The notes beneath the pieces are model-generated. The model worked only from the letters and a program-made list of their open reading frames with translations. It made no database searches and was not told where the DNA came from. Of a stretch of 41,403 nucleotides of DNA, positions 1 through 41,403 are shown one piece after another; positions within the stretch are counted from its first letter, which is position 1, and every line of letters begins with the position of its first letter. A program made the position numbers and the translations under genes. Origin of the DNA: a virus; IMG/VR virus record IMGVR_UViG_3300010885_041437, positions 1-41,403 of that record. One strand, given 5' to 3'.

Positions 1-27
1 CGTCGGCACCGTCGACGGCGAGCCCGT
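1..27. repeat. Terminal direct repeat, left copy
   Basis: These 27 bases recur at 41124-41150 with one difference: C at position 10 here, T at 41133. Both copies encode VGTVDGEPV in the same frame of a small rightward gene, so the left copy continues the gene that opens at 41035. This is the overlap expected of a circular or circularly permuted genome. An attachment-core reading is possible but less supported, because the phage reading frame passes straight through the repeat and no integrase is visible. Confidence 0.75.
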
Positions 28-109
28 GGCGGCACCCTCGCACCCCCTGATCATCCGCACCCCGGAGGCCGCGTTGACGTGGCTTCGGGGGCGACTGAGG
101 CGCAAGTGA
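1..109 (+). CDS. C-terminal part of a 65-aa protein that begins at 41035
   Basis: The frame starting at base 2 reads VGTVDGEPVAAPSHPLII and then a Trp-Leu-Arg-rich basic tail to TGA at 107-109. Joined to 41035-41123 it makes a 65-residue protein. The next gene starts at GTG 106 with a GTGA overlap, the same coupling used between most rightward genes here. I do not recognise the family. It is small, has one Cys and one His-Arg-Lys stretch in the N-terminal part, and lies between the ASCH gene and the Gp3-like gene of the rightward operon. A start inside this window is unlikely because the frame is open to base 2. Confidence 0.6.
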   Translation, partial: VGTVDGEPVAAPSHPLIIRTPEAALTWLRGRLRRK

Positions 110-942
110 GCATCAAAGACGTCACCGGCACCGAGCCCGTGGGCGCGGCGCTGACCATCGGGATCAAGGGCGACCGGGGCTTTCCCGTGGAAAAAGACAG
201 GTTCCACATCATGGAGCCCCGCGAAGGCGCGGACAACAAGCGGAGCGTCCACCCGTCGTTTACGTGGTGGGCTCAGGCGCCGCCGGAGAACCGCCGCCTC
301 GTGCGCGGGATCCTCGTCGGCCCGTGGGAGCGGATGCTCAAGCAGAGCTACCGGGCGCAGGTGCTGCCGGGCAAGCCGCAGCACCCCGGCAAGCGCCCGG
401 CGTGCGTCGGCGACGGCATCACGGCGGAGCGTTTCATCGGGGACAAGGGCGCCACGGACTTCCGCGCGATGCCCTGCCCCGGCGAGGCCTGTCCGTTCCG
501 CAAGCGGGGCACGGACCCCCGCAACGGCAAGGAAACCCGCGAGCCCTGCACGCCCTCCACGCTGTTCCTGTTCCGCATCGCCTTCACCGACGCCGTGACG
601 GCCCGCTACCAGCCGCCGACGCCGGTGGTTCGGTTCGCGAGCAACGCGTGGCGGACGTACCGGGCGATCCTCGGGCTGCGGGAGTCTCTGGACCGCGCCG
701 CCGCGACGCTGGGGCTTCCGGCCGACTACGACCCCACGGGGTTCCGGTTCAGCCTGCTGCTCACCGAAGCGAAGGGCCAGGGCACCAAGTATCCCACGGT
801 CGTCGTGAGCCCCGACGAGTCGGCGATCGACTTCCTGCTCAGCCGCCAGCGCCTGCTGACGGTCGCGCCTGCCACCCAGGCCCCCGCGTTGTCGATGGAC
901 GACGTACACGAGGGCCACCTCGCCACCCGGAGCCCGCCATGA
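106..942 (+). CDS. Gp3-like protein, possible recombination directionality factor or ssDNA-binding protein
   Basis: The protein has 278 residues. GTG 106 is chosen over the in-frame GTG at 79 because it gives the GTGA overlap used throughout this operon. It resembles the Gp3-like family, which includes the phiC31 recombination directionality factor: an N-terminal GDRGFPVEKDRFHI segment, a CVGDGITAERF segment, a cysteine cluster CPGEACPFRK followed by EPCTPSTLFLFRI, then SNAWRTYRAI and KYPTVVVS. The cysteines could bind a metal. In known phages the family controls a serine integrase, but relatives also occur next to recombination genes in phages without one. No integrase is visible here, so a role in replication or recombination, with the nuclease downstream, is equally likely. 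The family assignment is from memory of its pattern. Confidence 0.45.
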   Translation: MSIKDVTGTEPVGAALTIGIKGDRGFPVEKDRFHIMEPREGADNKRSVHPSFTWWAQAPPENRRLVRGILVGPWERMLKQSYRAQVLPGKPQHPGKRPACVGDGITAERFIGDKGATDFRAMPCPGEACPFRKRGTDPRNGKETREPCTPSTLFLFRIAFTDAVTARYQPPTPVVRFASNAWRTYRAILGLRESLDRAAATLGLPADYDPTGFRFSLLLTEAKGQGTKYPTVVVSPDESAIDFLLSRQRLLTVAPATQAPALSMDDVHEGHLATRSPP

Positions 943-1541
943 ATCGCCCCACTGAGATCGACGACGACGTGACCACGCTGCCGCCCGAGCCCGACGCCGG
1001 CCCAGGCCTCGACACCGCCGGCCCGTTTCGCGCGCCCACGCCCACTCGTGTGCTGCTTGAGGTGTACGCCCAGGTTCCGTTTGTGCTGCAGGCGGCGGGG
1101 CTCGACCTCGACGGCCAAGCCGAGGTGAGCTGGGGGCAGGGCAAGCTGCCGGGGACCGCGTCGGTGCGACTGGCGCTGCGGGTGCCGGTGGACACCTACG
1201 ACCATGCCGAGCAGCTCGACGCGATCCTACACGGCGCGCTCGCCCTCTACTCGGCGCGCGCCGACGCAAGCGGCCAGCACGTTCAGCGGGTGCAGTTTGG
1301 CGACGCCGACCTCGTGTGGCGCGCCACTGAGGTCGGCGACGTGGGCGAGGTTGGTGTCCCGACGAGCTGGACGGCGCCGCCCTCGTCGATGACCGTCACC
1401 GTCACCGATGGCGGCTGCACGTTGACCGTGGCGACCAAGTTTTCCATGCCGATCGCCGACATCGCCCGCGTCGATGGGCTCAGCCGCCAGCGCGTCCACC
1501 TCGTCGCGACGGCGACGCAGCACCCATTGTTTGGGGGCTGA
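939..1541 (+). CDS. Hypothetical 200-aa protein of the rightward operon
   Basis: ATG 939 overlaps the upstream stop in ATGA. The first 45 or so residues are acidic and proline-rich, probably disordered. The rest alternates hydrophobic and polar residues in a beta-rich way, from TRVLLEVYAQVPF onward. No catalytic motif or membrane segment is visible. It is translationally coupled to the Gp3-like gene and followed by a 72-base gap that holds the promoter for the next gene, so it closes the first rightward transcription unit. I do not recognise a family. Confidence 0.7.
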   Translation: MNRPTEIDDDVTTLPPEPDAGPGLDTAGPFRAPTPTRVLLEVYAQVPFVLQAAGLDLDGQAEVSWGQGKLPGTASVRLALRVPVDTYDHAEQLDAILHGALALYSARADASGQHVQRVQFGDADLVWRATEVGDVGEVGVPTSWTAPPSSMTVTVTDGGCTLTVATKFSMPIADIARVDGLSRQRVHLVATATQHPLFGG

Positions 1542-1566
1542 CCGCTAACCCTTTACGCTTGCGGCG

Positions 1567-1595
1567 TTGACTATATGACCGTCGCGGTGTAAAAG
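1567..1595 (+). promoter_or_regulatory. Promoter, early-type (TTGACT-N17-TAAAAG)
   Basis: TTGACT at 1567-1572 and TAAAAG at 1590-1595 are separated by exactly 17 bases. The start codon at 1614 follows 18 bases after the -10, with GGGAGG at 1602-1607, so the untranslated leader would be only about a dozen bases. The same GGCGTTGAC start and spacing occur at 40287. Confidence 0.7.
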
Positions 1596-1613
1596 GTGGG
1601 TGGGAGGTGTCCG

Positions 1614-1877
1614 ATGGGCACAGCACAGTGGAAGGTGTGGGCCACGACCACACCGCACACGATCGACTTGAGCGACACGGCGAAGCCGCCCACGAGCCCC
1701 GAGGAGGCCGCGCTTGCCGCGTGCCTCTGGGATCTCGACGTCGACGACGGCTCGTGGTTCGGCGGCGGCGTCGCGACCGTGGTGGTGGAGGCCCCGACCG
1801 GGGAGCGGTGGGCGTGCGCAGCTACGATGGTGGACGGGCCAGAGCGCGTCACGCTGACGCCGATGGTGCGCGCATGA
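1614..1877 (+). CDS. Hypothetical 87-aa protein
   Basis: ATG 1614 is preceded by GGGAGGTGTCCG, a strong Shine-Dalgarno sequence. It is preferred over an in-frame GTG at 1596, which lies upstream of that site. The product is acidic and Trp-rich (MGTAQWKVWATTTPHTID, then LDVDDGSWFGGG), with a beta-strand-like pattern and no recognised domain. Its stop overlaps the start of the nuclease gene in ATGA, so it is coupled to that gene and may be an accessory protein for it. That is inference from position only. Confidence 0.7.
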   Translation: MGTAQWKVWATTTPHTIDLSDTAKPPTSPEEAALAACLWDLDVDDGSWFGGGVATVVVEAPTGERWACAATMVDGPERVTLTPMVRA

Positions 1878-3058
1878 CCCACCGCCCGACGACCCTGCAA
1901 ACGATGCTGCGCCACTGTCCCGCCGCGATCGACCACTACGAGGCCGGCCACCCGCAGGACCGCCGGATTTTCGGCGCTGGCACAGCCGCCCACGAATTCC
2001 TGCACGCCCTGGGTGAAGGCCGCGACCTCGAGGCGCTGGCGATCCGGCTGATGTCGGTCGGCCGGACGGGCATCGACGCAGAGCCTCCGCTCAGCCCCGA
2101 CGCGGTGGTCGAGGGCCGCGACCTGGCGCTGGCGTTCGTCGAGCGCCACCCGTTGCCTGCAGGTGCGTTCTACGAGAGGCGCTATGCCTACGACGCCAGC
2201 TGGCAACCCGTGGACGCTGACCCCTACGTGGCGACACGGATCGACCGCGTCGAGGTCGAGGAGGACGAGGACGAGGACGGGTTCGCCAGCACCACGCTCG
2301 TGGTCACCGACTACAAGTCGGCCTGGCCTGCGACCGAGTCAGAGCTCGACACCCTGCAGCGTCGCGCCCAGGCTGTCGTGGTGTGGGTCGCGCACCCCGA
2401 GGCCACCCACCTGCGTCTGCAGGTCGCGAACCTGCGGCGCCGCGAGGTCTATGCCAGGACCATCACGCTCGACGAGGATGGCACCGCGCTGCTGGAGCGG
2501 TGGCGCGCGGATCTGTCGGCGCTGTGCCAGGCTGCGGACGTGCGCCCCAGGATCGCGACTGCGAGCCCAGGCTGTGCGACGTGCCCGTGGGCCTACCGCT
2601 GCGACGCTGCCAAGGCCTCGGGCTGGCAACGCCCCGACGACGACGACCTCGTCGCCGCAGCCGCCACGCTAGGCGCTGCGAAGGGCATCGCTCGGCACGC
2701 CGAAGACACCCTGCGCGAGCTCACCGAGGACGGCCCGCTGGTCGTCGGCTCGTGGGAGGTCGGCGCCAAGGCGGGCAAGGGTCGCGAGGTGCTTCCCACG
2801 GCCCTGGTGGATGCTGTGGCGACGTGGCTGGAGCGCAGCCATGCACCGCTAGCCCCGGAGCAGCGCGCGGCCCTGGAGGCTCTTTGCGGCGGCCTCGAGG
2901 TGCCCGTCAAACTGGGCGAGGCGCTGGCGAAGGTCCTGCACCCCCGCAAGGTCGATCGCGAGGCCTGGCTGGCCGAGCACGTCGTCGAGGTGGTGCGCCC
3001 TACGTGGGGCGTGCGACAGGTGGTCGCGGTGCCGGTGTCGCCTGGGGACGTGTTTTGA
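1874..3058 (+). CDS. PD-(D/E)XK nuclease of AddB/Cas4/RecB type with iron-sulphur cysteines
   Basis: The product has 394 residues. Motifs follow the RecB-family nuclease order: GTAAHEFLH around residues 36-44 (motif I His 40), RIDRVEV with Asp 124, VVTDYKSAW with the D-x-K core at Asp 146 and Lys 148, and the following Gln-rich helix LQRRAQAVV at 161-169. Cys 15 near the N terminus plus Cys 234, 237 and 243 (GCATCPWAYRC) match the C-Xn-CxxCx5C iron-sulphur staple of AddB and Cas4 enzymes. The expected activity is DNA exonuclease, probably 5'-3' end processing for recombination. The C-terminal 140 residues are an extension without recognised motifs. The ATGA start is coupled to the 87-aa gene, and the next gene overlaps the stop. 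Confidence is high for the nuclease class and moderate for the Fe-S cluster. Confidence 0.85.
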   Translation: MTHRPTTLQTMLRHCPAAIDHYEAGHPQDRRIFGAGTAAHEFLHALGEGRDLEALAIRLMSVGRTGIDAEPPLSPDAVVEGRDLALAFVERHPLPAGAFYERRYAYDASWQPVDADPYVATRIDRVEVEEDEDEDGFASTTLVVTDYKSAWPATESELDTLQRRAQAVVVWVAHPEATHLRLQVANLRRREVYARTITLDEDGTALLERWRADLSALCQAADVRPRIATASPGCATCPWAYRCDAAKASGWQRPDDDDLVAAAATLGAAKGIARHAEDTLRELTEDGPLVVGSWEVGAKAGKGREVLPTALVDAVATWLERSHAPLAPEQRAALEALCGGLEVPVKLGEALAKVLHPRKVDREAWLAEHVVEVVRPTWGVRQVVAVPVSPGDVF

Positions 3059-3444
3059 GCGCCGCCGGTTTTACCATCGGGGAGCTGCGGCTCTACGGGT
3101 GGGCGCTGGAGCGCCCGACGACGCTGGCCCGCGTGGTCGCCGAGCTCGCCGGGACCGTGGAGGCCCGCACGCCCGAGCGGGTGCGTGAGGACCTGCGCGC
3201 CCTCGTCAGCGCCGGCTATGCGGCGTCCTACGTGGGCGGCGTCGTGTGGGTCGGAGAGGCAGGCAAGCTGCGCGGGCAGACAATTGGCGACCGCGTCGAG
3301 GAGCTGCTCCAGCTTGGCCCGCGCACGTTCGGCCAGATCGTGCGGGCGCTTATGACGCCGCCCAGCGCGACAAAAGCGGCGCTGGTCGCGGGGCCGTTTC
3401 GCGAGCGCGCCGGACGCTGGCACCACAGGCCGGTCGGGACCTAA
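3055..3444 (+). CDS. Winged-helix-like protein, last gene of the rightward arm
   Basis: The 129-residue frame opens at TTG 3055, overlapping the nuclease stop in TTGA. No ATG or GTG in frame gives a better coupling. The sequence TIGELRLYGWALERPTTL followed by VREDLRALVSAGYAA and a beta-hairpin VGGVVWVGE looks like a winged helix. A second helical unit, RVEELLQLGPRTFGQIV, repeats the pattern. A DNA-binding accessory role is possible but not shown. The stop overlaps the last codons of the convergent gene at 3441 by four bases, with no terminator hairpin seen between them. Confidence 0.65.
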   Translation: MSAAGFTIGELRLYGWALERPTTLARVVAELAGTVEARTPERVREDLRALVSAGYAASYVGGVVWVGEAGKLRGQTIGDRVEELLQLGPRTFGQIVRALMTPPSATKAALVAGPFRERAGRWHHRPVGT

Positions 3445-3734
3445 GCCGTTTGCGGCACCCAGTGGTCGCCGTCGAAGACGTGACCGCCGCCGATCTCGTG
3501 CCCGTCCGGCCCGACGATCGCGGCGCCGGTGCGTGCGAAAAACCGGGCGTAGGTTTCGCCCGCGATGGCAGCAGGCGGTGCGACGACCACAGGCTCGGCA
3601 GGCGGCACGAGGGGCTGCGCGTGGTCCTGGGGCAGCGCGGCGAGGCCGGCGGCAAGACCGTCGAAGGCAGCACCGGCAGCGTGGAGGGCGAGCGCGAGCG
3701 CGGAGAGGAATGCGATGATCAGGAACACGGGCAC
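3441..3734 (-). CDS. Small membrane-anchored or secreted protein at the end of the lysis cassette
   Basis: GTG 3734 follows AGGAGGCCCC, a strong ribosome site. The 97-residue product begins MPVFLIIAFLSALALALHAA, a hydrophobic stretch that acts as a signal peptide or single membrane anchor. A proline-rich linker (PLVPPAEPVVVAPPAA) and a small C-terminal region with YARFFARTGAAIVGPDGHE follow. No lipobox cysteine is visible. Its position after the holin-like and endolysin genes suggests a lysis or envelope role such as a spanin component, but the sequence does not prove this. Confidence 0.55.
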   Translation of the reverse strand: MPVFLIIAFLSALALALHAAGAAFDGLAAGLAALPQDHAQPLVPPAEPVVVAPPAAIAGETYARFFARTGAAIVGPDGHEIGGGHVFDGDHWVPQTA

Positions 3735-3767
3735 GGGGCCTCCTATGGCGTGCTCACCGCTACCACA

Positions 3768-4091
3768 TCACGGGTGCGGCGGTCCACCTGCCGCGATCCA
3801 CGCCGTCGCGATCGTCGTCACGCTGGCGATGACGCCTGCGATCATCCCCTTGGGGCCGGTGACGTTCTCCCACCATGCGGCGCGGCGCTCCTCCACGGCG
3901 GCGAACCTCGCCAGGATCTCGTTTGCCTTCTCTGCGATGACGGAGAGGGCGTTCTGCGCGGTGACCGCAGATGCGATTTTCATCGTCAGGTCGTGCTCCG
4001 AGACGGCGGCGATCACCCGCTCGCACAACGCCGGGTCATCGCGGAGGAAGGCCGAGATCTTGCGCCGGTCGTCGGCGGTGAGGTCGGTCAT
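3768..4091 (-). CDS. Holin-like membrane protein
   Basis: The product has 107 residues. ATG 4091 lies just after the upstream stop, with AAGGTG as a possible ribosome site inside the previous gene. The first 75 residues are charged and helical (ISAFLRDDPALCERVIAAV, then NEILARFAAVEERRAAWWE). One hydrophobic segment, GMIAGVIASVTTIATAWIAA, occupies residues 82-101. A cytoplasmic helical domain with a single C-terminal membrane segment is the layout of XhlA-like and related small holins. It lies with an endolysin gene, which supports a lysis role. A structural membrane protein is the alternative. Confidence 0.55.
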   Translation of the reverse strand: MTDLTADDRRKISAFLRDDPALCERVIAAVSEHDLTMKIASAVTAQNALSVIAEKANEILARFAAVEERRAAWWENVTGPKGMIAGVIASVTTIATAWIAAGGPPHP

Positions 4092-4092
4092 T

Positions 4093-4404
4093 TCACACCT
4101 TCCGCAGGGCGGCGCCCGCGTCGTAGAGCGCGGCGATCGTGGCCTGGAACGCGGTCTGCGCGGTGGATGACAGGCCATCCCACCAAGCCTGGACGTGCGC
4201 TGGCATGGCGGCCCGGAACTGCGCAGCCGTGCCCTTCGCTGCAGCGCGAGCGGCGTCCATCGCGGCGTAGGTGGCAGTGGTGCAGTCGCCCCAGCGCACG
4301 AACGTGTGCAGCGCGGGCGTGGTCCTGCTCGCGCTCCAATACGCGCCCGCAACGCCGGATTCCATGAAATTGCTCTCACCGTCGTTTACGACAGATCCGC
4401 CCAT
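4093..4404 (-). CDS. Hypothetical 103-aa protein of the lysis cassette
   Basis: ATG 4404 has GAGAGGG six bases upstream and is preferred to upstream in-frame starts that run through unrelated sequence. The product begins MGGSVVNDGESNFMESG and continues with an alanine-rich helical region containing three tryptophans (AYWSAS, FVRWGD, VQAWWDG). It has no clear membrane segment or signal peptide. It sits between the putative holin and the membrane protein at 4416. I do not recognise the family. Confidence 0.6.
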   Translation of the reverse strand: MGGSVVNDGESNFMESGVAGAYWSASRTTPALHTFVRWGDCTTATYAAMDAARAAAKGTAAQFRAAMPAHVQAWWDGLSSTAQTAFQATIAALYDAGAALRKV

Positions 4405-4415
4405 GATGTTCCCTC

Positions 4416-4727
4416 TCAGTGCGTTTGATACGAGTCGAGCAGCGCGACGGCGCCAGCCTCGGCGGCCTGGCGGACACGGAACGCGGCGCCGCTGGCGAGG
4501 TCGCCCGCGATGCTGCGGTCGCCCAGCTCGTCGCGTAGGTCCCGCACGCGGTGCTCTGCGACGAGGGCGAGCACGCGGACCTCGGTCAGCACCACCGACG
4601 CCGCAGCGACCACCGCCCCACGGCCACGCTCGGCGGCGAGGGCGGCACGGAATGCATAGCCGACGAGGGCAGCGCCCGTGAGCACGACGGCGACGACGAC
4701 CAGCATTGAAACCCCCGACCGCGCCAT
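4416..4727 (-). CDS. Membrane-anchored protein, spanin-like topology
   Basis: The product has 103 residues from ATG 4727, with AGGGTG eight bases upstream. ATG 4706, with a G-rich run before it, is an alternative start seven codons later. MARSGVSMLVVVAVVLTGAA forms an N-terminal membrane anchor with a positive cytoplasmic end. The rest, including VRVLALVAEHRVRDLRDELG, is helical and charged, as in Rz-like inner-membrane spanins. It follows the endolysin gene directly, as spanin genes often do. No proline-rich or lipoprotein partner is nested in it, so the spanin call is tentative. Confidence 0.5.
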   Translation of the reverse strand: MARSGVSMLVVVAVVLTGAALVGYAFRAALAAERGRGAVVAAASVVLTEVRVLALVAEHRVRDLRDELGDRSIAGDLASGAAFRVRQAAEAGAVALLDSYQTH

Positions 4728-4749
4728 AGCACACCCTACGTATTCACGC

Positions 4750-5277
4750 CTAGCAGGTCGTATTGTTCGGCCGCCACTCTGGATAACTGCCGCCGTCGCT
4801 CGCGGTGTGAGTCGCCCACGGTTTGCTCGCAGCGGTGGCGTAGCTGCGGGCTCCGAGGATCGCGACGTGGACCCAGCCACCAAGGCCGTCGCCCATCGGC
4901 GCCGACAGCCCCGACCGGTCGGCGTGCGTCGTTTCGGCGATGACCTGGCGCAGCTGGTGGGGCAGCCGCTCGCGGTGCTGCCAGATCAGCGCGAGCAGCT
5001 CCAGAGGTGTCATGCCCCAGACCTGAATGTCCGCAGCTTGGCCGGCGTTGTGCTGGGACCCGGAGCCGGGCCGGATCCCGCTCGTCAGGTAGACCGGTCG
5101 GCCGACGAGCTCCCGAACGGCCTCGACCACCTCACAGACGCGGCGAGCCTCGAGCAGCCGCTCGCCGACGAGCAACCCTGCTCGCTCAGCCCACTTGTTT
5201 GCGCGCTTCGCCACGACGGTGCCGGCGACGAACTCGACGGCGGCGACGTGTGGGCTCAGGCGGTCGGTCGGCTGCAC
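4750..5277 (-). CDS. Endolysin, peptidase M15 (D-alanyl-D-alanine carboxypeptidase/VanY-like)
   Basis: The 175-residue protein carries the zinc peptidase signature LTSGIRPGSGSQHNAGQAAD at residues 64-83, where His 76 and Asp 83 are the expected zinc ligands. The third ligand is His 137 in GWVHVAIL. This is the M15_3 pattern of many phage lysins that cut peptidoglycan peptide bridges. The C-terminal tail after residue 145 is polar and ends in Cys, with no obvious cell-wall-binding domain. GTG 5277 has GGAGG seven bases upstream. The gene leads the leftward lysis cassette and has the late-type motif at 5295-5305 before it. Confidence 0.85.
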   Translation of the reverse strand: MQPTDRLSPHVAAVEFVAGTVVAKRANKWAERAGLLVGERLLEARRVCEVVEAVRELVGRPVYLTSGIRPGSGSQHNAGQAADIQVWGMTPLELLALIWQHRERLPHQLRQVIAETTHADRSGLSAPMGDGLGGWVHVAILGARSYATAASKPWATHTASDGGSYPEWRPNNTTC

Positions 5278-5294
5278 GTTGCCTCCAATGGCCA

Positions 5295-5305
5295 GAGCGT
5301 ACCAC
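5295..5305 (-). promoter_or_regulatory. Late-type motif GTGGTACGCTC before the endolysin gene
   Basis: On the minus strand this gap reads GTGGTACGCTC, an extended -10-like TGGTACGCT ending 18 bases before the endolysin GTG. The identical 11-mer, in a longer similar context (GTAGCC then CGTGGTACGCTC), precedes the tape-measure gene. No TTGACA-like -35 lies 17 bases upstream. Confidence 0.4.
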
Positions 5306-5339
5306 GCTGGCTACGGTGACAGCGACCAGGAGGTCCCAC

Positions 5340-6005
5340 ATGCTCACTCTACTGACGGGCTCGGTGCTCGCCGCGGCGCTGTCCGGCTCGACGCTCGCGA
5401 TCCAGTTGGCGACGCTGCTTCTCAGCGCGCCCACCACGCTCACGATCTCCGGCGGCGTCGTCACCGCCGCGCAGACGCAGCACCTGATCGACACCGAGGG
5501 ATCGGCCGCCAGCGACGACCTCGACACGGTGACCGGCGGCGCGACGATCCCGATCCTGATCTTGCGCCCCGCCAGCGGCGCCAGGACGGTGGTCCTCAAG
5601 CACGGCACCGGTAACTTGACGTGCGAGCTCGCCCAGAACGTAAGCCTCGCCGACGCCACCGACGTGGCCGTTCTCATCTGGAACGGCACCGGCTACACGG
5701 TGAGCAGCTACAGCACGATCTCCCCCACCGGCGGGCTCGGCTACCTCGGCCAGGGGCTCGCCGAGAAGGTCAGCACGTCGCACGTCGCGACGGGCTCGCT
5801 CACGTTCGCGGCCGGCGACACCAGCAAGACCGCCGCCGTGAGCTCAGGCTTCAGCGGCTGCAAGGTGATCGCGTGCTTCGGCGCTGACCCCCTCGCCAGC
5901 GCGGGCAAGGTCTGGGGCTCGGTGAGCGGCGCCACGCTGACCGTCACGCTCGGGACCGCGCCCGGCGGCAGCGGCACGACGGTCAACTACCTGCTGTACT
6001 ACTGA
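5340..6005 (+). CDS. Tail-fibre-like virion protein, lone rightward gene in the leftward arm
   Basis: ATG 5340 has AGGAGGT seven bases upstream. The 221-residue product is rich in Thr, Ser, Gly and Val. The stretch ITTISGG-type TLTISGGVVTAAQTQHLID, then ASDDLDTVTGG, ILILRPASGARTVVLKHGTG and VLIWNGTGYTV, follows the beta-repeat seen in many phage tail fibre and virion decoration proteins. The C-terminal half resembles a small beta-sandwich (KVIACFGADPLASAGKV). A host-recognition or fibre role is likely. It is transcribed against all neighbours and overlaps the convergent gene at 5999 by seven bases. That orientation often marks exchangeable receptor-binding genes. Confidence 0.6.
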   Translation: MLTLLTGSVLAAALSGSTLAIQLATLLLSAPTTLTISGGVVTAAQTQHLIDTEGSAASDDLDTVTGGATIPILILRPASGARTVVLKHGTGNLTCELAQNVSLADATDVAVLIWNGTGYTVSSYSTISPTGGLGYLGQGLAEKVSTSHVATGSLTFAAGDTSKTAAVSSGFSGCKVIACFGADPLASAGKVWGSVSGATLTVTLGTAPGGSGTTVNYLLYY

Positions 6006-6763
6006 GCCACGACCGGCGCGACGAGGCCTTTCGGCGTGGCGTAGGCGATGGTCCCGGTGCCGGTGGCGACGTCGCCGGCATGGCCAGCCAGGTTGGTCAG
6101 GTACGGGAAAAGCGCGGCCCGCCCGGGGCATGGCACCAGCACCCGCACGCCGCGCCCGCTGCTCAGGCTGTAGGTGCCGGTCACGCCGCTGGGCAGGTGC
6201 ATCGTCTGCCAGCTGTCCCAGCCGCTTTCGGTGCCGGCGGTGACCCGCACATTAGCCCGCTCCAACAGCGCCGCTATGCCCGACTGGTACTCCGTGGTGC
6301 AGGCGACGATGCCGGTAGCGCCAGCCACGCGGGACAGGCTGATCCCGGTGGCGGCGCCGATCCACTCCAAAAGCATCACCTCGGCGTCGTCAGGGTCAAC
6401 CACCGCCGTCACGACGGTGTTGACGTTGGCGCTGCCGTTGACTGCCGTCACCCACGCCGCGATCAACGCCGTGAGGTTCGCGGCGGCGGCGACGAAGTCG
6501 TATCGGTGGGTGTTGTCCGGGAGGTCGAGCCGGTACGTGTCCGTGAGCCCGACGGTCGAGAGCGTCACGCGCGCCCGGCGCCGGATCCCATCCTCCTGCA
6601 GCGAGAACTGAACGAGCGCCTGGAGCGCGCCGACGACGCTGTACCCGCCGCTGCCTGCGGCCGGCGCCACGGTCGGGTCGATGCTCGCAGCAGACTGCTC
6701 GGGGATCGCGCCGCTCGCGAGGAGGGCGTAGCGGAGGGCGGTGGCTTGGTCGGAGGTGGACAT
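5999..6763 (-). CDS. Hypothetical virion/tail protein
   Basis: The 254-residue product starts at ATG 6763, at the distal end of the baseplate and fibre gene run. It has no recognised domain. Residues 1-60 resemble a leader with MSTSDQATALRYALLAS. The rest is beta-rich with repeated Val-Thr strands and short loops (TYRLDLPDNTHRYDF, then GTYSLSSGRGVRVLVP). The composition and position after the baseplate genes fit a tail-tip or fibre-associated protein. It is not obviously related to the neighbour at 6771. Confidence 0.6.
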   Translation of the reverse strand: MSTSDQATALRYALLASGAIPEQSAASIDPTVAPAAGSGGYSVVGALQALVQFSLQEDGIRRRARVTLSTVGLTDTYRLDLPDNTHRYDFVAAAANLTALIAAWVTAVNGSANVNTVVTAVVDPDDAEVMLLEWIGAATGISLSRVAGATGIVACTTEYQSGIAALLERANVRVTAGTESGWDSWQTMHLPSGVTGTYSLSSGRGVRVLVPCPGRAALFPYLTNLAGHAGDVATGTGTIAYATPKGLVAPVVAQ

Positions 6764-6770
6764 TGGGGCC

Positions 6771-7673
6771 TCAGAGGATCGGGTTCAGGACGCCATGATC
6801 GGCCACGACCGTGACGGTCCGCAGCTGGTCTACCGTGGATAGCCCCGCCCCGAGCCCGAACGAGTAGAGCTCCACCACGTAGTGTTTGAGCTGGGGATCG
6901 GTGATCTCGCCCGTGCCGGCAAACGTGAATGTCGGGGTGGCGGCGTCAATCGTGCCGAGGACGGTCTCAGCGCCGCTCGATTTGAGGATTCGAATCACGC
7001 GGATTTGGAAGTCGCCCGTGGCGCCAACGAAGGTCGCGGTGATGCTGATCAGCTTCGGGAAAAGCGCCGGGCCAGTGCTCGCCGGGTCGTAGGGAATGAT
7101 CAGAGGCCGGCGGAGGGTCGCGGTTCGCGCGACGGCGTTCGGGTTGTGCAATACGTGCGACGTGCCGAGCGCAATCAACGAGGCAGGCAGGTTGGCGCCC
7201 ACGACGGTGTTGAGGACGATCGGGGTGTAGCCGCCGCCGCTTGGCGAAAAATCGTGGTCCAAGGTGAGCAGGTCGGTGCTGTCGTACTGGAATCGTGCGC
7301 CGTACACCGCATCGGCGACGGCCTTCGGCCCGACCATACCCGTGGTGCGCCACTCCCAGCCGACAGCGCCCACGGTGAGCAGCGCGCTGTCGGCCACGCT
7401 CCCTGCCGACCAGGTCGCAGCTAGGGACGGGGGGCCGACGGTTTCGTAAAGCTCGACAGCCTGAGCTGCAAGCGTGCCGTCTGCTGGCGCGATGGCATCC
7501 AGCAGCACGATCCAGTCGCTTGCCACGCCCCACAGGTCGTTTGCCTGCAGCGCGGACACGGGTTGACCGGGCAACCAGCCCTGAGCCTTGCGCCCGGCGA
7601 TGGGCTCAAGCCGCACGCCGGGGTCAGTGGCAAACTGGTAGGGGGTCGAGGTCGGGCGGGTCCAGACATCCAT
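6771..7673 (-). CDS. Hypothetical tail fibre or baseplate-distal protein
   Basis: The product has 300 residues from ATG 7673, with GGAG six bases upstream. The longer frame to 7715 would run through the ribosome site and is not used. It begins MDVWTRPTSTPYQFATDPG and includes a helix WGVASDWIVLLDAI, then a mainly beta region with aromatic and Gly-rich loops (HDFSPSGGGYTPIVLNTVV). It lies directly after the gene at 7687, where a P2-I-like protein normally hands over to fibre genes, so a fibre role is inferred. I do not recognise a family. Confidence 0.6.
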   Translation of the reverse strand: MDVWTRPTSTPYQFATDPGVRLEPIAGRKAQGWLPGQPVSALQANDLWGVASDWIVLLDAIAPADGTLAAQAVELYETVGPPSLAATWSAGSVADSALLTVGAVGWEWRTTGMVGPKAVADAVYGARFQYDSTDLLTLDHDFSPSGGGYTPIVLNTVVGANLPASLIALGTSHVLHNPNAVARTATLRRPLIIPYDPASTGPALFPKLISITATFVGATGDFQIRVIRILKSSGAETVLGTIDAATPTFTFAGTGEITDPQLKHYVVELYSFGLGAGLSTVDQLRTVTVVADHGVLNPIL

Positions 7674-7686
7674 CGGTGGCTCCGTG

Positions 7687-8250
7687 TCAGAGGTCGTATG
7701 CCCACGTAGCGGCATCGGTCCAGGGCGTCATGTCCCAGCGCGCGGTGGTGGCGGTGGCGAGGATCGCCTCGGTCTCGGTAGAGGCGTCGACGGCATCCCG
7801 GAGCACACCGCCCGCCCTCGACAGCCACGGCGCGGAGGGCGTGAACGCGACCAGCGCCGCGAGCGCAAGCCCCGCCGGGGGTAGCGGCGTCTGGGTGGCG
7901 CTCCCCACGTCCGCCCCGGTGAGCCCTAGCCACACGAGCCACACCGCGCTCGAGGTGGCGTCGGAGCCAAGCGACAGCCGCCGGCCCTCCACGATCCGCC
8001 GGTACTCGGTGGTCCTGAGGCCGCCGGGGGGCTCGTTCACGCGCAGCCCGGCGACCTCCAGCACCCAAGGGGCAGCGGCGCCAAGGTCCACGAGGCCCAC
8101 GGCGAGCTCCTGCAGCGCGGACTCCATCACCGACCACGGCCAGGCGAACGCGAGCACCACCGAGAGGCTGTCCCCGATGGCGGCGGGCGCGGGGAGCAAC
8201 GACTCGACGTGGCCGTCCCAGTCCTCGATCCAGGGGTAGAGCGCGGTCAC
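7687..8250 (-). CDS. Baseplate-distal tail protein, P2 gpI / DUF2612-like by position
   Basis: The product has 187 residues from GTG 8250, overlapping the stop of the baseplate J-like gene in GTGA. In contractile-tailed phages the gene after baseplate J is normally the tail protein I family, which links the wedge to the fibre. Visible features agree: a short N-terminal domain (ALYPWIEDWDGHVESLLP), an Ala/Leu-rich core with LRTTEYRRIVEGRRLS, and a compact C-terminal region. The call rests on order and size more than on strong motifs. Confidence 0.55.
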   Translation of the reverse strand: MTALYPWIEDWDGHVESLLPAPAAIGDSLSVVLAFAWPWSVMESALQELAVGLVDLGAAAPWVLEVAGLRVNEPPGGLRTTEYRRIVEGRRLSLGSDATSSAVWLVWLGLTGADVGSATQTPLPPAGLALAALVAFTPSAPWLSRAGGVLRDAVDASTETEAILATATTARWDMTPWTDAATWAYDL

Positions 8251-9338
8251 GTCGTCACCGTGATTACGCCCGGCACCAGCAGCGTGGTGACGGCGGCCGG
8301 GGTGACGTCAGCCGCCACGCCGTCAAGGAGGATGACCCCGCCGACGATGCCCGAGGTAGGCCCTGGGAGCGCCTGAGCGAGCGCGAGCCGGTACATGGTG
8401 CCGCCCACCGCGAGGCCACCGAACACCGCCAGCACGGCTTGCTCGACGGCGCCCGAGACGCCCGCGAGCGTGGTCCCGGTCGCCAGCACCACGGTCACGT
8501 CGACGTCGACGGCTTGCGTGGTGGGGTTGGTCCAACGCACGGTCACGGCGCGGCCGTCCACGCCGGTGATGCTGACGGACTCGGCGCCAATCGTCTGGGT
8601 GGAGGCGCCGACGCACGCGTAGATCGCCCGGCCCAGCTCGGCCTCCTGGGTGGCCCCGACCGGCGCCGGGTAGACAGCGATCGCCAGCACGCCGGGGGAG
8701 GTCCGCGCGACGGCGACCTGCTCGACCCACAGCAGCGCGAGCAGCGTGCGACGGATGCCAGCCGGGGTGGGGCAGCGCGGCCGACCCAGGGACAGCGCCC
8801 AGCGGCGGCGGAGGATGCTGTCAGACTCGACGTCACGGCCGACGGCGTAGGTGTCGCCGGGCGTGTAGGTGAGGTTCGTGGGCGTCACTAGGGCGGTGAT
8901 CGGCGTCAGCGTCGACGGCGCCCCCTGGGACAGCGCGACCGGCCCGGTGTCCACCGCCTCGAGCACGACCTCGTCGCCAACCCCGACGACGCCGTACCCC
9001 TCGACCACGCGCCAGCTGCGGGCCAAGCTGTCGCGGAACAGCGCGCGGTCGGGCAGCGTGGTCGCGGTGACGACCTGGCAGGTGTAGCGGCTGGCGATCG
9101 CGGGCTTGCGAATGACCACCGGGGACACGGCGGCGTCGAGCGCGCTGCCCGAGGCGGTGAGGGGGTTCAGCCCGTCGACGCCGATCTGCAAGCCCTGGGA
9201 GGACTCCCACGCAAGCTCCCCGACGGCGGCAGTCCAGTCGCCTTCAAGCGTGCCGACGTAGTCCAGCGACAGCGACAGCGCGGCGTCGAGGCGGTTGCGG
9301 ATGCCCTGGGTCCAGACTGCGGCGGTAACGGTCAGCAC
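8247..9338 (-). CDS. Baseplate J-like protein
   Basis: The 363-residue product matches the baseplate J family layout: an N-terminal arm (RNRLDAALSLSLDYVG), a repeated domain with ALDAAVSPVVIRKPAIASRY, and a C-terminal region where YPAPVGATQEAELGRAIYAC and the helix AVEQAVLAVFGGLAVGGTMY recall the J family, followed by ITVTT. J proteins form the wedge that joins the hub to the tail fibres in contractile tails. GTG 9338 has AGGAGG seven bases upstream. It is followed by the P2-I-like gene and preceded by the gp25-like gene, the usual order. Confidence 0.8.
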   Translation of the reverse strand: MLTVTAAVWTQGIRNRLDAALSLSLDYVGTLEGDWTAAVGELAWESSQGLQIGVDGLNPLTASGSALDAAVSPVVIRKPAIASRYTCQVVTATTLPDRALFRDSLARSWRVVEGYGVVGVGDEVVLEAVDTGPVALSQGAPSTLTPITALVTPTNLTYTPGDTYAVGRDVESDSILRRRWALSLGRPRCPTPAGIRRTLLALLWVEQVAVARTSPGVLAIAVYPAPVGATQEAELGRAIYACVGASTQTIGAESVSITGVDGRAVTVRWTNPTTQAVDVDVTVVLATGTTLAGVSGAVEQAVLAVFGGLAVGGTMYRLALAQALPGPTSGIVGGVILLDGVAADVTPAAVTTLLVPGVITVTT

Positions 9339-9341
9339 GGG

Positions 9342-9752
9342 TCAGCCTCCTGCGGCGACGATCTGGAACAGCAGCGGCGGCCCGCTCGTCTGGTAGGGGT
9401 CGGCGACGACCACGGACAGGGAATAGGCCTGCCCGTCGAGCACCACGGTACACCGGGCGGGGCAGGACAGCACGCCTGCGACGCGGGAGGGCGTGACGGA
9501 CTGCACGGACTGCACGCCCGCGACGGCGCCAAGCTGCAGGCGCACAGCGGCGGCGATCTCGGGCAGGCCCGTGGACGGCTCCGAGGCCCAGCGCATCCAG
9601 GGCAGGCCCCTGGCGGCGTTCTCCAGGGCGGTGCCGACCTCGGTCCACAGCCGCTGGTAGATATTCAGGCGCACGGCGTCAAAGTCGCGCGCCGAGCTGA
9701 ACGGGATGCGCACCGAGCCATCGGCGGTTCGGGCCAGCGTTGGCGCGGTCAT
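9342..9752 (-). CDS. Baseplate wedge protein, gp25/gpW-like
   Basis: The 136-residue product lies directly upstream of the J-like gene, the normal position for the small wedge protein. It begins with a short polar arm, then FDAVRLNIYQRLWTEVGTAL and NAARGLPWMRWAS, followed by a mixed fold ending in YSLSVVVADPYQTSG. The size and the early helix leading into a small alpha/beta domain match gp25/DUF2634-type proteins. ATG 9752 has GGGAGGTGCGACC, one of the strongest ribosome sites in the window, and a late-type motif lies 18 bases upstream. Confidence 0.65.
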   Translation of the reverse strand: MTAPTLARTADGSVRIPFSSARDFDAVRLNIYQRLWTEVGTALENAARGLPWMRWASEPSTGLPEIAAAVRLQLGAVAGVQSVQSVTPSRVAGVLSCPARCTVVLDGQAYSLSVVVADPYQTSGPPLLFQIVAAGG

Positions 9753-9770
9753 GGTCGCACCTCCCGCGTG

Positions 9771-9781
9771 GAGCCTACCCC
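9771..9781 (-). promoter_or_regulatory. Late-type motif variant GGGGTAGGCTC
   Basis: On the minus strand the gap before the gp25-like gene reads GGGGTAGGCTC, a variant of the GTGGTACGCTC motif. Its TAGGCT core ends 19 bases before the ATG, close to the 18-base distance seen for the endolysin and tape-measure copies. There is no recognisable -35. Confidence 0.3.
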
Positions 9782-9794
9782 GTTGGCGCGCTCG

Positions 9795-10487
9795 TCACGA
9801 GTCGACCTTTACGCGGTCGGTTTCGATGCCAGCCACGGTGGTCGCAGGCCCCGGCGTCGGCAGTGCGAACGCCCCGGTATACGCGGGCGGCGTGATGGGG
9901 CTCGCGAGCGCCCCGGCGACCGGGTGGGTGTGCAGGGTCATCCACGCCTCCAGCCGCGCCAGCCGGGCCTGGACGTTGTCGGCGCGGGCCAGCGTGTGCG
10001 ACGCCCCCACGGCCCCAACGTGCAAGGCTTCCCCGCCCGGCATCGTCAGCGCCGGCTGTCCGTCCGTGCGCGCGGGGGCTGGGTCTTCTGGCACAGCCCC
10101 CGCGGGCTCCACCCACACATCCGCCCACGACCACCGCCGCAGCGAAGCCGGCGTCACGGGGCAGTCCGCGCCGCTGTCGACCTCGTCGTGGCTGACGGTC
10201 CTGAACACCGCCACGGCCCGGTCGCCCGCGTTGAGGCCCCACGTCAGCGCACGCCCGCCGCCCCACGGCCAGCGCACGGGGACGCCCGCGACGACGGGCA
10301 GCACGGTCCCGCCGATGCTGCCGTCTGGCTGGAGCTCTGGATCGTTCGCCCAGGGCTGCACCGACGCGGTCTGCGTCGCGGCGTCGTAGGACACGATCCG
10401 CACGTCGCGCGACACCTCGACCTGTCGTCGGATGATGCCGCCCACCGACAGCATCAGGTCCGCGAGGCTGGCGTCGGCGCCGCTCAC
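9795..10487 (-). CDS. Baseplate puncturing spike, gp138-N/gp45-like
   Basis: The product has 230 residues from GTG 10487, overlapping the preceding stop in GTGA. Residues 24-100 carry an OB-fold pattern typical of the Gp138 N-terminal domain: VRIVSYDAATQTASVQPWA, then GGTVLPVVAGVPVRWPWGGG and LTWGLNAGDRAVAVF. A region with LTMPGGEALHVGA and a helix ARLARLEAWMTLHTHPV follow. These proteins form the trimeric tip that pierces the host envelope. Its place between the hub and gp25-like genes agrees. Confidence 0.8.
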   Translation of the reverse strand: MSGADASLADLMLSVGGIIRRQVEVSRDVRIVSYDAATQTASVQPWANDPELQPDGSIGGTVLPVVAGVPVRWPWGGGRALTWGLNAGDRAVAVFRTVSHDEVDSGADCPVTPASLRRWSWADVWVEPAGAVPEDPAPARTDGQPALTMPGGEALHVGAVGASHTLARADNVQARLARLEAWMTLHTHPVAGALASPITPPAYTGAFALPTPGPATTVAGIETDRVKVDS

Positions 10488-10624
10488 GGGTTGACCCACG
10501 CGGCGTCAGCGCACCGCCAGGAACAGCACCTGAGCACGCCCCCGCGGCGGCCGGGGACGTCGAACAGTAGGATCACCCGGCGGGCGCAGATGGCGCACGG
10601 GGGCAGGTCGTCACGTCTGCTCAT
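10484..10624 (-). CDS. Small zinc-ribbon-like protein (46 aa)
   Basis: This short frame lies between the hub and spike genes. ATG 10624 overlaps the hub stop in ATGA, and its own stop overlaps the spike GTG in GTGA, so it fits the coupled operon exactly. It begins MSRRDDLPPCAICARRVILL and ends with RCCSWRCADAAW. The CxxC near residue 10 and the CCSWRC cluster near residue 33 form a plausible zinc site. Function is unknown. A small baseplate or regulatory protein is possible. Confidence 0.6.
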   Translation of the reverse strand: MSRRDDLPPCAICARRVILLFDVPGRRGGVLRCCSWRCADAAWVNP

Positions 10625-11424
10625 CGGGGCCTCCCAGTCACGTAGGTGTACCAGGGCACGTCGTGGGTGTCGCCGTCATGCTCGACGATCTCGGCCACGT
10701 AGTCCCCGGCGAGGGTGTCGCCCCCCACGCGGTAGGAATCGCCCGGCAGCAGCCCTGCCTCCATCAGCAGGCACGCCCTGACCCGCCCGTCGTCGACCTG
10801 CTCGGGGTAGCCGACGAGCTCTGGCGGCTCAAACAGCGACGACCGCACCCGAGCGGCGCCGACGAGGGGAAGGAGCACGAGGCGCCCGGACTGCACCGAC
10901 CACCGACAGCCACAGTCGCCGGCGAGGGTGTCGAGGACATCACGCGCCCCTCCGGTGGCGGTGTAGCCCCGCGCATAGGTCGGGTCACGCGGTAGCAGCT
11001 CGCGAGGCGCCGACAGCCCCAGGGCCTCGGCGATGAATGCAAGCACCTCGGACGCCCGCACCTCACCGGGCCAGGCCGACGCGAGCCTCGTCAACCGCAG
11101 CGCGGTGGCCGCCTCCTGCACCTGCCAGGAGGTGATGACCTCGCCGGCCTCGACCACCCGACGCAGCGACAGCGGCACCACGGTGCCCCGGAGGAGCTCG
11201 CCGTGAATGTCGCGGTAGCCGCAGACGAGGCGCGTCTGCGTCGTCGGCGACGTGATCTGCCCGTAGGTGGTGGGGTCGATGCCCCAGACATCGACGGCGG
11301 CGGTGTCGAGGCTCCTGCCGTTGCGCCGGACCCTAACGCGGGTGCGGAGGCCCTCGACCTCGACGGCCAGGCCGGCGGCTGGGACGATCTGGAGGACGCA
11401 GTAGCGGTCGAGTTTGCGGGGCAT
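10621..11424 (-). CDS. Baseplate hub-like protein (gpD/gp27-type)
   Basis: The 267-residue product precedes the spike gene, as hub genes do. The first 60 residues (YCVLQIVPAAGLAVEVEG, RVRVRRNGRSLDTAAVDVWG) are the beta-domain opening of the hub fold. The middle holds a LysM-like or hub helical part (EVLAFIAEALGLSAP), and the C-terminal part is beta-rich, ending DVPWYTYVTGRPR. Hub proteins link tail tube, spike and wedge. ATG 11424 lies in a gap after the methylase gene, with only a G-rich stretch upstream, so the ribosome site is weak. Confidence 0.65.
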   Translation of the reverse strand: MPRKLDRYCVLQIVPAAGLAVEVEGLRTRVRVRRNGRSLDTAAVDVWGIDPTTYGQITSPTTQTRLVCGYRDIHGELLRGTVVPLSLRRVVEAGEVITSWQVQEAATALRLTRLASAWPGEVRASEVLAFIAEALGLSAPRELLPRDPTYARGYTATGGARDVLDTLAGDCGCRWSVQSGRLVLLPLVGAARVRSSLFEPPELVGYPEQVDDGRVRACLLMEAGLLPGDSYRVGGDTLAGDYVAEIVEHDGDTHDVPWYTYVTGRPR

Positions 11425-11440
11425 GGGGGAGACTACCGCG

Positions 11441-12349
11441 TCACGCCACGGCCCGCAGCGCGCAGATGAAGTCCTCTGCCACGCGCGGGACCACGGCGTT
11501 GCCCAGCAGGTGCATCGCGAGCTTGGGATCGGGGGGCAGCACGTAGTCCGCCGGGAAGCCCATCGCGGCGCGCGCCTCGGGGATGGTCAGCATCCGCATC
11601 CGGTCGCCGTCGATCACGGCCCATCGGTCGCGGGTGGTGATGGTCCCGATCGGCCTCGCCAGCGAGCGCCCGCCGGTGGTCGAGCCGTAGTAGCTCACGA
11701 GGAAGCGGTCGCCGTGCTCGAGGCGCCCAGCCTCCACGCGGGCCAGCGTCGCCGACGCCCTCCCTTCGCGCTCCACGTCGCTCCACCGGCCCGCGGTGAA
11801 GTCGACAAACGACGACGCGCCGACGTGCTCCCGACGCACCACAGGCAGCATCAGGGGCCAGCGGGATCGGGTCCCGACCAGCACGAGGCGCGGGCGGGAC
11901 TGCGGCACGCCGTGATCGGCGCTGTCGACGTAGTGCTCGGCGAAGGTGTAGCCCAGGGCCGCCATCGCCGACCGCCACGCCGGGTAGAGGATCCAGCGGG
12001 TGAAGTCGGGGACGTTCTCGACCAGGACGAACGGCGGGCGCTTGGCCTCGCACGCGCTCACCACGGCCCACGCGGTCGAGCGGGCGGCGTCGTGGTGTGG
12101 GGCGTCCTTACCCCGGGCGCGGCTGTGGCCTTGGCACGCGGGCGACGCGCAGAGCAGGTCGTGATCGGGAAGGTCGGCAAAGTTGGCCTGCTGGAGGTCC
12201 TGGGTCCAGTGCATCGTGGCCGGGTGGTTGGCCCGGTGAGCGGCGACGGCGGCGGGCCAGTGGTTGGCGGCGACTGCGACGGAGCATCCAGCGGCCTCGG
12301 CGCCAGTCGAAAATCCGCCCGCGCCTGCGAACAGGTCGACCGCGATCAC
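11441..12349 (-). CDS. C5 cytosine DNA methyltransferase (Dcm-like)
   Basis: The 302-residue enzyme shows the ordered motifs of the family: motif I DLFAGAGGFS at residues 5-14, motif IV ASPACQGHSRARG with catalytic Cys 72, motif VI VENV near 110-113, motif VIII QSRPRLVLVG, and motif X GNAVVP close to the C terminus. Motif IV has Ser-Pro-Ala-Cys rather than the usual Pro-Pro-Cys, a conservative variant. It transfers methyl from S-adenosylmethionine to cytosine C5 within a sequence fixed by the variable region. No restriction partner is visible, so it is an orphan that probably protects phage DNA. GTG 12349 overlaps the upstream stop. It is the last gene of an accessory cassette inside the baseplate genes. 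Confidence 0.9.
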   Translation of the reverse strand: MIAVDLFAGAGGFSTGAEAAGCSVAVAANHWPAAVAAHRANHPATMHWTQDLQQANFADLPDHDLLCASPACQGHSRARGKDAPHHDAARSTAWAVVSACEAKRPPFVLVENVPDFTRWILYPAWRSAMAALGYTFAEHYVDSADHGVPQSRPRLVLVGTRSRWPLMLPVVRREHVGASSFVDFTAGRWSDVEREGRASATLARVEAGRLEHGDRFLVSYYGSTTGGRSLARPIGTITTRDRWAVIDGDRMRMLTIPEARAAMGFPADYVLPPDPKLAMHLLGNAVVPRVAEDFICALRAVA

Positions 12350-12672
12350 GTCGACACCTCCAGCGTGCAGCCGGGCGCCAGCCAGAACGACGCCGCGCCA
12401 CCGGCCTTGCGGGCGCGCGCGGCGAGGCGCTCCTCAACGCCGGGCATCCGGCTCGCGGCGAGCTCGCGCGCGGCCTTGCTCAGCTCGGGGTGGGTCGACG
12501 CAGCCCGGAGCGACATGTAGAGGTCGGCGGCGTCGAACGGACGGGTGAAGGCGTCCAGCCACACCTGCAGCTCACGGGCCTCGGGGCGCCATGCCTCGGG
12601 GTAGCGACGCTCGGGGAACAGGTCGCGCTGGGGGCGGACGGGCGGCGCGGCCCACCGGCTACGGCTACCCAC
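12346..12672 (-). CDS. Hypothetical 108-aa protein of the accessory cassette
   Basis: GTG 12672 follows GAGGTGTCC, the same ribosome site used for the portal gene. The product is basic at the N terminus (GSRSRWAAPPVRPQRDLFPE), then helical with several aromatic residues (YPEAWRPEARELQVWLDAF) and a Glu/Ala-rich helix ending in TLEVST. It overlaps the upstream zinc-protein gene by eight bases and is coupled to the C5 methylase gene. I do not recognise a family. Linkage suggests that it belongs with the methylase. Confidence 0.6.
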   Translation of the reverse strand: MGSRSRWAAPPVRPQRDLFPERRYPEAWRPEARELQVWLDAFTRPFDAADLYMSLRAASTHPELSKAARELAASRMPGVEERLAARARKAGGAASFWLAPGCTLEVST

Positions 12673-12892
12673 CGGACACCTCGCAGCGACCGGTGGTGGT
12701 CGGGCACACGTCGCGGACGGGCACCGGCTTGGGCTCCAGGGCAGGGTTCGTGCGCTTCGGGCCGGGCGGGTGGTGGATCTCGCACACCCTCAGCCACCCG
12801 GTGCTGGTGCGGATGCACAACAGGGGGTCGCCGCAGCGGGGGCAGTTGACGAGGCCTTCGCCGGGGTCGCCGACTTCGGTGGGGCTGGTCAC
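12665..12892 (-). CDS. Small zinc-ribbon-like protein (75 aa)
   Basis: GTG 12892 overlaps the stop of the small membrane gene in GTGA. The longer frame to 13093 runs through two other coupled genes and is rejected. The product contains VNCPRCGDPLLCI and later WLRVCEIHHPPGP, then VCPTTTGRCEV. The CxxC pairs and the Cys-His segment suggest a single zinc-binding fold. Function is unknown. The protein might bind nucleic acid. Confidence 0.6.
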   Translation of the reverse strand: MTSPTEVGDPGEGLVNCPRCGDPLLCIRTSTGWLRVCEIHHPPGPKRTNPALEPKPVPVRDVCPTTTGRCEVSGG

Positions 12893-13023
12893 GCGTGCCC
12901 CCAGAGCAGGAGGATCGCCACGATCGACCACGCGATCACGGCGTCCTGGCACGACTCGGGGACGCGGGCGAGGATGAAGTGCGCGAGGAGCGCGGTGCAG
13001 GCGAGCCAGAGGGCGGCGATCAT
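12889..13023 (-). CDS. Small two-segment membrane protein (44 aa)
   Basis: ATG 13023 overlaps the upstream stop in ATGA, and the stop overlaps the next GTG in GTGA, so the frame is locked into the operon. The 44 residues hold two hydrophobic segments: MIAALWLACTALLAHFILA, then, after a short polar loop with PESCQD, IAWSIVAILLLWGHA. Such a hairpin could be a small holin, antiholin or membrane toxin. The lysis cassette lies 8 kb away, so a host-membrane effector or superinfection-exclusion protein is an alternative. No function can be assigned. Confidence 0.6.
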   Translation of the reverse strand: MIAALWLACTALLAHFILARVPESCQDAVIAWSIVAILLLWGHA

Positions 13024-13529
13024 GCGAGGCTCCCAGACGTCCCGCCGATGCCCTCGGGTGACGTGGCTTCGGTGTGGGCGTGGAGGCGGGCAACTTCGGC
13101 CTCCAGCGCCGTGATCCGTCGGTTGAGCTCGTCCCGCAAGAGCAGCGTCATCCGCAGCGAAGGCAACGGCGGGGCGTCGTCGTCGATGTGGTCGCCGTGT
13201 TCGATGGCGCGAGCGATGAAGCCCTGATCACCGGGTCGCGCCCGCAGCCACGCCCCGATCGCCATCCGGTCAGCCGCGACCGCATCCGCCAGCGTCTCTC
13301 GCAACGCCCGAACCTCAGCCACCGCCGCAGCGGCCTGCCCCTCAGCAGCCGCGAGCCGGATGTCCCGCGACTCCGCTCGCTGCGCCACGCCCTGCACCAT
13401 CATCACGAGCCCGGGGAGGTCGGCGAGTGGGTCGACGTTGGCGGGGGTGCCGATGGCGGTGGCGATCTTCCGCAGCGCCGCAGCCATGAAGTCATCGGGA
13501 TCGAACGGCTTTTCCCACGGCTCACCCAT
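13020..13529 (-). CDS. Hypothetical coiled-coil protein of the accessory cassette
   Basis: ATG 13529 has GGGGAGGTGAGCG, a very strong ribosome site. The 169-residue product is acidic and mainly helical. Residues 45-95 are alanine-rich with heptad-like spacing (AAVAEVRALRETLADAV), and a second helix LRDELNRRITALEAEVARLH lies near residues 130-150, followed by a disordered tail. It resembles phage small coiled-coil proteins of unknown role. It is coupled to the 44-aa membrane gene downstream. Confidence 0.65.
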   Translation of the reverse strand: MGEPWEKPFDPDDFMAAALRKIATAIGTPANVDPLADLPGLVMMVQGVAQRAESRDIRLAAAEGQAAAAVAEVRALRETLADAVAADRMAIGAWLRARPGDQGFIARAIEHGDHIDDDAPPLPSLRMTLLLRDELNRRITALEAEVARLHAHTEATSPEGIGGTSGSLA

Positions 13530-13578
13530 CGCTCACCTCCCCAAAAACCCCGCCGACGAGGCGGTATCGGTCACCCAT
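13522..13578 (-). CDS. Micro-ORF, 18 aa, with strong ribosome site
   Basis: ATG 13578 is preceded by GGAGGTAGACG, as good a Shine-Dalgarno sequence as those of the larger genes. The frame encodes MGDRYRLVGGVFGEVSDG. Its TGA overlaps the next gene's start region, and its end carries the GGGGAGGTGAGCG ribosome site of that gene. It could be a leader peptide that couples or controls translation, or simply a relic. Confidence in expression is limited. Confidence 0.4.
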   Translation of the reverse strand: MGDRYRLVGGVFGEVSDG

Positions 13579-13921
13579 CGTCTACCTCCGACCCCATGCC
13601 TGCCTTCCACGCCCACTGGCGAAGATCCTCGACACCGCCTGACGGGTTGTCGCCGCCCTCGATCTTGTTCAACCACGCAAGCAGCCGCTCGCGCTCCGCA
13701 GTCAACCGCGCCACCTCCGCGTGCAGGTGCAGGCAGGTGGCGTGGAGGGCGGGGGCGGCGGCGAAAAGTTCGGCCGTCTTCACGTCATCGGCGGCGGCTT
13801 GAACGTAGCCCTCGGCGTCGTAGACGTTCCAAGATGCCGGACCCATCTTGACCGCGAACGGCGCGCCCGGAAAGCCGGTGAGCGCCTGCACCTCGGCGAG
13901 CGTGAGGATCGGGGCGGTCAT
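13571..13921 (-). CDS. Hypothetical 116-aa protein of the accessory cassette
   Basis: ATG 13921 overlaps the upstream stop in ATGA. The product starts MTAPILTLAEVQALTGFPG, then has a compact segment with a central tryptophan (ASWNVYDAEGYVQAAADDV), a helical region with HLHAEVARLTAERERLLAWL, and a short acidic tail. The last codons also form the ribosome site of the micro-ORF. It shares the pairing of a small N-terminal domain and a coiled coil with the genes on either side, as if this cassette were built from related modules. No family is recognised. Confidence 0.65.
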   Translation of the reverse strand: MTAPILTLAEVQALTGFPGAPFAVKMGPASWNVYDAEGYVQAAADDVKTAELFAAAPALHATCLHLHAEVARLTAERERLLAWLNKIEGGDNPSGGVEDLRQWAWKAGMGSEVDDG

Positions 13922-14340
13922 GAGGCACCCAGCGCGAGCAGCGCGCCCGCGAAGGTCTCCACGCGCGAGGTGAGGCGGGCATTCTCGGCCTCCAGCTCCT
14001 TGACGCGGGCGGCGAGGGTGTCGCGCTCGGCACGCAGCCCCGGCGCCTGCACGATCGCGGCGATGGCGTCGGCGGCGGCTTCGATGGCGTCATCTTCGTC
14101 GCCCACGTCGTCGCAGGCGATCTCCCAGCCGCCGGGCGCCACGTAGCCGCGGATCTCGCCGTCGATCAGCGCGTGGTCACCGTCGATCGTGGCCTTCACG
14201 CCCCGCGCAGCCAACGCCGTCACCAGCCGCCCCGCAGGCGTCCGGCAGTCGGGGCAGAGGCCGTCTTCGTTGAGGCGCGAGCGGGAGCCCTCGGTCTCGC
14301 AGGAGGTGCAGGGAACGTCGTTTTGCGGGTCGGTCAGCAT
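13918..14340 (-). CDS. Zinc-finger and coiled-coil protein, first gene of the accessory cassette
   Basis: The 140-residue product begins MLTDPQNDVPCTSCETEG and continues to GLCPDCRTPAG. The two CxxC pairs at residues 11-14 and about 29-32 form a probable zinc site. The C-terminal third is a coiled coil (RDTLAARVKELEAENARLTS). ATG 14340 is 26 bases below the -10 of the embedded promoter, with GGAG nearby. It opens the coupled run to the C5 methylase and could be a regulator of it, but this is positional inference. Confidence 0.65.
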   Translation of the reverse strand: MLTDPQNDVPCTSCETEGSRSRLNEDGLCPDCRTPAGRLVTALAARGVKATIDGDHALIDGEIRGYVAPGGWEIACDDVGDEDDAIEAAADAIAAIVQAPGLRAERDTLAARVKELEAENARLTSRVETFAGALLALGAS

Positions 14341-14366
14341 GACAGCATCTCCGGTGTGGCGCTGCT

Positions 14367-14395
14367 GGTTTACTCAACCGCGCTAACACTGTCAA
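14367..14395 (-). promoter_or_regulatory. Promoter, early-type (TTGACA-N17-TAAACC), embedded in a tail gene
   Basis: On the minus strand TTGACA (14395-14390) and TAAACC (14372-14367) are 17 bases apart. The promoter lies over the last codons of the plug-like baseplate gene and drives the accessory cassette starting at 14340. It belongs to the conserved class seen upstream of non-structural genes, not the late class, so the cassette may be expressed separately from the tail genes around it. Confidence 0.7.
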
Positions 14396-14702
14396 CCTCC
14401 GCGCGTGAATACCACCAGAGTCGCACCTGTCGCCCAAGGTCGTCGTGCCCGTAGGTGTCCGGTCCCGACACACTCCAGCGCCCGTCTGGCAGGTAAGCCG
14501 AGGCCCCCGGCGCGTTCAGCGGCGCCGCAGGGGTGAGGCGCATGCCGGTCGCGATCGGCGTGCCGTTGGGCTGCTCGAGGTCCACGTACCAACCGGCGCA
14601 CCGAGGCAGCCAGTAGCAGCGGACGCCGACCTCCACGCCGCCCAAGTCTACCACCACGCGGAAACGGTCGGATCTGGCGTCGAGCGGGATCAACTGCGGC
14701 AC
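14370..14702 (-). CDS. Baseplate plug-like protein (Pam3 gp18-type)
   Basis: GTG 14702 has GGGGAG six bases upstream. The 110-residue product follows the pattern of the cyanophage Pam3 gp18 plug family: an opening MPQLIPLDARSDRFRVVVDL, a beta region with GVRCYWLPRCAGWYVDLEQP, TPIATGMRLTPAAPL, and a closing segment where GHDDLGRQVRLWWYS is the most typical part. In that family the protein closes the baseplate hub. It follows the 189-aa tail gene and precedes the accessory cassette, after which the hub gene appears. The family call is from pattern memory. Confidence 0.6.
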   Translation of the reverse strand: MPQLIPLDARSDRFRVVVDLGGVEVGVRCYWLPRCAGWYVDLEQPNGTPIATGMRLTPAAPLNAPGASAYLPDGRWSVSGPDTYGHDDLGRQVRLWWYSRAEVDSVSAVE

Positions 14703-14705
14703 GGG

Positions 14706-15275
14706 TCACTCCCCAAAGAAAAACGCGACGCCCGTGTCGATGCCAGCCGCGAGCGCAGACTTTTCCTGCGTCGGCTGATTGCCACGGTCTTCGGTCGGCG
14801 CGCGACCTGCTGCGGCGTCGGGCCTGGCGGTCTGTCCTGGCGGCGTCGTCGCGCCCTCGACGCCCAGGTCTATGGTGCGCGTCTGCGCGATCTGCGCTCG
14901 CACAAACGACAGCGACACGGACAGCGCGAGCGTGCCCCGCTGCTCGTAGGTGTAGCTGGTCAGGAACAGCTGCTCGTCGGGTGGCAACAGCGGCTGCACG
15001 AGCGACAGAGGCACGCCCACGGCCTCGTCGAGCCACCCGAGCACCTCGGCGATGCGGTCGGAGCCTGCGGTGATGCCGGCGATTGTCGGGGTCATCGACA
15101 CCACCCACTCCACCCCGAACGACGTCGCCAGCCGCTGCGCGTGGTCCACGACCACCCCGAGCCGCTGCACCGGGTGCTGGGCCACGAGCACCCCGGGCGC
15201 GCCGCGGTAGCCCACCACGCCGTCGAGCTGGAGAGCCTCGCCGCTTCCATCGGTGCGAAGCAGGACGGCGCTCAC
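14706..15275 (-). CDS. Hypothetical tail/baseplate protein after the tape measure
   Basis: GTG 15275 overlaps the tape-measure stop in GTGA. The 189-residue product begins with a beta-rich domain (LQLDGVVGYRGAPGVLV), continues with HAQRLATSFGVEWVVSMTPT and a helical region with DRIAEVLGWLDEAV, and then LALSVSLSFVRAQIAQTRTI, a sequence style common in small tail proteins between tape measure and plug. The last 50 residues are low complexity and disordered. It could be a hub or tube-initiator protein. No enzymatic motif is visible. Confidence 0.6.
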   Translation of the reverse strand: MSAVLLRTDGSGEALQLDGVVGYRGAPGVLVAQHPVQRLGVVVDHAQRLATSFGVEWVVSMTPTIAGITAGSDRIAEVLGWLDEAVGVPLSLVQPLLPPDEQLFLTSYTYEQRGTLALSVSLSFVRAQIAQTRTIDLGVEGATTPPGQTARPDAAAGRAPTEDRGNQPTQEKSALAAGIDTGVAFFFGE

Positions 15276-16858
15276 TGGGTCACCCCCATCGCGGCTTGGG
15301 CGTTGAGCACCTGCTGACGGACCTGCGCGGCGGCTTCGTCGGCGATCTGCGCGGGCGTCATGCCTGCCGTGTTGATGGTCACCGGCACGTTCACGGTACC
15401 GCCGTTTGCGCCGGTCGTCGGCACGTACTGCTGACCGCCCCGGCTGTAGACGCCAGGCGCAACGTACTGGGCACCCAGCAGCCCGGAGTCAAGCAGCCCA
15501 CCAAGCCCGCCACCGGCGACCGCGCCCTGAATCGCTCGGCCGCCCTCCGCTGCGATGCTCGCCTGGCTCGCGGCATAGTCGAGCGCGCCGCCAAGACCCC
15601 CTCGGGCGTAGTCTGCCAGCTGCTCAAGGTAGGGCGCGATGGCGGGGAATTGCTCGGCCAGGGAATCCAGGGCGCTGCCGATGCCATCGGACAGCGCGCT
15701 GGCGAGCGCCCACGCGGTGTCGCCCGTCTCGGCGAGCAGCCCGTCGAATTCCAGAATCGCGTGGTAGGCCTCCGACCGCACGCCCATGTCATCGGCCAGC
15801 CGCAGGATCTCAGAGTCGCCGCCACGAGCAGCGACGGCGAGGTCGTCGGCGACGAGGGCCGCAGCCGCGAGGGCCAGCGCATACGGTCCCAGCGCCACCA
15901 CAGCGGTCCCGATTGCCCCAGCCTGTCCGATGATAGCCCCGGCGAGCGGCGACGCCACAGCGGCGGCCTGGGCCATGCTGCGAGCTACGCCGACCGCGCC
16001 CCACGCTGCCGCAAGCCCGAGCGCCGCAATGGCAGCAGACTTCACCGGCTGCGGGATCGCCTCCATCGCGTAGGCGAGGCGCTCGGCGTAGTCATCGACA
16101 CGAGCGCCGACAAAGTCGTGGACCTCGCCGACGAGGCCGTGGAGCGGGCGCAGCAGCTCAAACCCGATCGCGTGGCCTGCGCGTTTCGCGAGCAGCCCCA
16201 GGTCGTCGAGGTCGTCGAGGAAGTCGCCGGCGAGCTCCGCGTCGGCGGTCGTGATCTCGCCCTGGAACGTCTTAGCCTGCCGGGTAAGCGCGACGAGGCC
16301 GTCGCCGCCCAGGTCGAGGAGCTCGGCCATGCGCGGGCCGGCCTCACCGAGCAGCATCATGCGCAGCCGAGCGCGCTCGGCGTCGTCGGCCACGCCGGAC
16401 AGCGCGGTGGCGATCTGCGGCAGCGCGTCTTTGGCTTTGCCGAGCTTGGCCGGGTCGAGGCCCAGCGCGTCGAACGCCCCGGCGGCATCCTTGCTCCCGT
16501 GGCGCGCAGCACCGATCTGGCGCTGCAACGTCGTGAGCCCGGTCGCCATCACCTCCAGCGTGGTGCCTGTCCGGTTCGCGGCGTAGCCAAGGGCCTGCAC
16601 CTCCTCGACGGACATGCCCGAGCGGATCCCGAGGTCGTGGAGCTCGTCGGCCGCCTTGGCGGTGCTGACGGCGAGACCCAGCGCAGCAGCGCCCGCAGCC
16701 AGGGCCGCGCCGGCGAACGTGCTCTTGAACGATGCTGCGGCGGCATCGCCTGCTTCCTCCACAGCGGCGGCGGCGGCCTTAGCCTTGGCCTCCGACGCGG
16801 TGTCCACGGCGAACGCCACGCCCACGGTCAGCCTGTCCACCTCACCCGGTCCCAGCAT
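15272..16858 (-). CDS. Tail tape-measure protein
   Basis: The 528-residue product is strongly alanine-rich and helical, with a hydrophobic middle (ALGLAAAWGAVGVARSMA, then AIIGQAGAIGTAVVALGPYA) and a C-terminal segment GGTVNVPVTINTAGMTPAQI that closes many tape-measure proteins. The N-terminal part has an early alpha helix set typical of tape-measure heads. It lies directly after the frameshifting chaperone genes, the standard order. The length implies a medium-length tail. ATG 16858 has GAGGG about eight bases upstream and a late-type motif 17 bases further up. Confidence 0.85.
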   Translation of the reverse strand: MLGPGEVDRLTVGVAFAVDTASEAKAKAAAAAVEEAGDAAAASFKSTFAGAALAAGAAALGLAVSTAKAADELHDLGIRSGMSVEEVQALGYAANRTGTTLEVMATGLTTLQRQIGAARHGSKDAAGAFDALGLDPAKLGKAKDALPQIATALSGVADDAERARLRMMLLGEAGPRMAELLDLGGDGLVALTRQAKTFQGEITTADAELAGDFLDDLDDLGLLAKRAGHAIGFELLRPLHGLVGEVHDFVGARVDDYAERLAYAMEAIPQPVKSAAIAALGLAAAWGAVGVARSMAQAAAVASPLAGAIIGQAGAIGTAVVALGPYALALAAAALVADDLAVAARGGDSEILRLADDMGVRSEAYHAILEFDGLLAETGDTAWALASALSDGIGSALDSLAEQFPAIAPYLEQLADYARGGLGGALDYAASQASIAAEGGRAIQGAVAGGGLGGLLDSGLLGAQYVAPGVYSRGGQQYVPTTGANGGTVNVPVTINTAGMTPAQIADEAAAQVRQQVLNAQAAMGVTQ

Positions 16859-16875
16859 GGCGCTGCCCTCGGGTG

Positions 16876-16886
16876 GAGCGTACCAC
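16876..16886 (-). promoter_or_regulatory. Late-type motif GTGGTACGCTC before the tape-measure gene
   Basis: The minus strand reads GTGGTACGCTC, identical to the endolysin copy, and its core ends 18 bases before the tape-measure ATG. The flank GTAGCC upstream is also shared. It lies in the short gap after the chaperone frameshift product. No TTGACA-like -35 is seen 17 bases upstream. Confidence 0.4.
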
Positions 16887-16891
16887 GTCGG

Positions 16892-17574
16892 CTACCGCCA
16901 CGCGCCTCGTGCGGCGTTGGCGATGGCGGTGTCGGCGATGCGGTCGAGCGCGGCCTGCTCGTCCTGCCAGGCGAGGGCGTCGAGGATCGCAGCACACTGG
17001 CGGCGGCGAACGAGCGTCAGCCCCTCGGCCTCGGCAATCGTCATGCCGAGTCGAGGGTGGAGCGCGATCCGCCAGCTAAGCCCGTTGCACCGCGCCGCCG
17101 CCATCGCGACGACGAGGCGCGGGGCTAGCTCGCGGCCTTGGCCTCGGCCTGTTTGCGGGCTGCTTCGGCCGTCCGGCCCGGCGTCATGCCGGGCAGCAGA
17201 AAAAAATCCTGTGCCTGCCAGATCTCCAGCGCGAGCGCGGTCGGCTCCCACGGGCGGCCAGCGAAGACCGCGTTGAACGAGTTGTCAAGCCGCACGCCCT
17301 CGCAGGTGTACGGGCGCACGGTGCGGGCCACGAGGTCGCGCATCCCAGCAACGCGGAGCAGCTTCGCCCGGCCGATCATCATGCGACCGCCGTTGCCGCC
17401 GTAGATGTCGGCGACGGCATCGGCCTCGAGCATCGCACCGAGGAGCTGGTGGTAGGCCTCGTCGGCCTCGGATCCGGTCATCACCGGCCCCACGTAGGTG
17501 CGGCCGTCGAGGACGCCCCGGATCTGCCCGTCAGCGCCAATGCCGAAGGGCGACTGGATCGAAGCGTCAGCCAT
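16892..17574 (-). CDS. Tail assembly chaperone GT-type fusion made by -1 frameshift
   Basis: The second product of the chaperone gene should be a fusion of about 227 residues: the first 125 or so residues of the zero frame, then a shift at T TTT TTT (17206-17200) into the -1 frame, reading SAARHDAGPDGRSSPQTG and continuing to TAIANAARGAWR. The -1 frame is open from upstream of the slippery site to 16892. A separate 70-residue product from ATG 17104 is the alternative but has no ribosome site I can see. Frameshifted chaperone pairs directly before the tape-measure gene are standard in long-tailed phages. The expected role is to coat the tape measure during tail assembly. Confidence 0.75.
17125..17574 (-). 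CDS. Tail assembly chaperone, short form
   Basis: The unshifted product has about 149 residues. ATG 17574 overlaps the tube stop by one base, and GTG 17577 directly before it is an alternative. The product is a compact alpha/beta protein with AYHQLLGAMLEADAVADI and RPWEPTALALEIWQAQDFFL near the shift site, and it ends with a lysine-alanine tail. It sits between the tail-tube and tape-measure genes, where the G-type chaperone is expected. The family identity is inferred from position and the frameshift signal more than from residues. Confidence 0.75.
   Translation of the reverse strand: MADASIQSPFGIGADGQIRGVLDGRTYVGPVMTGSEADEAYHQLLGAMLEADAVADIYGGNGGRMMIGRAKLLRVAGMRDLVARTVRPYTCEGVRLDNSFNAVFAGRPWEPTALALEIWQAQDFFLLPGMTPGRTAEAARKQAEAKAAS
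17200..17206 (-). promoter_or_regulatory. Slippery heptamer T TTT TTT for -1 frameshifting
   Basis: The minus strand reads GAT TTT TTT CTG in the zero frame, so the heptamer T TTT TTT has exactly the phase required for a -1 slip. It is an unusual seven-T run in G+C-rich coding DNA. The -1 frame downstream is open to 16892. A G+C-rich stretch just downstream, around the ATGACGCCGGGCCGGACGGCC region, could form the stimulating structure. Confidence 0.75.
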
Positions 17575-17999
17575 CACAGCCCCTGCCGGACAACGTCAAC
17601 CAGGGTCAGCGTCCACGTTACCACGGACGCCGTCTGCGACGACACGATCTCGGGCTGCTGGGTGACGTAGCAGTGCGACCATGCCGCGAGCGCGCCGGGC
17701 AGCGATGCGATCGACGCCGAGCCGGGGTGCAGGGTGCCAACGGTGCCGACCTCGGCCTGCTGCTGGGCAAAGAACCCGAGCATCACCGCGTGGGCGGCGT
17801 CGGTCTGGTAGCAGGTGACCGTCAGCACGGCCGACCGGAACGGCGTGACCTGCTGGATGTTGTCGCCTGAGTTGCTGTCGGTCGACATCGCAGACGGCGG
17901 GAACGCCAGCCGAAACCGCTCGCCCTCGCCTGCCGACGGGACGATGCTGCCGTCGAGGGTCAGCACGTCAAACTGTACTGCCTGTTGCATGGCCGGCAT
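17574..17999 (-). CDS. Tail tube protein, by position (DUF3277-like)
   Basis: The 141-residue product follows the sheath gene. ATG 17999 has AGGAGG eight bases upstream, and ATG 17990 is a weaker option. The beta-rich layout (QAVQFDVLTLDGSIVPS, ERFRLAFPPSAMS, then FRSAVLTVTCYQTDAAH) with a compact loop and an ending SVVTWTLTLVDVV fits the tail tube fold. Tube proteins stack inside the sheath and form the DNA channel. Residue similarity alone would not settle it, but order (sheath, tube, chaperone, tape measure) is canonical. Confidence 0.7.
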   Translation of the reverse strand: MPAMQQAVQFDVLTLDGSIVPSAGEGERFRLAFPPSAMSTDSNSGDNIQQVTPFRSAVLTVTCYQTDAAHAVMLGFFAQQQAEVGTVGTLHPGSASIASLPGALAAWSHCYVTQQPEIVSSQTASVVTWTLTLVDVVRQGL

Positions 18000-18002
18000 G
18001 GG

Positions 18003-19076
18003 TCAGACCTCCTGGCCGGTGATCGGCACGCTGATTCGGTAGGCTTCGCGGGCGATGTAGAGGGTCACGTCGAGGGTCAGGTATGCCCCACCGGCGTCGG
18101 ACGCCACGCCGGGGGTGATCGTGTAGCCGGCGGGCGCAGCTGCGGTTGGCGTGAAATAATCCACGGCTGCCAGCGGGCCGATGATGCCCTGGGCGGCGCT
18201 CGCCACCTCCGACATTCCGACCGGGCCGGCCTGCAACGCGATGCCCGACACAGCGTGCCGGTTCCACAGGTCGAGCAGCACCGCGAACAACTGCCGGCAG
18301 ACGTAGACGCACGCGACCGCCGCGCTCCAGGACGCGCCGTCGTAGGACTTCTCCCCGACGGTGATCCGGCGGCTGGCCGTGCTGCCGTAGTTCTGCTTCA
18401 AGCAGCACCCGGCGTCGTTGGTCTTGAGCAGCACCACCTGCGCGTTCGTGAGCGCCGCCGGGGCCACGCTCAAGGGTCGGAACGTCGCCCCGGGCAACCC
18501 GGTCGTGAGGTCCTGGCCGCACAGCCGACCCAGGCGGGCGGCGGCGAGGTAGTCTGTGTCCCCTGAAAAGTCGACCTTGATCGTTGCCTGCTCCAGCGCG
18601 TCCAGGCTGGCGGGCTTGCCCACGCCGTACAACCCGGTGTCGGCGGACTGGGCGATCATCACCATCCGCGAGCGCCGGGCGTCCGCGGCGTAGGCGGTGG
18701 CGCAGGTCTCCAGCACTGCCTCGGTCGTGGTCGCGAGCACGAACGCCCCGACGTCCAGGCCGGCTTCGATCGCGAGCGTGAGGCCAGAGTAGGGGTCGCC
18801 TGCGCCGTAGGTGACGACGTAGATCGCCGTGGGGCGCTTGTCCTGGCCCAGCGCCACGTTGAGCGCCGCCGCCGTGCCGCTGCTGATCTTGCTGGCGGCG
18901 AGGGCGTCGGCCACGTCGGTCGAACTGGTGAAGGGCAGGTACGTACCCGCCCCGCCGCCGTCAAGGGTGTCGCTGGTGAGCAGCACCGCCGCCCCCAAGG
19001 TGTTGCTGACCGCGGGCGCCGCAACGAGCGTCACCGACAGGTCGAGGAGGAAACTGGCGGCGATGGCTGCGGCCAT
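18003..19076 (-). CDS. Contractile tail sheath protein (DUF3383-like)
   Basis: The 357-residue product matches the DUF3383-type sheath: a start with ASFLLDLSVTLVAAPAVS and a region with YLPFTSSTDVADALAAS (the slip of the sheath core), then IYVVTYGAGDPYSGLTLA and ATTTEAVLETCATAYAAD. A conserved C-terminal domain includes GYTITPGVASDAGGA and AREAYRISVPITGQEV. The sheath contracts to drive the tube through the envelope, so this gene identifies a myovirus-type tail. ATG 19076 overlaps the upstream stop by one base (TAATG). The next gene, the putative tube, follows within four bases. Confidence 0.85.
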   Translation of the reverse strand: MAAAIAASFLLDLSVTLVAAPAVSNTLGAAVLLTSDTLDGGGAGTYLPFTSSTDVADALAASKISSGTAAALNVALGQDKRPTAIYVVTYGAGDPYSGLTLAIEAGLDVGAFVLATTTEAVLETCATAYAADARRSRMVMIAQSADTGLYGVGKPASLDALEQATIKVDFSGDTDYLAAARLGRLCGQDLTTGLPGATFRPLSVAPAALTNAQVVLLKTNDAGCCLKQNYGSTASRRITVGEKSYDGASWSAAVACVYVCRQLFAVLLDLWNRHAVSGIALQAGPVGMSEVASAAQGIIGPLAAVDYFTPTAAAPAGYTITPGVASDAGGAYLTLDVTLYIAREAYRISVPITGQEV

Positions 19077-19606
19077 TAGGGCACCTCGAAAGCGGGGGTG
19101 AAGGCGGGACCGTCCGGCTCCCCGGTGAGCCCTACCACGATTCTATCGGCGGCGTCGACCGCGTCCACGTCGGTGCTGGACAGCACATACTGCACCACGA
19201 CCTCGAGCTGGGCGCGCGGCTCCTGGCCGGTGCGGTAGGGCGCGGTCAGGTTGCGCGGGCCGAGCGCACGCTGGGGCGTGACGCCAGCAGTCTGCAGCCC
19301 GAGCGCCAACGGCGTGCGCGTGGTGAGCAGCAGCGGGCCGAGCGCGGCAAGCACACCGACGCCGCCGGCCCCGTAGGCAGTCAACCAGTACCGCGCCTGC
19401 CTGGCCTGGCTGACCACGTCGTCACCTGCTGCAACGTCCTCGTGCGGCCAGCCGAACGCGATCTCGTCGGTCACGGGCTGCACGGTCAGGTATGGCGCGG
19501 CGAGCCTCGTGCTGTCCTGTTGCGCTTGAACGACGGACCAGCCGCTGACCACCGAGGAGGCGGCGACGGCTTGGACGAGGGCGGCAGTTACCTGGGTCGG
19601 CGTCAT
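19076..19606 (-). CDS. Tail terminator/completion-like protein
   Basis: The 176-residue product comes directly before the sheath, where tail terminators are usually encoded. Features agree: an N-terminal helix VTAALVQAVAASSVVSGW, a strand with LAAPYLTVQPVTDEIAFG, then ARQARYWLTAYGAGG and a C-terminal mixed region with QLEVVVQYVLSS. The terminator caps the tail tube and joins it to the neck. No motif is decisive. ATG 19606 has no obvious Shine-Dalgarno sequence and lies just downstream of a late-type motif, so the transcript may be leaderless. Confidence 0.6.
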   Translation of the reverse strand: MTPTQVTAALVQAVAASSVVSGWSVVQAQQDSTRLAAPYLTVQPVTDEIAFGWPHEDVAAGDDVVSQARQARYWLTAYGAGGVGVLAALGPLLLTTRTPLALGLQTAGVTPQRALGPRNLTAPYRTGQEPRAQLEVVVQYVLSSTDVDAVDAADRIVVGLTGEPDGPAFTPAFEVP

Positions 19607-19611
19607 GCCGG

Positions 19612-19622
19612 GAGCGTAGCAC
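19612..19622 (-). promoter_or_regulatory. Late-type motif GTGCTACGCTC before the terminator-like gene
   Basis: The minus strand reads GTGCTACGCTC, one base from the GTGGTACGCTC copies. It ends only five bases before the ATG at 19606, so transcription from it would give a leaderless or nearly leaderless message. The close spacing makes this copy weaker evidence for a promoter. Confidence 0.3.
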
Positions 19623-19639
19623 GGGCATCGCCAGACGAC

Positions 19640-20002
19640 CTACCCAGCAGGCGTCAACGGCTGCACGAGCCACACCTCGGCCTCCCAGTGTTCTGGGATC
19701 GGCCCGAGCCCGCGCCACTGGTCGACGCTGAACACCCGCCAGATACCGCCGTTCCAGGCGATCTCGTCGGGCAGCACGCCGGTGGCCTCGTCAGCGCCCT
19801 GCACCTCGGCGAACAGGAACAGCCGCCGCCGGTCTTGGTCGCTGAATCCAGGGTCGGTGATCACGACCTCGCGGCGCGCGGGCTGCACGGACGCAAACGC
19901 CGCCGTCTCTGCTGGCGTCTGCGCCTCGACGAGCCCATCGGCGTCGAACGTCTGCGCAGCGTAGCGCCGGATCACCACAGGCTCACGGGCGAGGAGGATC
20001 AC
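19640..20002 (-). CDS. Head-tail joining protein, hypothetical 120 aa
   Basis: GTG 20002 overlaps the upstream stop in GTGA. The product begins MILLAREPVVIRRYAAQTFD, a style common in head-closure and minor tail proteins. Residues 40-100 alternate strands (ARREVVITDPGFSDQDRRRL, LFLFAEVQGADEAT) and end with DQWRGLGPIPEHWEAEVWLV. The W-rich C-terminal beta strand is typical of neck proteins in phages with a DUF4054 connector. Position between the gpG-like and terminator genes supports a neck role. No specific family is claimed. Confidence 0.55.
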   Translation of the reverse strand: MILLAREPVVIRRYAAQTFDADGLVEAQTPAETAAFASVQPARREVVITDPGFSDQDRRRLFLFAEVQGADEATGVLPDEIAWNGGIWRVFSVDQWRGLGPIPEHWEAEVWLVQPLTPAG

Positions 20003-20475
20003 GAGCGCACCCCGTTGACGACGCTGTTGGTGCCGTCTGGAAAGTCAACCGCGCCCCGGTGGGACTGCACGAGGCGGCCGGTGTCGAGCAGCGGCTGGTC
20101 GGAGCCCTTGGCCTTGATCGTCGCCTCGGCATTCGGCGCCCATGCGCCGTCGAGGAGCGACTCCTGGGCATCGCCGACCATCACGGCGGACAGCACCTGC
20201 AGCTCAGGCAGGCCGTCGCCCTCCCGCCACGGCTTGACCACCCGGCCTGCGAGCGACGCCCACTTGCGACGGTTGCGGTCCTGGGCGACCTCGAGCCAGG
20301 GCCGGGCTGGAATCGTCTCGGTCCCAAAGTGGTTCCACGTCGCCACGTCGGCGAGCGTGGTGTCGGCCGCCTCGGTCTGCAGCTTGCCCTCGGCCGCTTG
20401 AATGCCAGCGGACACGACGACGCCGGACAGGCTGTCGAGGCGCCTGAACGCAGCCGCGAGGCGGTCGAGGCTCAC
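19999..20475 (-). CDS. Virion morphogenesis protein, Mu gpG / HK97 gp10-like
   Basis: The product has 158 residues from GTG 20475 in a GTGA overlap. The longer open frame to 20799 crosses the previous gene and is rejected. A clear run, NHFGTETIPARPWLEVAQDR and then GAWAPNAEATIKAKGSDQPL with LLDTGRLVQS, matches the phage virion morphogenesis pattern in which ATIKxKGSxxPLLDTGRL is conserved. These proteins complete the neck or tail attachment. The neighbour genes (DUF4054-like upstream, neck protein downstream) agree. Confidence 0.75.
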   Translation of the reverse strand: MSLDRLAAAFRRLDSLSGVVVSAGIQAAEGKLQTEAADTTLADVATWNHFGTETIPARPWLEVAQDRNRRKWASLAGRVVKPWREGDGLPELQVLSAVMVGDAQESLLDGAWAPNAEATIKAKGSDQPLLDTGRLVQSHRGAVDFPDGTNSVVNGVRS

Positions 20476-20918
20476 CGCTGCACTGGCATGTTTGGCTGGG
20501 ACAGGCCCGCCCGCAGCGACAGCCACGCGCGCCCGTACTGGGTCGAGCCAAAGTCGGCGTCGTCGGCAGACAGCGCAGCGAAGCCGCCAATCACCCCGGC
20601 GCCGTAGCCAATGGACATGCCACCGACCGACGTGGAGGTAATCGCGCCTGCCGTCGCGCCCGAGCCGATCGGCGCGCTCGACGAGCCCTGCGAGCCCATC
20701 AGGTCCGCCGTGGTCCTGTGCGCGAGCACGTACCCGAGGCCCAGCAGCTGCCTGGCGGCGGTCGTCGTCGCGAGCGCGCCGACCTTCGATCTCGCCCACT
20801 CGATGCGCAGGGCGGCGTCCGCCGGAACCGCAGCCAAAGCAGCGCCCAGCACCCCGGTGAGCTCTGGGGCTACCGAGCGCGCAGCGTCACGGATGGCGGC
20901 GTCGGTGGGGTAGCTCAC
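20472..20918 (-). CDS. Head-tail connector, DUF4054-like
   Basis: The 148-residue product starts at GTG 20918 in a GTGA overlap. It has helical halves (AAIRDAARSVAPELTGV, TTAARQLLGLGYVLAHRT) and a glycine-rich middle with SVGGMSIGYGAG. It ends with LSADDADFGSTQYGRAWLSL, where the T-x-Y-G-x-x-x-x-x-L helix is the clearest sign of the DUF4054 connector family. Such proteins form the ring joining portal and tail. It sits in the expected order after the capsid gene. Confidence 0.75.
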   Translation of the reverse strand: MSYPTDAAIRDAARSVAPELTGVLGAALAAVPADAALRIEWARSKVGALATTTAARQLLGLGYVLAHRTTADLMGSQGSSSAPIGSGATAGAITSTSVGGMSIGYGAGVIGGFAALSADDADFGSTQYGRAWLSLRAGLSQPNMPVQR

Positions 20919-21256
20919 CAGCTCAGGCCTGCAATGTTCGTGGGCTGTGCGACGGGAGCGGCCTGGACAGGCGCGTCGAGCAGCCGAGCGCCGTCGCCCA
21001 CGCCGGTAATGCGGATCTGCGGGTGGGTCGCGTTGCGCCAGCGCCGAAGGTTTTTCAGGTCGTGCTCGGGCAGCGGCACAGGCTCAGCGTCGCCGAACTG
21101 CACCGAGAACGCGCCCTCGGCGCTGCGGTGGAGCGCAAACCCCTTTTTGGGGGGCAGGAAGCGGCCGAGGAAATCAAGGTTGCTGCGGTCGCAGTTTTCG
21201 CAGAACCCGGTGGCTGCGGTGAACGACGGGGCGATCGGCTCGGCGAGGGTGGGCAC
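20915..21256 (-). CDS. Hypothetical 113-aa protein after the capsid gene
   Basis: GTG 21256 has GGAG about eight bases upstream, just beyond the terminator-like hairpin. The product contains ATGFCENCDRSNLDFLGR with a single CxxC pair, then KKGFALHRSAEGAFSVQFG and LKNLRRWRNATHPQIRIT. It may be a small head or neck accessory. No family is recognised. It begins the operon that runs through the connector and neck genes. Confidence 0.6.
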   Translation of the reverse strand: MPTLAEPIAPSFTAATGFCENCDRSNLDFLGRFLPPKKGFALHRSAEGAFSVQFGDAEPVPLPEHDLKNLRRWRNATHPQIRITGVGDGARLLDAPVQAAPVAQPTNIAGLSW

Positions 21257-21275
21257 GGTGGCGCTCCAAAAGCAA

Positions 21276-21306
21276 GGGGGGCGAGCCGGTCACCCGACTC
21301 GCCCCC
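21276..21306 (-). terminator. Terminator-like hairpin after the major capsid gene
   Basis: On the minus strand GGGGGCGAG (21306-21298) pairs with CTCGCCCCC (21285-21277) across a 12-base loop, followed by C and TTGCTTTTGG. A 9-bp G+C stem then a T-rich tail is a plausible intrinsic terminator placed 26 bases past the capsid stop. It could let capsid transcripts end while some read on into the connector genes. Confidence 0.65.
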
Positions 21307-21316
21307 AGCGTACCGC
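21306..21316 (-). promoter_or_regulatory. Late-type motif variant GCGGTACGCTG next to the capsid terminator
   Basis: The minus strand reads GCGGTACGCTG, sharing GGTACGCT with the other copies. It lies directly against the 5' side of the hairpin, about 50 bases before the GTG at 21256. With a hairpin in the leader, a promoter here would be unusual, so this copy may be incidental. Confidence 0.25.
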
Positions 21317-21331
21317 ACGCGGCAGACTGTG

Positions 21332-22504
21332 TCACCCGGCGGGCGTGACCTCGATGTCGTAGGCGAAGCTCGACGCCCGATAGCTGGAGTAGACACCGGC
21401 GGGCAGCGCAGCCATGATCGTCTGGGTGTTCAGCCCGATGACCGAGGTACGGACCACGACGGGGTCGAGCGCCGTGTAGCGTTTCAGGCCGCCGGGGCCG
21501 GACTGGATCAGCAGGCAGCGGTCGATGTTCGTGCCGCCTGCGTCCTGCATCGACGGGGCGATGATGACGCGAGAGATCCCATACTCGGCCAGGCGCGACC
21601 GGAGCTGCGCGCCGGGGTCGAACGGAAACGCGCCGCTGGTCGTCACGGGCGCCGACAGGCGGTTGACCACGCGCTGGGTGAGGATCGCGGTGTCGGGGGC
21701 GAAGATACCCAGCGACAGCTCACCGATGCGCTGCAGGAACCGGGTGAAGTCCTGCAGGCAATCCTGCACGGCGTCGGTGCCGTACACGAGCGCCGACGAG
21801 CCACGCAGCATCGGCGTGTTTGCGATGGAGCGGAACCCGATGCCAGCAGGCGTCGAGACGAGCGCCGACTCCAGGGCCTGGTCAAGCGCGACCTTGGCGG
21901 CGTTCGCCTTCTCCGCGCTCGGGCTCACGGCGTAGTTGGGGCTCTGGGCGCGCTGCTCTTGCACCCAGTGCAGGTTGGTGCTCGTCCACGCGATCTCGGG
22001 CGTGCCCCAGAATTCCGACGCCACCGTGTAGTCGCTGATCGGCATGGAGGTGTCGCCGCCGCGACCCCACTGGGTCTGGCCGGTGTAGTCGAGGTAATCG
22101 ACGCGCACCGTGTCGGTCCAGATCGGCAGCTGATACGCCGGCATTTCGTCCATCAGGCGCGTGGGCCGGAAAATCGGCTTGACGGGCGGGCCGGCGACAA
22201 ACGTGTTTGCCTCGGGCACGGTGGACGCGGCGTCAGCTGCGCGCAGACCGTGCAGGCCGAGCATGAAGGACCGCACACCGGCGGCGCCAGCGGAGTCGGC
22301 CGAGCGAATGCCCAGCGACTCGCGCAGCGCGACGGTCGCGTCGGCGATGATGAAGTCGCGGCGCGACCAGTTGGCGACGGCGCTATCGCCGAGCCGCTTG
22401 GTCGCAGCTTCGCGGCCCTTGACAGCCGCCACGTCGAGCGCGGCGAGAATGTCGTGGTGGCTGATCGGTGGGGCCGTCAGCGCGTGAGGATTCGGCACGA
22501 ACAT
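21332..22504 (-). CDS. Major capsid protein (DUF2184-like, HK97 fold)
   Basis: The 390-residue product has the order and style of DUF2184 major capsid proteins: an N-terminal arm with AVANWSRRDFIIADATVALR, a SFMLGLHGLRAADAAS segment, PIWTDTVRVDYLDYTGQTQW, YAVSPSAEKANAAKVALDQA and a spine-helix region. The C-terminal portion has RYTALDPVVVRTSVIGLNTQ and ends AYDIEVTPAG. It is the largest virion gene after the scaffold region and is followed by a terminator hairpin. ATG 22504 has GAGG about six bases upstream. Confidence in the capsid call is high. Confidence in the exact family is moderate. Confidence 0.85.
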   Translation of the reverse strand: MFVPNPHALTAPPISHHDILAALDVAAVKGREAATKRLGDSAVANWSRRDFIIADATVALRESLGIRSADSAGAAGVRSFMLGLHGLRAADAASTVPEANTFVAGPPVKPIFRPTRLMDEMPAYQLPIWTDTVRVDYLDYTGQTQWGRGGDTSMPISDYTVASEFWGTPEIAWTSTNLHWVQEQRAQSPNYAVSPSAEKANAAKVALDQALESALVSTPAGIGFRSIANTPMLRGSSALVYGTDAVQDCLQDFTRFLQRIGELSLGIFAPDTAILTQRVVNRLSAPVTTSGAFPFDPGAQLRSRLAEYGISRVIIAPSMQDAGGTNIDRCLLIQSGPGGLKRYTALDPVVVRTSVIGLNTQTIMAALPAGVYSSYRASSFAYDIEVTPAG

Positions 22505-22516
22505 GGGCGGCCTCGG

Positions 22517-23716
22517 TCAGATGGTGATGGCGGCGGAGGCGCCACCGGAGGGGTCGGTCTGCGAGAACACGACCGCGACCCGGTTGCGCGAGCGCATCGG
22601 TGCGGCCGTGGTCGAGGGGGTCGGGGTGATGCGACCCTGGGTCGAGCCGGCGGTGGTCTCGACGTAGACCTGGGCGCCAGGGGTGCAGGATGCACCGCTG
22701 GCGATCTCCGCTGCCCAGTTGCAGCCGCCACCGAGGACGACGGGCACGACGCGGGGCTGGCCGCCATCGACAGTCGCGATGGTGTTCGTGGCCCGACCAC
22801 GGATCGGGGCCTGGTCCTGCGGATCGCGAATGAACAGGTAGGTGGGCACAGCCGTGCCCTCCGCCGCCGTCGCCGTCATCGCCGGGGAGCCGCCGCCGCC
22901 CGTCGCCGAGGTGGTGAGCGGGACGATGCTGCCCCAACCGAGCGGGAGGGACAGGACGACGTTCGGGCTGGACGTCGCGACGAGCGCGCCGGTGATGCCC
23001 GCGACCTGGGTGGTGATGGCCGCGTTGACCGCGACGAGCGTGGCCGCGAGGTTGGCGCCGGCCGATGCCGACCAGCTCACCGACTGCTCGACGCCGTCGG
23101 GGTTCTGGACGGTGAACGTCCCCGCGTAGGTCGCGCCGGCGCCGTGGGTGACCGCGTAGGTCAGCGTGGACGGGGTGAGCGCGGCGACGGGCTGAACCGT
23201 GGGGTTCGGGCCAGACGCACCGACGAGCTCGCAGACGCGGCCGAAGTAGTAGGTGGGCGCGTCAGCGGCGGCCGTGGTTGCCGTCTGGGTGAGGTTGGTC
23301 GAGGGGTTCGCCGGGAAGGTCACGGTGAACGTGTAGTCCGCGCCGCCACGGGTGCAGGTCAGCGCCAGGTTGTTCGTGCCAGCGGCGGCGGTTGCGATCG
23401 TGCCCAGCTCAGCGTCGGCGAGCGCGGCGGCGACGAGGCCGTCTGCGATCTCCTGTTGCGTCGCCGATGCGTCGCTCGTGTAGCTCACGGTGCGGCTGAC
23501 CGAAAAGCCCCAGCCCGCGCCGGTCGCGACGACTTTCATGGAGTAGGCGGAGCTGTTGCTCGCCGCCGTGACGTTGACGGTCGTAACCTGCGGGACTGCG
23601 ATGTCGTCGGACAGCGCACCGAGGAGCAGGGCGGCGGTCAGGACGCCCGACACCATGCGACCAACGGCGGCGTAGGCCGGGCTCGTCTGTGGGAGGAAAG
23701 GGTAGGTCATGGTCAC
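22517..23716 (-). CDS. Virion structural/head decoration protein, hypothetical 399 aa
   Basis: GTG 23716 overlaps the upstream stop in GTGA, and ATG 23710 is an alternative two codons later. The product is rich in Thr, Ala, Ser and Val with long beta segments (TTVNVTAASNSSAYSMKVV, YTFTVTFPANPSTNLTQT, VEQSVSWSASAGANLAATLV). It begins with MTMTYPFLPQTSPAYAAVGR, an opening seen in phage head fibre or decoration proteins next to capsid genes, and ends in a small compact domain with ASCTPGAQVYVET. Repeats of an Ig-like fold are likely. Position just before the capsid gene supports a head surface role. Confidence 0.6.
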   Translation of the reverse strand: MTMTYPFLPQTSPAYAAVGRMVSGVLTAALLLGALSDDIAVPQVTTVNVTAASNSSAYSMKVVATGAGWGFSVSRTVSYTSDASATQQEIADGLVAAALADAELGTIATAAAGTNNLALTCTRGGADYTFTVTFPANPSTNLTQTATTAAADAPTYYFGRVCELVGASGPNPTVQPVAALTPSTLTYAVTHGAGATYAGTFTVQNPDGVEQSVSWSASAGANLAATLVAVNAAITTQVAGITGALVATSSPNVVLSLPLGWGSIVPLTTSATGGGGSPAMTATAAEGTAVPTYLFIRDPQDQAPIRGRATNTIATVDGGQPRVVPVVLGGGCNWAAEIASGASCTPGAQVYVETTAGSTQGRITPTPSTTAAPMRSRNRVAVVFSQTDPSGGASAAITI

Positions 23717-24735
23717 ACGTCCGTGGGGCTGTGGGTGGTGGTGCGGTTGCGCTGCTCACGGGCACCCGCCTGCGATGCGCGATCCCAAGCGTCGCCGACG
23801 CGGCCGCTCTTTGCGGACGCCAGCACGGCGCTGACGGCGTGCTCTCGGACAGCGCGGTCGAGGTCCGCGACCGTCCAGGCAGGGTCGATCGTGATCCCGA
23901 GGCTGTCCGCTGCGCGGTAGGTGTCGGCCATGTCTGCGGCCTTGGCCTCCGCGGCTTCCTCGGCGGGGGTCTCGGTGCCGGCGCCGGGGACGGCGTCACC
24001 CTCGGGGACCTCGACAGCCACGCCGGCCTGCGCGCCCAGCTTGGCGGTGGCCTCGGCCAGCTGGCGCTCGAGGTCGGTCGCGCGGGCGCTGTGTTCCAGC
24101 ACCATCTTGATCAACGCCTCAAACATGGCCATCGGGTCGGCGGCGTCGCCGACCTTGGCCTGGATCGTCTTGAGCAGCTCGGGGTTCATTGGCAGGGCTC
24201 CTGAGTCGGCGGCGCGGAGTCGGGTAACGCCGTGCCGGGGGGTGCGGGTGATCGCGACGTTGCTCGGGTCGTAGCGCCGCGCCTGCTTAAGCGTGTAGCC
24301 GTCGCCGGCCTCTGCGACGAGGTCGACGTCATAGCCCACCGAGACGCCGTCCACGCCCATCCGTACCGCGTCGAGGCCCCGCTGGACGTCGATCAACACG
24401 TCGCCGACGAGGGCCTGCTGGGCGTCGTCCCACCACGCCGACAGCACCCGGCCGATCGCCTCGTCCTGCATCGTCTCGGTGGTGACGCCCTCGGCGTGGG
24501 CGCGCTGGTCGTCGTCGATGACGGCCACGCCCTGGAGCGCGTCGCAGAACACCTTGTCGGCCAGCGTCTCGGCCGGGGTGCAGACCCACGCGCCCAGCGA
24601 GGGGTAGTGGTACGTCCCGGGGACGGCGAGCACGGCCTGGTAGATGACGCCGCCGGTCCCGGAGACAGCACGGGGCGGCGCGACCGTGTAGCGGGTCGAG
24701 TCGATGCGGTCGCTGAGGCGTGCGTGGGTCGTCAT
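23713..24735 (-). CDS. Prohead protease/scaffold-type protein (DUF2213-like)
   Basis: The product has 340 residues from ATG 24735. A longer frame to 24762 has no ribosome site. N-terminal residues include IDSTRYTVAPPRAV, then ALQGVAVIDDDQRAHAEGV. A DUF2213-type core carries SVGYDVDLVAEAGDGYTL and RYDPSNVAITRTPRHGVTR, the usual signature near residue 170. The second half has a coiled coil (HSARATDLERQLAEATAKLG) and a disordered acidic linker, like a fused scaffold. DUF2213 proteins sit between portal/MuF and capsid and act in prohead maturation. A catalytic serine is not obvious, so the protease role is inferred. Confidence 0.7.
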   Translation of the reverse strand: MTTHARLSDRIDSTRYTVAPPRAVSGTGGVIYQAVLAVPGTYHYPSLGAWVCTPAETLADKVFCDALQGVAVIDDDQRAHAEGVTTETMQDEAIGRVLSAWWDDAQQALVGDVLIDVQRGLDAVRMGVDGVSVGYDVDLVAEAGDGYTLKQARRYDPSNVAITRTPRHGVTRLRAADSGALPMNPELLKTIQAKVGDAADPMAMFEALIKMVLEHSARATDLERQLAEATAKLGAQAGVAVEVPEGDAVPGAGTETPAEEAAEAKAADMADTYRAADSLGITIDPAWTVADLDRAVREHAVSAVLASAKSGRVGDAWDRASQAGAREQRNRTTTHSPTDV

Positions 24736-24771
24736 GGGGACCGCGTACACCACGCGGGGCACAGACGCAAG

Positions 24772-24804
24772 AGCGCCCCGGTCCAGGGGAGGATCCGGGG
24801 CGCT
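24772..24804 (-). terminator. Terminator-like hairpin downstream of the tRNA
   Basis: AGCGCCCCGG (24772-24781) and CCGGGGCGCT (24795-24804) pair perfectly over 10 bp with a 13-base loop. On the minus strand it lies between the tRNA and the DUF2213-like gene and is followed by CTTGCG, a poor T tract. It could end tRNA transcripts or mark a processing site. Confidence 0.5.
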
Positions 24805-24880
24805 TCGTCGTGGCTACTGCGGCGGCTAAGTCCCGGGCGGCATTCCGCAAAGGCTAGGGCGTCCATCTCACCGGCGACGA

Positions 24881-24954
24881 TTGCGGGAACCGGATTTGAA
24901 CCGGCGACCTCCGGGGTATGAGCCCAGCGCGCTACCAGACTGCGCCATCCCACG
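24881..24954 (-). tRNA. tRNA-Met (CAU), initiator-type
   Basis: The minus strand folds into a complete cloverleaf of 74 nt. The acceptor CGTGGGA pairs with TCCCGCA except at position 1-72 (C-A), the mismatch characteristic of bacterial initiator tRNA. The D-stem is GCGC/GCGC with an AGTCTGGTA loop. The anticodon stem CTGGG/CCCGG gives three consecutive G:C pairs (29-31:39-41), a second initiator hallmark, with loop CTCATAC and anticodon CAU. The T-arm is GCCGG-TTCAAAT-CCGGT. The discriminator is A. CCA is not encoded. The D-stem pair 11-24 is C-G rather than the A-U of the E. coli initiator. It lies between the MuF-like and DUF2213-like genes, flanked by hairpins. Confidence 0.9.
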
Positions 24955-25002
24955 TCGACGGGGTGGCCGGTGGGGCGCGGCGCGTCAACGCGGAAACGCA
25001 AA

Positions 25003-25046
25003 ACCCGCCCTGAGAACGCATCGCAGAGGCGAGAGGCGGGGCGGGT
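25003..25046 (-). terminator. Terminator-like hairpin after the MuF-like gene
   Basis: On the minus strand ACCCGCCC (25046-25039) pairs with GGGCGGGT (25010-25003), closing a 28-base loop with smaller internal pairing, and is followed by TTTGCG. It lies 14 bases past the MuF-like stop and before the tRNA, so portal and MuF transcripts may stop here. The large loop weakens the call. Confidence 0.45.
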
Positions 25047-25060
25047 CTACTGGCGAGGGC

Positions 25061-25957
25061 CTAGCCGTCGTCGCCCAGGTCGACCACGGGAATACTGACG
25101 CACCTACACTGAAAATCCCCGCCCGGGTGCGCCCGGCGCCCGGTCTTCTGGTCCACCACGGGCGGATCGTCCCACCGCTGAACCGTGCCGTCGAGCGCGC
25201 GGTGGTCGGGACGGGTCCGCTGGTCGCGCGACGCCCTCCACTTGTACGACGTGATCCCCGCCGCCTTGTGGGTGGCCTCGGTGATCTTGCCGTTCAGCTT
25301 GGCGATCTGGTCGCGCGCGATGAACTGCGAATGCCGCTCCCCCACACCCAGCCGGTCGTCGACGATGCGCTTGAGGTCCCGCGTCAGCGTGCCCTTGCGC
25401 GCGGCCTCGGCGATCTCCGCGTCGAGACCGGCGACGAGGTCCTGCCCCACGGTCTTGATCAGGTCGGTGCCGTCGCGGCTCCACAGCGTGAGCGCCGCCT
25501 GCTCAGCCAGCGTCGGGGCGATGTCGACGCCCAGCACCAGCGGGACTTCCACGCCCAGCCGGAGCGCGACCTCGGCGCGGGGCACCCCCGCGTTTTCCAC
25601 GCTCTTGCGGGCCGTGCGCATCGACACCCGGGCGGCGGGCTTGCCCACGGCCTCGACCTCGGGCGGGCTCGGCGGAACCAGCCGGAGCATCTGCAGGCGC
25701 CGGGCGTGGTCGCGGGCTTGCTCTTGCTGGCGGAGCAGGTCGGCGGCTTCCTCCTGGGGGGTCTTGGGCTTCGGGTCCTCGGCGTCGGCGGCGCGGTTGA
25801 GGCCGAGCGCCGCGTACACCTGCCGCTTCCACTGGCGCATCGTGCGGTTCACGAGCTGCAGGTAACCGCGGGGGCTCGGGGCGCCGGGGCGGTCGATCTT
25901 CCACGGGCGCTTGGCGTCGGCCAGGCGCTGGCGGCGGCGCTCGTACTCGGTGGGCAC
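25061..25957 (-). CDS. Mu gpF-like head morphogenesis protein
   Basis: The product has 298 residues from GTG 25957, one base past the portal stop, with GGGGAGGG upstream. N-terminal helices (EYERRRQRLADAKRPWK, LVNRTMRQWKRQVYAAL) lead to the MuF domain. The C-terminal part has QFIARDQIAKLNGKITEATH, then YKWRASRDQRTRPDHRAL and a closing HPGGDFQCRCVSIPV, the standard MuF signature with its Cys pair. MuF proteins assist DNA injection or head assembly and follow the portal gene. The upstream frame to 26041 overlaps the portal and is rejected. Confidence 0.85.
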   Translation of the reverse strand: MPTEYERRRQRLADAKRPWKIDRPGAPSPRGYLQLVNRTMRQWKRQVYAALGLNRAADAEDPKPKTPQEEAADLLRQQEQARDHARRLQMLRLVPPSPPEVEAVGKPAARVSMRTARKSVENAGVPRAEVALRLGVEVPLVLGVDIAPTLAEQAALTLWSRDGTDLIKTVGQDLVAGLDAEIAEAARKGTLTRDLKRIVDDRLGVGERHSQFIARDQIAKLNGKITEATHKAAGITSYKWRASRDQRTRPDHRALDGTVQRWDDPPVVDQKTGRRAHPGGDFQCRCVSIPVVDLGDDG

Positions 25958-25958
25958 C

Positions 25959-27278
25959 TCAGCCCTCCCCGAGGTTGTCGGCGCTGTCGTCGTCCTCGAT
26001 GGCGTCAGGCAGCACCACGGGCAGGGGCAGCTCCTCGTCACCGGCGAACCGCGCCCGGACCTCCTCTGGGGTGATGGCCCCGAGCGAGACCAGGGTGGAG
26101 TCGCGGGTGGCGCGCGTGCTGGAGATCGTCGCCTCCTCGGCGGCCGTGGGCGGGTCGCTGTCCGGCCAGTGAATCACCCGGCGCTCGTCACCCAGGGCGG
26201 TCCGGTAGAGCTCCAGAAGCCACGGGGTGAGCCGGCGGCGCTGGTGGCGCATGATGAACTTCCGGTAGGCCTTGCGCGCGGCGACGTCGTCACCGGACAG
26301 GCCGCCCGGGGGCGTGGTCATCAGGACGGTGATCGGGATGCCCTCGACGGCGCCGAGCTGCTCGTACTGGACGCGGACGCCCTCGGCGAGGCCAGTCATC
26401 GGGGCCTCTAGGCGTTCGACCTTGTTGTTTCCGGTCAGCAGCGCGGTCCCGCGGGTGGAGCGGGTGCGACCCCAGAGGTCCAGGGCGTTCCAGGCCTTTT
26501 TGACCTCCTCGTCATCGGCCGAAAACAGCCCCTGTCCGCCCGGGACGGTCATCACCACCATGCTCTGCTCCATCAGCGCGAGCGCGGCGGAGCGGCGGGC
26601 CAGACCGAGGTCGCGGACGGCCTCCCAGTACGCCTGCACGACGGAGATGTCGTAGCCGAGGATCGTGGGGTTGATCGTCGTCCGGCTGCGGGGGAGGCCG
26701 GGCATGTAGAGCAGGTGGCTGCGGTGGACGACGCCGACGCCTTGGCCGATGCCGGGGCGGATGGCTTGGACCTGGAACAGCTCGGGGTTCGTCCAGTTCT
26801 TTGACTTGAGGTCAGTGCTCCACGTCAGCGGCAGGCACTCCAGCGCCATCAGCGGGTGGATCGCGATGACGTTGTGCGGGCCGGGCGGCAGCGGCTTGCG
26901 GAGGTCCTGCACGCCCTCGCAGACCATCAGAGCGTAGCAGCCGCCGTACTGCCGGGCGACGGCGTCGACCTCCTCTAGCACGGACTCCAGGCCCAAGGCG
27001 TCGTCGAAGTCGGCGGTGATGTCGGTCTCGGCGCTGTTGCGGGAGTCGGTACGCCACCCCTGCGCCAGAGCGTCCTCGGGCACGGCGTACACGACGCGGC
27101 GGAGGATGCCCTCGACGACCACGGCGTCGTCCTGCTCTTGCGGGCTCAGCCATGCCGGGTGGGCGGGGCGGGCGTCGCGGGCCTTGTCGATGCCCAGAAC
27201 CCCGAGGCCCGTCGCCACGCTGGAGACGCTGTCAGCCAGCCGCCACTGTCGGCCCACGCGCGAGAACACGTCGTCCAC
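25959..27278 (-). CDS. Portal protein (DUF1073-like)
   Basis: The product has 439 residues from GTG 27278, with GAGGTGTCC directly upstream. The longer frame to 27482 overlaps the terminase and is rejected. Recognisable parts are an N-terminal clip region (VDDVFSRVGRQWRLADS), KNWTNPELFQVQAIRPG, HRSHLLYMPGLPRSRT, ALMEQSMVVMTVPGGQGLF, and the C-terminal LSGDDVAARKAYRKFIMRH. The last of these is the strongest match to DUF1073 portals. Portals form the dodecameric DNA entry ring. It is followed by MuF and preceded by TerL, as usual. Confidence 0.85.
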   Translation of the reverse strand: MDDVFSRVGRQWRLADSVSSVATGLGVLGIDKARDARPAHPAWLSPQEQDDAVVVEGILRRVVYAVPEDALAQGWRTDSRNSAETDITADFDDALGLESVLEEVDAVARQYGGCYALMVCEGVQDLRKPLPPGPHNVIAIHPLMALECLPLTWSTDLKSKNWTNPELFQVQAIRPGIGQGVGVVHRSHLLYMPGLPRSRTTINPTILGYDISVVQAYWEAVRDLGLARRSAALALMEQSMVVMTVPGGQGLFSADDEEVKKAWNALDLWGRTRSTRGTALLTGNNKVERLEAPMTGLAEGVRVQYEQLGAVEGIPITVLMTTPPGGLSGDDVAARKAYRKFIMRHQRRRLTPWLLELYRTALGDERRVIHWPDSDPPTAAEEATISSTRATRDSTLVSLGAITPEEVRARFAGDEELPLPVVLPDAIEDDDSADNLGEG

Positions 27279-27316
27279 GGACACCTCACCCCGGCACGTT
27301 ACCCCGGGGTGGTGCG

Positions 27317-28867
27317 TCAACGCCACCGCGCAAGCATCGCCCCGGCGTCCGCGCCCTGGGTGGTGGCCTCGCGCTCTTGGTGCCAGAGGATGACCATCGT
27401 GTCGGCGTCGGCCTCGTCGTCCACCTCGCGGTCTTTGAGGCCGGTCACGACCAGCAGCCGCTCGACGTAGCCGGACAGCCACGGGGGTGGTGGGTCTGGC
27501 AACAGGAACGACCGGGCCTCAAACGTCGGGGAGGCGGCGAGGTAGCAGTCGCGTTTCCCCCTCGACTTCGGCACCGGCACCACGCGGGGCAGCGTGCGGC
27601 TGATCGTCTGAAACACCTGCTTGCCGGACGACTTGACCTCGACCAGCACCCCGCTTGGGTTGGTCTCGGCGATCACCCGCTTGCACAGCTCCAGCAGCTC
27701 GGGAAACTCCAGTTGCTGCCGCCACTGCCACAGCTTCAGGTACCGGCCCTCACGGAACCCCACCCACGTCAGCACCGACCAGTCCCCGCCGCCTGCGGTC
27801 TCGGCGCCGTCCAGGGCCAGCACCGTCCACGCGCACGACCTCGCTACCACCGCCGGTCCTGCGGCGGCTTGGTACGTCGCGGACAGGTGCTCGGGCTTCC
27901 AGAGGCCCCCGCCGTCCTCCATCGGGTCGCAGTCGAGGATCGCGCGGGCCAGGCGCTCGCCGTAGGTGGCGCGCTGGGCGGCCTCGCGCTCGGGGCTCCA
28001 GCCGGGGAGGAGGTAGGCGCCGGGCGCGCGGCCCATGATGTCGTTGGCCTTGGCCCGGAGCGGGTAGGACCACACGCGCAAGGGGTGGCCGCCGCGCTCG
28101 GCGAGCTGCTTGTACTTGCCGATCGGGTCGTCGGCGCCCCAGCGGCTGCCGACCAGGACGATCGCGCCGCCTCGGGTCGCCACACGGGTCTCGGCGCTGG
28201 AGCGGATGAAGCTCCACGCCTCGTCCCGGGCGGCGGCGCTGGCGTAGTCGGATTCGTCTTTCAGGAGGTCGTCGCCCACGACCAGCCAGACGGACCGGCC
28301 GTTGAGGCCACCGCGACGGCCACGCGCGACAAACCGGGTGTTGCGGCGGCCCGGGTGGACGTTGGGGATGCTCCAGTCCCGCTCGGTGTCCTTGATGACC
28401 TCGCCGGATTCGTCGTCGAGGTCGTCGAGCGCGGGGTCGGCCACCCGCTGGAGGTGCGGCCACACCCGGCGCGCCACGCCCGACCGGAGCAGCGCGCGCA
28501 CCCGGCGGGAGATCTCGACGCTGAGGCTGTCGGCGTAGCTGCCGAGGCCCACGGACTGCCCGGTGGACGCCATGTGCCACGCGAGCCACCGGGCGACGAG
28601 CTCGGTCTTGCCGGCCTGGGTCATCACCTCCAGGGCGGCGCGGATCTGCACCGCCGGCAACCCCGAGGCGTAGGCGAGCTCGGCCGCGACGAGGTCCAGC
28701 GACACCTGCTGAAGGCGCCCGGCGGCGTCCCGCTGCCAGTCGGCCAGCACGAAGTCCCCGAGCTCCGTGGGGCCAGCCACCTCCAGCCACGCAACCAGGG
28801 ACGTCCGCGCCTGACGGATCAGGCGCTCACGCTGGGCGAGCTGGAGGAGGTCGGCGCGGGTGGTCAC
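27317..28867 (-). CDS. terL: Terminase large subunit
   Basis: The 516-residue protein has the terminase ATPase and nuclease domains. The Walker A is divergent, MTQAGKT at residues 82-88 rather than GxxxxGK[ST]. SVGLGSYADSLSVEISRRVR is the following conserved helix. Walker B is WLVVGDD at about 194-200, followed by LLKDES. The RNase H-type nuclease part has ALDGAETAGGGDW (Asp near 353), LVEVKSSGKQV and DDEADADTM near the C terminus. The enzyme cuts and pumps DNA into the prohead. GTG 28867 overlaps the upstream stop in GTGA. The gene is separated from the putative TerS by three genes, including an SMC-like ATPase. Confidence 0.85.
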   Translation of the reverse strand: MTTRADLLQLAQRERLIRQARTSLVAWLEVAGPTELGDFVLADWQRDAAGRLQQVSLDLVAAELAYASGLPAVQIRAALEVMTQAGKTELVARWLAWHMASTGQSVGLGSYADSLSVEISRRVRALLRSGVARRVWPHLQRVADPALDDLDDESGEVIKDTERDWSIPNVHPGRRNTRFVARGRRGGLNGRSVWLVVGDDLLKDESDYASAAARDEAWSFIRSSAETRVATRGGAIVLVGSRWGADDPIGKYKQLAERGGHPLRVWSYPLRAKANDIMGRAPGAYLLPGWSPEREAAQRATYGERLARAILDCDPMEDGGGLWKPEHLSATYQAAAGPAVVARSCAWTVLALDGAETAGGGDWSVLTWVGFREGRYLKLWQWRQQLEFPELLELCKRVIAETNPSGVLVEVKSSGKQVFQTISRTLPRVVPVPKSRGKRDCYLAASPTFEARSFLLPDPPPPWLSGYVERLLVVTGLKDREVDDEADADTMVILWHQEREATTQGADAGAMLARWR

Positions 28868-29208
28868 GGGCCGAACGCCTCGCGGGTGATGTCGTCGTTG
28901 GGCTCGCGTCGGTCACGGTCGCACTCGTGAGCCAAGACCCTCGCAAACATTCGGGAATGGTCCGCGTCCGGGTGTTCTGCTTGCAGTCGGGAGAAGCGGG
29001 TCAGTGCGTCGTTCAGGTCGTAGTCGCCGACGAACCCCGGGCGTTCCGTCTCCAGCCCGCGCCCGCACCGGTCCATGTCCGCGGTCGGCTCGGCCCACGG
29101 AAGATCGTGGCTGTCGTCGTCACGCCGGGCAAAGCAGGCCAGCGTGTAGGGGTGCGAGCGGTCGAAGGCGGTGGCCCACGCCGGGGCGGTGTCTTGCAGG
29201 TCACCCAC
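28864..29208 (-). CDS. Hypothetical 114-aa protein before TerL
   Basis: GTG 29208 overlaps the upstream stop by eight bases. An alternative start ten codons earlier lies deeper in the upstream gene. The product begins MGDLQDTAPAWATAFDRSHP and is Asp/Arg/His-rich (FARRDDDSHDLPWAEP, then RLQAEHPDADHSRMFARVLA). It has no recognised family, membrane segment or obvious motif. It lies in the coupled run from the SMC-like ATPase to TerL. Confidence 0.6.
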   Translation of the reverse strand: MGDLQDTAPAWATAFDRSHPYTLACFARRDDDSHDLPWAEPTADMDRCGRGLETERPGFVGDYDLNDALTRFSRLQAEHPDADHSRMFARVLAHECDRDRREPNDDITREAFGP

Positions 29209-30217
29209 GCTGCACCACCAACGCCAGCCGCGCCCCAAGCGGCAGCGCCAGCAGCGCCGGGTCGCGCGAGGTGATGCGGATCACGACCTCGGTGGAGTCG
29301 CCGGCGTAGGTGTGGTGGACGGGGATCGGTGCGGCGTCTTCGGCGGCGAACTGCAGCCGCTTGACCTCGTGGACCAACTCCCCGACGCGTGCGCTGACCT
29401 TCGGGATCGCAGTCCAGACGTTGTCGTTGCCGTCGAGCTGGGTGCAAGATGCAAGCTCCCAGAGCGCGTCATCTTGCGGGGTACGCTGGCTTGGCGGCGT
29501 CAGGTGCATCCCGGACACCGTCTGTGCGGGAGCAACCCACGACGCCACCCGCTTCGCCGCATCGCTCAGCATCTCGTCAGGGCGGGCGCCGAGGATGGTG
29601 CGGGCGTCGTTGATCTGGCCTGCCGCCATCTTCGCGAGGTCTTCGACGTCGTCGTCCACGTCGTGCGGAACGACGGCGCGGAGGAACTGGACGGCGGAGG
29701 CGGCGAGGTCTGCGGCGCGGGCGACCGCCGCCGCCCGCACCACCACCGACTCCCCAGGAGCCGCGCCCAGGGCCTTGTGGACGTCGCGGATCGTGGCGGT
29801 GGAGGTCATCGCCTCCAACTCGCGGACTCGGGCTTGGGCGTCGTCGCGTTCGCGGCGGGCGGAGTCGCGCTCGATGACGACGCGCTGGGCGGCGGCGGGC
29901 AGCGTCTCCTCGTCGGTCCAGCCGAGGATGCGGCCGAGGTCGCTTCGGTCAGCGCGCTCCTTCCACGTCAGCGCGGTGCAAGCGATCCGACGCTCGCGGT
30001 GACTCATCGGCTCGGCGGCGATCTCGCGCATCACCTCCACCGTGATCGGCGTCTCGGGCGCGCCGCAGAAGTAGGCCGTGCCCGCGGCTTCGGCCTCCAG
30101 GGCGACGGCGCGTGCGAGGTAGGCAAGCGCCGACTCCGCAAGCCACCGCGCCGGCGGCGACGCGGGCGGGTCATCGGTCGCCCACACCCGCAACTGGGCC
30201 TCAGTCATCGGGGTCAT
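29201..30217 (-). CDS. Hypothetical 338-aa helical protein next to the SMC-like ATPase
   Basis: ATG 30217 overlaps the SMC-like stop in ATGA. The N-terminal half is helical and acidic, with a coiled coil (RVVIERDSARRERDDAQARV) near residues 110-135. The middle is Ala/Asp-rich (RAAAVARAADLAASAVQFLR), and the C-terminal 80 residues include a beta-rich unit ending ALLALPLGARLALVVQRG. It may be a partner of the ATPase in DNA repair, packaging or counter-defence, because SMC-like proteins often pair with coiled-coil companions. No family is recognised. Confidence 0.6.
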   Translation of the reverse strand: MTPMTEAQLRVWATDDPPASPPARWLAESALAYLARAVALEAEAAGTAYFCGAPETPITVEVMREIAAEPMSHRERRIACTALTWKERADRSDLGRILGWTDEETLPAAAQRVVIERDSARRERDDAQARVRELEAMTSTATIRDVHKALGAAPGESVVVRAAAVARAADLAASAVQFLRAVVPHDVDDDVEDLAKMAAGQINDARTILGARPDEMLSDAAKRVASWVAPAQTVSGMHLTPPSQRTPQDDALWELASCTQLDGNDNVWTAIPKVSARVGELVHEVKRLQFAAEDAAPIPVHHTYAGDSTEVVIRITSRDPALLALPLGARLALVVQRG

Positions 30218-32163
30218 GCCACCACCTCAAACGCGCCCGGGGTGGTCTGAAGCAGCACGACGCCCGGCGCATCCGGCAGGGCGAGGCCGCCCACGCTGGT
30301 CACGTCGTCGACGAACACCAGCAGGTCCCCGAGGCCCGCGGCGGCGCGCAGACGCAGCCGCCACGCCGCGTCAGCCGCGATGCGCTCGCCGTGGCTCGCG
30401 AGATACCACGGGCGGCCGTGGATCTCGACGCGGGTGGCGCCGTCGTGGTCGAGCACCTGCAGCGCGCCGGAACCGAGCCGCGCCAGCTTTGACGCGAGCG
30501 CGAGCGCGGGCGCACATCGCACCGTGACCAGCCAGCCCTCGGCGGTGGCGAGGCGCGTCTCTGCGTCAGAGGCTTCGGCCTCGGCCTCGGTGGCTTTGGC
30601 GTCGGCTGCAACGCCGGCGGCCTGGTAGTCGGCGAGGCGCTGGGCGGCGCGGGCGTGCGCGTCGAGCACCTCCTGGGCGCCTGCGATGTCGGGGACTTCG
30701 GGACGTGCGCGCAGCAGCTGCGGATCGCTGGGACGGGCGCCCAGGACCTCGACGCGGGCGTCGCAGGTAGCCCAGGCGCTTGCGGCGCGGCGGGCGGTGT
30801 CGAGGGCCTCCTGGGCGGCGCTTGCGTACACCGCATCCACCCGCTCGGGTGCGGGCGGGACCTCGGGGCGCTTGCCCAGGTCGGTCACGCGGCTGTTGTA
30901 GCGTGCCCAAGCCTGGGCGCGGTCCATTACGGCGCGGGCGTGCGCGGGGTCGGGCGTCTGCGCTGCGCTCCACGCATCCCAGGTGGCCCACACATCGGCG
31001 TGGTCAGCGTTGCGCTGGTCGGCGTCCTCCTGGGAGCGGTTCGCGATCTGGCACGCCTTCGCGCCGGGGCACGGCGTGGCGGTGGAGAACGCGACCCAGT
31101 CGCGGGCGAGGATCGGCTGGGTAGGGCGCGGCGCACGCTCCTGCTTTTCCCACGCGGCGATGGCCTCGCGAGCGGCGTCGATCTCGGGGGTCGTCGGGCC
31201 GGGCTCGGAGGGCTCGACGAGGCCGGCAGCGCGGCGGTCCCAGTCTGCTGCGCGGGCGGCGGCGTCTTTGTGGGCAGCGATGCCACGAGCGGCAGCGCGC
31301 ACGGCCTCGCCCACCACGTCGTTCGCGAGCACCTCTGCCTCGGCTGCGCGCTCGAGGTCCTCGGTGACCAGCAGGCGCTCGACGGTCGGCTCGACAATGG
31401 CGGCGCGGCGGCGCTCCCAGCTTGCGAGGGCCTCGGCGTCAGCGCGGCGGGTGTTGTCTTCGATGCGCCACGCGGCGAGGTCGTCGCGAGCGGCGGCAGT
31501 CGCATCCAACGCAGCGCGGGCAGCGACGACCTGCTCGTCGGTCGGGCCAGCAGGCGGGGGCGTCGTCGGAACAGCCGAGCGCAGACCCTGGGCGCGACCG
31601 CGCAGGCTCTTGGCGTCGCTGCGCAACGTCGTCACGAGACGCGCGGCTGCAGTCTCGTCACGGGGCGCCGCGCGCGGCAGGTCGGCCAGCAGGTCGGCAG
31701 CAGTCGGCCCTGGCAGCATCCTGTCGAGCACCGTCCGCAGGGGCCGGCCTCCACCCGCGCCCTGGAGCAGCTCGACCCAGCCCAGCGGAAACATGACCAA
31801 GCGTGCGGCCTCGCCGTCGCGGAGCTCAGGCGCCAGTTGTTCGCGGAACGTCGCCTCGTTCCCACCGGGCTGGGGCTGTCCGTCCACGCTCAGATACCGC
31901 GTCGCCTCGCCCTTCGCGGCCAGGCTGCGCCCGTAGTCACCGAACGCGACCGAGGCCTTGGGCGCGGACAGCAGCCCGCGATCGAACGTCGCCCCCGTTG
32001 CGTCCGTGCCCCACAGGCACAGCGCGATGGCGTGCATGATGGTCGACTTCCCAGAGCCCGAGGCCCCGCAGATCGTGGTGGTGCCCGTCGTGGACAGGCT
32101 CAGGCGGACATCGGCGTGAGGCCCGAGGCCCCGGATTCTTACTGCTGCTGGCGTTGCGGTCAT
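30214..32163 (-). CDS. SMC/Rad50/SbcC-like ATPase
   Basis: The product has 649 residues from ATG 32163, with GGGAGGTGTGCGA upstream. The GTG at 32169 lies too close to that site. Walker A is CGASGSGKST near residue 33-42. The long middle (about 200-560) is Ala/Glu/Arg-rich helix. A hook-like CPGAKAC occurs at about 365-371, but it is CX5C, not the CxxC zinc hook of Rad50. The C-terminal head has YLASHGERIAADAAWRLRL, in the position of the ABC signature, and LLVFVDDV as Walker B. No partner nuclease of the Mre11/SbcD type is visible. A role in DNA-end processing, recombination or packaging support is inferred. It stands between TerS-like and TerL genes. Confidence 0.8.
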   Translation of the reverse strand: MTATPAAVRIRGLGPHADVRLSLSTTGTTTICGASGSGKSTIMHAIALCLWGTDATGATFDRGLLSAPKASVAFGDYGRSLAAKGEATRYLSVDGQPQPGGNEATFREQLAPELRDGEAARLVMFPLGWVELLQGAGGGRPLRTVLDRMLPGPTAADLLADLPRAAPRDETAAARLVTTLRSDAKSLRGRAQGLRSAVPTTPPPAGPTDEQVVAARAALDATAAARDDLAAWRIEDNTRRADAEALASWERRRAAIVEPTVERLLVTEDLERAAEAEVLANDVVGEAVRAAARGIAAHKDAAARAADWDRRAAGLVEPSEPGPTTPEIDAAREAIAAWEKQERAPRPTQPILARDWVAFSTATPCPGAKACQIANRSQEDADQRNADHADVWATWDAWSAAQTPDPAHARAVMDRAQAWARYNSRVTDLGKRPEVPPAPERVDAVYASAAQEALDTARRAASAWATCDARVEVLGARPSDPQLLRARPEVPDIAGAQEVLDAHARAAQRLADYQAAGVAADAKATEAEAEASDAETRLATAEGWLVTVRCAPALALASKLARLGSGALQVLDHDGATRVEIHGRPWYLASHGERIAADAAWRLRLRAAAGLGDLLVFVDDVTSVGGLALPDAPGVVLLQTTPGAFEVVA

Positions 32164-32184
32164 TCGCACACCTCCCGTTTGAGG

Positions 32185-32213
32185 AGGTTAGCGCGCCGGC
32201 GTCGAATCGTCAA
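32185..32213 (-). promoter_or_regulatory. Promoter, early-type (TTGACG-N17-TAACCT) before the SMC-like gene
   Basis: On the minus strand TTGACG (32213-32208) and TAACCT (32190-32185) are 17 bases apart, lying over the last codons of the TerS-like gene. The ATG at 32163 follows 21 bases after the -10. Confidence 0.65.
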
Positions 32214-32667
32214 CCGTGACACGTTCTATCAGTCTGTCGAGCTCCTCGTCGCTCAGGCCCTGGAGCACCTGGCCGGCGTGCTGAACGTGGACGGGCTCGG
32301 CGGGGTCGCCGGTGTGGATCAGGCGCACAGGCTCGCGAGGCACACCCAGCTCGACAAGGGCGCGGGCGGCAGACACCCGAGCAGCCGCTGGGGCTTTTTT
32401 GTCGCGGGCCACCTCGACCAGCGTGGCGACGCCTGCGGGCGCAGCTGCGACGATCGACTGGCGGATCGCGCCTGCTGCGTCGTCGGTCAGCACCCGGATG
32501 AACGCGGCGACGTGGGGTTTTGCTGCGGTGATGCGGACCGAGTTGTAGTTGGTGTTCAGGTCCTTTGCCAAGGCCCGCAGAGACATGCCCCGGAACCGGC
32601 CCTCGGCGACCGCGAGCTCGTGCTCGGTCAGCAGCTGGTCATCCATTCGAAGCCCCATCACTGGCAT
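32188..32667 (-). CDS. Terminase small subunit-like protein
   Basis: The 159-residue product has an N-terminal helix-turn-helix-like part (QLLTEHELAVAEGRFRGMSL, RALAKDLNTNYNSVRITAA) followed by a helical region with VARDKKAPAAARVSAARALV and a C-terminal tail, the layout of small terminase and phBC6A51-like proteins. Such proteins recognise the packaging site. ATG 32667 has AGG six bases upstream. ATG 32658 and 32646 are possible, the last overlapping the Mom-like stop by eight bases. Identification is by pattern and location near TerL, from which it is separated by three genes. Confidence 0.6.
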   Translation of the reverse strand: MPVMGLRMDDQLLTEHELAVAEGRFRGMSLRALAKDLNTNYNSVRITAAKPHVAAFIRVLTDDAAGAIRQSIVAAAPAGVATLVEVARDKKAPAAARVSAARALVELGVPREPVRLIHTGDPAEPVHVQHAGQVLQGLSDEELDRLIERVTVDDSTPAR

Positions 32668-33349
32668 CGCCAGCCTCTGCAGGGTGGAGCGTCAGGGTCG
32701 GATCTGCCCCGCCTTTCGCTGGTTGGACACCAGCGCCCCTCTCAGGGCTAACGCGCTTCGGGTATGGCTGGGCCAGTGGTAGCACCTGGATCTTCATCTG
32801 GCAATCGAGCGGCATCAGATACCTGTGTTTTCCTGGCAACTCGACCCTGACAGAACCGGCAGGCAACTCCTGGCGATTTTTTCCGAAATTGTGGCCTGTA
32901 TATGCCCGCTTGTTTAGCCGTTTTCCGTTCAATCGGAATTCGTGCGACTTTTCAGTCGTGCCAGCATAAATCCAGTTTGTAGCCTGGTATATTCCACCAT
33001 GATGGCCCTGCACCGGGTCAGCGAATGAGACGACCATTCTTAGCCCAGGAGATGATTGCTTTAAAAACCTAAGAGAAATTGCCAGTATCCTAGATACCTG
33101 AACCTCGTGGCTTGAAAGCGCGACCCTAACCAGCTCGCAGCATTCTGTTAACTGCAATCCATACGGCTTTCCCAAATCCTTGTTCGCGCCCCATGTAAAT
33201 ATAACTACTCCGATAAATGCATCGTTTTCCCATACGCCTATTTTTACAAGCTTGCCGACAGGCACTGTCTTGGTATAATGCCATTTTTTGCAGGCATATG
33301 CTGCTGCATCGTGTGTCGCCCAGTCTACCCTCACATTACTTTTTGCCAT
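32639..33349 (-). CDS. Mom-like DNA adenine modification protein
   Basis: The 236-residue product matches the phage Mu Mom family. Conserved stretches include ACKKWHYTKTVPVGKLVKIG, then WENDAFIGVVIFTWGANKDL, GLQLTECCELVRVALSSHEV, LRMVVSFADPVQGHHGGIYQ and ATNWIYAGTTEKSHEF, and the ending GKHRYLMPLDCQ. Mom proteins belong to the GNAT fold and convert adenine to a methylcarbamoyl derivative, protecting phage DNA from restriction. The last 40 residues (after LPLAQPYPK) are Pro/Gly/Ala-rich and probably not part of the enzyme. The coding DNA is clearly richer in A+T than its neighbours, and Mu mom is likewise atypical in composition. It overlaps the ParB-like gene by 14 bases, so it is translationally linked to it. 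Confidence 0.85.
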   Translation of the reverse strand: MAKSNVRVDWATHDAAAYACKKWHYTKTVPVGKLVKIGVWENDAFIGVVIFTWGANKDLGKPYGLQLTECCELVRVALSSHEVQVSRILAISLRFLKQSSPGLRMVVSFADPVQGHHGGIYQATNWIYAGTTEKSHEFRLNGKRLNKRAYTGHNFGKNRQELPAGSVRVELPGKHRYLMPLDCQMKIQVLPLAQPYPKRVSPERGAGVQPAKGGADPTLTLHPAEAGDASDGASNG

Positions 33350-33899
33350 AACTTGCGCTCCATTGAAATTGGTGGGCGCATGAAGGGCATGTAACTGACT
33401 TCGATGCTACTTCATCAAGCGATGGCTGTTCATCTGCTGTGCCTGGCTTAAAGTCGGGCTCGGCGACCATCGCAGCGATGTCTGCGTCGTCCCAGCCAAT
33501 GCCGTGGGCGTCGTCGCCGAGGCCCCGCAGGATCTCGACCAGCTCGTCGTCGTCCCAGGGGCTCGCCTTGGTCAGCTGGTTGTCGGCGAGCGTGAGACGG
33601 ATGGCGGTGGCGTCGTCGACCTCCACGAACCGCACAGGCACGAGGCCAGGCTTGGGGGCGTCGGACAGCTGCCACGTCGGGTCCGCTGCGATGGCCCGCA
33701 GCGCCGCGAGCCGCCGGCCGTGGCCTGCAATCACCCGGCGGTCAGACCTGCGGGCGACGATCGGCGCCGTCCACACCGACGAGGCAATCAGCGCCTCGAG
33801 CTCAGCGACACCCGCCTCGTCGTGGATCACCGGGTTCCGGTCCCACGGTTTGAGCTGCTCGACGTGCAGCCACTCGGCGGCGGCGGTTGCTTTCGTCAC
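33336..33899 (-). CDS. ParB-like nuclease/CTPase-domain protein with C-terminal zinc ribbon
   Basis: The product has 187 residues from GTG 33899, with AGGAGGG upstream. The N-terminal domain follows the ParB/sulfiredoxin pattern: LHVEQLKPWDRNPVIHDEAG, then VIAGHGRRLAALRAI carrying the GHGR core, and VRFVEVDDATAIRLTLADNQ. The C-terminal part has SVTCPSCAHQFQWSASYGKK with one CxxC. ParB-domain proteins of this kind commonly accompany phage DNA modification genes. The Cys pair beside a Mom gene also recalls the zinc protein Com, which activates mom translation in Mu, but the evidence for that role is only positional. The last 40 codons are A+T-rich, unlike the rest, so the gene may be a chimera. 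Confidence 0.75.
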   Translation of the reverse strand: MTKATAAAEWLHVEQLKPWDRNPVIHDEAGVAELEALIASSVWTAPIVARRSDRRVIAGHGRRLAALRAIAADPTWQLSDAPKPGLVPVRFVEVDDATAIRLTLADNQLTKASPWDDDELVEILRGLGDDAHGIGWDDADIAAMVAEPDFKPGTADEQPSLDEVASKSVTCPSCAHQFQWSASYGKK

Positions 33900-33920
33900 T
33901 GTGTGCGCCCTCCTGTTGAC

Positions 33921-33949
33921 CGTTTACCCGGCGGCGCTGCTGGTGTCAC
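33921..33949 (-). promoter_or_regulatory. Promoter, early-type (GTGACA-N17-TAAACG) before the ParB-like gene
   Basis: On the minus strand GTGACA (33949-33944) and TAAACG (33926-33921) are 17 bases apart. TAAACGGTCAACAGGAG resembles TAAACGGTCAGCGGGAG at 40310. The GTG start is 21 bases downstream. The promoter overlaps the end of the RuvC-like gene. Confidence 0.7.
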
Positions 33950-34563
33950 CCCGGCGTCGAGAGTCGGAACCCCAGCGCCCACAGACCGACGCAGACCGCC
34001 TCGGCGCCGTGCTCGTCGATGGGCCTCACAGGCTGCACGAGCCCGAGCTCGACGTGGTAGCGGCTACCAGGCGCCTGTCGGTCCTCGACCGCTGCTACCG
34101 CCGTCGTAGCGCAAGCGTCGGCCGGTGTGCCGGTGCGCAGGCCGAGCACCTGCCCCCGCCAGTCGTTCGGGGCGGGCTCGGAGGTGCTGACGACGCAGCC
34201 TCGAGCGCGCGCCCAGTGTTTGACCGCGCCTGCTGCCTCGACGAGCGTTCGGAATCCTGCGTTGAAGCCCTGGAACGGCCGCAGCAGCTCGCCAACGAAG
34301 TCGCCCTGGTAGCTGGGTGCGATGGCGAGCAAGCCGAACAGACACCCGGAGCTGACGGTCACGAGCTCTTGGCCTGGCTGCCACAGTCGAGCGTGCTTTC
34401 CCTCGTAGCTCAGCACCCAGCGCACCGATGGGCGGCCGGTGTGGGCCTCGACGTCGACCGCAGCCAGGCCGCCAGCGATGTCCCCGGGGTCGTGGGCGAG
34501 CACCGACATCCGGGCGAACCGGGGCGGCGGGAGGAGGCGGAGGGTTTCGCGGGTGATGGTCAT
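33946..34563 (-). CDS. RuvC-like Holliday junction resolvase
   Basis: The 205-residue product begins MTITRETLRLLPPPRF and has motif I VLAHDPGDIAGGLAAVDV, with Asp 25. The central part has GELLRPFQGFNAGFRTLVEA followed by HWARARGCVVSTSEPAPNDW and QVLGLRTGTPADACATTAV. The C-terminal DEHGAEAVCVGLWALGF is the RuvC-fold acid cluster with its ADALAIA-like helix. Such resolvases cut branched DNA before packaging. ATG 34563 lies at the left edge of the repeat region. The Shine-Dalgarno sequence is weak (AGAGAG). Confidence 0.75.
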   Translation of the reverse strand: MTITRETLRLLPPPRFARMSVLAHDPGDIAGGLAAVDVEAHTGRPSVRWVLSYEGKHARLWQPGQELVTVSSGCLFGLLAIAPSYQGDFVGELLRPFQGFNAGFRTLVEAAGAVKHWARARGCVVSTSEPAPNDWRGQVLGLRTGTPADACATTAVAAVEDRQAPGSRYHVELGLVQPVRPIDEHGAEAVCVGLWALGFRLSTPG

Positions 34564-34580
34564 GTGGCTCTCTTGGGGGT

Positions 34581-34868
34581 GGACCGCTTGGACCGCTTGT
34601 GGACCGTATACGATCGACAAAGCGGTCCAACGGTTCTCGGGGTTAAATGCCGCTCGGTTTGGGACTGGACCGCTTCGAGGGGTAGAAGTGCCGATCTTTT
34701 GCGTCGCGTGCCGGGATCGCGGGGTGAGAGTCATCCCCAAGGGCCTTTAGAATTCTCATCTAGATCGCGTGTTTTTGATAGGTAAGCGGTCCTTAGCTTG
34801 ACGGGGCCTAGCAGATCGCCGGACCGCTTCATCAAAACAAAGCGGTCCAGAAGCGGTCCAAGCGGTCC
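34581..34868. repeat. Iteron-like repeat array AAGCGGTCC, putative origin or operator region
   Basis: The 9-mer GGACCGCTT (or its complement AAGCGGTCC) occurs nine times exactly: direct at 34581, 34590, 34667 and 34821, and reverse at 34620, 34784, 34840, 34851 and 34860. A degenerate copy (GGACCGTAT) lies at 34601. The copies at 34581/34590 and 34851/34860 are directly adjacent, and 34821-34848 forms an inverted pair around a short A-rich loop. The core between 34745 and 34785 is A+T-rich (GAATTCTCATCTAGATC, GTTTTTGATA). It lies between the RuvC-like gene and the end of the VapE-like helicase gene and contains no gene. This resembles a replication origin or a multi-site operator. Confidence 0.7.
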
Positions 34869-34872
34869 GCGC

Positions 34873-36396
34873 TCAGAGCGGCATCCGCCAGACGTGGACC
34901 TTCCTGGTGCCTCGGTTCTCCCGTGTGTTTAGGCAACCGAGAGCCCTCAAAATGGCCCCAACGCGGTGTGCTGAGGGGGCGTCCTGGGCGCGCAGATCCA
35001 GTTGGATACCGCTCAAAATCTCCCCGATTTCGAAGGGCTGGCCGCGTCGGGTTCCGTCGCTCATCCACTCGTGAACTTTGCCGGTCCAAGGGTCTTCTTG
35101 GCTGTGCTCGGAGGCGATTTCCGCGAGGCATCGGGACTCAGCGGAATCGAAGTGCCACCGCTCACCGCCGTCGTAGCGAATGACGGCTTCCGCCCACAGT
35201 TGATCGCGATCTTCGGTGAGCGCGGCGAGGTCGATGGATCCGACCGAAACAGGCCAGTACCGGGCCGCGCCGGTGGGATCGTTGAGCAGCCGCTCGTTGT
35301 TGTCGGTGGCTGCGAAGACCATCTGGCGGGGGTGGCTGGTGACGACGCGGCCAAAGTGCGCGCGGTAGCGGTCGTCAGGCTGGTCGATGAAGGCCTTGAT
35401 CTCCTCGGCCGTCCGGCTGTCGAACATCTGCTTGACCTCGGGGATCTCGTAGATCCAGACGCCCTGGACCTGCGCCATCCCGTCCTTCGAGCGGAGGTCC
35501 AAGCGGCTGCGGGAGTACCAGTGCCCCCCGAGGATCTCCAGCGCCTTCGACTTGCCGGCGTTCTGGTCACCCAACAGCAGCAGCGCGGACTTGACCTGAC
35601 ACCCCGGGTTCATCACGCGGGCGACGGCGCTGATCATCCACCGCTGACCGATGAGCTGGAGGAGGTCGCGGTGGCCGTCGTGGATGGCCCGCGCCTGCAT
35701 GTAGCCGGACAGCAGCGACGGCAGCCGGGTCTTCCGGTCCCACTTCAGCGTCCGCAGGTACTCGCGGACGGGGTGGTAGCTGTTGGCCCGACCGACGTGG
35801 CGCATGGCCTCGTGGACGGTGCGGCTGGCGGCGTTGATCCCGTAGGTCTCGGCCATCCAGACGGCGGCGCTTGTGGGGCTGTCGTCGTGGATCGGCTCGT
35901 CGTCGATTTCCACGTCGCCGCTGAACTCGTTCAGGCGGATGCGGTCGCGCCACCTGGTGTCGAGTTCGAAGATCCGGGCGTAGTTGATGAGCGTGGCGGT
36001 CGCCTTCGGGTGCTGGCCCCCGGTGCGTTCGAGCCGGTTCCAGACGCCGATCTCCCGCTGGTCGGCCTGGGTGTCCTTGTCGACCAGGCGGAGGTTCGGC
36101 CTCGCCTTGGCCTTGGCCTTGTCGGCGGCGTCGTTCTGGGCCATGAGCAGCACGTTGGCCCGCTGAACCCACTCGCGGCTGACGTCCTTCAAGCGCCCGA
36201 TGAGGAATAGGTAGCTCTCGTGCGTGACTACCTCGACGGCGTCGACGTTCGCGCAGTTGCGCAGGTACTTGTCCCAGGTCCTCTGGGCCTTCTTGACGTT
36301 GGCTTCGCTCGGGGTGTCCTTGGCGGCCTCGGCGATCTCGACGAGGTGCCGGAGCCTGTCGATCGGGTCGGTGATCTCCGTCCGCTGGGCACTCAT
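34873..36396 (-). CDS. VapE-like replicative helicase (AAA+, SF3 type)
   Basis: The product has 507 residues from ATG 36396, overlapping the stop of the preceding gene in ATGA. The longer frame to 36456 lies inside that gene. The N-terminal half is helical and charged. The VapE domain follows: LLLLGDQNAGKSKALEILGG with Walker A at 276-283, then QGVWIYEIPEVKQMFDSRTA (Walker B near 313-320) and HPRQMVFAATDNNERLLNDP with a sensor-like Asn. A GAARYWPVSVGSIDL segment ends the core. VapE proteins act as phage replication helicases near the origin. Its gene ends directly at the iteron array. Confidence 0.8.
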   Translation of the reverse strand: MSAQRTEITDPIDRLRHLVEIAEAAKDTPSEANVKKAQRTWDKYLRNCANVDAVEVVTHESYLFLIGRLKDVSREWVQRANVLLMAQNDAADKAKAKARPNLRLVDKDTQADQREIGVWNRLERTGGQHPKATATLINYARIFELDTRWRDRIRLNEFSGDVEIDDEPIHDDSPTSAAVWMAETYGINAASRTVHEAMRHVGRANSYHPVREYLRTLKWDRKTRLPSLLSGYMQARAIHDGHRDLLQLIGQRWMISAVARVMNPGCQVKSALLLLGDQNAGKSKALEILGGHWYSRSRLDLRSKDGMAQVQGVWIYEIPEVKQMFDSRTAEEIKAFIDQPDDRYRAHFGRVVTSHPRQMVFAATDNNERLLNDPTGAARYWPVSVGSIDLAALTEDRDQLWAEAVIRYDGGERWHFDSAESRCLAEIASEHSQEDPWTGKVHEWMSDGTRRGQPFEIGEILSGIQLDLRAQDAPSAHRVGAILRALGCLNTRENRGTRKVHVWRMPL

Positions 36397-36638
36397 GCCG
36401 GCACCAACCAGCACGAAAAGACGATGATCCCAGCCGCGTGACCCCGGAACACCCAAGCGCCGTCATCGCCCGGGGCTTGGGTAAACCCGTGTGGGGCGTA
36501 CCGGACTGGCGACAAGATTGGCACATAGTTCTCAATCGGAACGGCCTTGAAAAGCTCCCGCCACCCAGCGTCCTGGCGCTCTCGCGGAGACACGGGAACA
36601 CCATCCGCGCCGGTCGCGCGGTTCTCCTGCTTGTCCAT
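36393..36638 (-). CDS. Hypothetical 81-aa protein upstream of the VapE-like gene
   Basis: ATG 36638 has GGGAG about seven bases upstream. The frame to 36728 has no ribosome site. The product begins MDKQENRATGADGVPVSPRE and has a small folded part with ELFKAVPIENYVPILSPVRY and a Gly-rich closing (GAWVFRGHAAGIIVFSCWLV) that looks like a beta strand or membrane-adjacent tail. Family unknown. It is coupled to the VapE-like gene, so a replication accessory is possible. Confidence 0.55.
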   Translation of the reverse strand: MDKQENRATGADGVPVSPRERQDAGWRELFKAVPIENYVPILSPVRYAPHGFTQAPGDDGAWVFRGHAAGIIVFSCWLVPA

Positions 36639-36741
36639 CGCTTCTCCCTCGTCCGTGGAAGGCGGGCGGGGGAGCTGGCCGGCTCCTGATCCCGCCCGGC
36701 GAGGTCCACCCTCGCGAGGTCCCGACACGGACGCTCAAAGG

Positions 36742-37074
36742 TTAACCGAAAACCACGACCAGCGCATCGACGAGCGCGCCACACACGGCCGCCGCGTGCT
36801 CGTTGGAGTCGAGCCGCTGCTCCTCGTTGAGCTCCAGGTGCCGCCTCACCATCGCGTCGAACGTCGGCGGGGCCAGCCACTCGCGCGACCTGTCGAGGCG
36901 CCTGCGGATGCGAGCTCGCCACGCCTGGCCGGTGGGGCTCGCCAGCCAAGCGAGCTCGGCCTGGATGCGGTCGGCCCGGAGCTCGCGGCGGCGGTCGAGG
37001 GCGTCGTCGGTGGCGAGCCAGGCGTCGATGCGTCGGCGAAGCTGCGTGCTCGTCAGCGGCTGGCCGATCGTCAC
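36742..37074 (-). CDS. Hypothetical basic helical protein (110 aa)
   Basis: GTG 37074 overlaps the SF2 helicase stop in GTGA. The product is helical and arginine-rich: LTSTQLRRRIDAWLATDDAL, DRRRELRADRIQAELAWLAS, WRARIRRRLDRSREWLAPPT and a C-terminal helix AAAVCGALVDALVVVFG. The charged helices suggest nucleic acid or protein binding. It may assist the helicase. No family is recognised. Confidence 0.6.
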   Translation of the reverse strand: MTIGQPLTSTQLRRRIDAWLATDDALDRRRELRADRIQAELAWLASPTGQAWRARIRRRLDRSREWLAPPTFDAMVRRHLELNEEQRLDSNEHAAAVCGALVDALVVVFG

Positions 37075-38636
37075 GCACCACCCCGCAAAGCCCGCTCCGC
37101 CGCCGGCTCGATCACGGTCTTGGCTTCCATCATCCCCCGCCAAAACCGCCTATTTTCCGGCAAATGCACCCTTTCCCTCGCGTATTTTACAGCGTAGTCC
37201 CGCACCCCACGGAGCAACCGCAACAGGTCTTGCACCTGCCCGCGCGTGAGGATGCCGGGGCGGGCGACGACGGCGCGCACGACCTCGCGCCCGCTGGCGG
37301 GGATGTTCTTCACGGGGCTCTTGCGGGGCGTGTCGGTGAGGTCGGCCAACAAAGCCACCTGCATCCCGGTCGGCGCCTTGTTCCGCCAGCCGTCGTCGGG
37401 GGTGTCGGCCTCGACCTTGATCCCCTCCTCGGCGGCCTGCTTGAGCAGCGCCTGCAGGTAGCCGTCAAACGCTTTGACGGCCTCCGTGAGCGGAAGCACA
37501 ACCTCGCGCGGGGGTCCGGCGGCCTCGCGCTCTGCGGCGGCCTGGAGGCGTTGTGCGGTCAGGTCCGGGGTGACCTCGCCCACCTGCGTCACGGACTCCA
37601 GGACGGGCACGTACCGGGGCATCAGGATCACCGCCTCGGTCTTCGGCCCCGCCCACGCGACGGTGGGATCGTCGTCGCGGCACACGCGCGAGATCCGCCC
37701 GGCCTCCTGGGCGATGGCGATGGCCGAGCCGCGCGGGCGCCTGGCCGCCAGCCACCGGAGCCCGGGGATGTCCCGGCCCTCGGTGAGCAGGTCGACGTGG
37801 ACCATCGCGCGGTACTCGCCCCGGAGGAGCGCGGCGATGCGCTTGCCCTCCTCGCCCTTGCGGAGCTTGCTGTGTACGGCGATGGCGGGGATCCCGTTGT
37901 CCGTGAGCTGGACAGCGTACCACTCCGCGTCGGTGATGTCGGTGGCGCTCACGAGGCCGGGGCCGGGCGGAGCGTCCCGCTTGATCATCTCGATCACGGC
38001 CTCGTTCGCGTCTTCGTCGGAGCGGCCGAACTGCACGAACCGGAACGGCACCAGCACGCGGTCCCGCACGGCCTCGTCGAGGGTGTACCGAAACGCGATC
38101 TCCTCCCACCCCCGAAGCGCGGTCGAGCCCGTCGACGGGAACGGCGTCGCGGTCACCCCGAGCCGCGTGTACGGCTTGGCCCTCTGGATGACGTCGACGA
38201 GCACGTCCCCGTCGGCGCGGTGGGCTTCGTCGGCCATCCAGAACGCGATGCGCTGGCCCTGGGTGCCGAGCCAGTCGACGAAGGGGCCGGCGCTGGCATG
38301 GCAGACCACGGTCACACGGGAGGGATCCTTGCGGCTGCCATACCAGCGCCCGACGCTCCCCGAAGGTAGCACGGCGCGGGCGGCCTCGTAGGTCTGTTCC
38401 ACGAGGGACTGCTTCGGCACGCTGACGACGATCACCCAGCCGGGCTTCAGGGTGGCGAGGATGTTGGCCAGCACCGCGATTTGAAACCGGGTCTTGCCGG
38501 CCCCGGTGCAGGCTTGGGCCATCACCGAGCGGCGGGAGCGGATCATCGGGATCAACGTGTTGTAGGCCCGCACCTGCCAAGCGCGCGGCGGGTCGGGCCA
38601 GAGGGTCCAGGGGTCGTAGCCGGTGGGGTCGGACAA
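37071..38636 (-). CDS. SF2 DNA helicase (ResIII/DEAH-type)
   Basis: The product has 521 residues from TTG 38636, chosen because GGAGG lies about nine bases upstream. An in-frame TTG at 38672 would start before that site. Motifs in order are AWQVRAYNTL, Walker A ACTGAGKT at about 42-49, VVSVPKQSLVEQTYEAAR, DEAH within MADEAHRADGD near 136-139, motif III GVTATPFP, VDLLTEGRDIPGLRW for motif V and QEAGRISRVCR for motif VI. It should unwind DNA in replication or recombination. The C-terminal 130 residues are helical without recognised motifs. It follows the small zinc protein gene and leads the helicase operon. Confidence 0.85.
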   Translation of the reverse strand: MSDPTGYDPWTLWPDPPRAWQVRAYNTLIPMIRSRRSVMAQACTGAGKTRFQIAVLANILATLKPGWVIVVSVPKQSLVEQTYEAARAVLPSGSVGRWYGSRKDPSRVTVVCHASAGPFVDWLGTQGQRIAFWMADEAHRADGDVLVDVIQRAKPYTRLGVTATPFPSTGSTALRGWEEIAFRYTLDEAVRDRVLVPFRFVQFGRSDEDANEAVIEMIKRDAPPGPGLVSATDITDAEWYAVQLTDNGIPAIAVHSKLRKGEEGKRIAALLRGEYRAMVHVDLLTEGRDIPGLRWLAARRPRGSAIAIAQEAGRISRVCRDDDPTVAWAGPKTEAVILMPRYVPVLESVTQVGEVTPDLTAQRLQAAAEREAAGPPREVVLPLTEAVKAFDGYLQALLKQAAEEGIKVEADTPDDGWRNKAPTGMQVALLADLTDTPRKSPVKNIPASGREVVRAVVARPGILTRGQVQDLLRLLRGVRDYAVKYARERVHLPENRRFWRGMMEAKTVIEPAAERALRGGA

Positions 38637-38708
38637 GGTGGGGCCTCCGTGTGCGGCATCAAGCCGAGTCAACCCGCGCGCGGCGTGGGCTGGGTCGGGG
38701 TGGTGTCG

Positions 38709-39017
38709 TCAGCCGATCCGAACCGCGACGCCCGAGCCGTGGTTCTTGCCGCCGCAAGAGCAGTCGCAGATCGGGCCGGTCGCGTGCGTGCACTTGGCTC
38801 CGCAAACGTGGTCGGTGACCGTGACCTTGGCTCGGACGCCGCCGAGCGCGCGGCCGTTGTGTGTGACGGTGAAGAGGTTCGGGTGGCCGACCGGGAGCCA
38901 GCGGCCGTCACCGTTGAGCACTTCGCGGCTGCGGCCTTCGCCGCGCTCGCTTGTCTCGAAAACGCCGGCACCCTTGACGAAGTAGCGGACGGTGCGGTCG
39001 ACGGTGGCGGTGTTCAT
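38709..39017 (-). CDS. Small zinc-binding protein (102 aa)
   Basis: ATG 39017 has GGGAG about eight bases upstream. N-terminal residues MNTATVDRTVRYFVKGAGVF lead to a short alpha/beta part, with GDGRWLPVGHPNLFTVTHNG, and a cysteine-rich end: HVCGAKCTHATGPICDCSCG. Five Cys and two His give a probable zinc fold. It is transcribed from the promoter at 39058-39086 and precedes the SF2 helicase. The pattern is common among phage proteins of unknown function, so no role is assigned. Confidence 0.7.
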   Translation of the reverse strand: MNTATVDRTVRYFVKGAGVFETSERGEGRSREVLNGDGRWLPVGHPNLFTVTHNGRALGGVRAKVTVTDHVCGAKCTHATGPICDCSCGGKNHGSGVAVRIG

Positions 39018-39057
39018 CGGTGGCTCCCATCGGGCGACTCAGGCTGCCCGCACCCAA

Positions 39058-39086
39058 TGGTTAACGCCACCGCGTAAACACGTCAA
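39058..39086 (-). promoter_or_regulatory. Promoter, early-type (TTGACG-N17-TAACCA)
   Basis: On the minus strand TTGACG (39086-39081) and TAACCA (39063-39058) are 17 bases apart. It overlaps the stop of the Dam-like gene. The leader to the ATG at 39017 is longer than in the other copies, about 40 bases after the -10. Confidence 0.65.
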
Positions 39087-39871
39087 CCCTCAAACGTAGA
39101 AACCATCTCGGCGACGCCACCCCGCCCGGCCCCGTCGCGGTTGACCGGGCGCGCGCAAGCCACGGCCCGCAGCTGCCACCGGTCCCCCAGCATCGCCCGC
39201 AGCTCGGGGGCGTCGTGGTGGCTGAGGACCACGCGCGCCCCACGTCGCCCGGCGCGCTCGCAGACCTCGACGAGCCCGCGGAGCTCGCGCCACCCCCAGC
39301 TGTGGCCGCCGCCGTAGGGCTGCGTTCCGACGTAGGGCGGGTCCACGTAGACGGCGTCACCGGGGCCGCAGGTCTCCAGCACGTCGTGAGCGTCGGCCTG
39401 CACCACCACCGCCCCGGCGAGGTGCTGGGCGACGGCGACGAGGTCCGGCGTCGTCGGCACCGAGGGCACCGGCTTGCGGTTCCAGGGGCAGTTGAACAGC
39501 CCGAACCGCCCGCGCCGGTAAACGCCGTTGAAACAGGACTGGAGCAACACCAGCAGCGCCGCCGGGTTGCCCCGGACCTCCAGCTCCACCAACGCCCGGT
39601 AGTGGCCGGCGGTCAGACCCCCGTCGACGTAACGCGCGACGTCCAGGGCGAGGGCCTCGGGGCGAGTCTGCACGGCCTGCCACAGCCTCACCAGCGGCGC
39701 GTCGACGTCGGCCAGGAGCATCGGCCCCGGCGGCAGCGCGAGCGCCACGGACCCCGCTCCCAGGCAGGGCTCGACGTAGCGGCTCCAGCCGGTGCCGAGG
39801 GCTTCGACGACGATGGGGGCGAGGTCGCGCTTGCCGCCCATGTAGCGCCAGAGCGGGCGCAGGGTGGTCAC
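39083..39871 (-). CDS. Dam-like N6-adenine DNA methyltransferase (D12 class)
   Basis: The product has 262 residues from GTG 39871 in a GTGA overlap with the upstream gene. Signature motifs are MGGKRDLAPIVVEALGTG, VEPCLGAGSVALAL (motif I), SCFNGVYRRGRFGLFNCPWN and AVYVDPPYVGTQPYGGGH (motif IV, DPPY at 177-180). This is the D12/Dam family layout. It methylates adenine in a short site, probably as self-protection or timing. No restriction enzyme is nearby. It is the second gene of the leftward arm. Confidence 0.9.
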   Translation of the reverse strand: MTTLRPLWRYMGGKRDLAPIVVEALGTGWSRYVEPCLGAGSVALALPPGPMLLADVDAPLVRLWQAVQTRPEALALDVARYVDGGLTAGHYRALVELEVRGNPAALLVLLQSCFNGVYRRGRFGLFNCPWNRKPVPSVPTTPDLVAVAQHLAGAVVVQADAHDVLETCGPGDAVYVDPPYVGTQPYGGGHSWGWRELRGLVEVCERAGRRGARVVLSHHDAPELRAMLGDRWQLRAVACARPVNRDGAGRGGVAEMVSTFEG

Positions 39872-40251
39872 CCCCGCACCCGCCCAAACAGCGCGCGGAA
39901 GGCGTCGCTCACGTCCACCGCCGGGCCTTCCGGGTCCCTCAGCGCCCGCTCGATCCCCGGCACGGCGGCGAGGGTGTGGATGTCCTCGACCCGCAACCCC
40001 AGCCGCTCCGCGAGCAGCTCGGCGACGTCGGCGGGCCTCGTCGAAGCCCACAAGGTCAGGCGGTCCAGGGCCCGCACGTCGAACCCGCCGGAGCGCCAGC
40101 GGCTCAGGGTGACGACGGCGGTTCGGGGGGTGTAGTCCAGGCCGATGTCGGCGTAGAACCCCTGAGCAGCGGAGCCGTGCTCAGCTCCAGGTGTACGGCG
40201 GCGGCGGATCTCAGCGTCAATCAGGCCCATCAGGGCGTCGCGTGCGGGCAT
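39868..40251 (-). CDS. First gene of the leftward arm, possible small regulator
   Basis: ATG 40251 has GGAGGTGCGACT, a very strong ribosome site. The 127-residue product begins MPARDALMGLIDAEIRRRRT and is helical. A possible helix-turn-helix spans YADIGLDYTPRTAVVTLSRW and ALDRLTLWASTRPADVAELL. The C-terminal part has LGLRVEDIHTLAAVPGIERAL. It faces the rightward operon across the divergent promoters, the place where phages keep a control gene, so it may regulate them. The helix-turn-helix is a weak guess. Confidence 0.55.
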   Translation of the reverse strand: MPARDALMGLIDAEIRRRRTPGAEHGSAAQGFYADIGLDYTPRTAVVTLSRWRSGGFDVRALDRLTLWASTRPADVAELLAERLGLRVEDIHTLAAVPGIERALRDPEGPAVDVSDAFRALFGRVRG

Positions 40252-40269
40252 AGTCGCACCTCCGCAGAC

Positions 40270-40298
40270 GGTTTAGCGGCTAGGCGTTGACAGCGCAA
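40270..40298 (-). promoter_or_regulatory. Leftward promoter of the divergent control region (TTGCGC-N17-TAAACC)
   Basis: On the minus strand TTGCGC (40298-40293) and TAAACC (40275-40270) are 17 bases apart, with the ATG at 40251, 18 bases after the -10. Its -35 touches the -35 of the rightward promoter end to end, so the two polymerases compete for the same DNA. Confidence 0.65.
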
Positions 40299-40315
40299 CA
40301 CGGACGGCGTAAACG
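40287..40315 (+). promoter_or_regulatory. Rightward promoter of the divergent control region (TTGACA-N17-TAAACG)
   Basis: TTGACA (40287-40292) and TAAACG (40310-40315) are 17 bases apart. GGGAGG follows at 40323-40328 and ATG at 40335. It is the best match to the consensus in the window and drives the rightward operon. Confidence 0.75.
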
Positions 40316-40334
40316 GTCAGCGGGAGGTGGTCCG

Positions 40335-40601
40335 ATGATGGACGACTTGTTGAGCTTTGTGGCGCCCGTGCTGGCCGAGGTGAAGGCCGCGGGGCTGGAG
40401 GGTTGGAGCGTCGGCGCTGTGGATGTCGGCGCCAGCCTGCGCCTGACGAAGCGGGGGCGCGGACCCGGGATGGAGTTCGACGCCTACGCGTCCGACCCGC
40501 TCCGGTGGTGCATCTGGGTGGGCCCCACGTCGCCGGTCCAGGGCGGCCCCGACCTCGCCGCCGCCATCTCTGCCGCCCGTGCCGAGGGTTGGACCCCATG
40601 A
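40335..40601 (+). CDS. Hypothetical 88-aa protein, first rightward gene
   Basis: ATG 40335 follows GGGAGGTGGTCCG. A second ATG directly after it is an alternative. The product begins MMDDLLSFVAPVLAEVKAAG and continues WSVGAVDVGASLRLTKRGRG, then FDAYASDPLRWCIWVGPTSP, with a mixed alpha/beta pattern. Its short size, acidic start and position at the head of the early operon suggest an early host-takeover protein, but no family is recognised. It overlaps the ASCH gene in ATGA. Confidence 0.65.
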   Translation: MMDDLLSFVAPVLAEVKAAGLEGWSVGAVDVGASLRLTKRGRGPGMEFDAYASDPLRWCIWVGPTSPVQGGPDLAAAISAARAEGWTP

Positions 40602-41038
40602 AGCCGCTACCGTTGAAGGCCCTCACCCTCTGGCCCGAGTGGGCTTGGGCGATCGTCCATCTCGGCAAGCGCGTAGAGAACCGCACCTGGAAGCCGTTCC
40701 TCCCGGTCGGCACCACGTTCGCAATCCACGCCGGCAAGCACCTCGGAGGCAAGCCCGGCGCGGCATCCGCCCGCGAGGCCGAGGACGACGTGTTCAGCAT
40801 GTACGGCGCGCAGTTGCCGCCGGGCCTCCGCGCCTGCCCCAAGTCCGCGATCGTCTGCCTCGCCACCATCGCCGGCTACGACCAGGACGACGTCACCCCC
40901 TGGGACGTGCCCGGCCTCTGGCACTGGCGGCTCACCGACGTCCGCGTGCTGGTCGAGCCGGTCCCCTGCCATGGCCGCCAAGGGCTCTGGACGGTCGACG
41001 GCTCCGTCGAGCGCGCCGTGCTTCGGGCGGCCCCGTGA
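40598..41038 (+). CDS. ASCH-domain protein
   Basis: The 146-residue product starts at ATG 40598 in an ATGA overlap. It shows the ASCH pattern: LTLWPEWAWAIVHLGKRVEN (with the G-K-x-V-E-N-R-x-W motif), then NRTWKPFLPVGTTFAIHAGK, AIVCLATIAGYDQDDVTPW and a final strand region where LWHWRLTDVRVLVEPVPC resembles the family ending. ASCH proteins bind RNA or modified nucleotides, and some remove N4-acetylcytidine bases. In phages they occur in early operons. The precise substrate cannot be inferred. Confidence 0.8.
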   Translation: MKPLPLKALTLWPEWAWAIVHLGKRVENRTWKPFLPVGTTFAIHAGKHLGGKPGAASAREAEDDVFSMYGAQLPPGLRACPKSAIVCLATIAGYDQDDVTPWDVPGLWHWRLTDVRVLVEPVPCHGRQGLWTVDGSVERAVLRAAP

Positions 41039-41150
41039 GGCTCCTCGACGCCATCGAACGCGGCGAGCTCCACACCAACCGCGCCCGGCTCCAGTTCTGC
41101 CCCCACCGCAAGGGCCTCCACGTCGTCGGCACTGTCGACGGCGAGCCCGT
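41035..41150 (+). CDS. N-terminal part of the 65-aa protein continuing at base 1
   Basis: GTG 41035 overlaps the ASCH stop in GTGA. The frame begins MRLLDAIERGELHTNRARLQ and continues FCPHRKGLHVVGT. The true gene continues with bases 1-109 and ends in TGA 107-109, giving 65 residues. Beyond 41150 the frame stays open but reads unrelated foreign DNA, so those codons are not part of the protein. Confidence 0.6.
41124..41150. repeat. Terminal direct repeat, right copy, at the junction with foreign DNA
   Basis: The copy matches bases 1-27 except T at 41133. The phage side (before 41124) is continuous with the 65-aa gene. The far side (after 41150) belongs to the NHL-repeat gene. Read on the minus strand the repeat encodes part of the NHL motif PYGLAVDSAD, so the segment is shared by two unrelated genes in different frames. 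The T gives AGT (Ser) in the NHL frame, so the crossover may lie at or before 41133. Confidence 0.7.
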
Positions 41151-41403
41151 ACGGTGTGCTGAACTGCGCGGCCGTCCCCGAGGCGTCCAGAAAGCCCCCC
41201 GAGCCGCCGACGAAGGTTGTCACGACGGGGGTGCCGGCCGACACGTAGAGCGACACGGCGCTTCCCCCCGCCGCCGCGGGTGCGGGCGCGCTCGCGGCGC
41301 CCCACGACACGATTGTCGCGGCAGCGTTGGACGCGGGCTGCGCGGCCGTCGAGCAGAGGTACCACGCGGCGACGGTAAAAGCAGCATTGCCAGTGGGCAG
41401 CGC
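41124..41403 (-). pseudogene. Truncated LamG/NHL-repeat gene fragment (foreign)
   Basis: Read from 41403 down, the minus strand encodes ALPTGNAAFTVAAWYLCSTA, a LamG/jelly-roll-like opening, then ATIVSWGAAS, an Ala/Pro linker, and VTTFVGGSGGFLDASGTAAQ followed by FSTPYGLAVDSAD, an NHL beta-propeller repeat. The NHL unit stops where the phage DNA begins, without the expected continuation (GNVYVAD-type). In the same frame the phage DNA stays open to 40876 but is not NHL-like. The upstream start lies beyond the window. Such LamG-NHL proteins occur in algae and some bacteria. The fragment is not a phage gene. It is an assembly chimera or a genuine host junction. Confidence 0.65.

What the first reader, a model, noticed from the sequence alone, without database searches (positions are those of the whole stretch)
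24881..24954. Phage-encoded initiator-type tRNA between head genes
The tRNA has the C1-A72 mismatch and three G:C pairs in the anticodon stem, both hallmarks of tRNA-fMet, and the CAU anticodon. Phage tRNAs are usually elongators, and an initiator in the head-gene block is unusual. It may boost late translation, replace a host initiator damaged by an anti-phage nuclease, or be a relic of an integration site. The D-stem 11-24 pair is C-G, unlike the E. coli initiator.
Basis: partly seen in the sequence, partly recalled or inferred. Interest (0 to 1): 0.8.

Follow-up and report, generated by a model that had tools for sequence, protein, structure and literature searches.

The report
Phage-made start tRNA, slightly disguised
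This virus of bacteria carries its own copy of the tRNA that starts every protein, altered at two positions that no chromosomal bacterial start tRNA in our samples varies, one of them the exact base where a known bacterial toxin cuts it; the same kinds of change recur in many unrelated phages.

Summary
The tRNA is real (minus strand, 24954-24881; ARAGORN Met-CAU; Rfam 58.9 bits) and sits in a contig with phage genes along its whole length, between a MuF-like head gene and the prohead protease. It is an initiator: C1xA72, three G:C pairs, CAU, and 87.8 bits against a model of bacterial initiators versus 61.7 for CAU elongators. It is not a host copy. Of 244 initiator matches from about 240 genomes in three phyla, 241 have U24 and all 244 have A38; the three exceptions are copies in the genomes I had used as seeds. 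The window tRNA has C11-G24 and C38. Both changes recur in phages: C11-G24 in 57 IMG/VR stretches against 13 in 84,980 genomes, and C/U38 in 22 distinct viral tRNAs. The 1:72 mismatch is kept although its letters vary, so initiator function is selected. A38 is the base 5' of the VapC cut site in tRNA-fMet (literature). Best reading: a functional phage initiator standing in for a host initiator attacked during infection. Initiator identity is strong; the evasion purpose is inferred, and the host is unknown. Phage fMet tRNAs are known, and a place beside terminase/head genes recurs. New variant of a known kind.

The parts
24881..24954 (-). phage-encoded initiator-type tRNA-Met(CAU): C1xA72, U3.G70, C11-G24, GGG/CCC anticodon stem, C38, A73, no CCA encoded
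   Evidence: ARAGORN; Rfam RF00005 58.9 bits; initiator model 87.8 bits vs elongator model 61.7 bits
24881..24954 (-). within this tRNA: position 38 (last base of the anticodon loop CUCAUAC) is C; A in all 244 host initiator matches; it is the base 5' of the VapC cut site reported for tRNA-fMet
   Evidence: sequence; host comparison; cut site from PMC4105405
25001..25048 (-). terminator-like hairpin (ACCCGCC...GGCGGGTTTTGCG) between the MuF-like gene and the tRNA
   Evidence: fold (-28.6 kcal/mol for 65 nt, z -2.4); terminator scan
24772..24804 (-). strong hairpin (AGCGCCCCGG...CCGGGGCGCT) between the tRNA and the protease gene; possible 3' end of the tRNA unit
   Evidence: fold (-31.5 kcal/mol, z -6.06)
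25061..26041 (-). MuF-like head morphogenesis protein, gene 5' of the tRNA
   Evidence: PHROG 324 E 1.2e-37
23713..24762 (-). head maturation protease, gene 3' of the tRNA
   Evidence: PHROG 530 E 1.4e-12
25959..27482 (-). portal protein (true start probably inside this ORF)
   Evidence: PHROG 146 E 2.1e-53
27317..28867 (-). terminase large subunit
   Evidence: PHROG 38 E 2e-37
21332..22504 (-). major head protein
   Evidence: PHROG 264 E 2e-5

Best explanation
It is a functional initiator tRNA gene belonging to the phage. During infection it is transcribed with, or as its own unit inside, the late head-gene block. After CCA addition by the host enzyme it is charged by host MetRS, formylated, and used in the ribosomal P site. 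Its most likely purpose is to keep initiation going when host tRNA-fMet is depleted by an initiator-targeting toxin such as VapC. C38 (and perhaps C11-G24) departs from the host initiator at positions such enzymes could read, so the phage copy would be cut less. Shown: the gene, its place, the initiator hallmarks, the phage-specific departures and their recurrence. Inferred: expression, formylation, use in initiation and resistance to a nuclease.
For: Initiator identity: 87.8 vs 61.7 bits. Initiator function is under selection in the class: the 1:72 pair is mismatched in 38 of 45 distinct viral C11-G24 tRNAs, with letters AC, CA, AA, GA, CC, TT or TC, while pairs 2:71 to 7:66 are kept in 41-45 of 45. 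In viral loci, 1:72 is paired in 23 of 95 initiator-type tRNAs but 264 of 274 other tRNAs. Departure from host: 241 of 244 host matches have U24 and 244 of 244 have A38. C11-G24 gives 57 IMG/VR stretches and 13 in 84,980 genomes; at least four of the 13 tRNAs are identical to copies in IMG/VR viral contigs. Non-A38 gives 26 viral stretches, 22 distinct tRNAs including the window (17 U, 5 C). Enteric VapC cuts tRNA-fMet between A38 and C39 (PMC4105405). Anticodon-loop changes in phage tRNAs are proposed to evade such enzymes (PMC10264068). Phage tRNAs evading a tRNA-targeting defence are reported in PMC11555353 (abstract).
Against: The host, and so any initiator-cutting toxin in it, is unknown. 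No expression data. Most C11-G24 viral tRNAs keep A38, so evasion through base 38 cannot explain phage initiators in general. That C38 blocks VapC was not tested. U3.G70 and C11-G24 might weaken formylation. PMC10264068 states that phages of VapC-bearing Shigella generally avoid encoding tRNA-fMet.
Confidence: 0.5

Rival explanations
1. Dosage: a working initiator that simply raises the supply of tRNA-fMet for the burst of late protein synthesis; its differences from the host are neutral drift or relaxed constraint.
For: Lies in the late head block, same strand; phage initiators next to terL or head genes recur; most viral copies keep A38.
Against: Drift does not readily explain change at a base that is A in 244 of 244 host matches, or why only C and U were seen at 38.
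Confidence: 0.33
2. Decaying tRNA: picked up from a host or another phage and no longer working.
For: U3.G70 and G49.U65 wobbles, odd base 38; no tRNA in any of the 23 loci holding distant relatives, most of which cover this region only in part.
Against: Full cloverleaf, no broken pair except the one expected at 1:72; initiator model 87.8 bits; the class as a whole keeps the 1:72 mismatch.
Confidence: 0.08
3. Integration-site (attachment) relic or host DNA joined to the contig.
For: tRNA genes are common attachment sites (general knowledge).
Against: Intact tRNA in the middle of the head module, phage genes from end to end and no integrase among the ORFs tested; no repeat of 13 or more bases of the tRNA elsewhere in the window; C11-G24 and C38 were not found in chromosomal host copies.
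Confidence: 0.04
4. Elongator tRNA (Met or lysidine-modified Ile2) misread as initiator.
For: CAU anticodon and an elongator-like C11-G24 pair.
Against: 26 bits better with the initiator model; 1:72 mismatch and GGG/CCC stem; the CAU elongators sampled have G1 paired with C72 or U72 and mostly a 31:39 A-U pair.
Confidence: 0.03

Closest known systems
Bacterial initiator tRNA-fMet
   Same: C1xA72 mismatch, G2-C71, G4-C69, three G:C pairs at 29-31:39-41, CAU, T-loop UUCAAAU, A73
   Different: C11-G24 instead of A11-U24, C38 instead of A38, U3.G70 instead of C3-G70
Phage-encoded tRNA-fMet/Met genes in isolates (Stenotrophomonas phage vB_Sm_QDWS359, Erythrobacter phage ZS04, Janthinobacterium phage Donnerlittchen, Pseudomonas phage PaMx74, Bordetella phage PHB04) and in S. 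meliloti phiLM21-like prophages (PMC12429752)
   Same: one or few tRNAs, initiator type; several beside terL; ZS04 and PHB04 share C11-G24; PaMx74 shares C38
   Different: here between the MuF-like gene and prohead protease, with C11-G24 and C38 together; another phage lineage
Phage tRNAs that evade tRNA-targeting defences (anticodon-loop mutants of mycobacteriophage cluster C1, PMC10264068; tRNAs countering retrons and other defences, PMC11555353)
   Same: phage copy of a tRNA targeted by host enzymes, changed in the anticodon loop near the reported cut site
   Different: those reports concern other tRNAs (tRNA-fMet is described as generally avoided in Shigella phages); here the initiator, no defence system identified, no experiment

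Membership tests
Bacterial-type initiator tRNA | mismatch at 1:72 | tested here: met
   C1xA72 in the sequence
Bacterial-type initiator tRNA | three consecutive G:C pairs in the anticodon stem, CAU anticodon | tested here: met
   GGG CUCAUAC CCC
Bacterial-type initiator tRNA | purine 11:pyrimidine 24 pair | tested here: not met
   C11-G24; 241 of 244 host matches have U24. Common among viral initiator-type tRNAs, so this marks a phage variant and I call it initiator-type, not a standard bacterial initiator
Bacterial-type initiator tRNA | scores better as initiator than as CAU elongator | tested here: met
   87.8 vs 61.7 bits
Bacterial-type initiator tRNA | aminoacylated with Met, formylated, bound by IF2 in the P site | not testable with these tools
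   needs biochemistry
Phage-encoded tRNA (not host DNA) | embedded in phage genes | tested here: met
   terminase, portal, MuF, protease, major head, neck, tape measure and baseplate genes around it
Nuclease-evading phage tRNA | anticodon-loop change at or next to a known cut site of a toxin acting on that tRNA | tested here: met
   C38 versus A38 in 244 host matches; VapC cuts 38/39 (PMC4105405)
Nuclease-evading phage tRNA | host carries a nuclease that cuts its initiator, and the phage tRNA resists it | not testable with these tools
   host unknown

The most novel reading that the evidence does not exclude
Phages across many lineages carry a distinct class of initiator tRNA that keeps the functional 1:72 mismatch but has dropped features that bacterial toxins could use to find tRNA-fMet (A11-U24, A38). 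The phage would thereby run initiation on a tRNA the cell cannot switch off, which would make initiator-targeting toxins such as VapC part of phage defence.
Probability: 0.3. Interest if true: 0.8.

Novelty: new variant of a known kind. Interest (0 to 1): 0.52.

Why it matters
Host initiator tRNAs hardly vary, so phage copies that vary at fixed places while keeping the 1:72 mismatch are a natural mutagenesis experiment. They show which initiator features can be lost, and point to positions that host toxins may read. Whether toxins against tRNA-fMet act in phage defence becomes directly testable with a few transcripts and one toxin.

Tried and rejected
TerL and major head protein searches of IMG/VR found no relatives. 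23 distant relatives found through the MuF-like protein carry no tRNA in the stretches held, but they are too distant, and many too partial, to date the acquisition. A sigma-70-type promoter scan around the tRNA was empty. A search for repeats of the tRNA as an attachment site found only two 12-base matches, taken as chance. Papers with the primary VapC data and the initiator checkpoint work were not held, so the cut site is taken from PMC4105405. A thermodynamic fold of the lone tRNA gave a non-cloverleaf minimum, which is not informative for GC-rich tRNAs and was set aside. Host assignment failed: protein matches to named phages are spread over Actinomycetota and Pseudomonadota phages, among others, mostly at low identity.

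Full report
Observation. The window is a complete IMG/VR virus record of 41,403 bases, 70.7% G+C and without terminal direct repeats. It holds one tRNA, on the minus strand at 24954-24881: ARAGORN Met(CAT) and Rfam RF00005 at 58.9 bits. CCA is not encoded.

Surroundings. All genes named around it are phage genes on the same strand: terminase large subunit, portal, MuF-like head protein, [tRNA], head maturation protease, an unknown protein, major head protein, neck protein, then a weak tail-sheath match, tape measure and baseplate genes. On the other side are a Mom-like DNA modification protein, a ParB-like protein, helicases and a DNA methyltransferase. No integrase was found among the ORFs tested. 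The tRNA has a terminator-like hairpin with a short T run upstream (25048-25001, z -2.4) and a very strong hairpin downstream (24804-24772, z -6.06). The roughly 200-base unit may therefore be transcribed on its own, like a moron (inference); no sigma-70-type promoter was recognised. None of the 23 IMG/VR loci with a related MuF protein has a tRNA in the stretch held, but they are distant and many are partial.

Initiator or elongator. Covariance models were built from 20 bacterial initiators (R1) and 19 bacterial CAU elongators (R2), both with the same cloverleaf. The window tRNA scores 87.8 bits with R1 and 61.7 with R2. For comparison, one host initiator scores 97.1 and 65.6, and a host CAU elongator 63.5 and 98.9. 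It is an initiator by sequence.

Not a host copy. In samples of about 80 genomes each from the phyla of three seed genomes (Actinomycetota, Pseudomonadota and Bacillota, judged from the record titles of the seeds), an initiator pattern open at bases 24 and 38 gave 244 matches: 241 have U24 (so A11-U24) and all 244 have A38 (rows counted by hand). The three G24 matches lie in the three seed genomes, which had been chosen because they hold such a tRNA. Of 12 genomes holding a C11-G24 copy, six also showed a normal initiator with the pattern used.

A phage class. The same anticodon-arm pattern with C11-G24 occurs in 57 stretches of IMG/VR but only 13 of 84,980 bacterial and archaeal genomes; at least four of these 13 tRNAs are identical to copies in viral contigs. 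U11-A24 or G11-C24 gave 7. Base 1:72 was not part of any search pattern, yet 38 of 45 distinct viral C11-G24 tRNAs are mismatched there, with seven letter combinations, while pairs 2:71 to 7:66 are kept in 41-45 of 45. In the viral loci available for the control, 1:72 is paired in 23 of 95 initiator-type tRNAs and 264 of 274 other tRNAs (133 loci were loaded in that script). Keeping a mismatch while its letters change indicates selection for initiator function.

Base 38. A scan for non-A38 gave 26 IMG/VR stretches. With the window, 22 distinct tRNAs were parsed: 17 U38, 5 C38, no G38. Most keep the 1:72 mismatch, five also have C11-G24, and many are the only tRNA in their locus. VapC of Shigella and Salmonella cuts tRNA-fMet between A38 and C39 (stated in PMC4105405 citing Winther and Gerdes 2011). 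Phage tRNAs with anticodon-loop changes have been proposed to evade such enzymes (PMC10264068), and phage tRNAs that evade retrons and other defences are reported in PMC11555353 (abstract only). PMC10264068 also notes that phages generally avoid encoding tRNA-fMet where VapC-LT2 is the threat, with the target described as the anticodon itself. The present tRNA would be an altered, not an avoided, initiator.

Place in the genome. Phage initiator tRNAs are not rare: 77 GenBank phage records match this tRNA, though several of these are evidently bacterial sequence in records labelled as phage. They lie directly after terL in Stenotrophomonas phage QDWS359, Erythrobacter phage ZS04, Janthinobacterium phage Donnerlittchen and Pseudomonas phage PaMx74, two of these without annotation. 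In viral contig L304, a C38 initiator lies between terminase and prohead protease. A single tRNA-fMet is also described in S. meliloti prophages (PMC12429752).

Verdict. A phage-encoded, probably working, initiator tRNA of a phage-specific variant. Replacement of an attacked host initiator is the best single purpose (about one half), plain dosage the main rival (about one third). What is new here is the class-level pattern: C11-G24 and non-A38 enriched in phages, with the mismatch preserved but its letters free. I found no paper that describes it, though the library searched is incomplete.

Limits. The patterns fix many bases, so they find canonical copies only and the counts are lower bounds. 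IMG/VR contains prophages and some host sequence. Relatedness among viral tRNAs was reduced only by counting distinct sequences. The host is unknown, and nothing here shows expression or resistance.

Noticed in passing
L315:2506-2582 (Janthinobacterium phage Donnerlittchen): Initiator-type tRNA directly after terL with anticodon loop CCCATAA, so C33 instead of the nearly universal U33 (C33 is otherwise known from eukaryotic cytosolic initiators).
   Followed up: no
L318:2503-2578 (Pseudomonas phage PaMx74), L313:2497-2573 (Erythrobacter phage ZS04), L319:2501-2576 (Bordetella phage PHB04): Initiator-type tRNAs that are not annotated in the deposited records; PaMx74 has U32 and C38, ZS04 and PHB04 have C11-G24.
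   Followed up: partly
L294:2205-2577: A viral contig with 22 tRNAs also holds a tmRNA-like gene (tag DTKVVSIAPQPVRLAA) beside a U38 initiator-type tRNA.
   Followed up: no
L080:10791-10865 and 12616-12688: One phage tRNA array holds two initiator-type tRNAs, one with A11-U24 and one with C11-G24.
   Followed up: no
window 24772-24804: Very strong GC-rich hairpin (z -6) without a T run just upstream of the protease gene; may end the tRNA transcript or regulate the protease.
   Followed up: partly
window 32639-33899: Mom-like DNA modification protein next to a ParB-like protein, a pair also seen in Enterococcus phage phiEf11.
   Followed up: no
H44, H41, H42, H66: Long GenBank records filed as phage (691 kb Salmonella, about 200 kb Acinetobacter phage MD-2021a) look like bacterial sequence carrying the host initiator.
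   Followed up: no

Follow-up and report, generated by a model that had tools for sequence, protein, structure and literature searches.

The repeat array at positions 34581-34868 of this IMG/VR virus record is very probably a replication origin bound by the phage's own VapE-like helicase, which would act as a self-loading initiator. The joint reading is drawn from comparison of sequences, and the array is taken for an origin because of its position, its dyad layout and AT-rich core, the covariation of repeat bases with helicase residues in relatives, the predicted winged helix of the helicase and the parallels with SaPI and PICI elements. Points that weigh against it include a core of only 45% AT and a GC skew that lends no support. 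In the record itself, a repeat that had gone unrecognised becomes a specific and testable origin.

The array and its gene setting

The window analysed is the whole record, 41,403 bases of 71% GC in which almost every gene is on the minus strand. It carries genes for terminase, portal, head morphogenesis, sheath and tape measure proteins of a contractile-tailed phage and is therefore a phage and not a PICI, a satellite being a small element without capsid and tail genes of its own. A DNA search of phages gave no near match to the record, and a peptide-pattern search gave zero close relatives of its helicase or of the 205-aa protein encoded downstream of the array. GC skew, suggested earlier as a check on the origin, tracks the one-sided gene orientation with no inflection at the array; it is uninformative, neither supporting an origin there nor relocating it. 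A Mom-like DNA modification gene at 32639-33349 adjoins the ParB-like gene and is about 54% GC inside the 71% GC genome, and this region looks like a recent acquisition. A tRNA-Met gene is predicted at 24881-24954, on the minus strand, inside the head gene region. At 40287 (+), 39086 (-) and 14395 (-) there is a promoter-like pair made up of TTGAC and, about 17-20 bp further on, GTAAAC or GTTAAC; two of the three sit ahead of early genes.

With the helicase stop at 34873 and the ATG of the next gene at 34563, the array fills the intergenic gap, beginning 5 bp past the helicase stop, directly 3' of the proposed initiator, and leaving 18 bp before the downstream gene, which runs in the same direction. 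The initial annotation had placed both genes correctly against the array and had named the upstream one correctly as VapE-like (PF05272, 207 bits). Its label for the downstream gene, RuvC-like, gained no support from Pfam or PHROGs, the motifs being no more than suggestive by eye. Its count of nine exact copies of a 9-mer, AAGCGGTCC, and one degenerate copy, GGACCGTAT, with 2 mismatches, was borne out (Table 1). Zero exact copies lie outside 34581-34868 in the whole record, in which about 0.5 copies would be expected by chance from base composition at 71% GC, and a control search of the record with the reversed pattern of AAGCGGTCC gave 0 matches. DnaA boxes were represented by weak 2-mismatch matches only.

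The order of sites from the helicase outward is + + + - + [118 bp] - + - - -. The array is thus a mirror-symmetric dyad of 5+5 sites with 118-bp spacing between the halves, an order missed by the earlier description of two tandem pairs and one inverted pair. Sums of mirror pairs about the array centre are 279, 279, 278, 279, and 269, so that four of five pairs match within 1 bp. When sites were placed at random in 20,000 trials, with at least four pairs agreeing to within 1 bp as the criterion, the simulated P was 0.0005 including the degenerate copy; for the nine exact sites alone (three mirror pairs) it was 0.018. The two sets of sites flank a region that is AT-rich in relative terms, as had been noted from the letters: the inner sites enclose DNA of 45% AT against a record-wide 29%, and the 40-mer richest in AT anywhere in the record (34746-34785, 68% AT) lies mostly in the core, its last two bases overlapping iteron 5.

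Table 1. Coordinates of the array, its sites and the neighbouring genes
Feature	Position	Strand	Slot or basis
VapE-like replicative helicase, proposed initiator	34873..36396	-	likely ATG 36396; PF05272 207 bits; PHROG DNA helicase
Helicase C-terminal winged-helix domain, proposed iteron reader	34873..35151	-	AlphaFold2 model; covariation in relatives
Predicted recognition helix in the C-terminal domain	~34942-34980	-	
Iteron 1, AAGCGGTCC, outermost on helicase side	34860..34868	+	slot -40
Iteron 2, tandem with iteron 1	34851..34859	+	slot -31
Iteron 3	34840..34848	+	slot -20
Iteron 4, sole reversed site of helicase-side half	34821..34829	-	slot 0
Iteron 5, inner site of helicase-side half	34784..34792	+	slot +36
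Core between half-arrays, presumed melting region	34676..34783	.	AT content; core AT enrichment in relatives
Iteron 6, inner site of far half	34667..34675	-	slot +46, mirrored
Iteron 7, sole reversed site of far half	34620..34628	+	slot 0
Iteron 8, degenerate GGACCGTAT, mirror partner of iteron 3	34601..34609	-	slot ~-20
Iteron 9	34590..34598	-	slot -31, mirrored
Iteron 10	34581..34589	-	slot -40, mirrored
Next gene 3' of array, 205 aa	33946..34563	-	without family match; ATG at 34563
ParB-like gene	33336-33899		~0.7 kb from array

Position and layout of arrays in other phages

When viral contigs were first searched for the repeat in tandem, many coding repeats came back besides arrays. The 9-mer alone was dropped as a marker, most repeat-bearing matches being coding repeats in AT-rich genomes, and one match (L055) was set aside as chance, since it falls within the coding sequence for a winged-helix protein that is O-like by eye. 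Non-coding arrays of mixed orientation were found adjoining DUF5906 helicases (L051, L138, L141, and L104) and an AAA_25 helicase (L064), and bacterial genomes including Kaistia soli (L181), Methylobacterium variabile (L172) and others carry such arrays beside helicase genes. In a Solirubrobacteraceae sequence (L211:950-1186), exact AAGCGGTCC copies are read in frame as part of the C-terminal tail of what by eye is a DUF3631-helicase-like protein, so an origin array can occupy the end of a helicase gene. Two Ruegeria contigs (L176 and L151) both end within a perfect tandem AAGCGGTCC run, as if assembly broke there. Short tandem AAGCGGTCC arrays with a 12-bp period, a different spacing type, occur at L036, L052, L044, L028, L037, and L056, the first of these about 1.4 kb past the 3' end of an AAA_25 helicase.

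Position was then assessed at loci chosen by helicase similarity, 80 with DUF5906 (75 non-redundant) and 80 with VapE (61 non-redundant). The VapE query was led by the record's own helicase; the DUF5906 query alignment came from array-bearing loci, with matches ranked by protein similarity and not by arrays. A tiling of 500-bp segments covered -2500 to +2250 relative to the helicase stop, and an array was called where the most frequent 8-mer had at least 5 copies. Arrays were present at offset 0 in 78% of the 75 DUF5906 loci and at offset +250 in 50% of the 61 VapE loci, only half of the latter reaching the repeat threshold. Adjacent segments gave 3-56% and the remaining offsets 0-1% in these two families. 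RecA-type AAA_25 phage helicases (L385-L464) also have arrays at their 3' ends, in 35-40% of 66 loci at offsets -250 and 0 and in 0-5% away from these. Judged across these loci, which include many unrelated phages, the location of the array just 3' of the helicase is no coincidence. In Pseudomonas VapE phages a small gene separates helicase from array.

The arrangement of sites is also shared. From the outside inward, the slots lie at -40, -30, -20, a reversed site at 0, then +35, +44, and +53, followed by the core and the mirror image. Among the 160 half-arrays of DUF5906 and VapE loci with exactly one reversed site, 546 of 582 sites occupy six slots, the slots having been picked by eye on the same data with the record's array left out. 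The record's half-arrays, [-40,-31,-20,+36] and [-40,-31,+46], fall on this layout, which random halves match at 4e-5. The commonest spacing between repeats across loci is 9 bp, and median core length in relatives is 117 bp vs 118 in the record. Core AT exceeds locus AT in both families (41.0% vs 37.1%, P = 0.0003, for DUF5906; 48.7% vs 41.0%, P = 1e-10, for VapE).

The sequence of the repeat is not shared in this way. Consensus sequences at DUF5906 loci vary by phage and include TGTCCAACC, TGCCCCACC, GGTCCAAGC, TGTCCTAGC, TGTCAGACC, and more; that of the record is GGTCCAAGC, equal to tandem AAGCGGTCC. Pseudomonas VapE phages have TGTCCCAC and TGTCCTAC. The nearest relatives carry arrays in the same region with different repeats, Marinobacter phage PS3 with GGTCACCCC, Pseudomonas phage LPPA36 with TGTCCCAC and a further locus (L305) with TGCCACA. 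The initial annotation had proposed, as a check, a search of related phages for conservation of the repeat at the same place; position and architecture are conserved there, but the repeat itself is not, diverging together with the DNA-binding domain of the helicase.

Helicase residues, repeat bases and the probable binder

The record's helicase belongs by its PF05272 match to a family that includes self-loading initiators and resembles the solved VapE-like helicase PDB 7pds (E=7.5e-38). Its C-terminal 92 residues, folded alone, give a predicted winged helix with mean pLDDT 81 (AlphaFold2, 18 sequences). The full-length model is poor, with mean pLDDT 49, and only the separately refolded domain was used. 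A Foldseek search returned only generic winged-helix and other matches, none at E <= 0.001.

Covariation was measured at 50 DUF5906 loci whose helicases are <80% identical, each helicase column being tested with overall identity as covariate; this correction for kinship is approximate and not tree-based. Repeat registers were fixed by hand ahead of the test and short alignment rows were left out. Column 419 (L221 numbering) was the sole column to pass the family-wise permutation test, no permutation reaching the observed value, with partial Mantel correlations of 0.515 for similarity of the whole repeat and 0.767 for base 8. C at base 8 accompanies Thr419 in 29/29 loci and other residues in 3/21 (Fisher 7e-11). 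Base 6 covaries with columns 436 and 437 (P = 0.002, DUF5906). All three columns are within the C-terminal domain, whose columns jointly covary above the rest of the helicase (P = 0.001), and the aligned place of column 419 is, by eye, the predicted recognition helix in the record's helicase. In Pseudomonas VapE phages the position that follows GW[R/K] falls in the corresponding segment of the domain; there Lys pairs with TCCTA in 12/12 and Arg pairs with TCCCA in 35/35, an association that reflects few events because these phages are closely related; base 6 is implicated in both families. The C-terminal winged helix thus appears to read the repeats. As no close VapE relative was found to carry the record's repeat, the covariation is measured in relatives and then transferred to the record.

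These data bear on who binds the array. A true origin at which another protein, either a small one of the phage or a factor of the host, binds the iterons and recruits the helicase would account for the presence of a GGTCCAAG-type repeat beside helicases of differing ATPase families (DUF5906, AAA_25, and DUF3631), which could share a common binder, and the case for the helicase itself is built from sequence comparison. Such a third protein does not, however, predict that residues and bases covary, and they do so in the C-terminal domain even after overall helicase similarity is allowed for, while beyond the C-terminal columns no helicase column passes the family-wise test. The wide variation of the repeat between phages also makes a poor fit to a conserved host factor. 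Binding by a third protein is accordingly considered unlikely, and the VapE-like protein is the best candidate binder, ahead of the small neighbouring proteins.

Functions other than replication fare worse. The array could be an operator for the downstream gene or an early-late switch, an option also raised in the initial annotation: it lies just ahead of a co-directional gene in the record, and iteron arrays are able to serve also as operators. The switch is disfavoured because the downstream gene changes among phages, sorting into 27 or more unrelated clusters across 56 loci (approximate counts, since genes were picked by a simple reading-frame rule) and running in the opposite direction in 12/56. 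A fixed dyad with a core of about 117 bp and a tie to the helicase would likewise be unexpected for operators, and this option is very improbable. Less credible again, to the point of being barely worth entertaining, is the idea that the ParB-like protein uses the array as its partition site (centromere). The gene of this protein is close by, but 0/136 array-bearing or helicase loci encode a relative of that protein while the array layout persists, and a ParB-parS partition locus was rejected on this lack of linkage. An origin bound by a phage initiator, as first proposed from the letters, is supported and fits the evidence as a whole.

Proposed mechanism and relation to known origins

As a self-loading initiator, the VapE-like helicase encoded just ahead of the array would bind the 9-bp sites through its C-terminal winged helix, five on either flank of the core and mirrored in orientation. 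A pair of helicase assemblies, probably hexamers, would then face each other across the core, the AT-rich core would melt and forks would depart from it in opposite directions. Binding in this phage, double assembly, core melting and a bidirectional start are all inferred.

More tentatively, and with slightly less confidence than would be needed to favour it, the initiator helicases of several unrelated ATPase families in tailed phages may share one modular origin, in which the helicase carries a fused winged-helix reader, with about twelve 9-bp dyad slots, head-to-head loading and a drifting residue-base code in which Thr419 would go with C at base 8 and residues 434-437 with base 6. Slot layout was measured in the DUF5906 and VapE families, and position alone in AAA_25. 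To our knowledge, only a minority of sequenced phages have a known origin, and the layout could offer a sequence-only means to locate them beside VapE and DUF5906 helicases. The helicase and array of each phage would form a natural binding pair for studying how ring helicases load themselves, and the covarying residues open the specificity code to direct testing with natural variants. Fixed dyad slots, their spread among tailed phages and a residue-base code were undescribed in the literature searched, which covered few subscription papers and is weak evidence of absence. A literature search for AAGCGGTCC or its reverse complement gave thousands of chance matches, none relevant among the matches listed.

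Phage P4 alpha is likewise a helicase-type initiator that binds short iterons through a domain of its own. Unlike the record's helicase, it is a primase-helicase fusion and uses two separated sites, with ori/crr, and we know of no layout at P4 ori similar to the dyad described here. The lambda origin, as in the record, has iterons beside an AT-rich region in the replication module, but its initiator, lambda O, lacks helicase activity, and the iterons are one-directional and within the O gene.

The closest parallels are with mobile elements. SCCmec Cch2 binds its iterons by its C-terminal domain (PMC7581432). In the same source, the Rep helicases of SaPIs are described as binding, by the C-terminal domain, iterons directly downstream of their own gene, and seem to bind as two hexamers. 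As in these Rep-ori systems, the origin in the record comes right after the helicase gene, with short iterons and the C-terminal domain as presumed reader, and the helicase is similar in sequence to 7pds. In contrast to them, the record is a complete tailed phage, neither satellite nor cassette, and has ten sites in a strict dyad with one reversed per half, where SCCmec Cch2 has three 5-nt iterons. For E. coli PICIs, PMC6092414 reports that an AT-rich region with one iteron set on each side is present at every origin and that a pri-rep-ori segment drives plasmid maintenance. The iteron sequences of the record differ from those of Gram-negative PICI origins, and dyad slots are not described for PICIs in the passages drawn on here (PMC6092414). 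By analogy with the SaPI and PICI rep-ori modules, the origin of the record would work as they do, and a helicase gene followed by an iteron origin is a known kind of arrangement.
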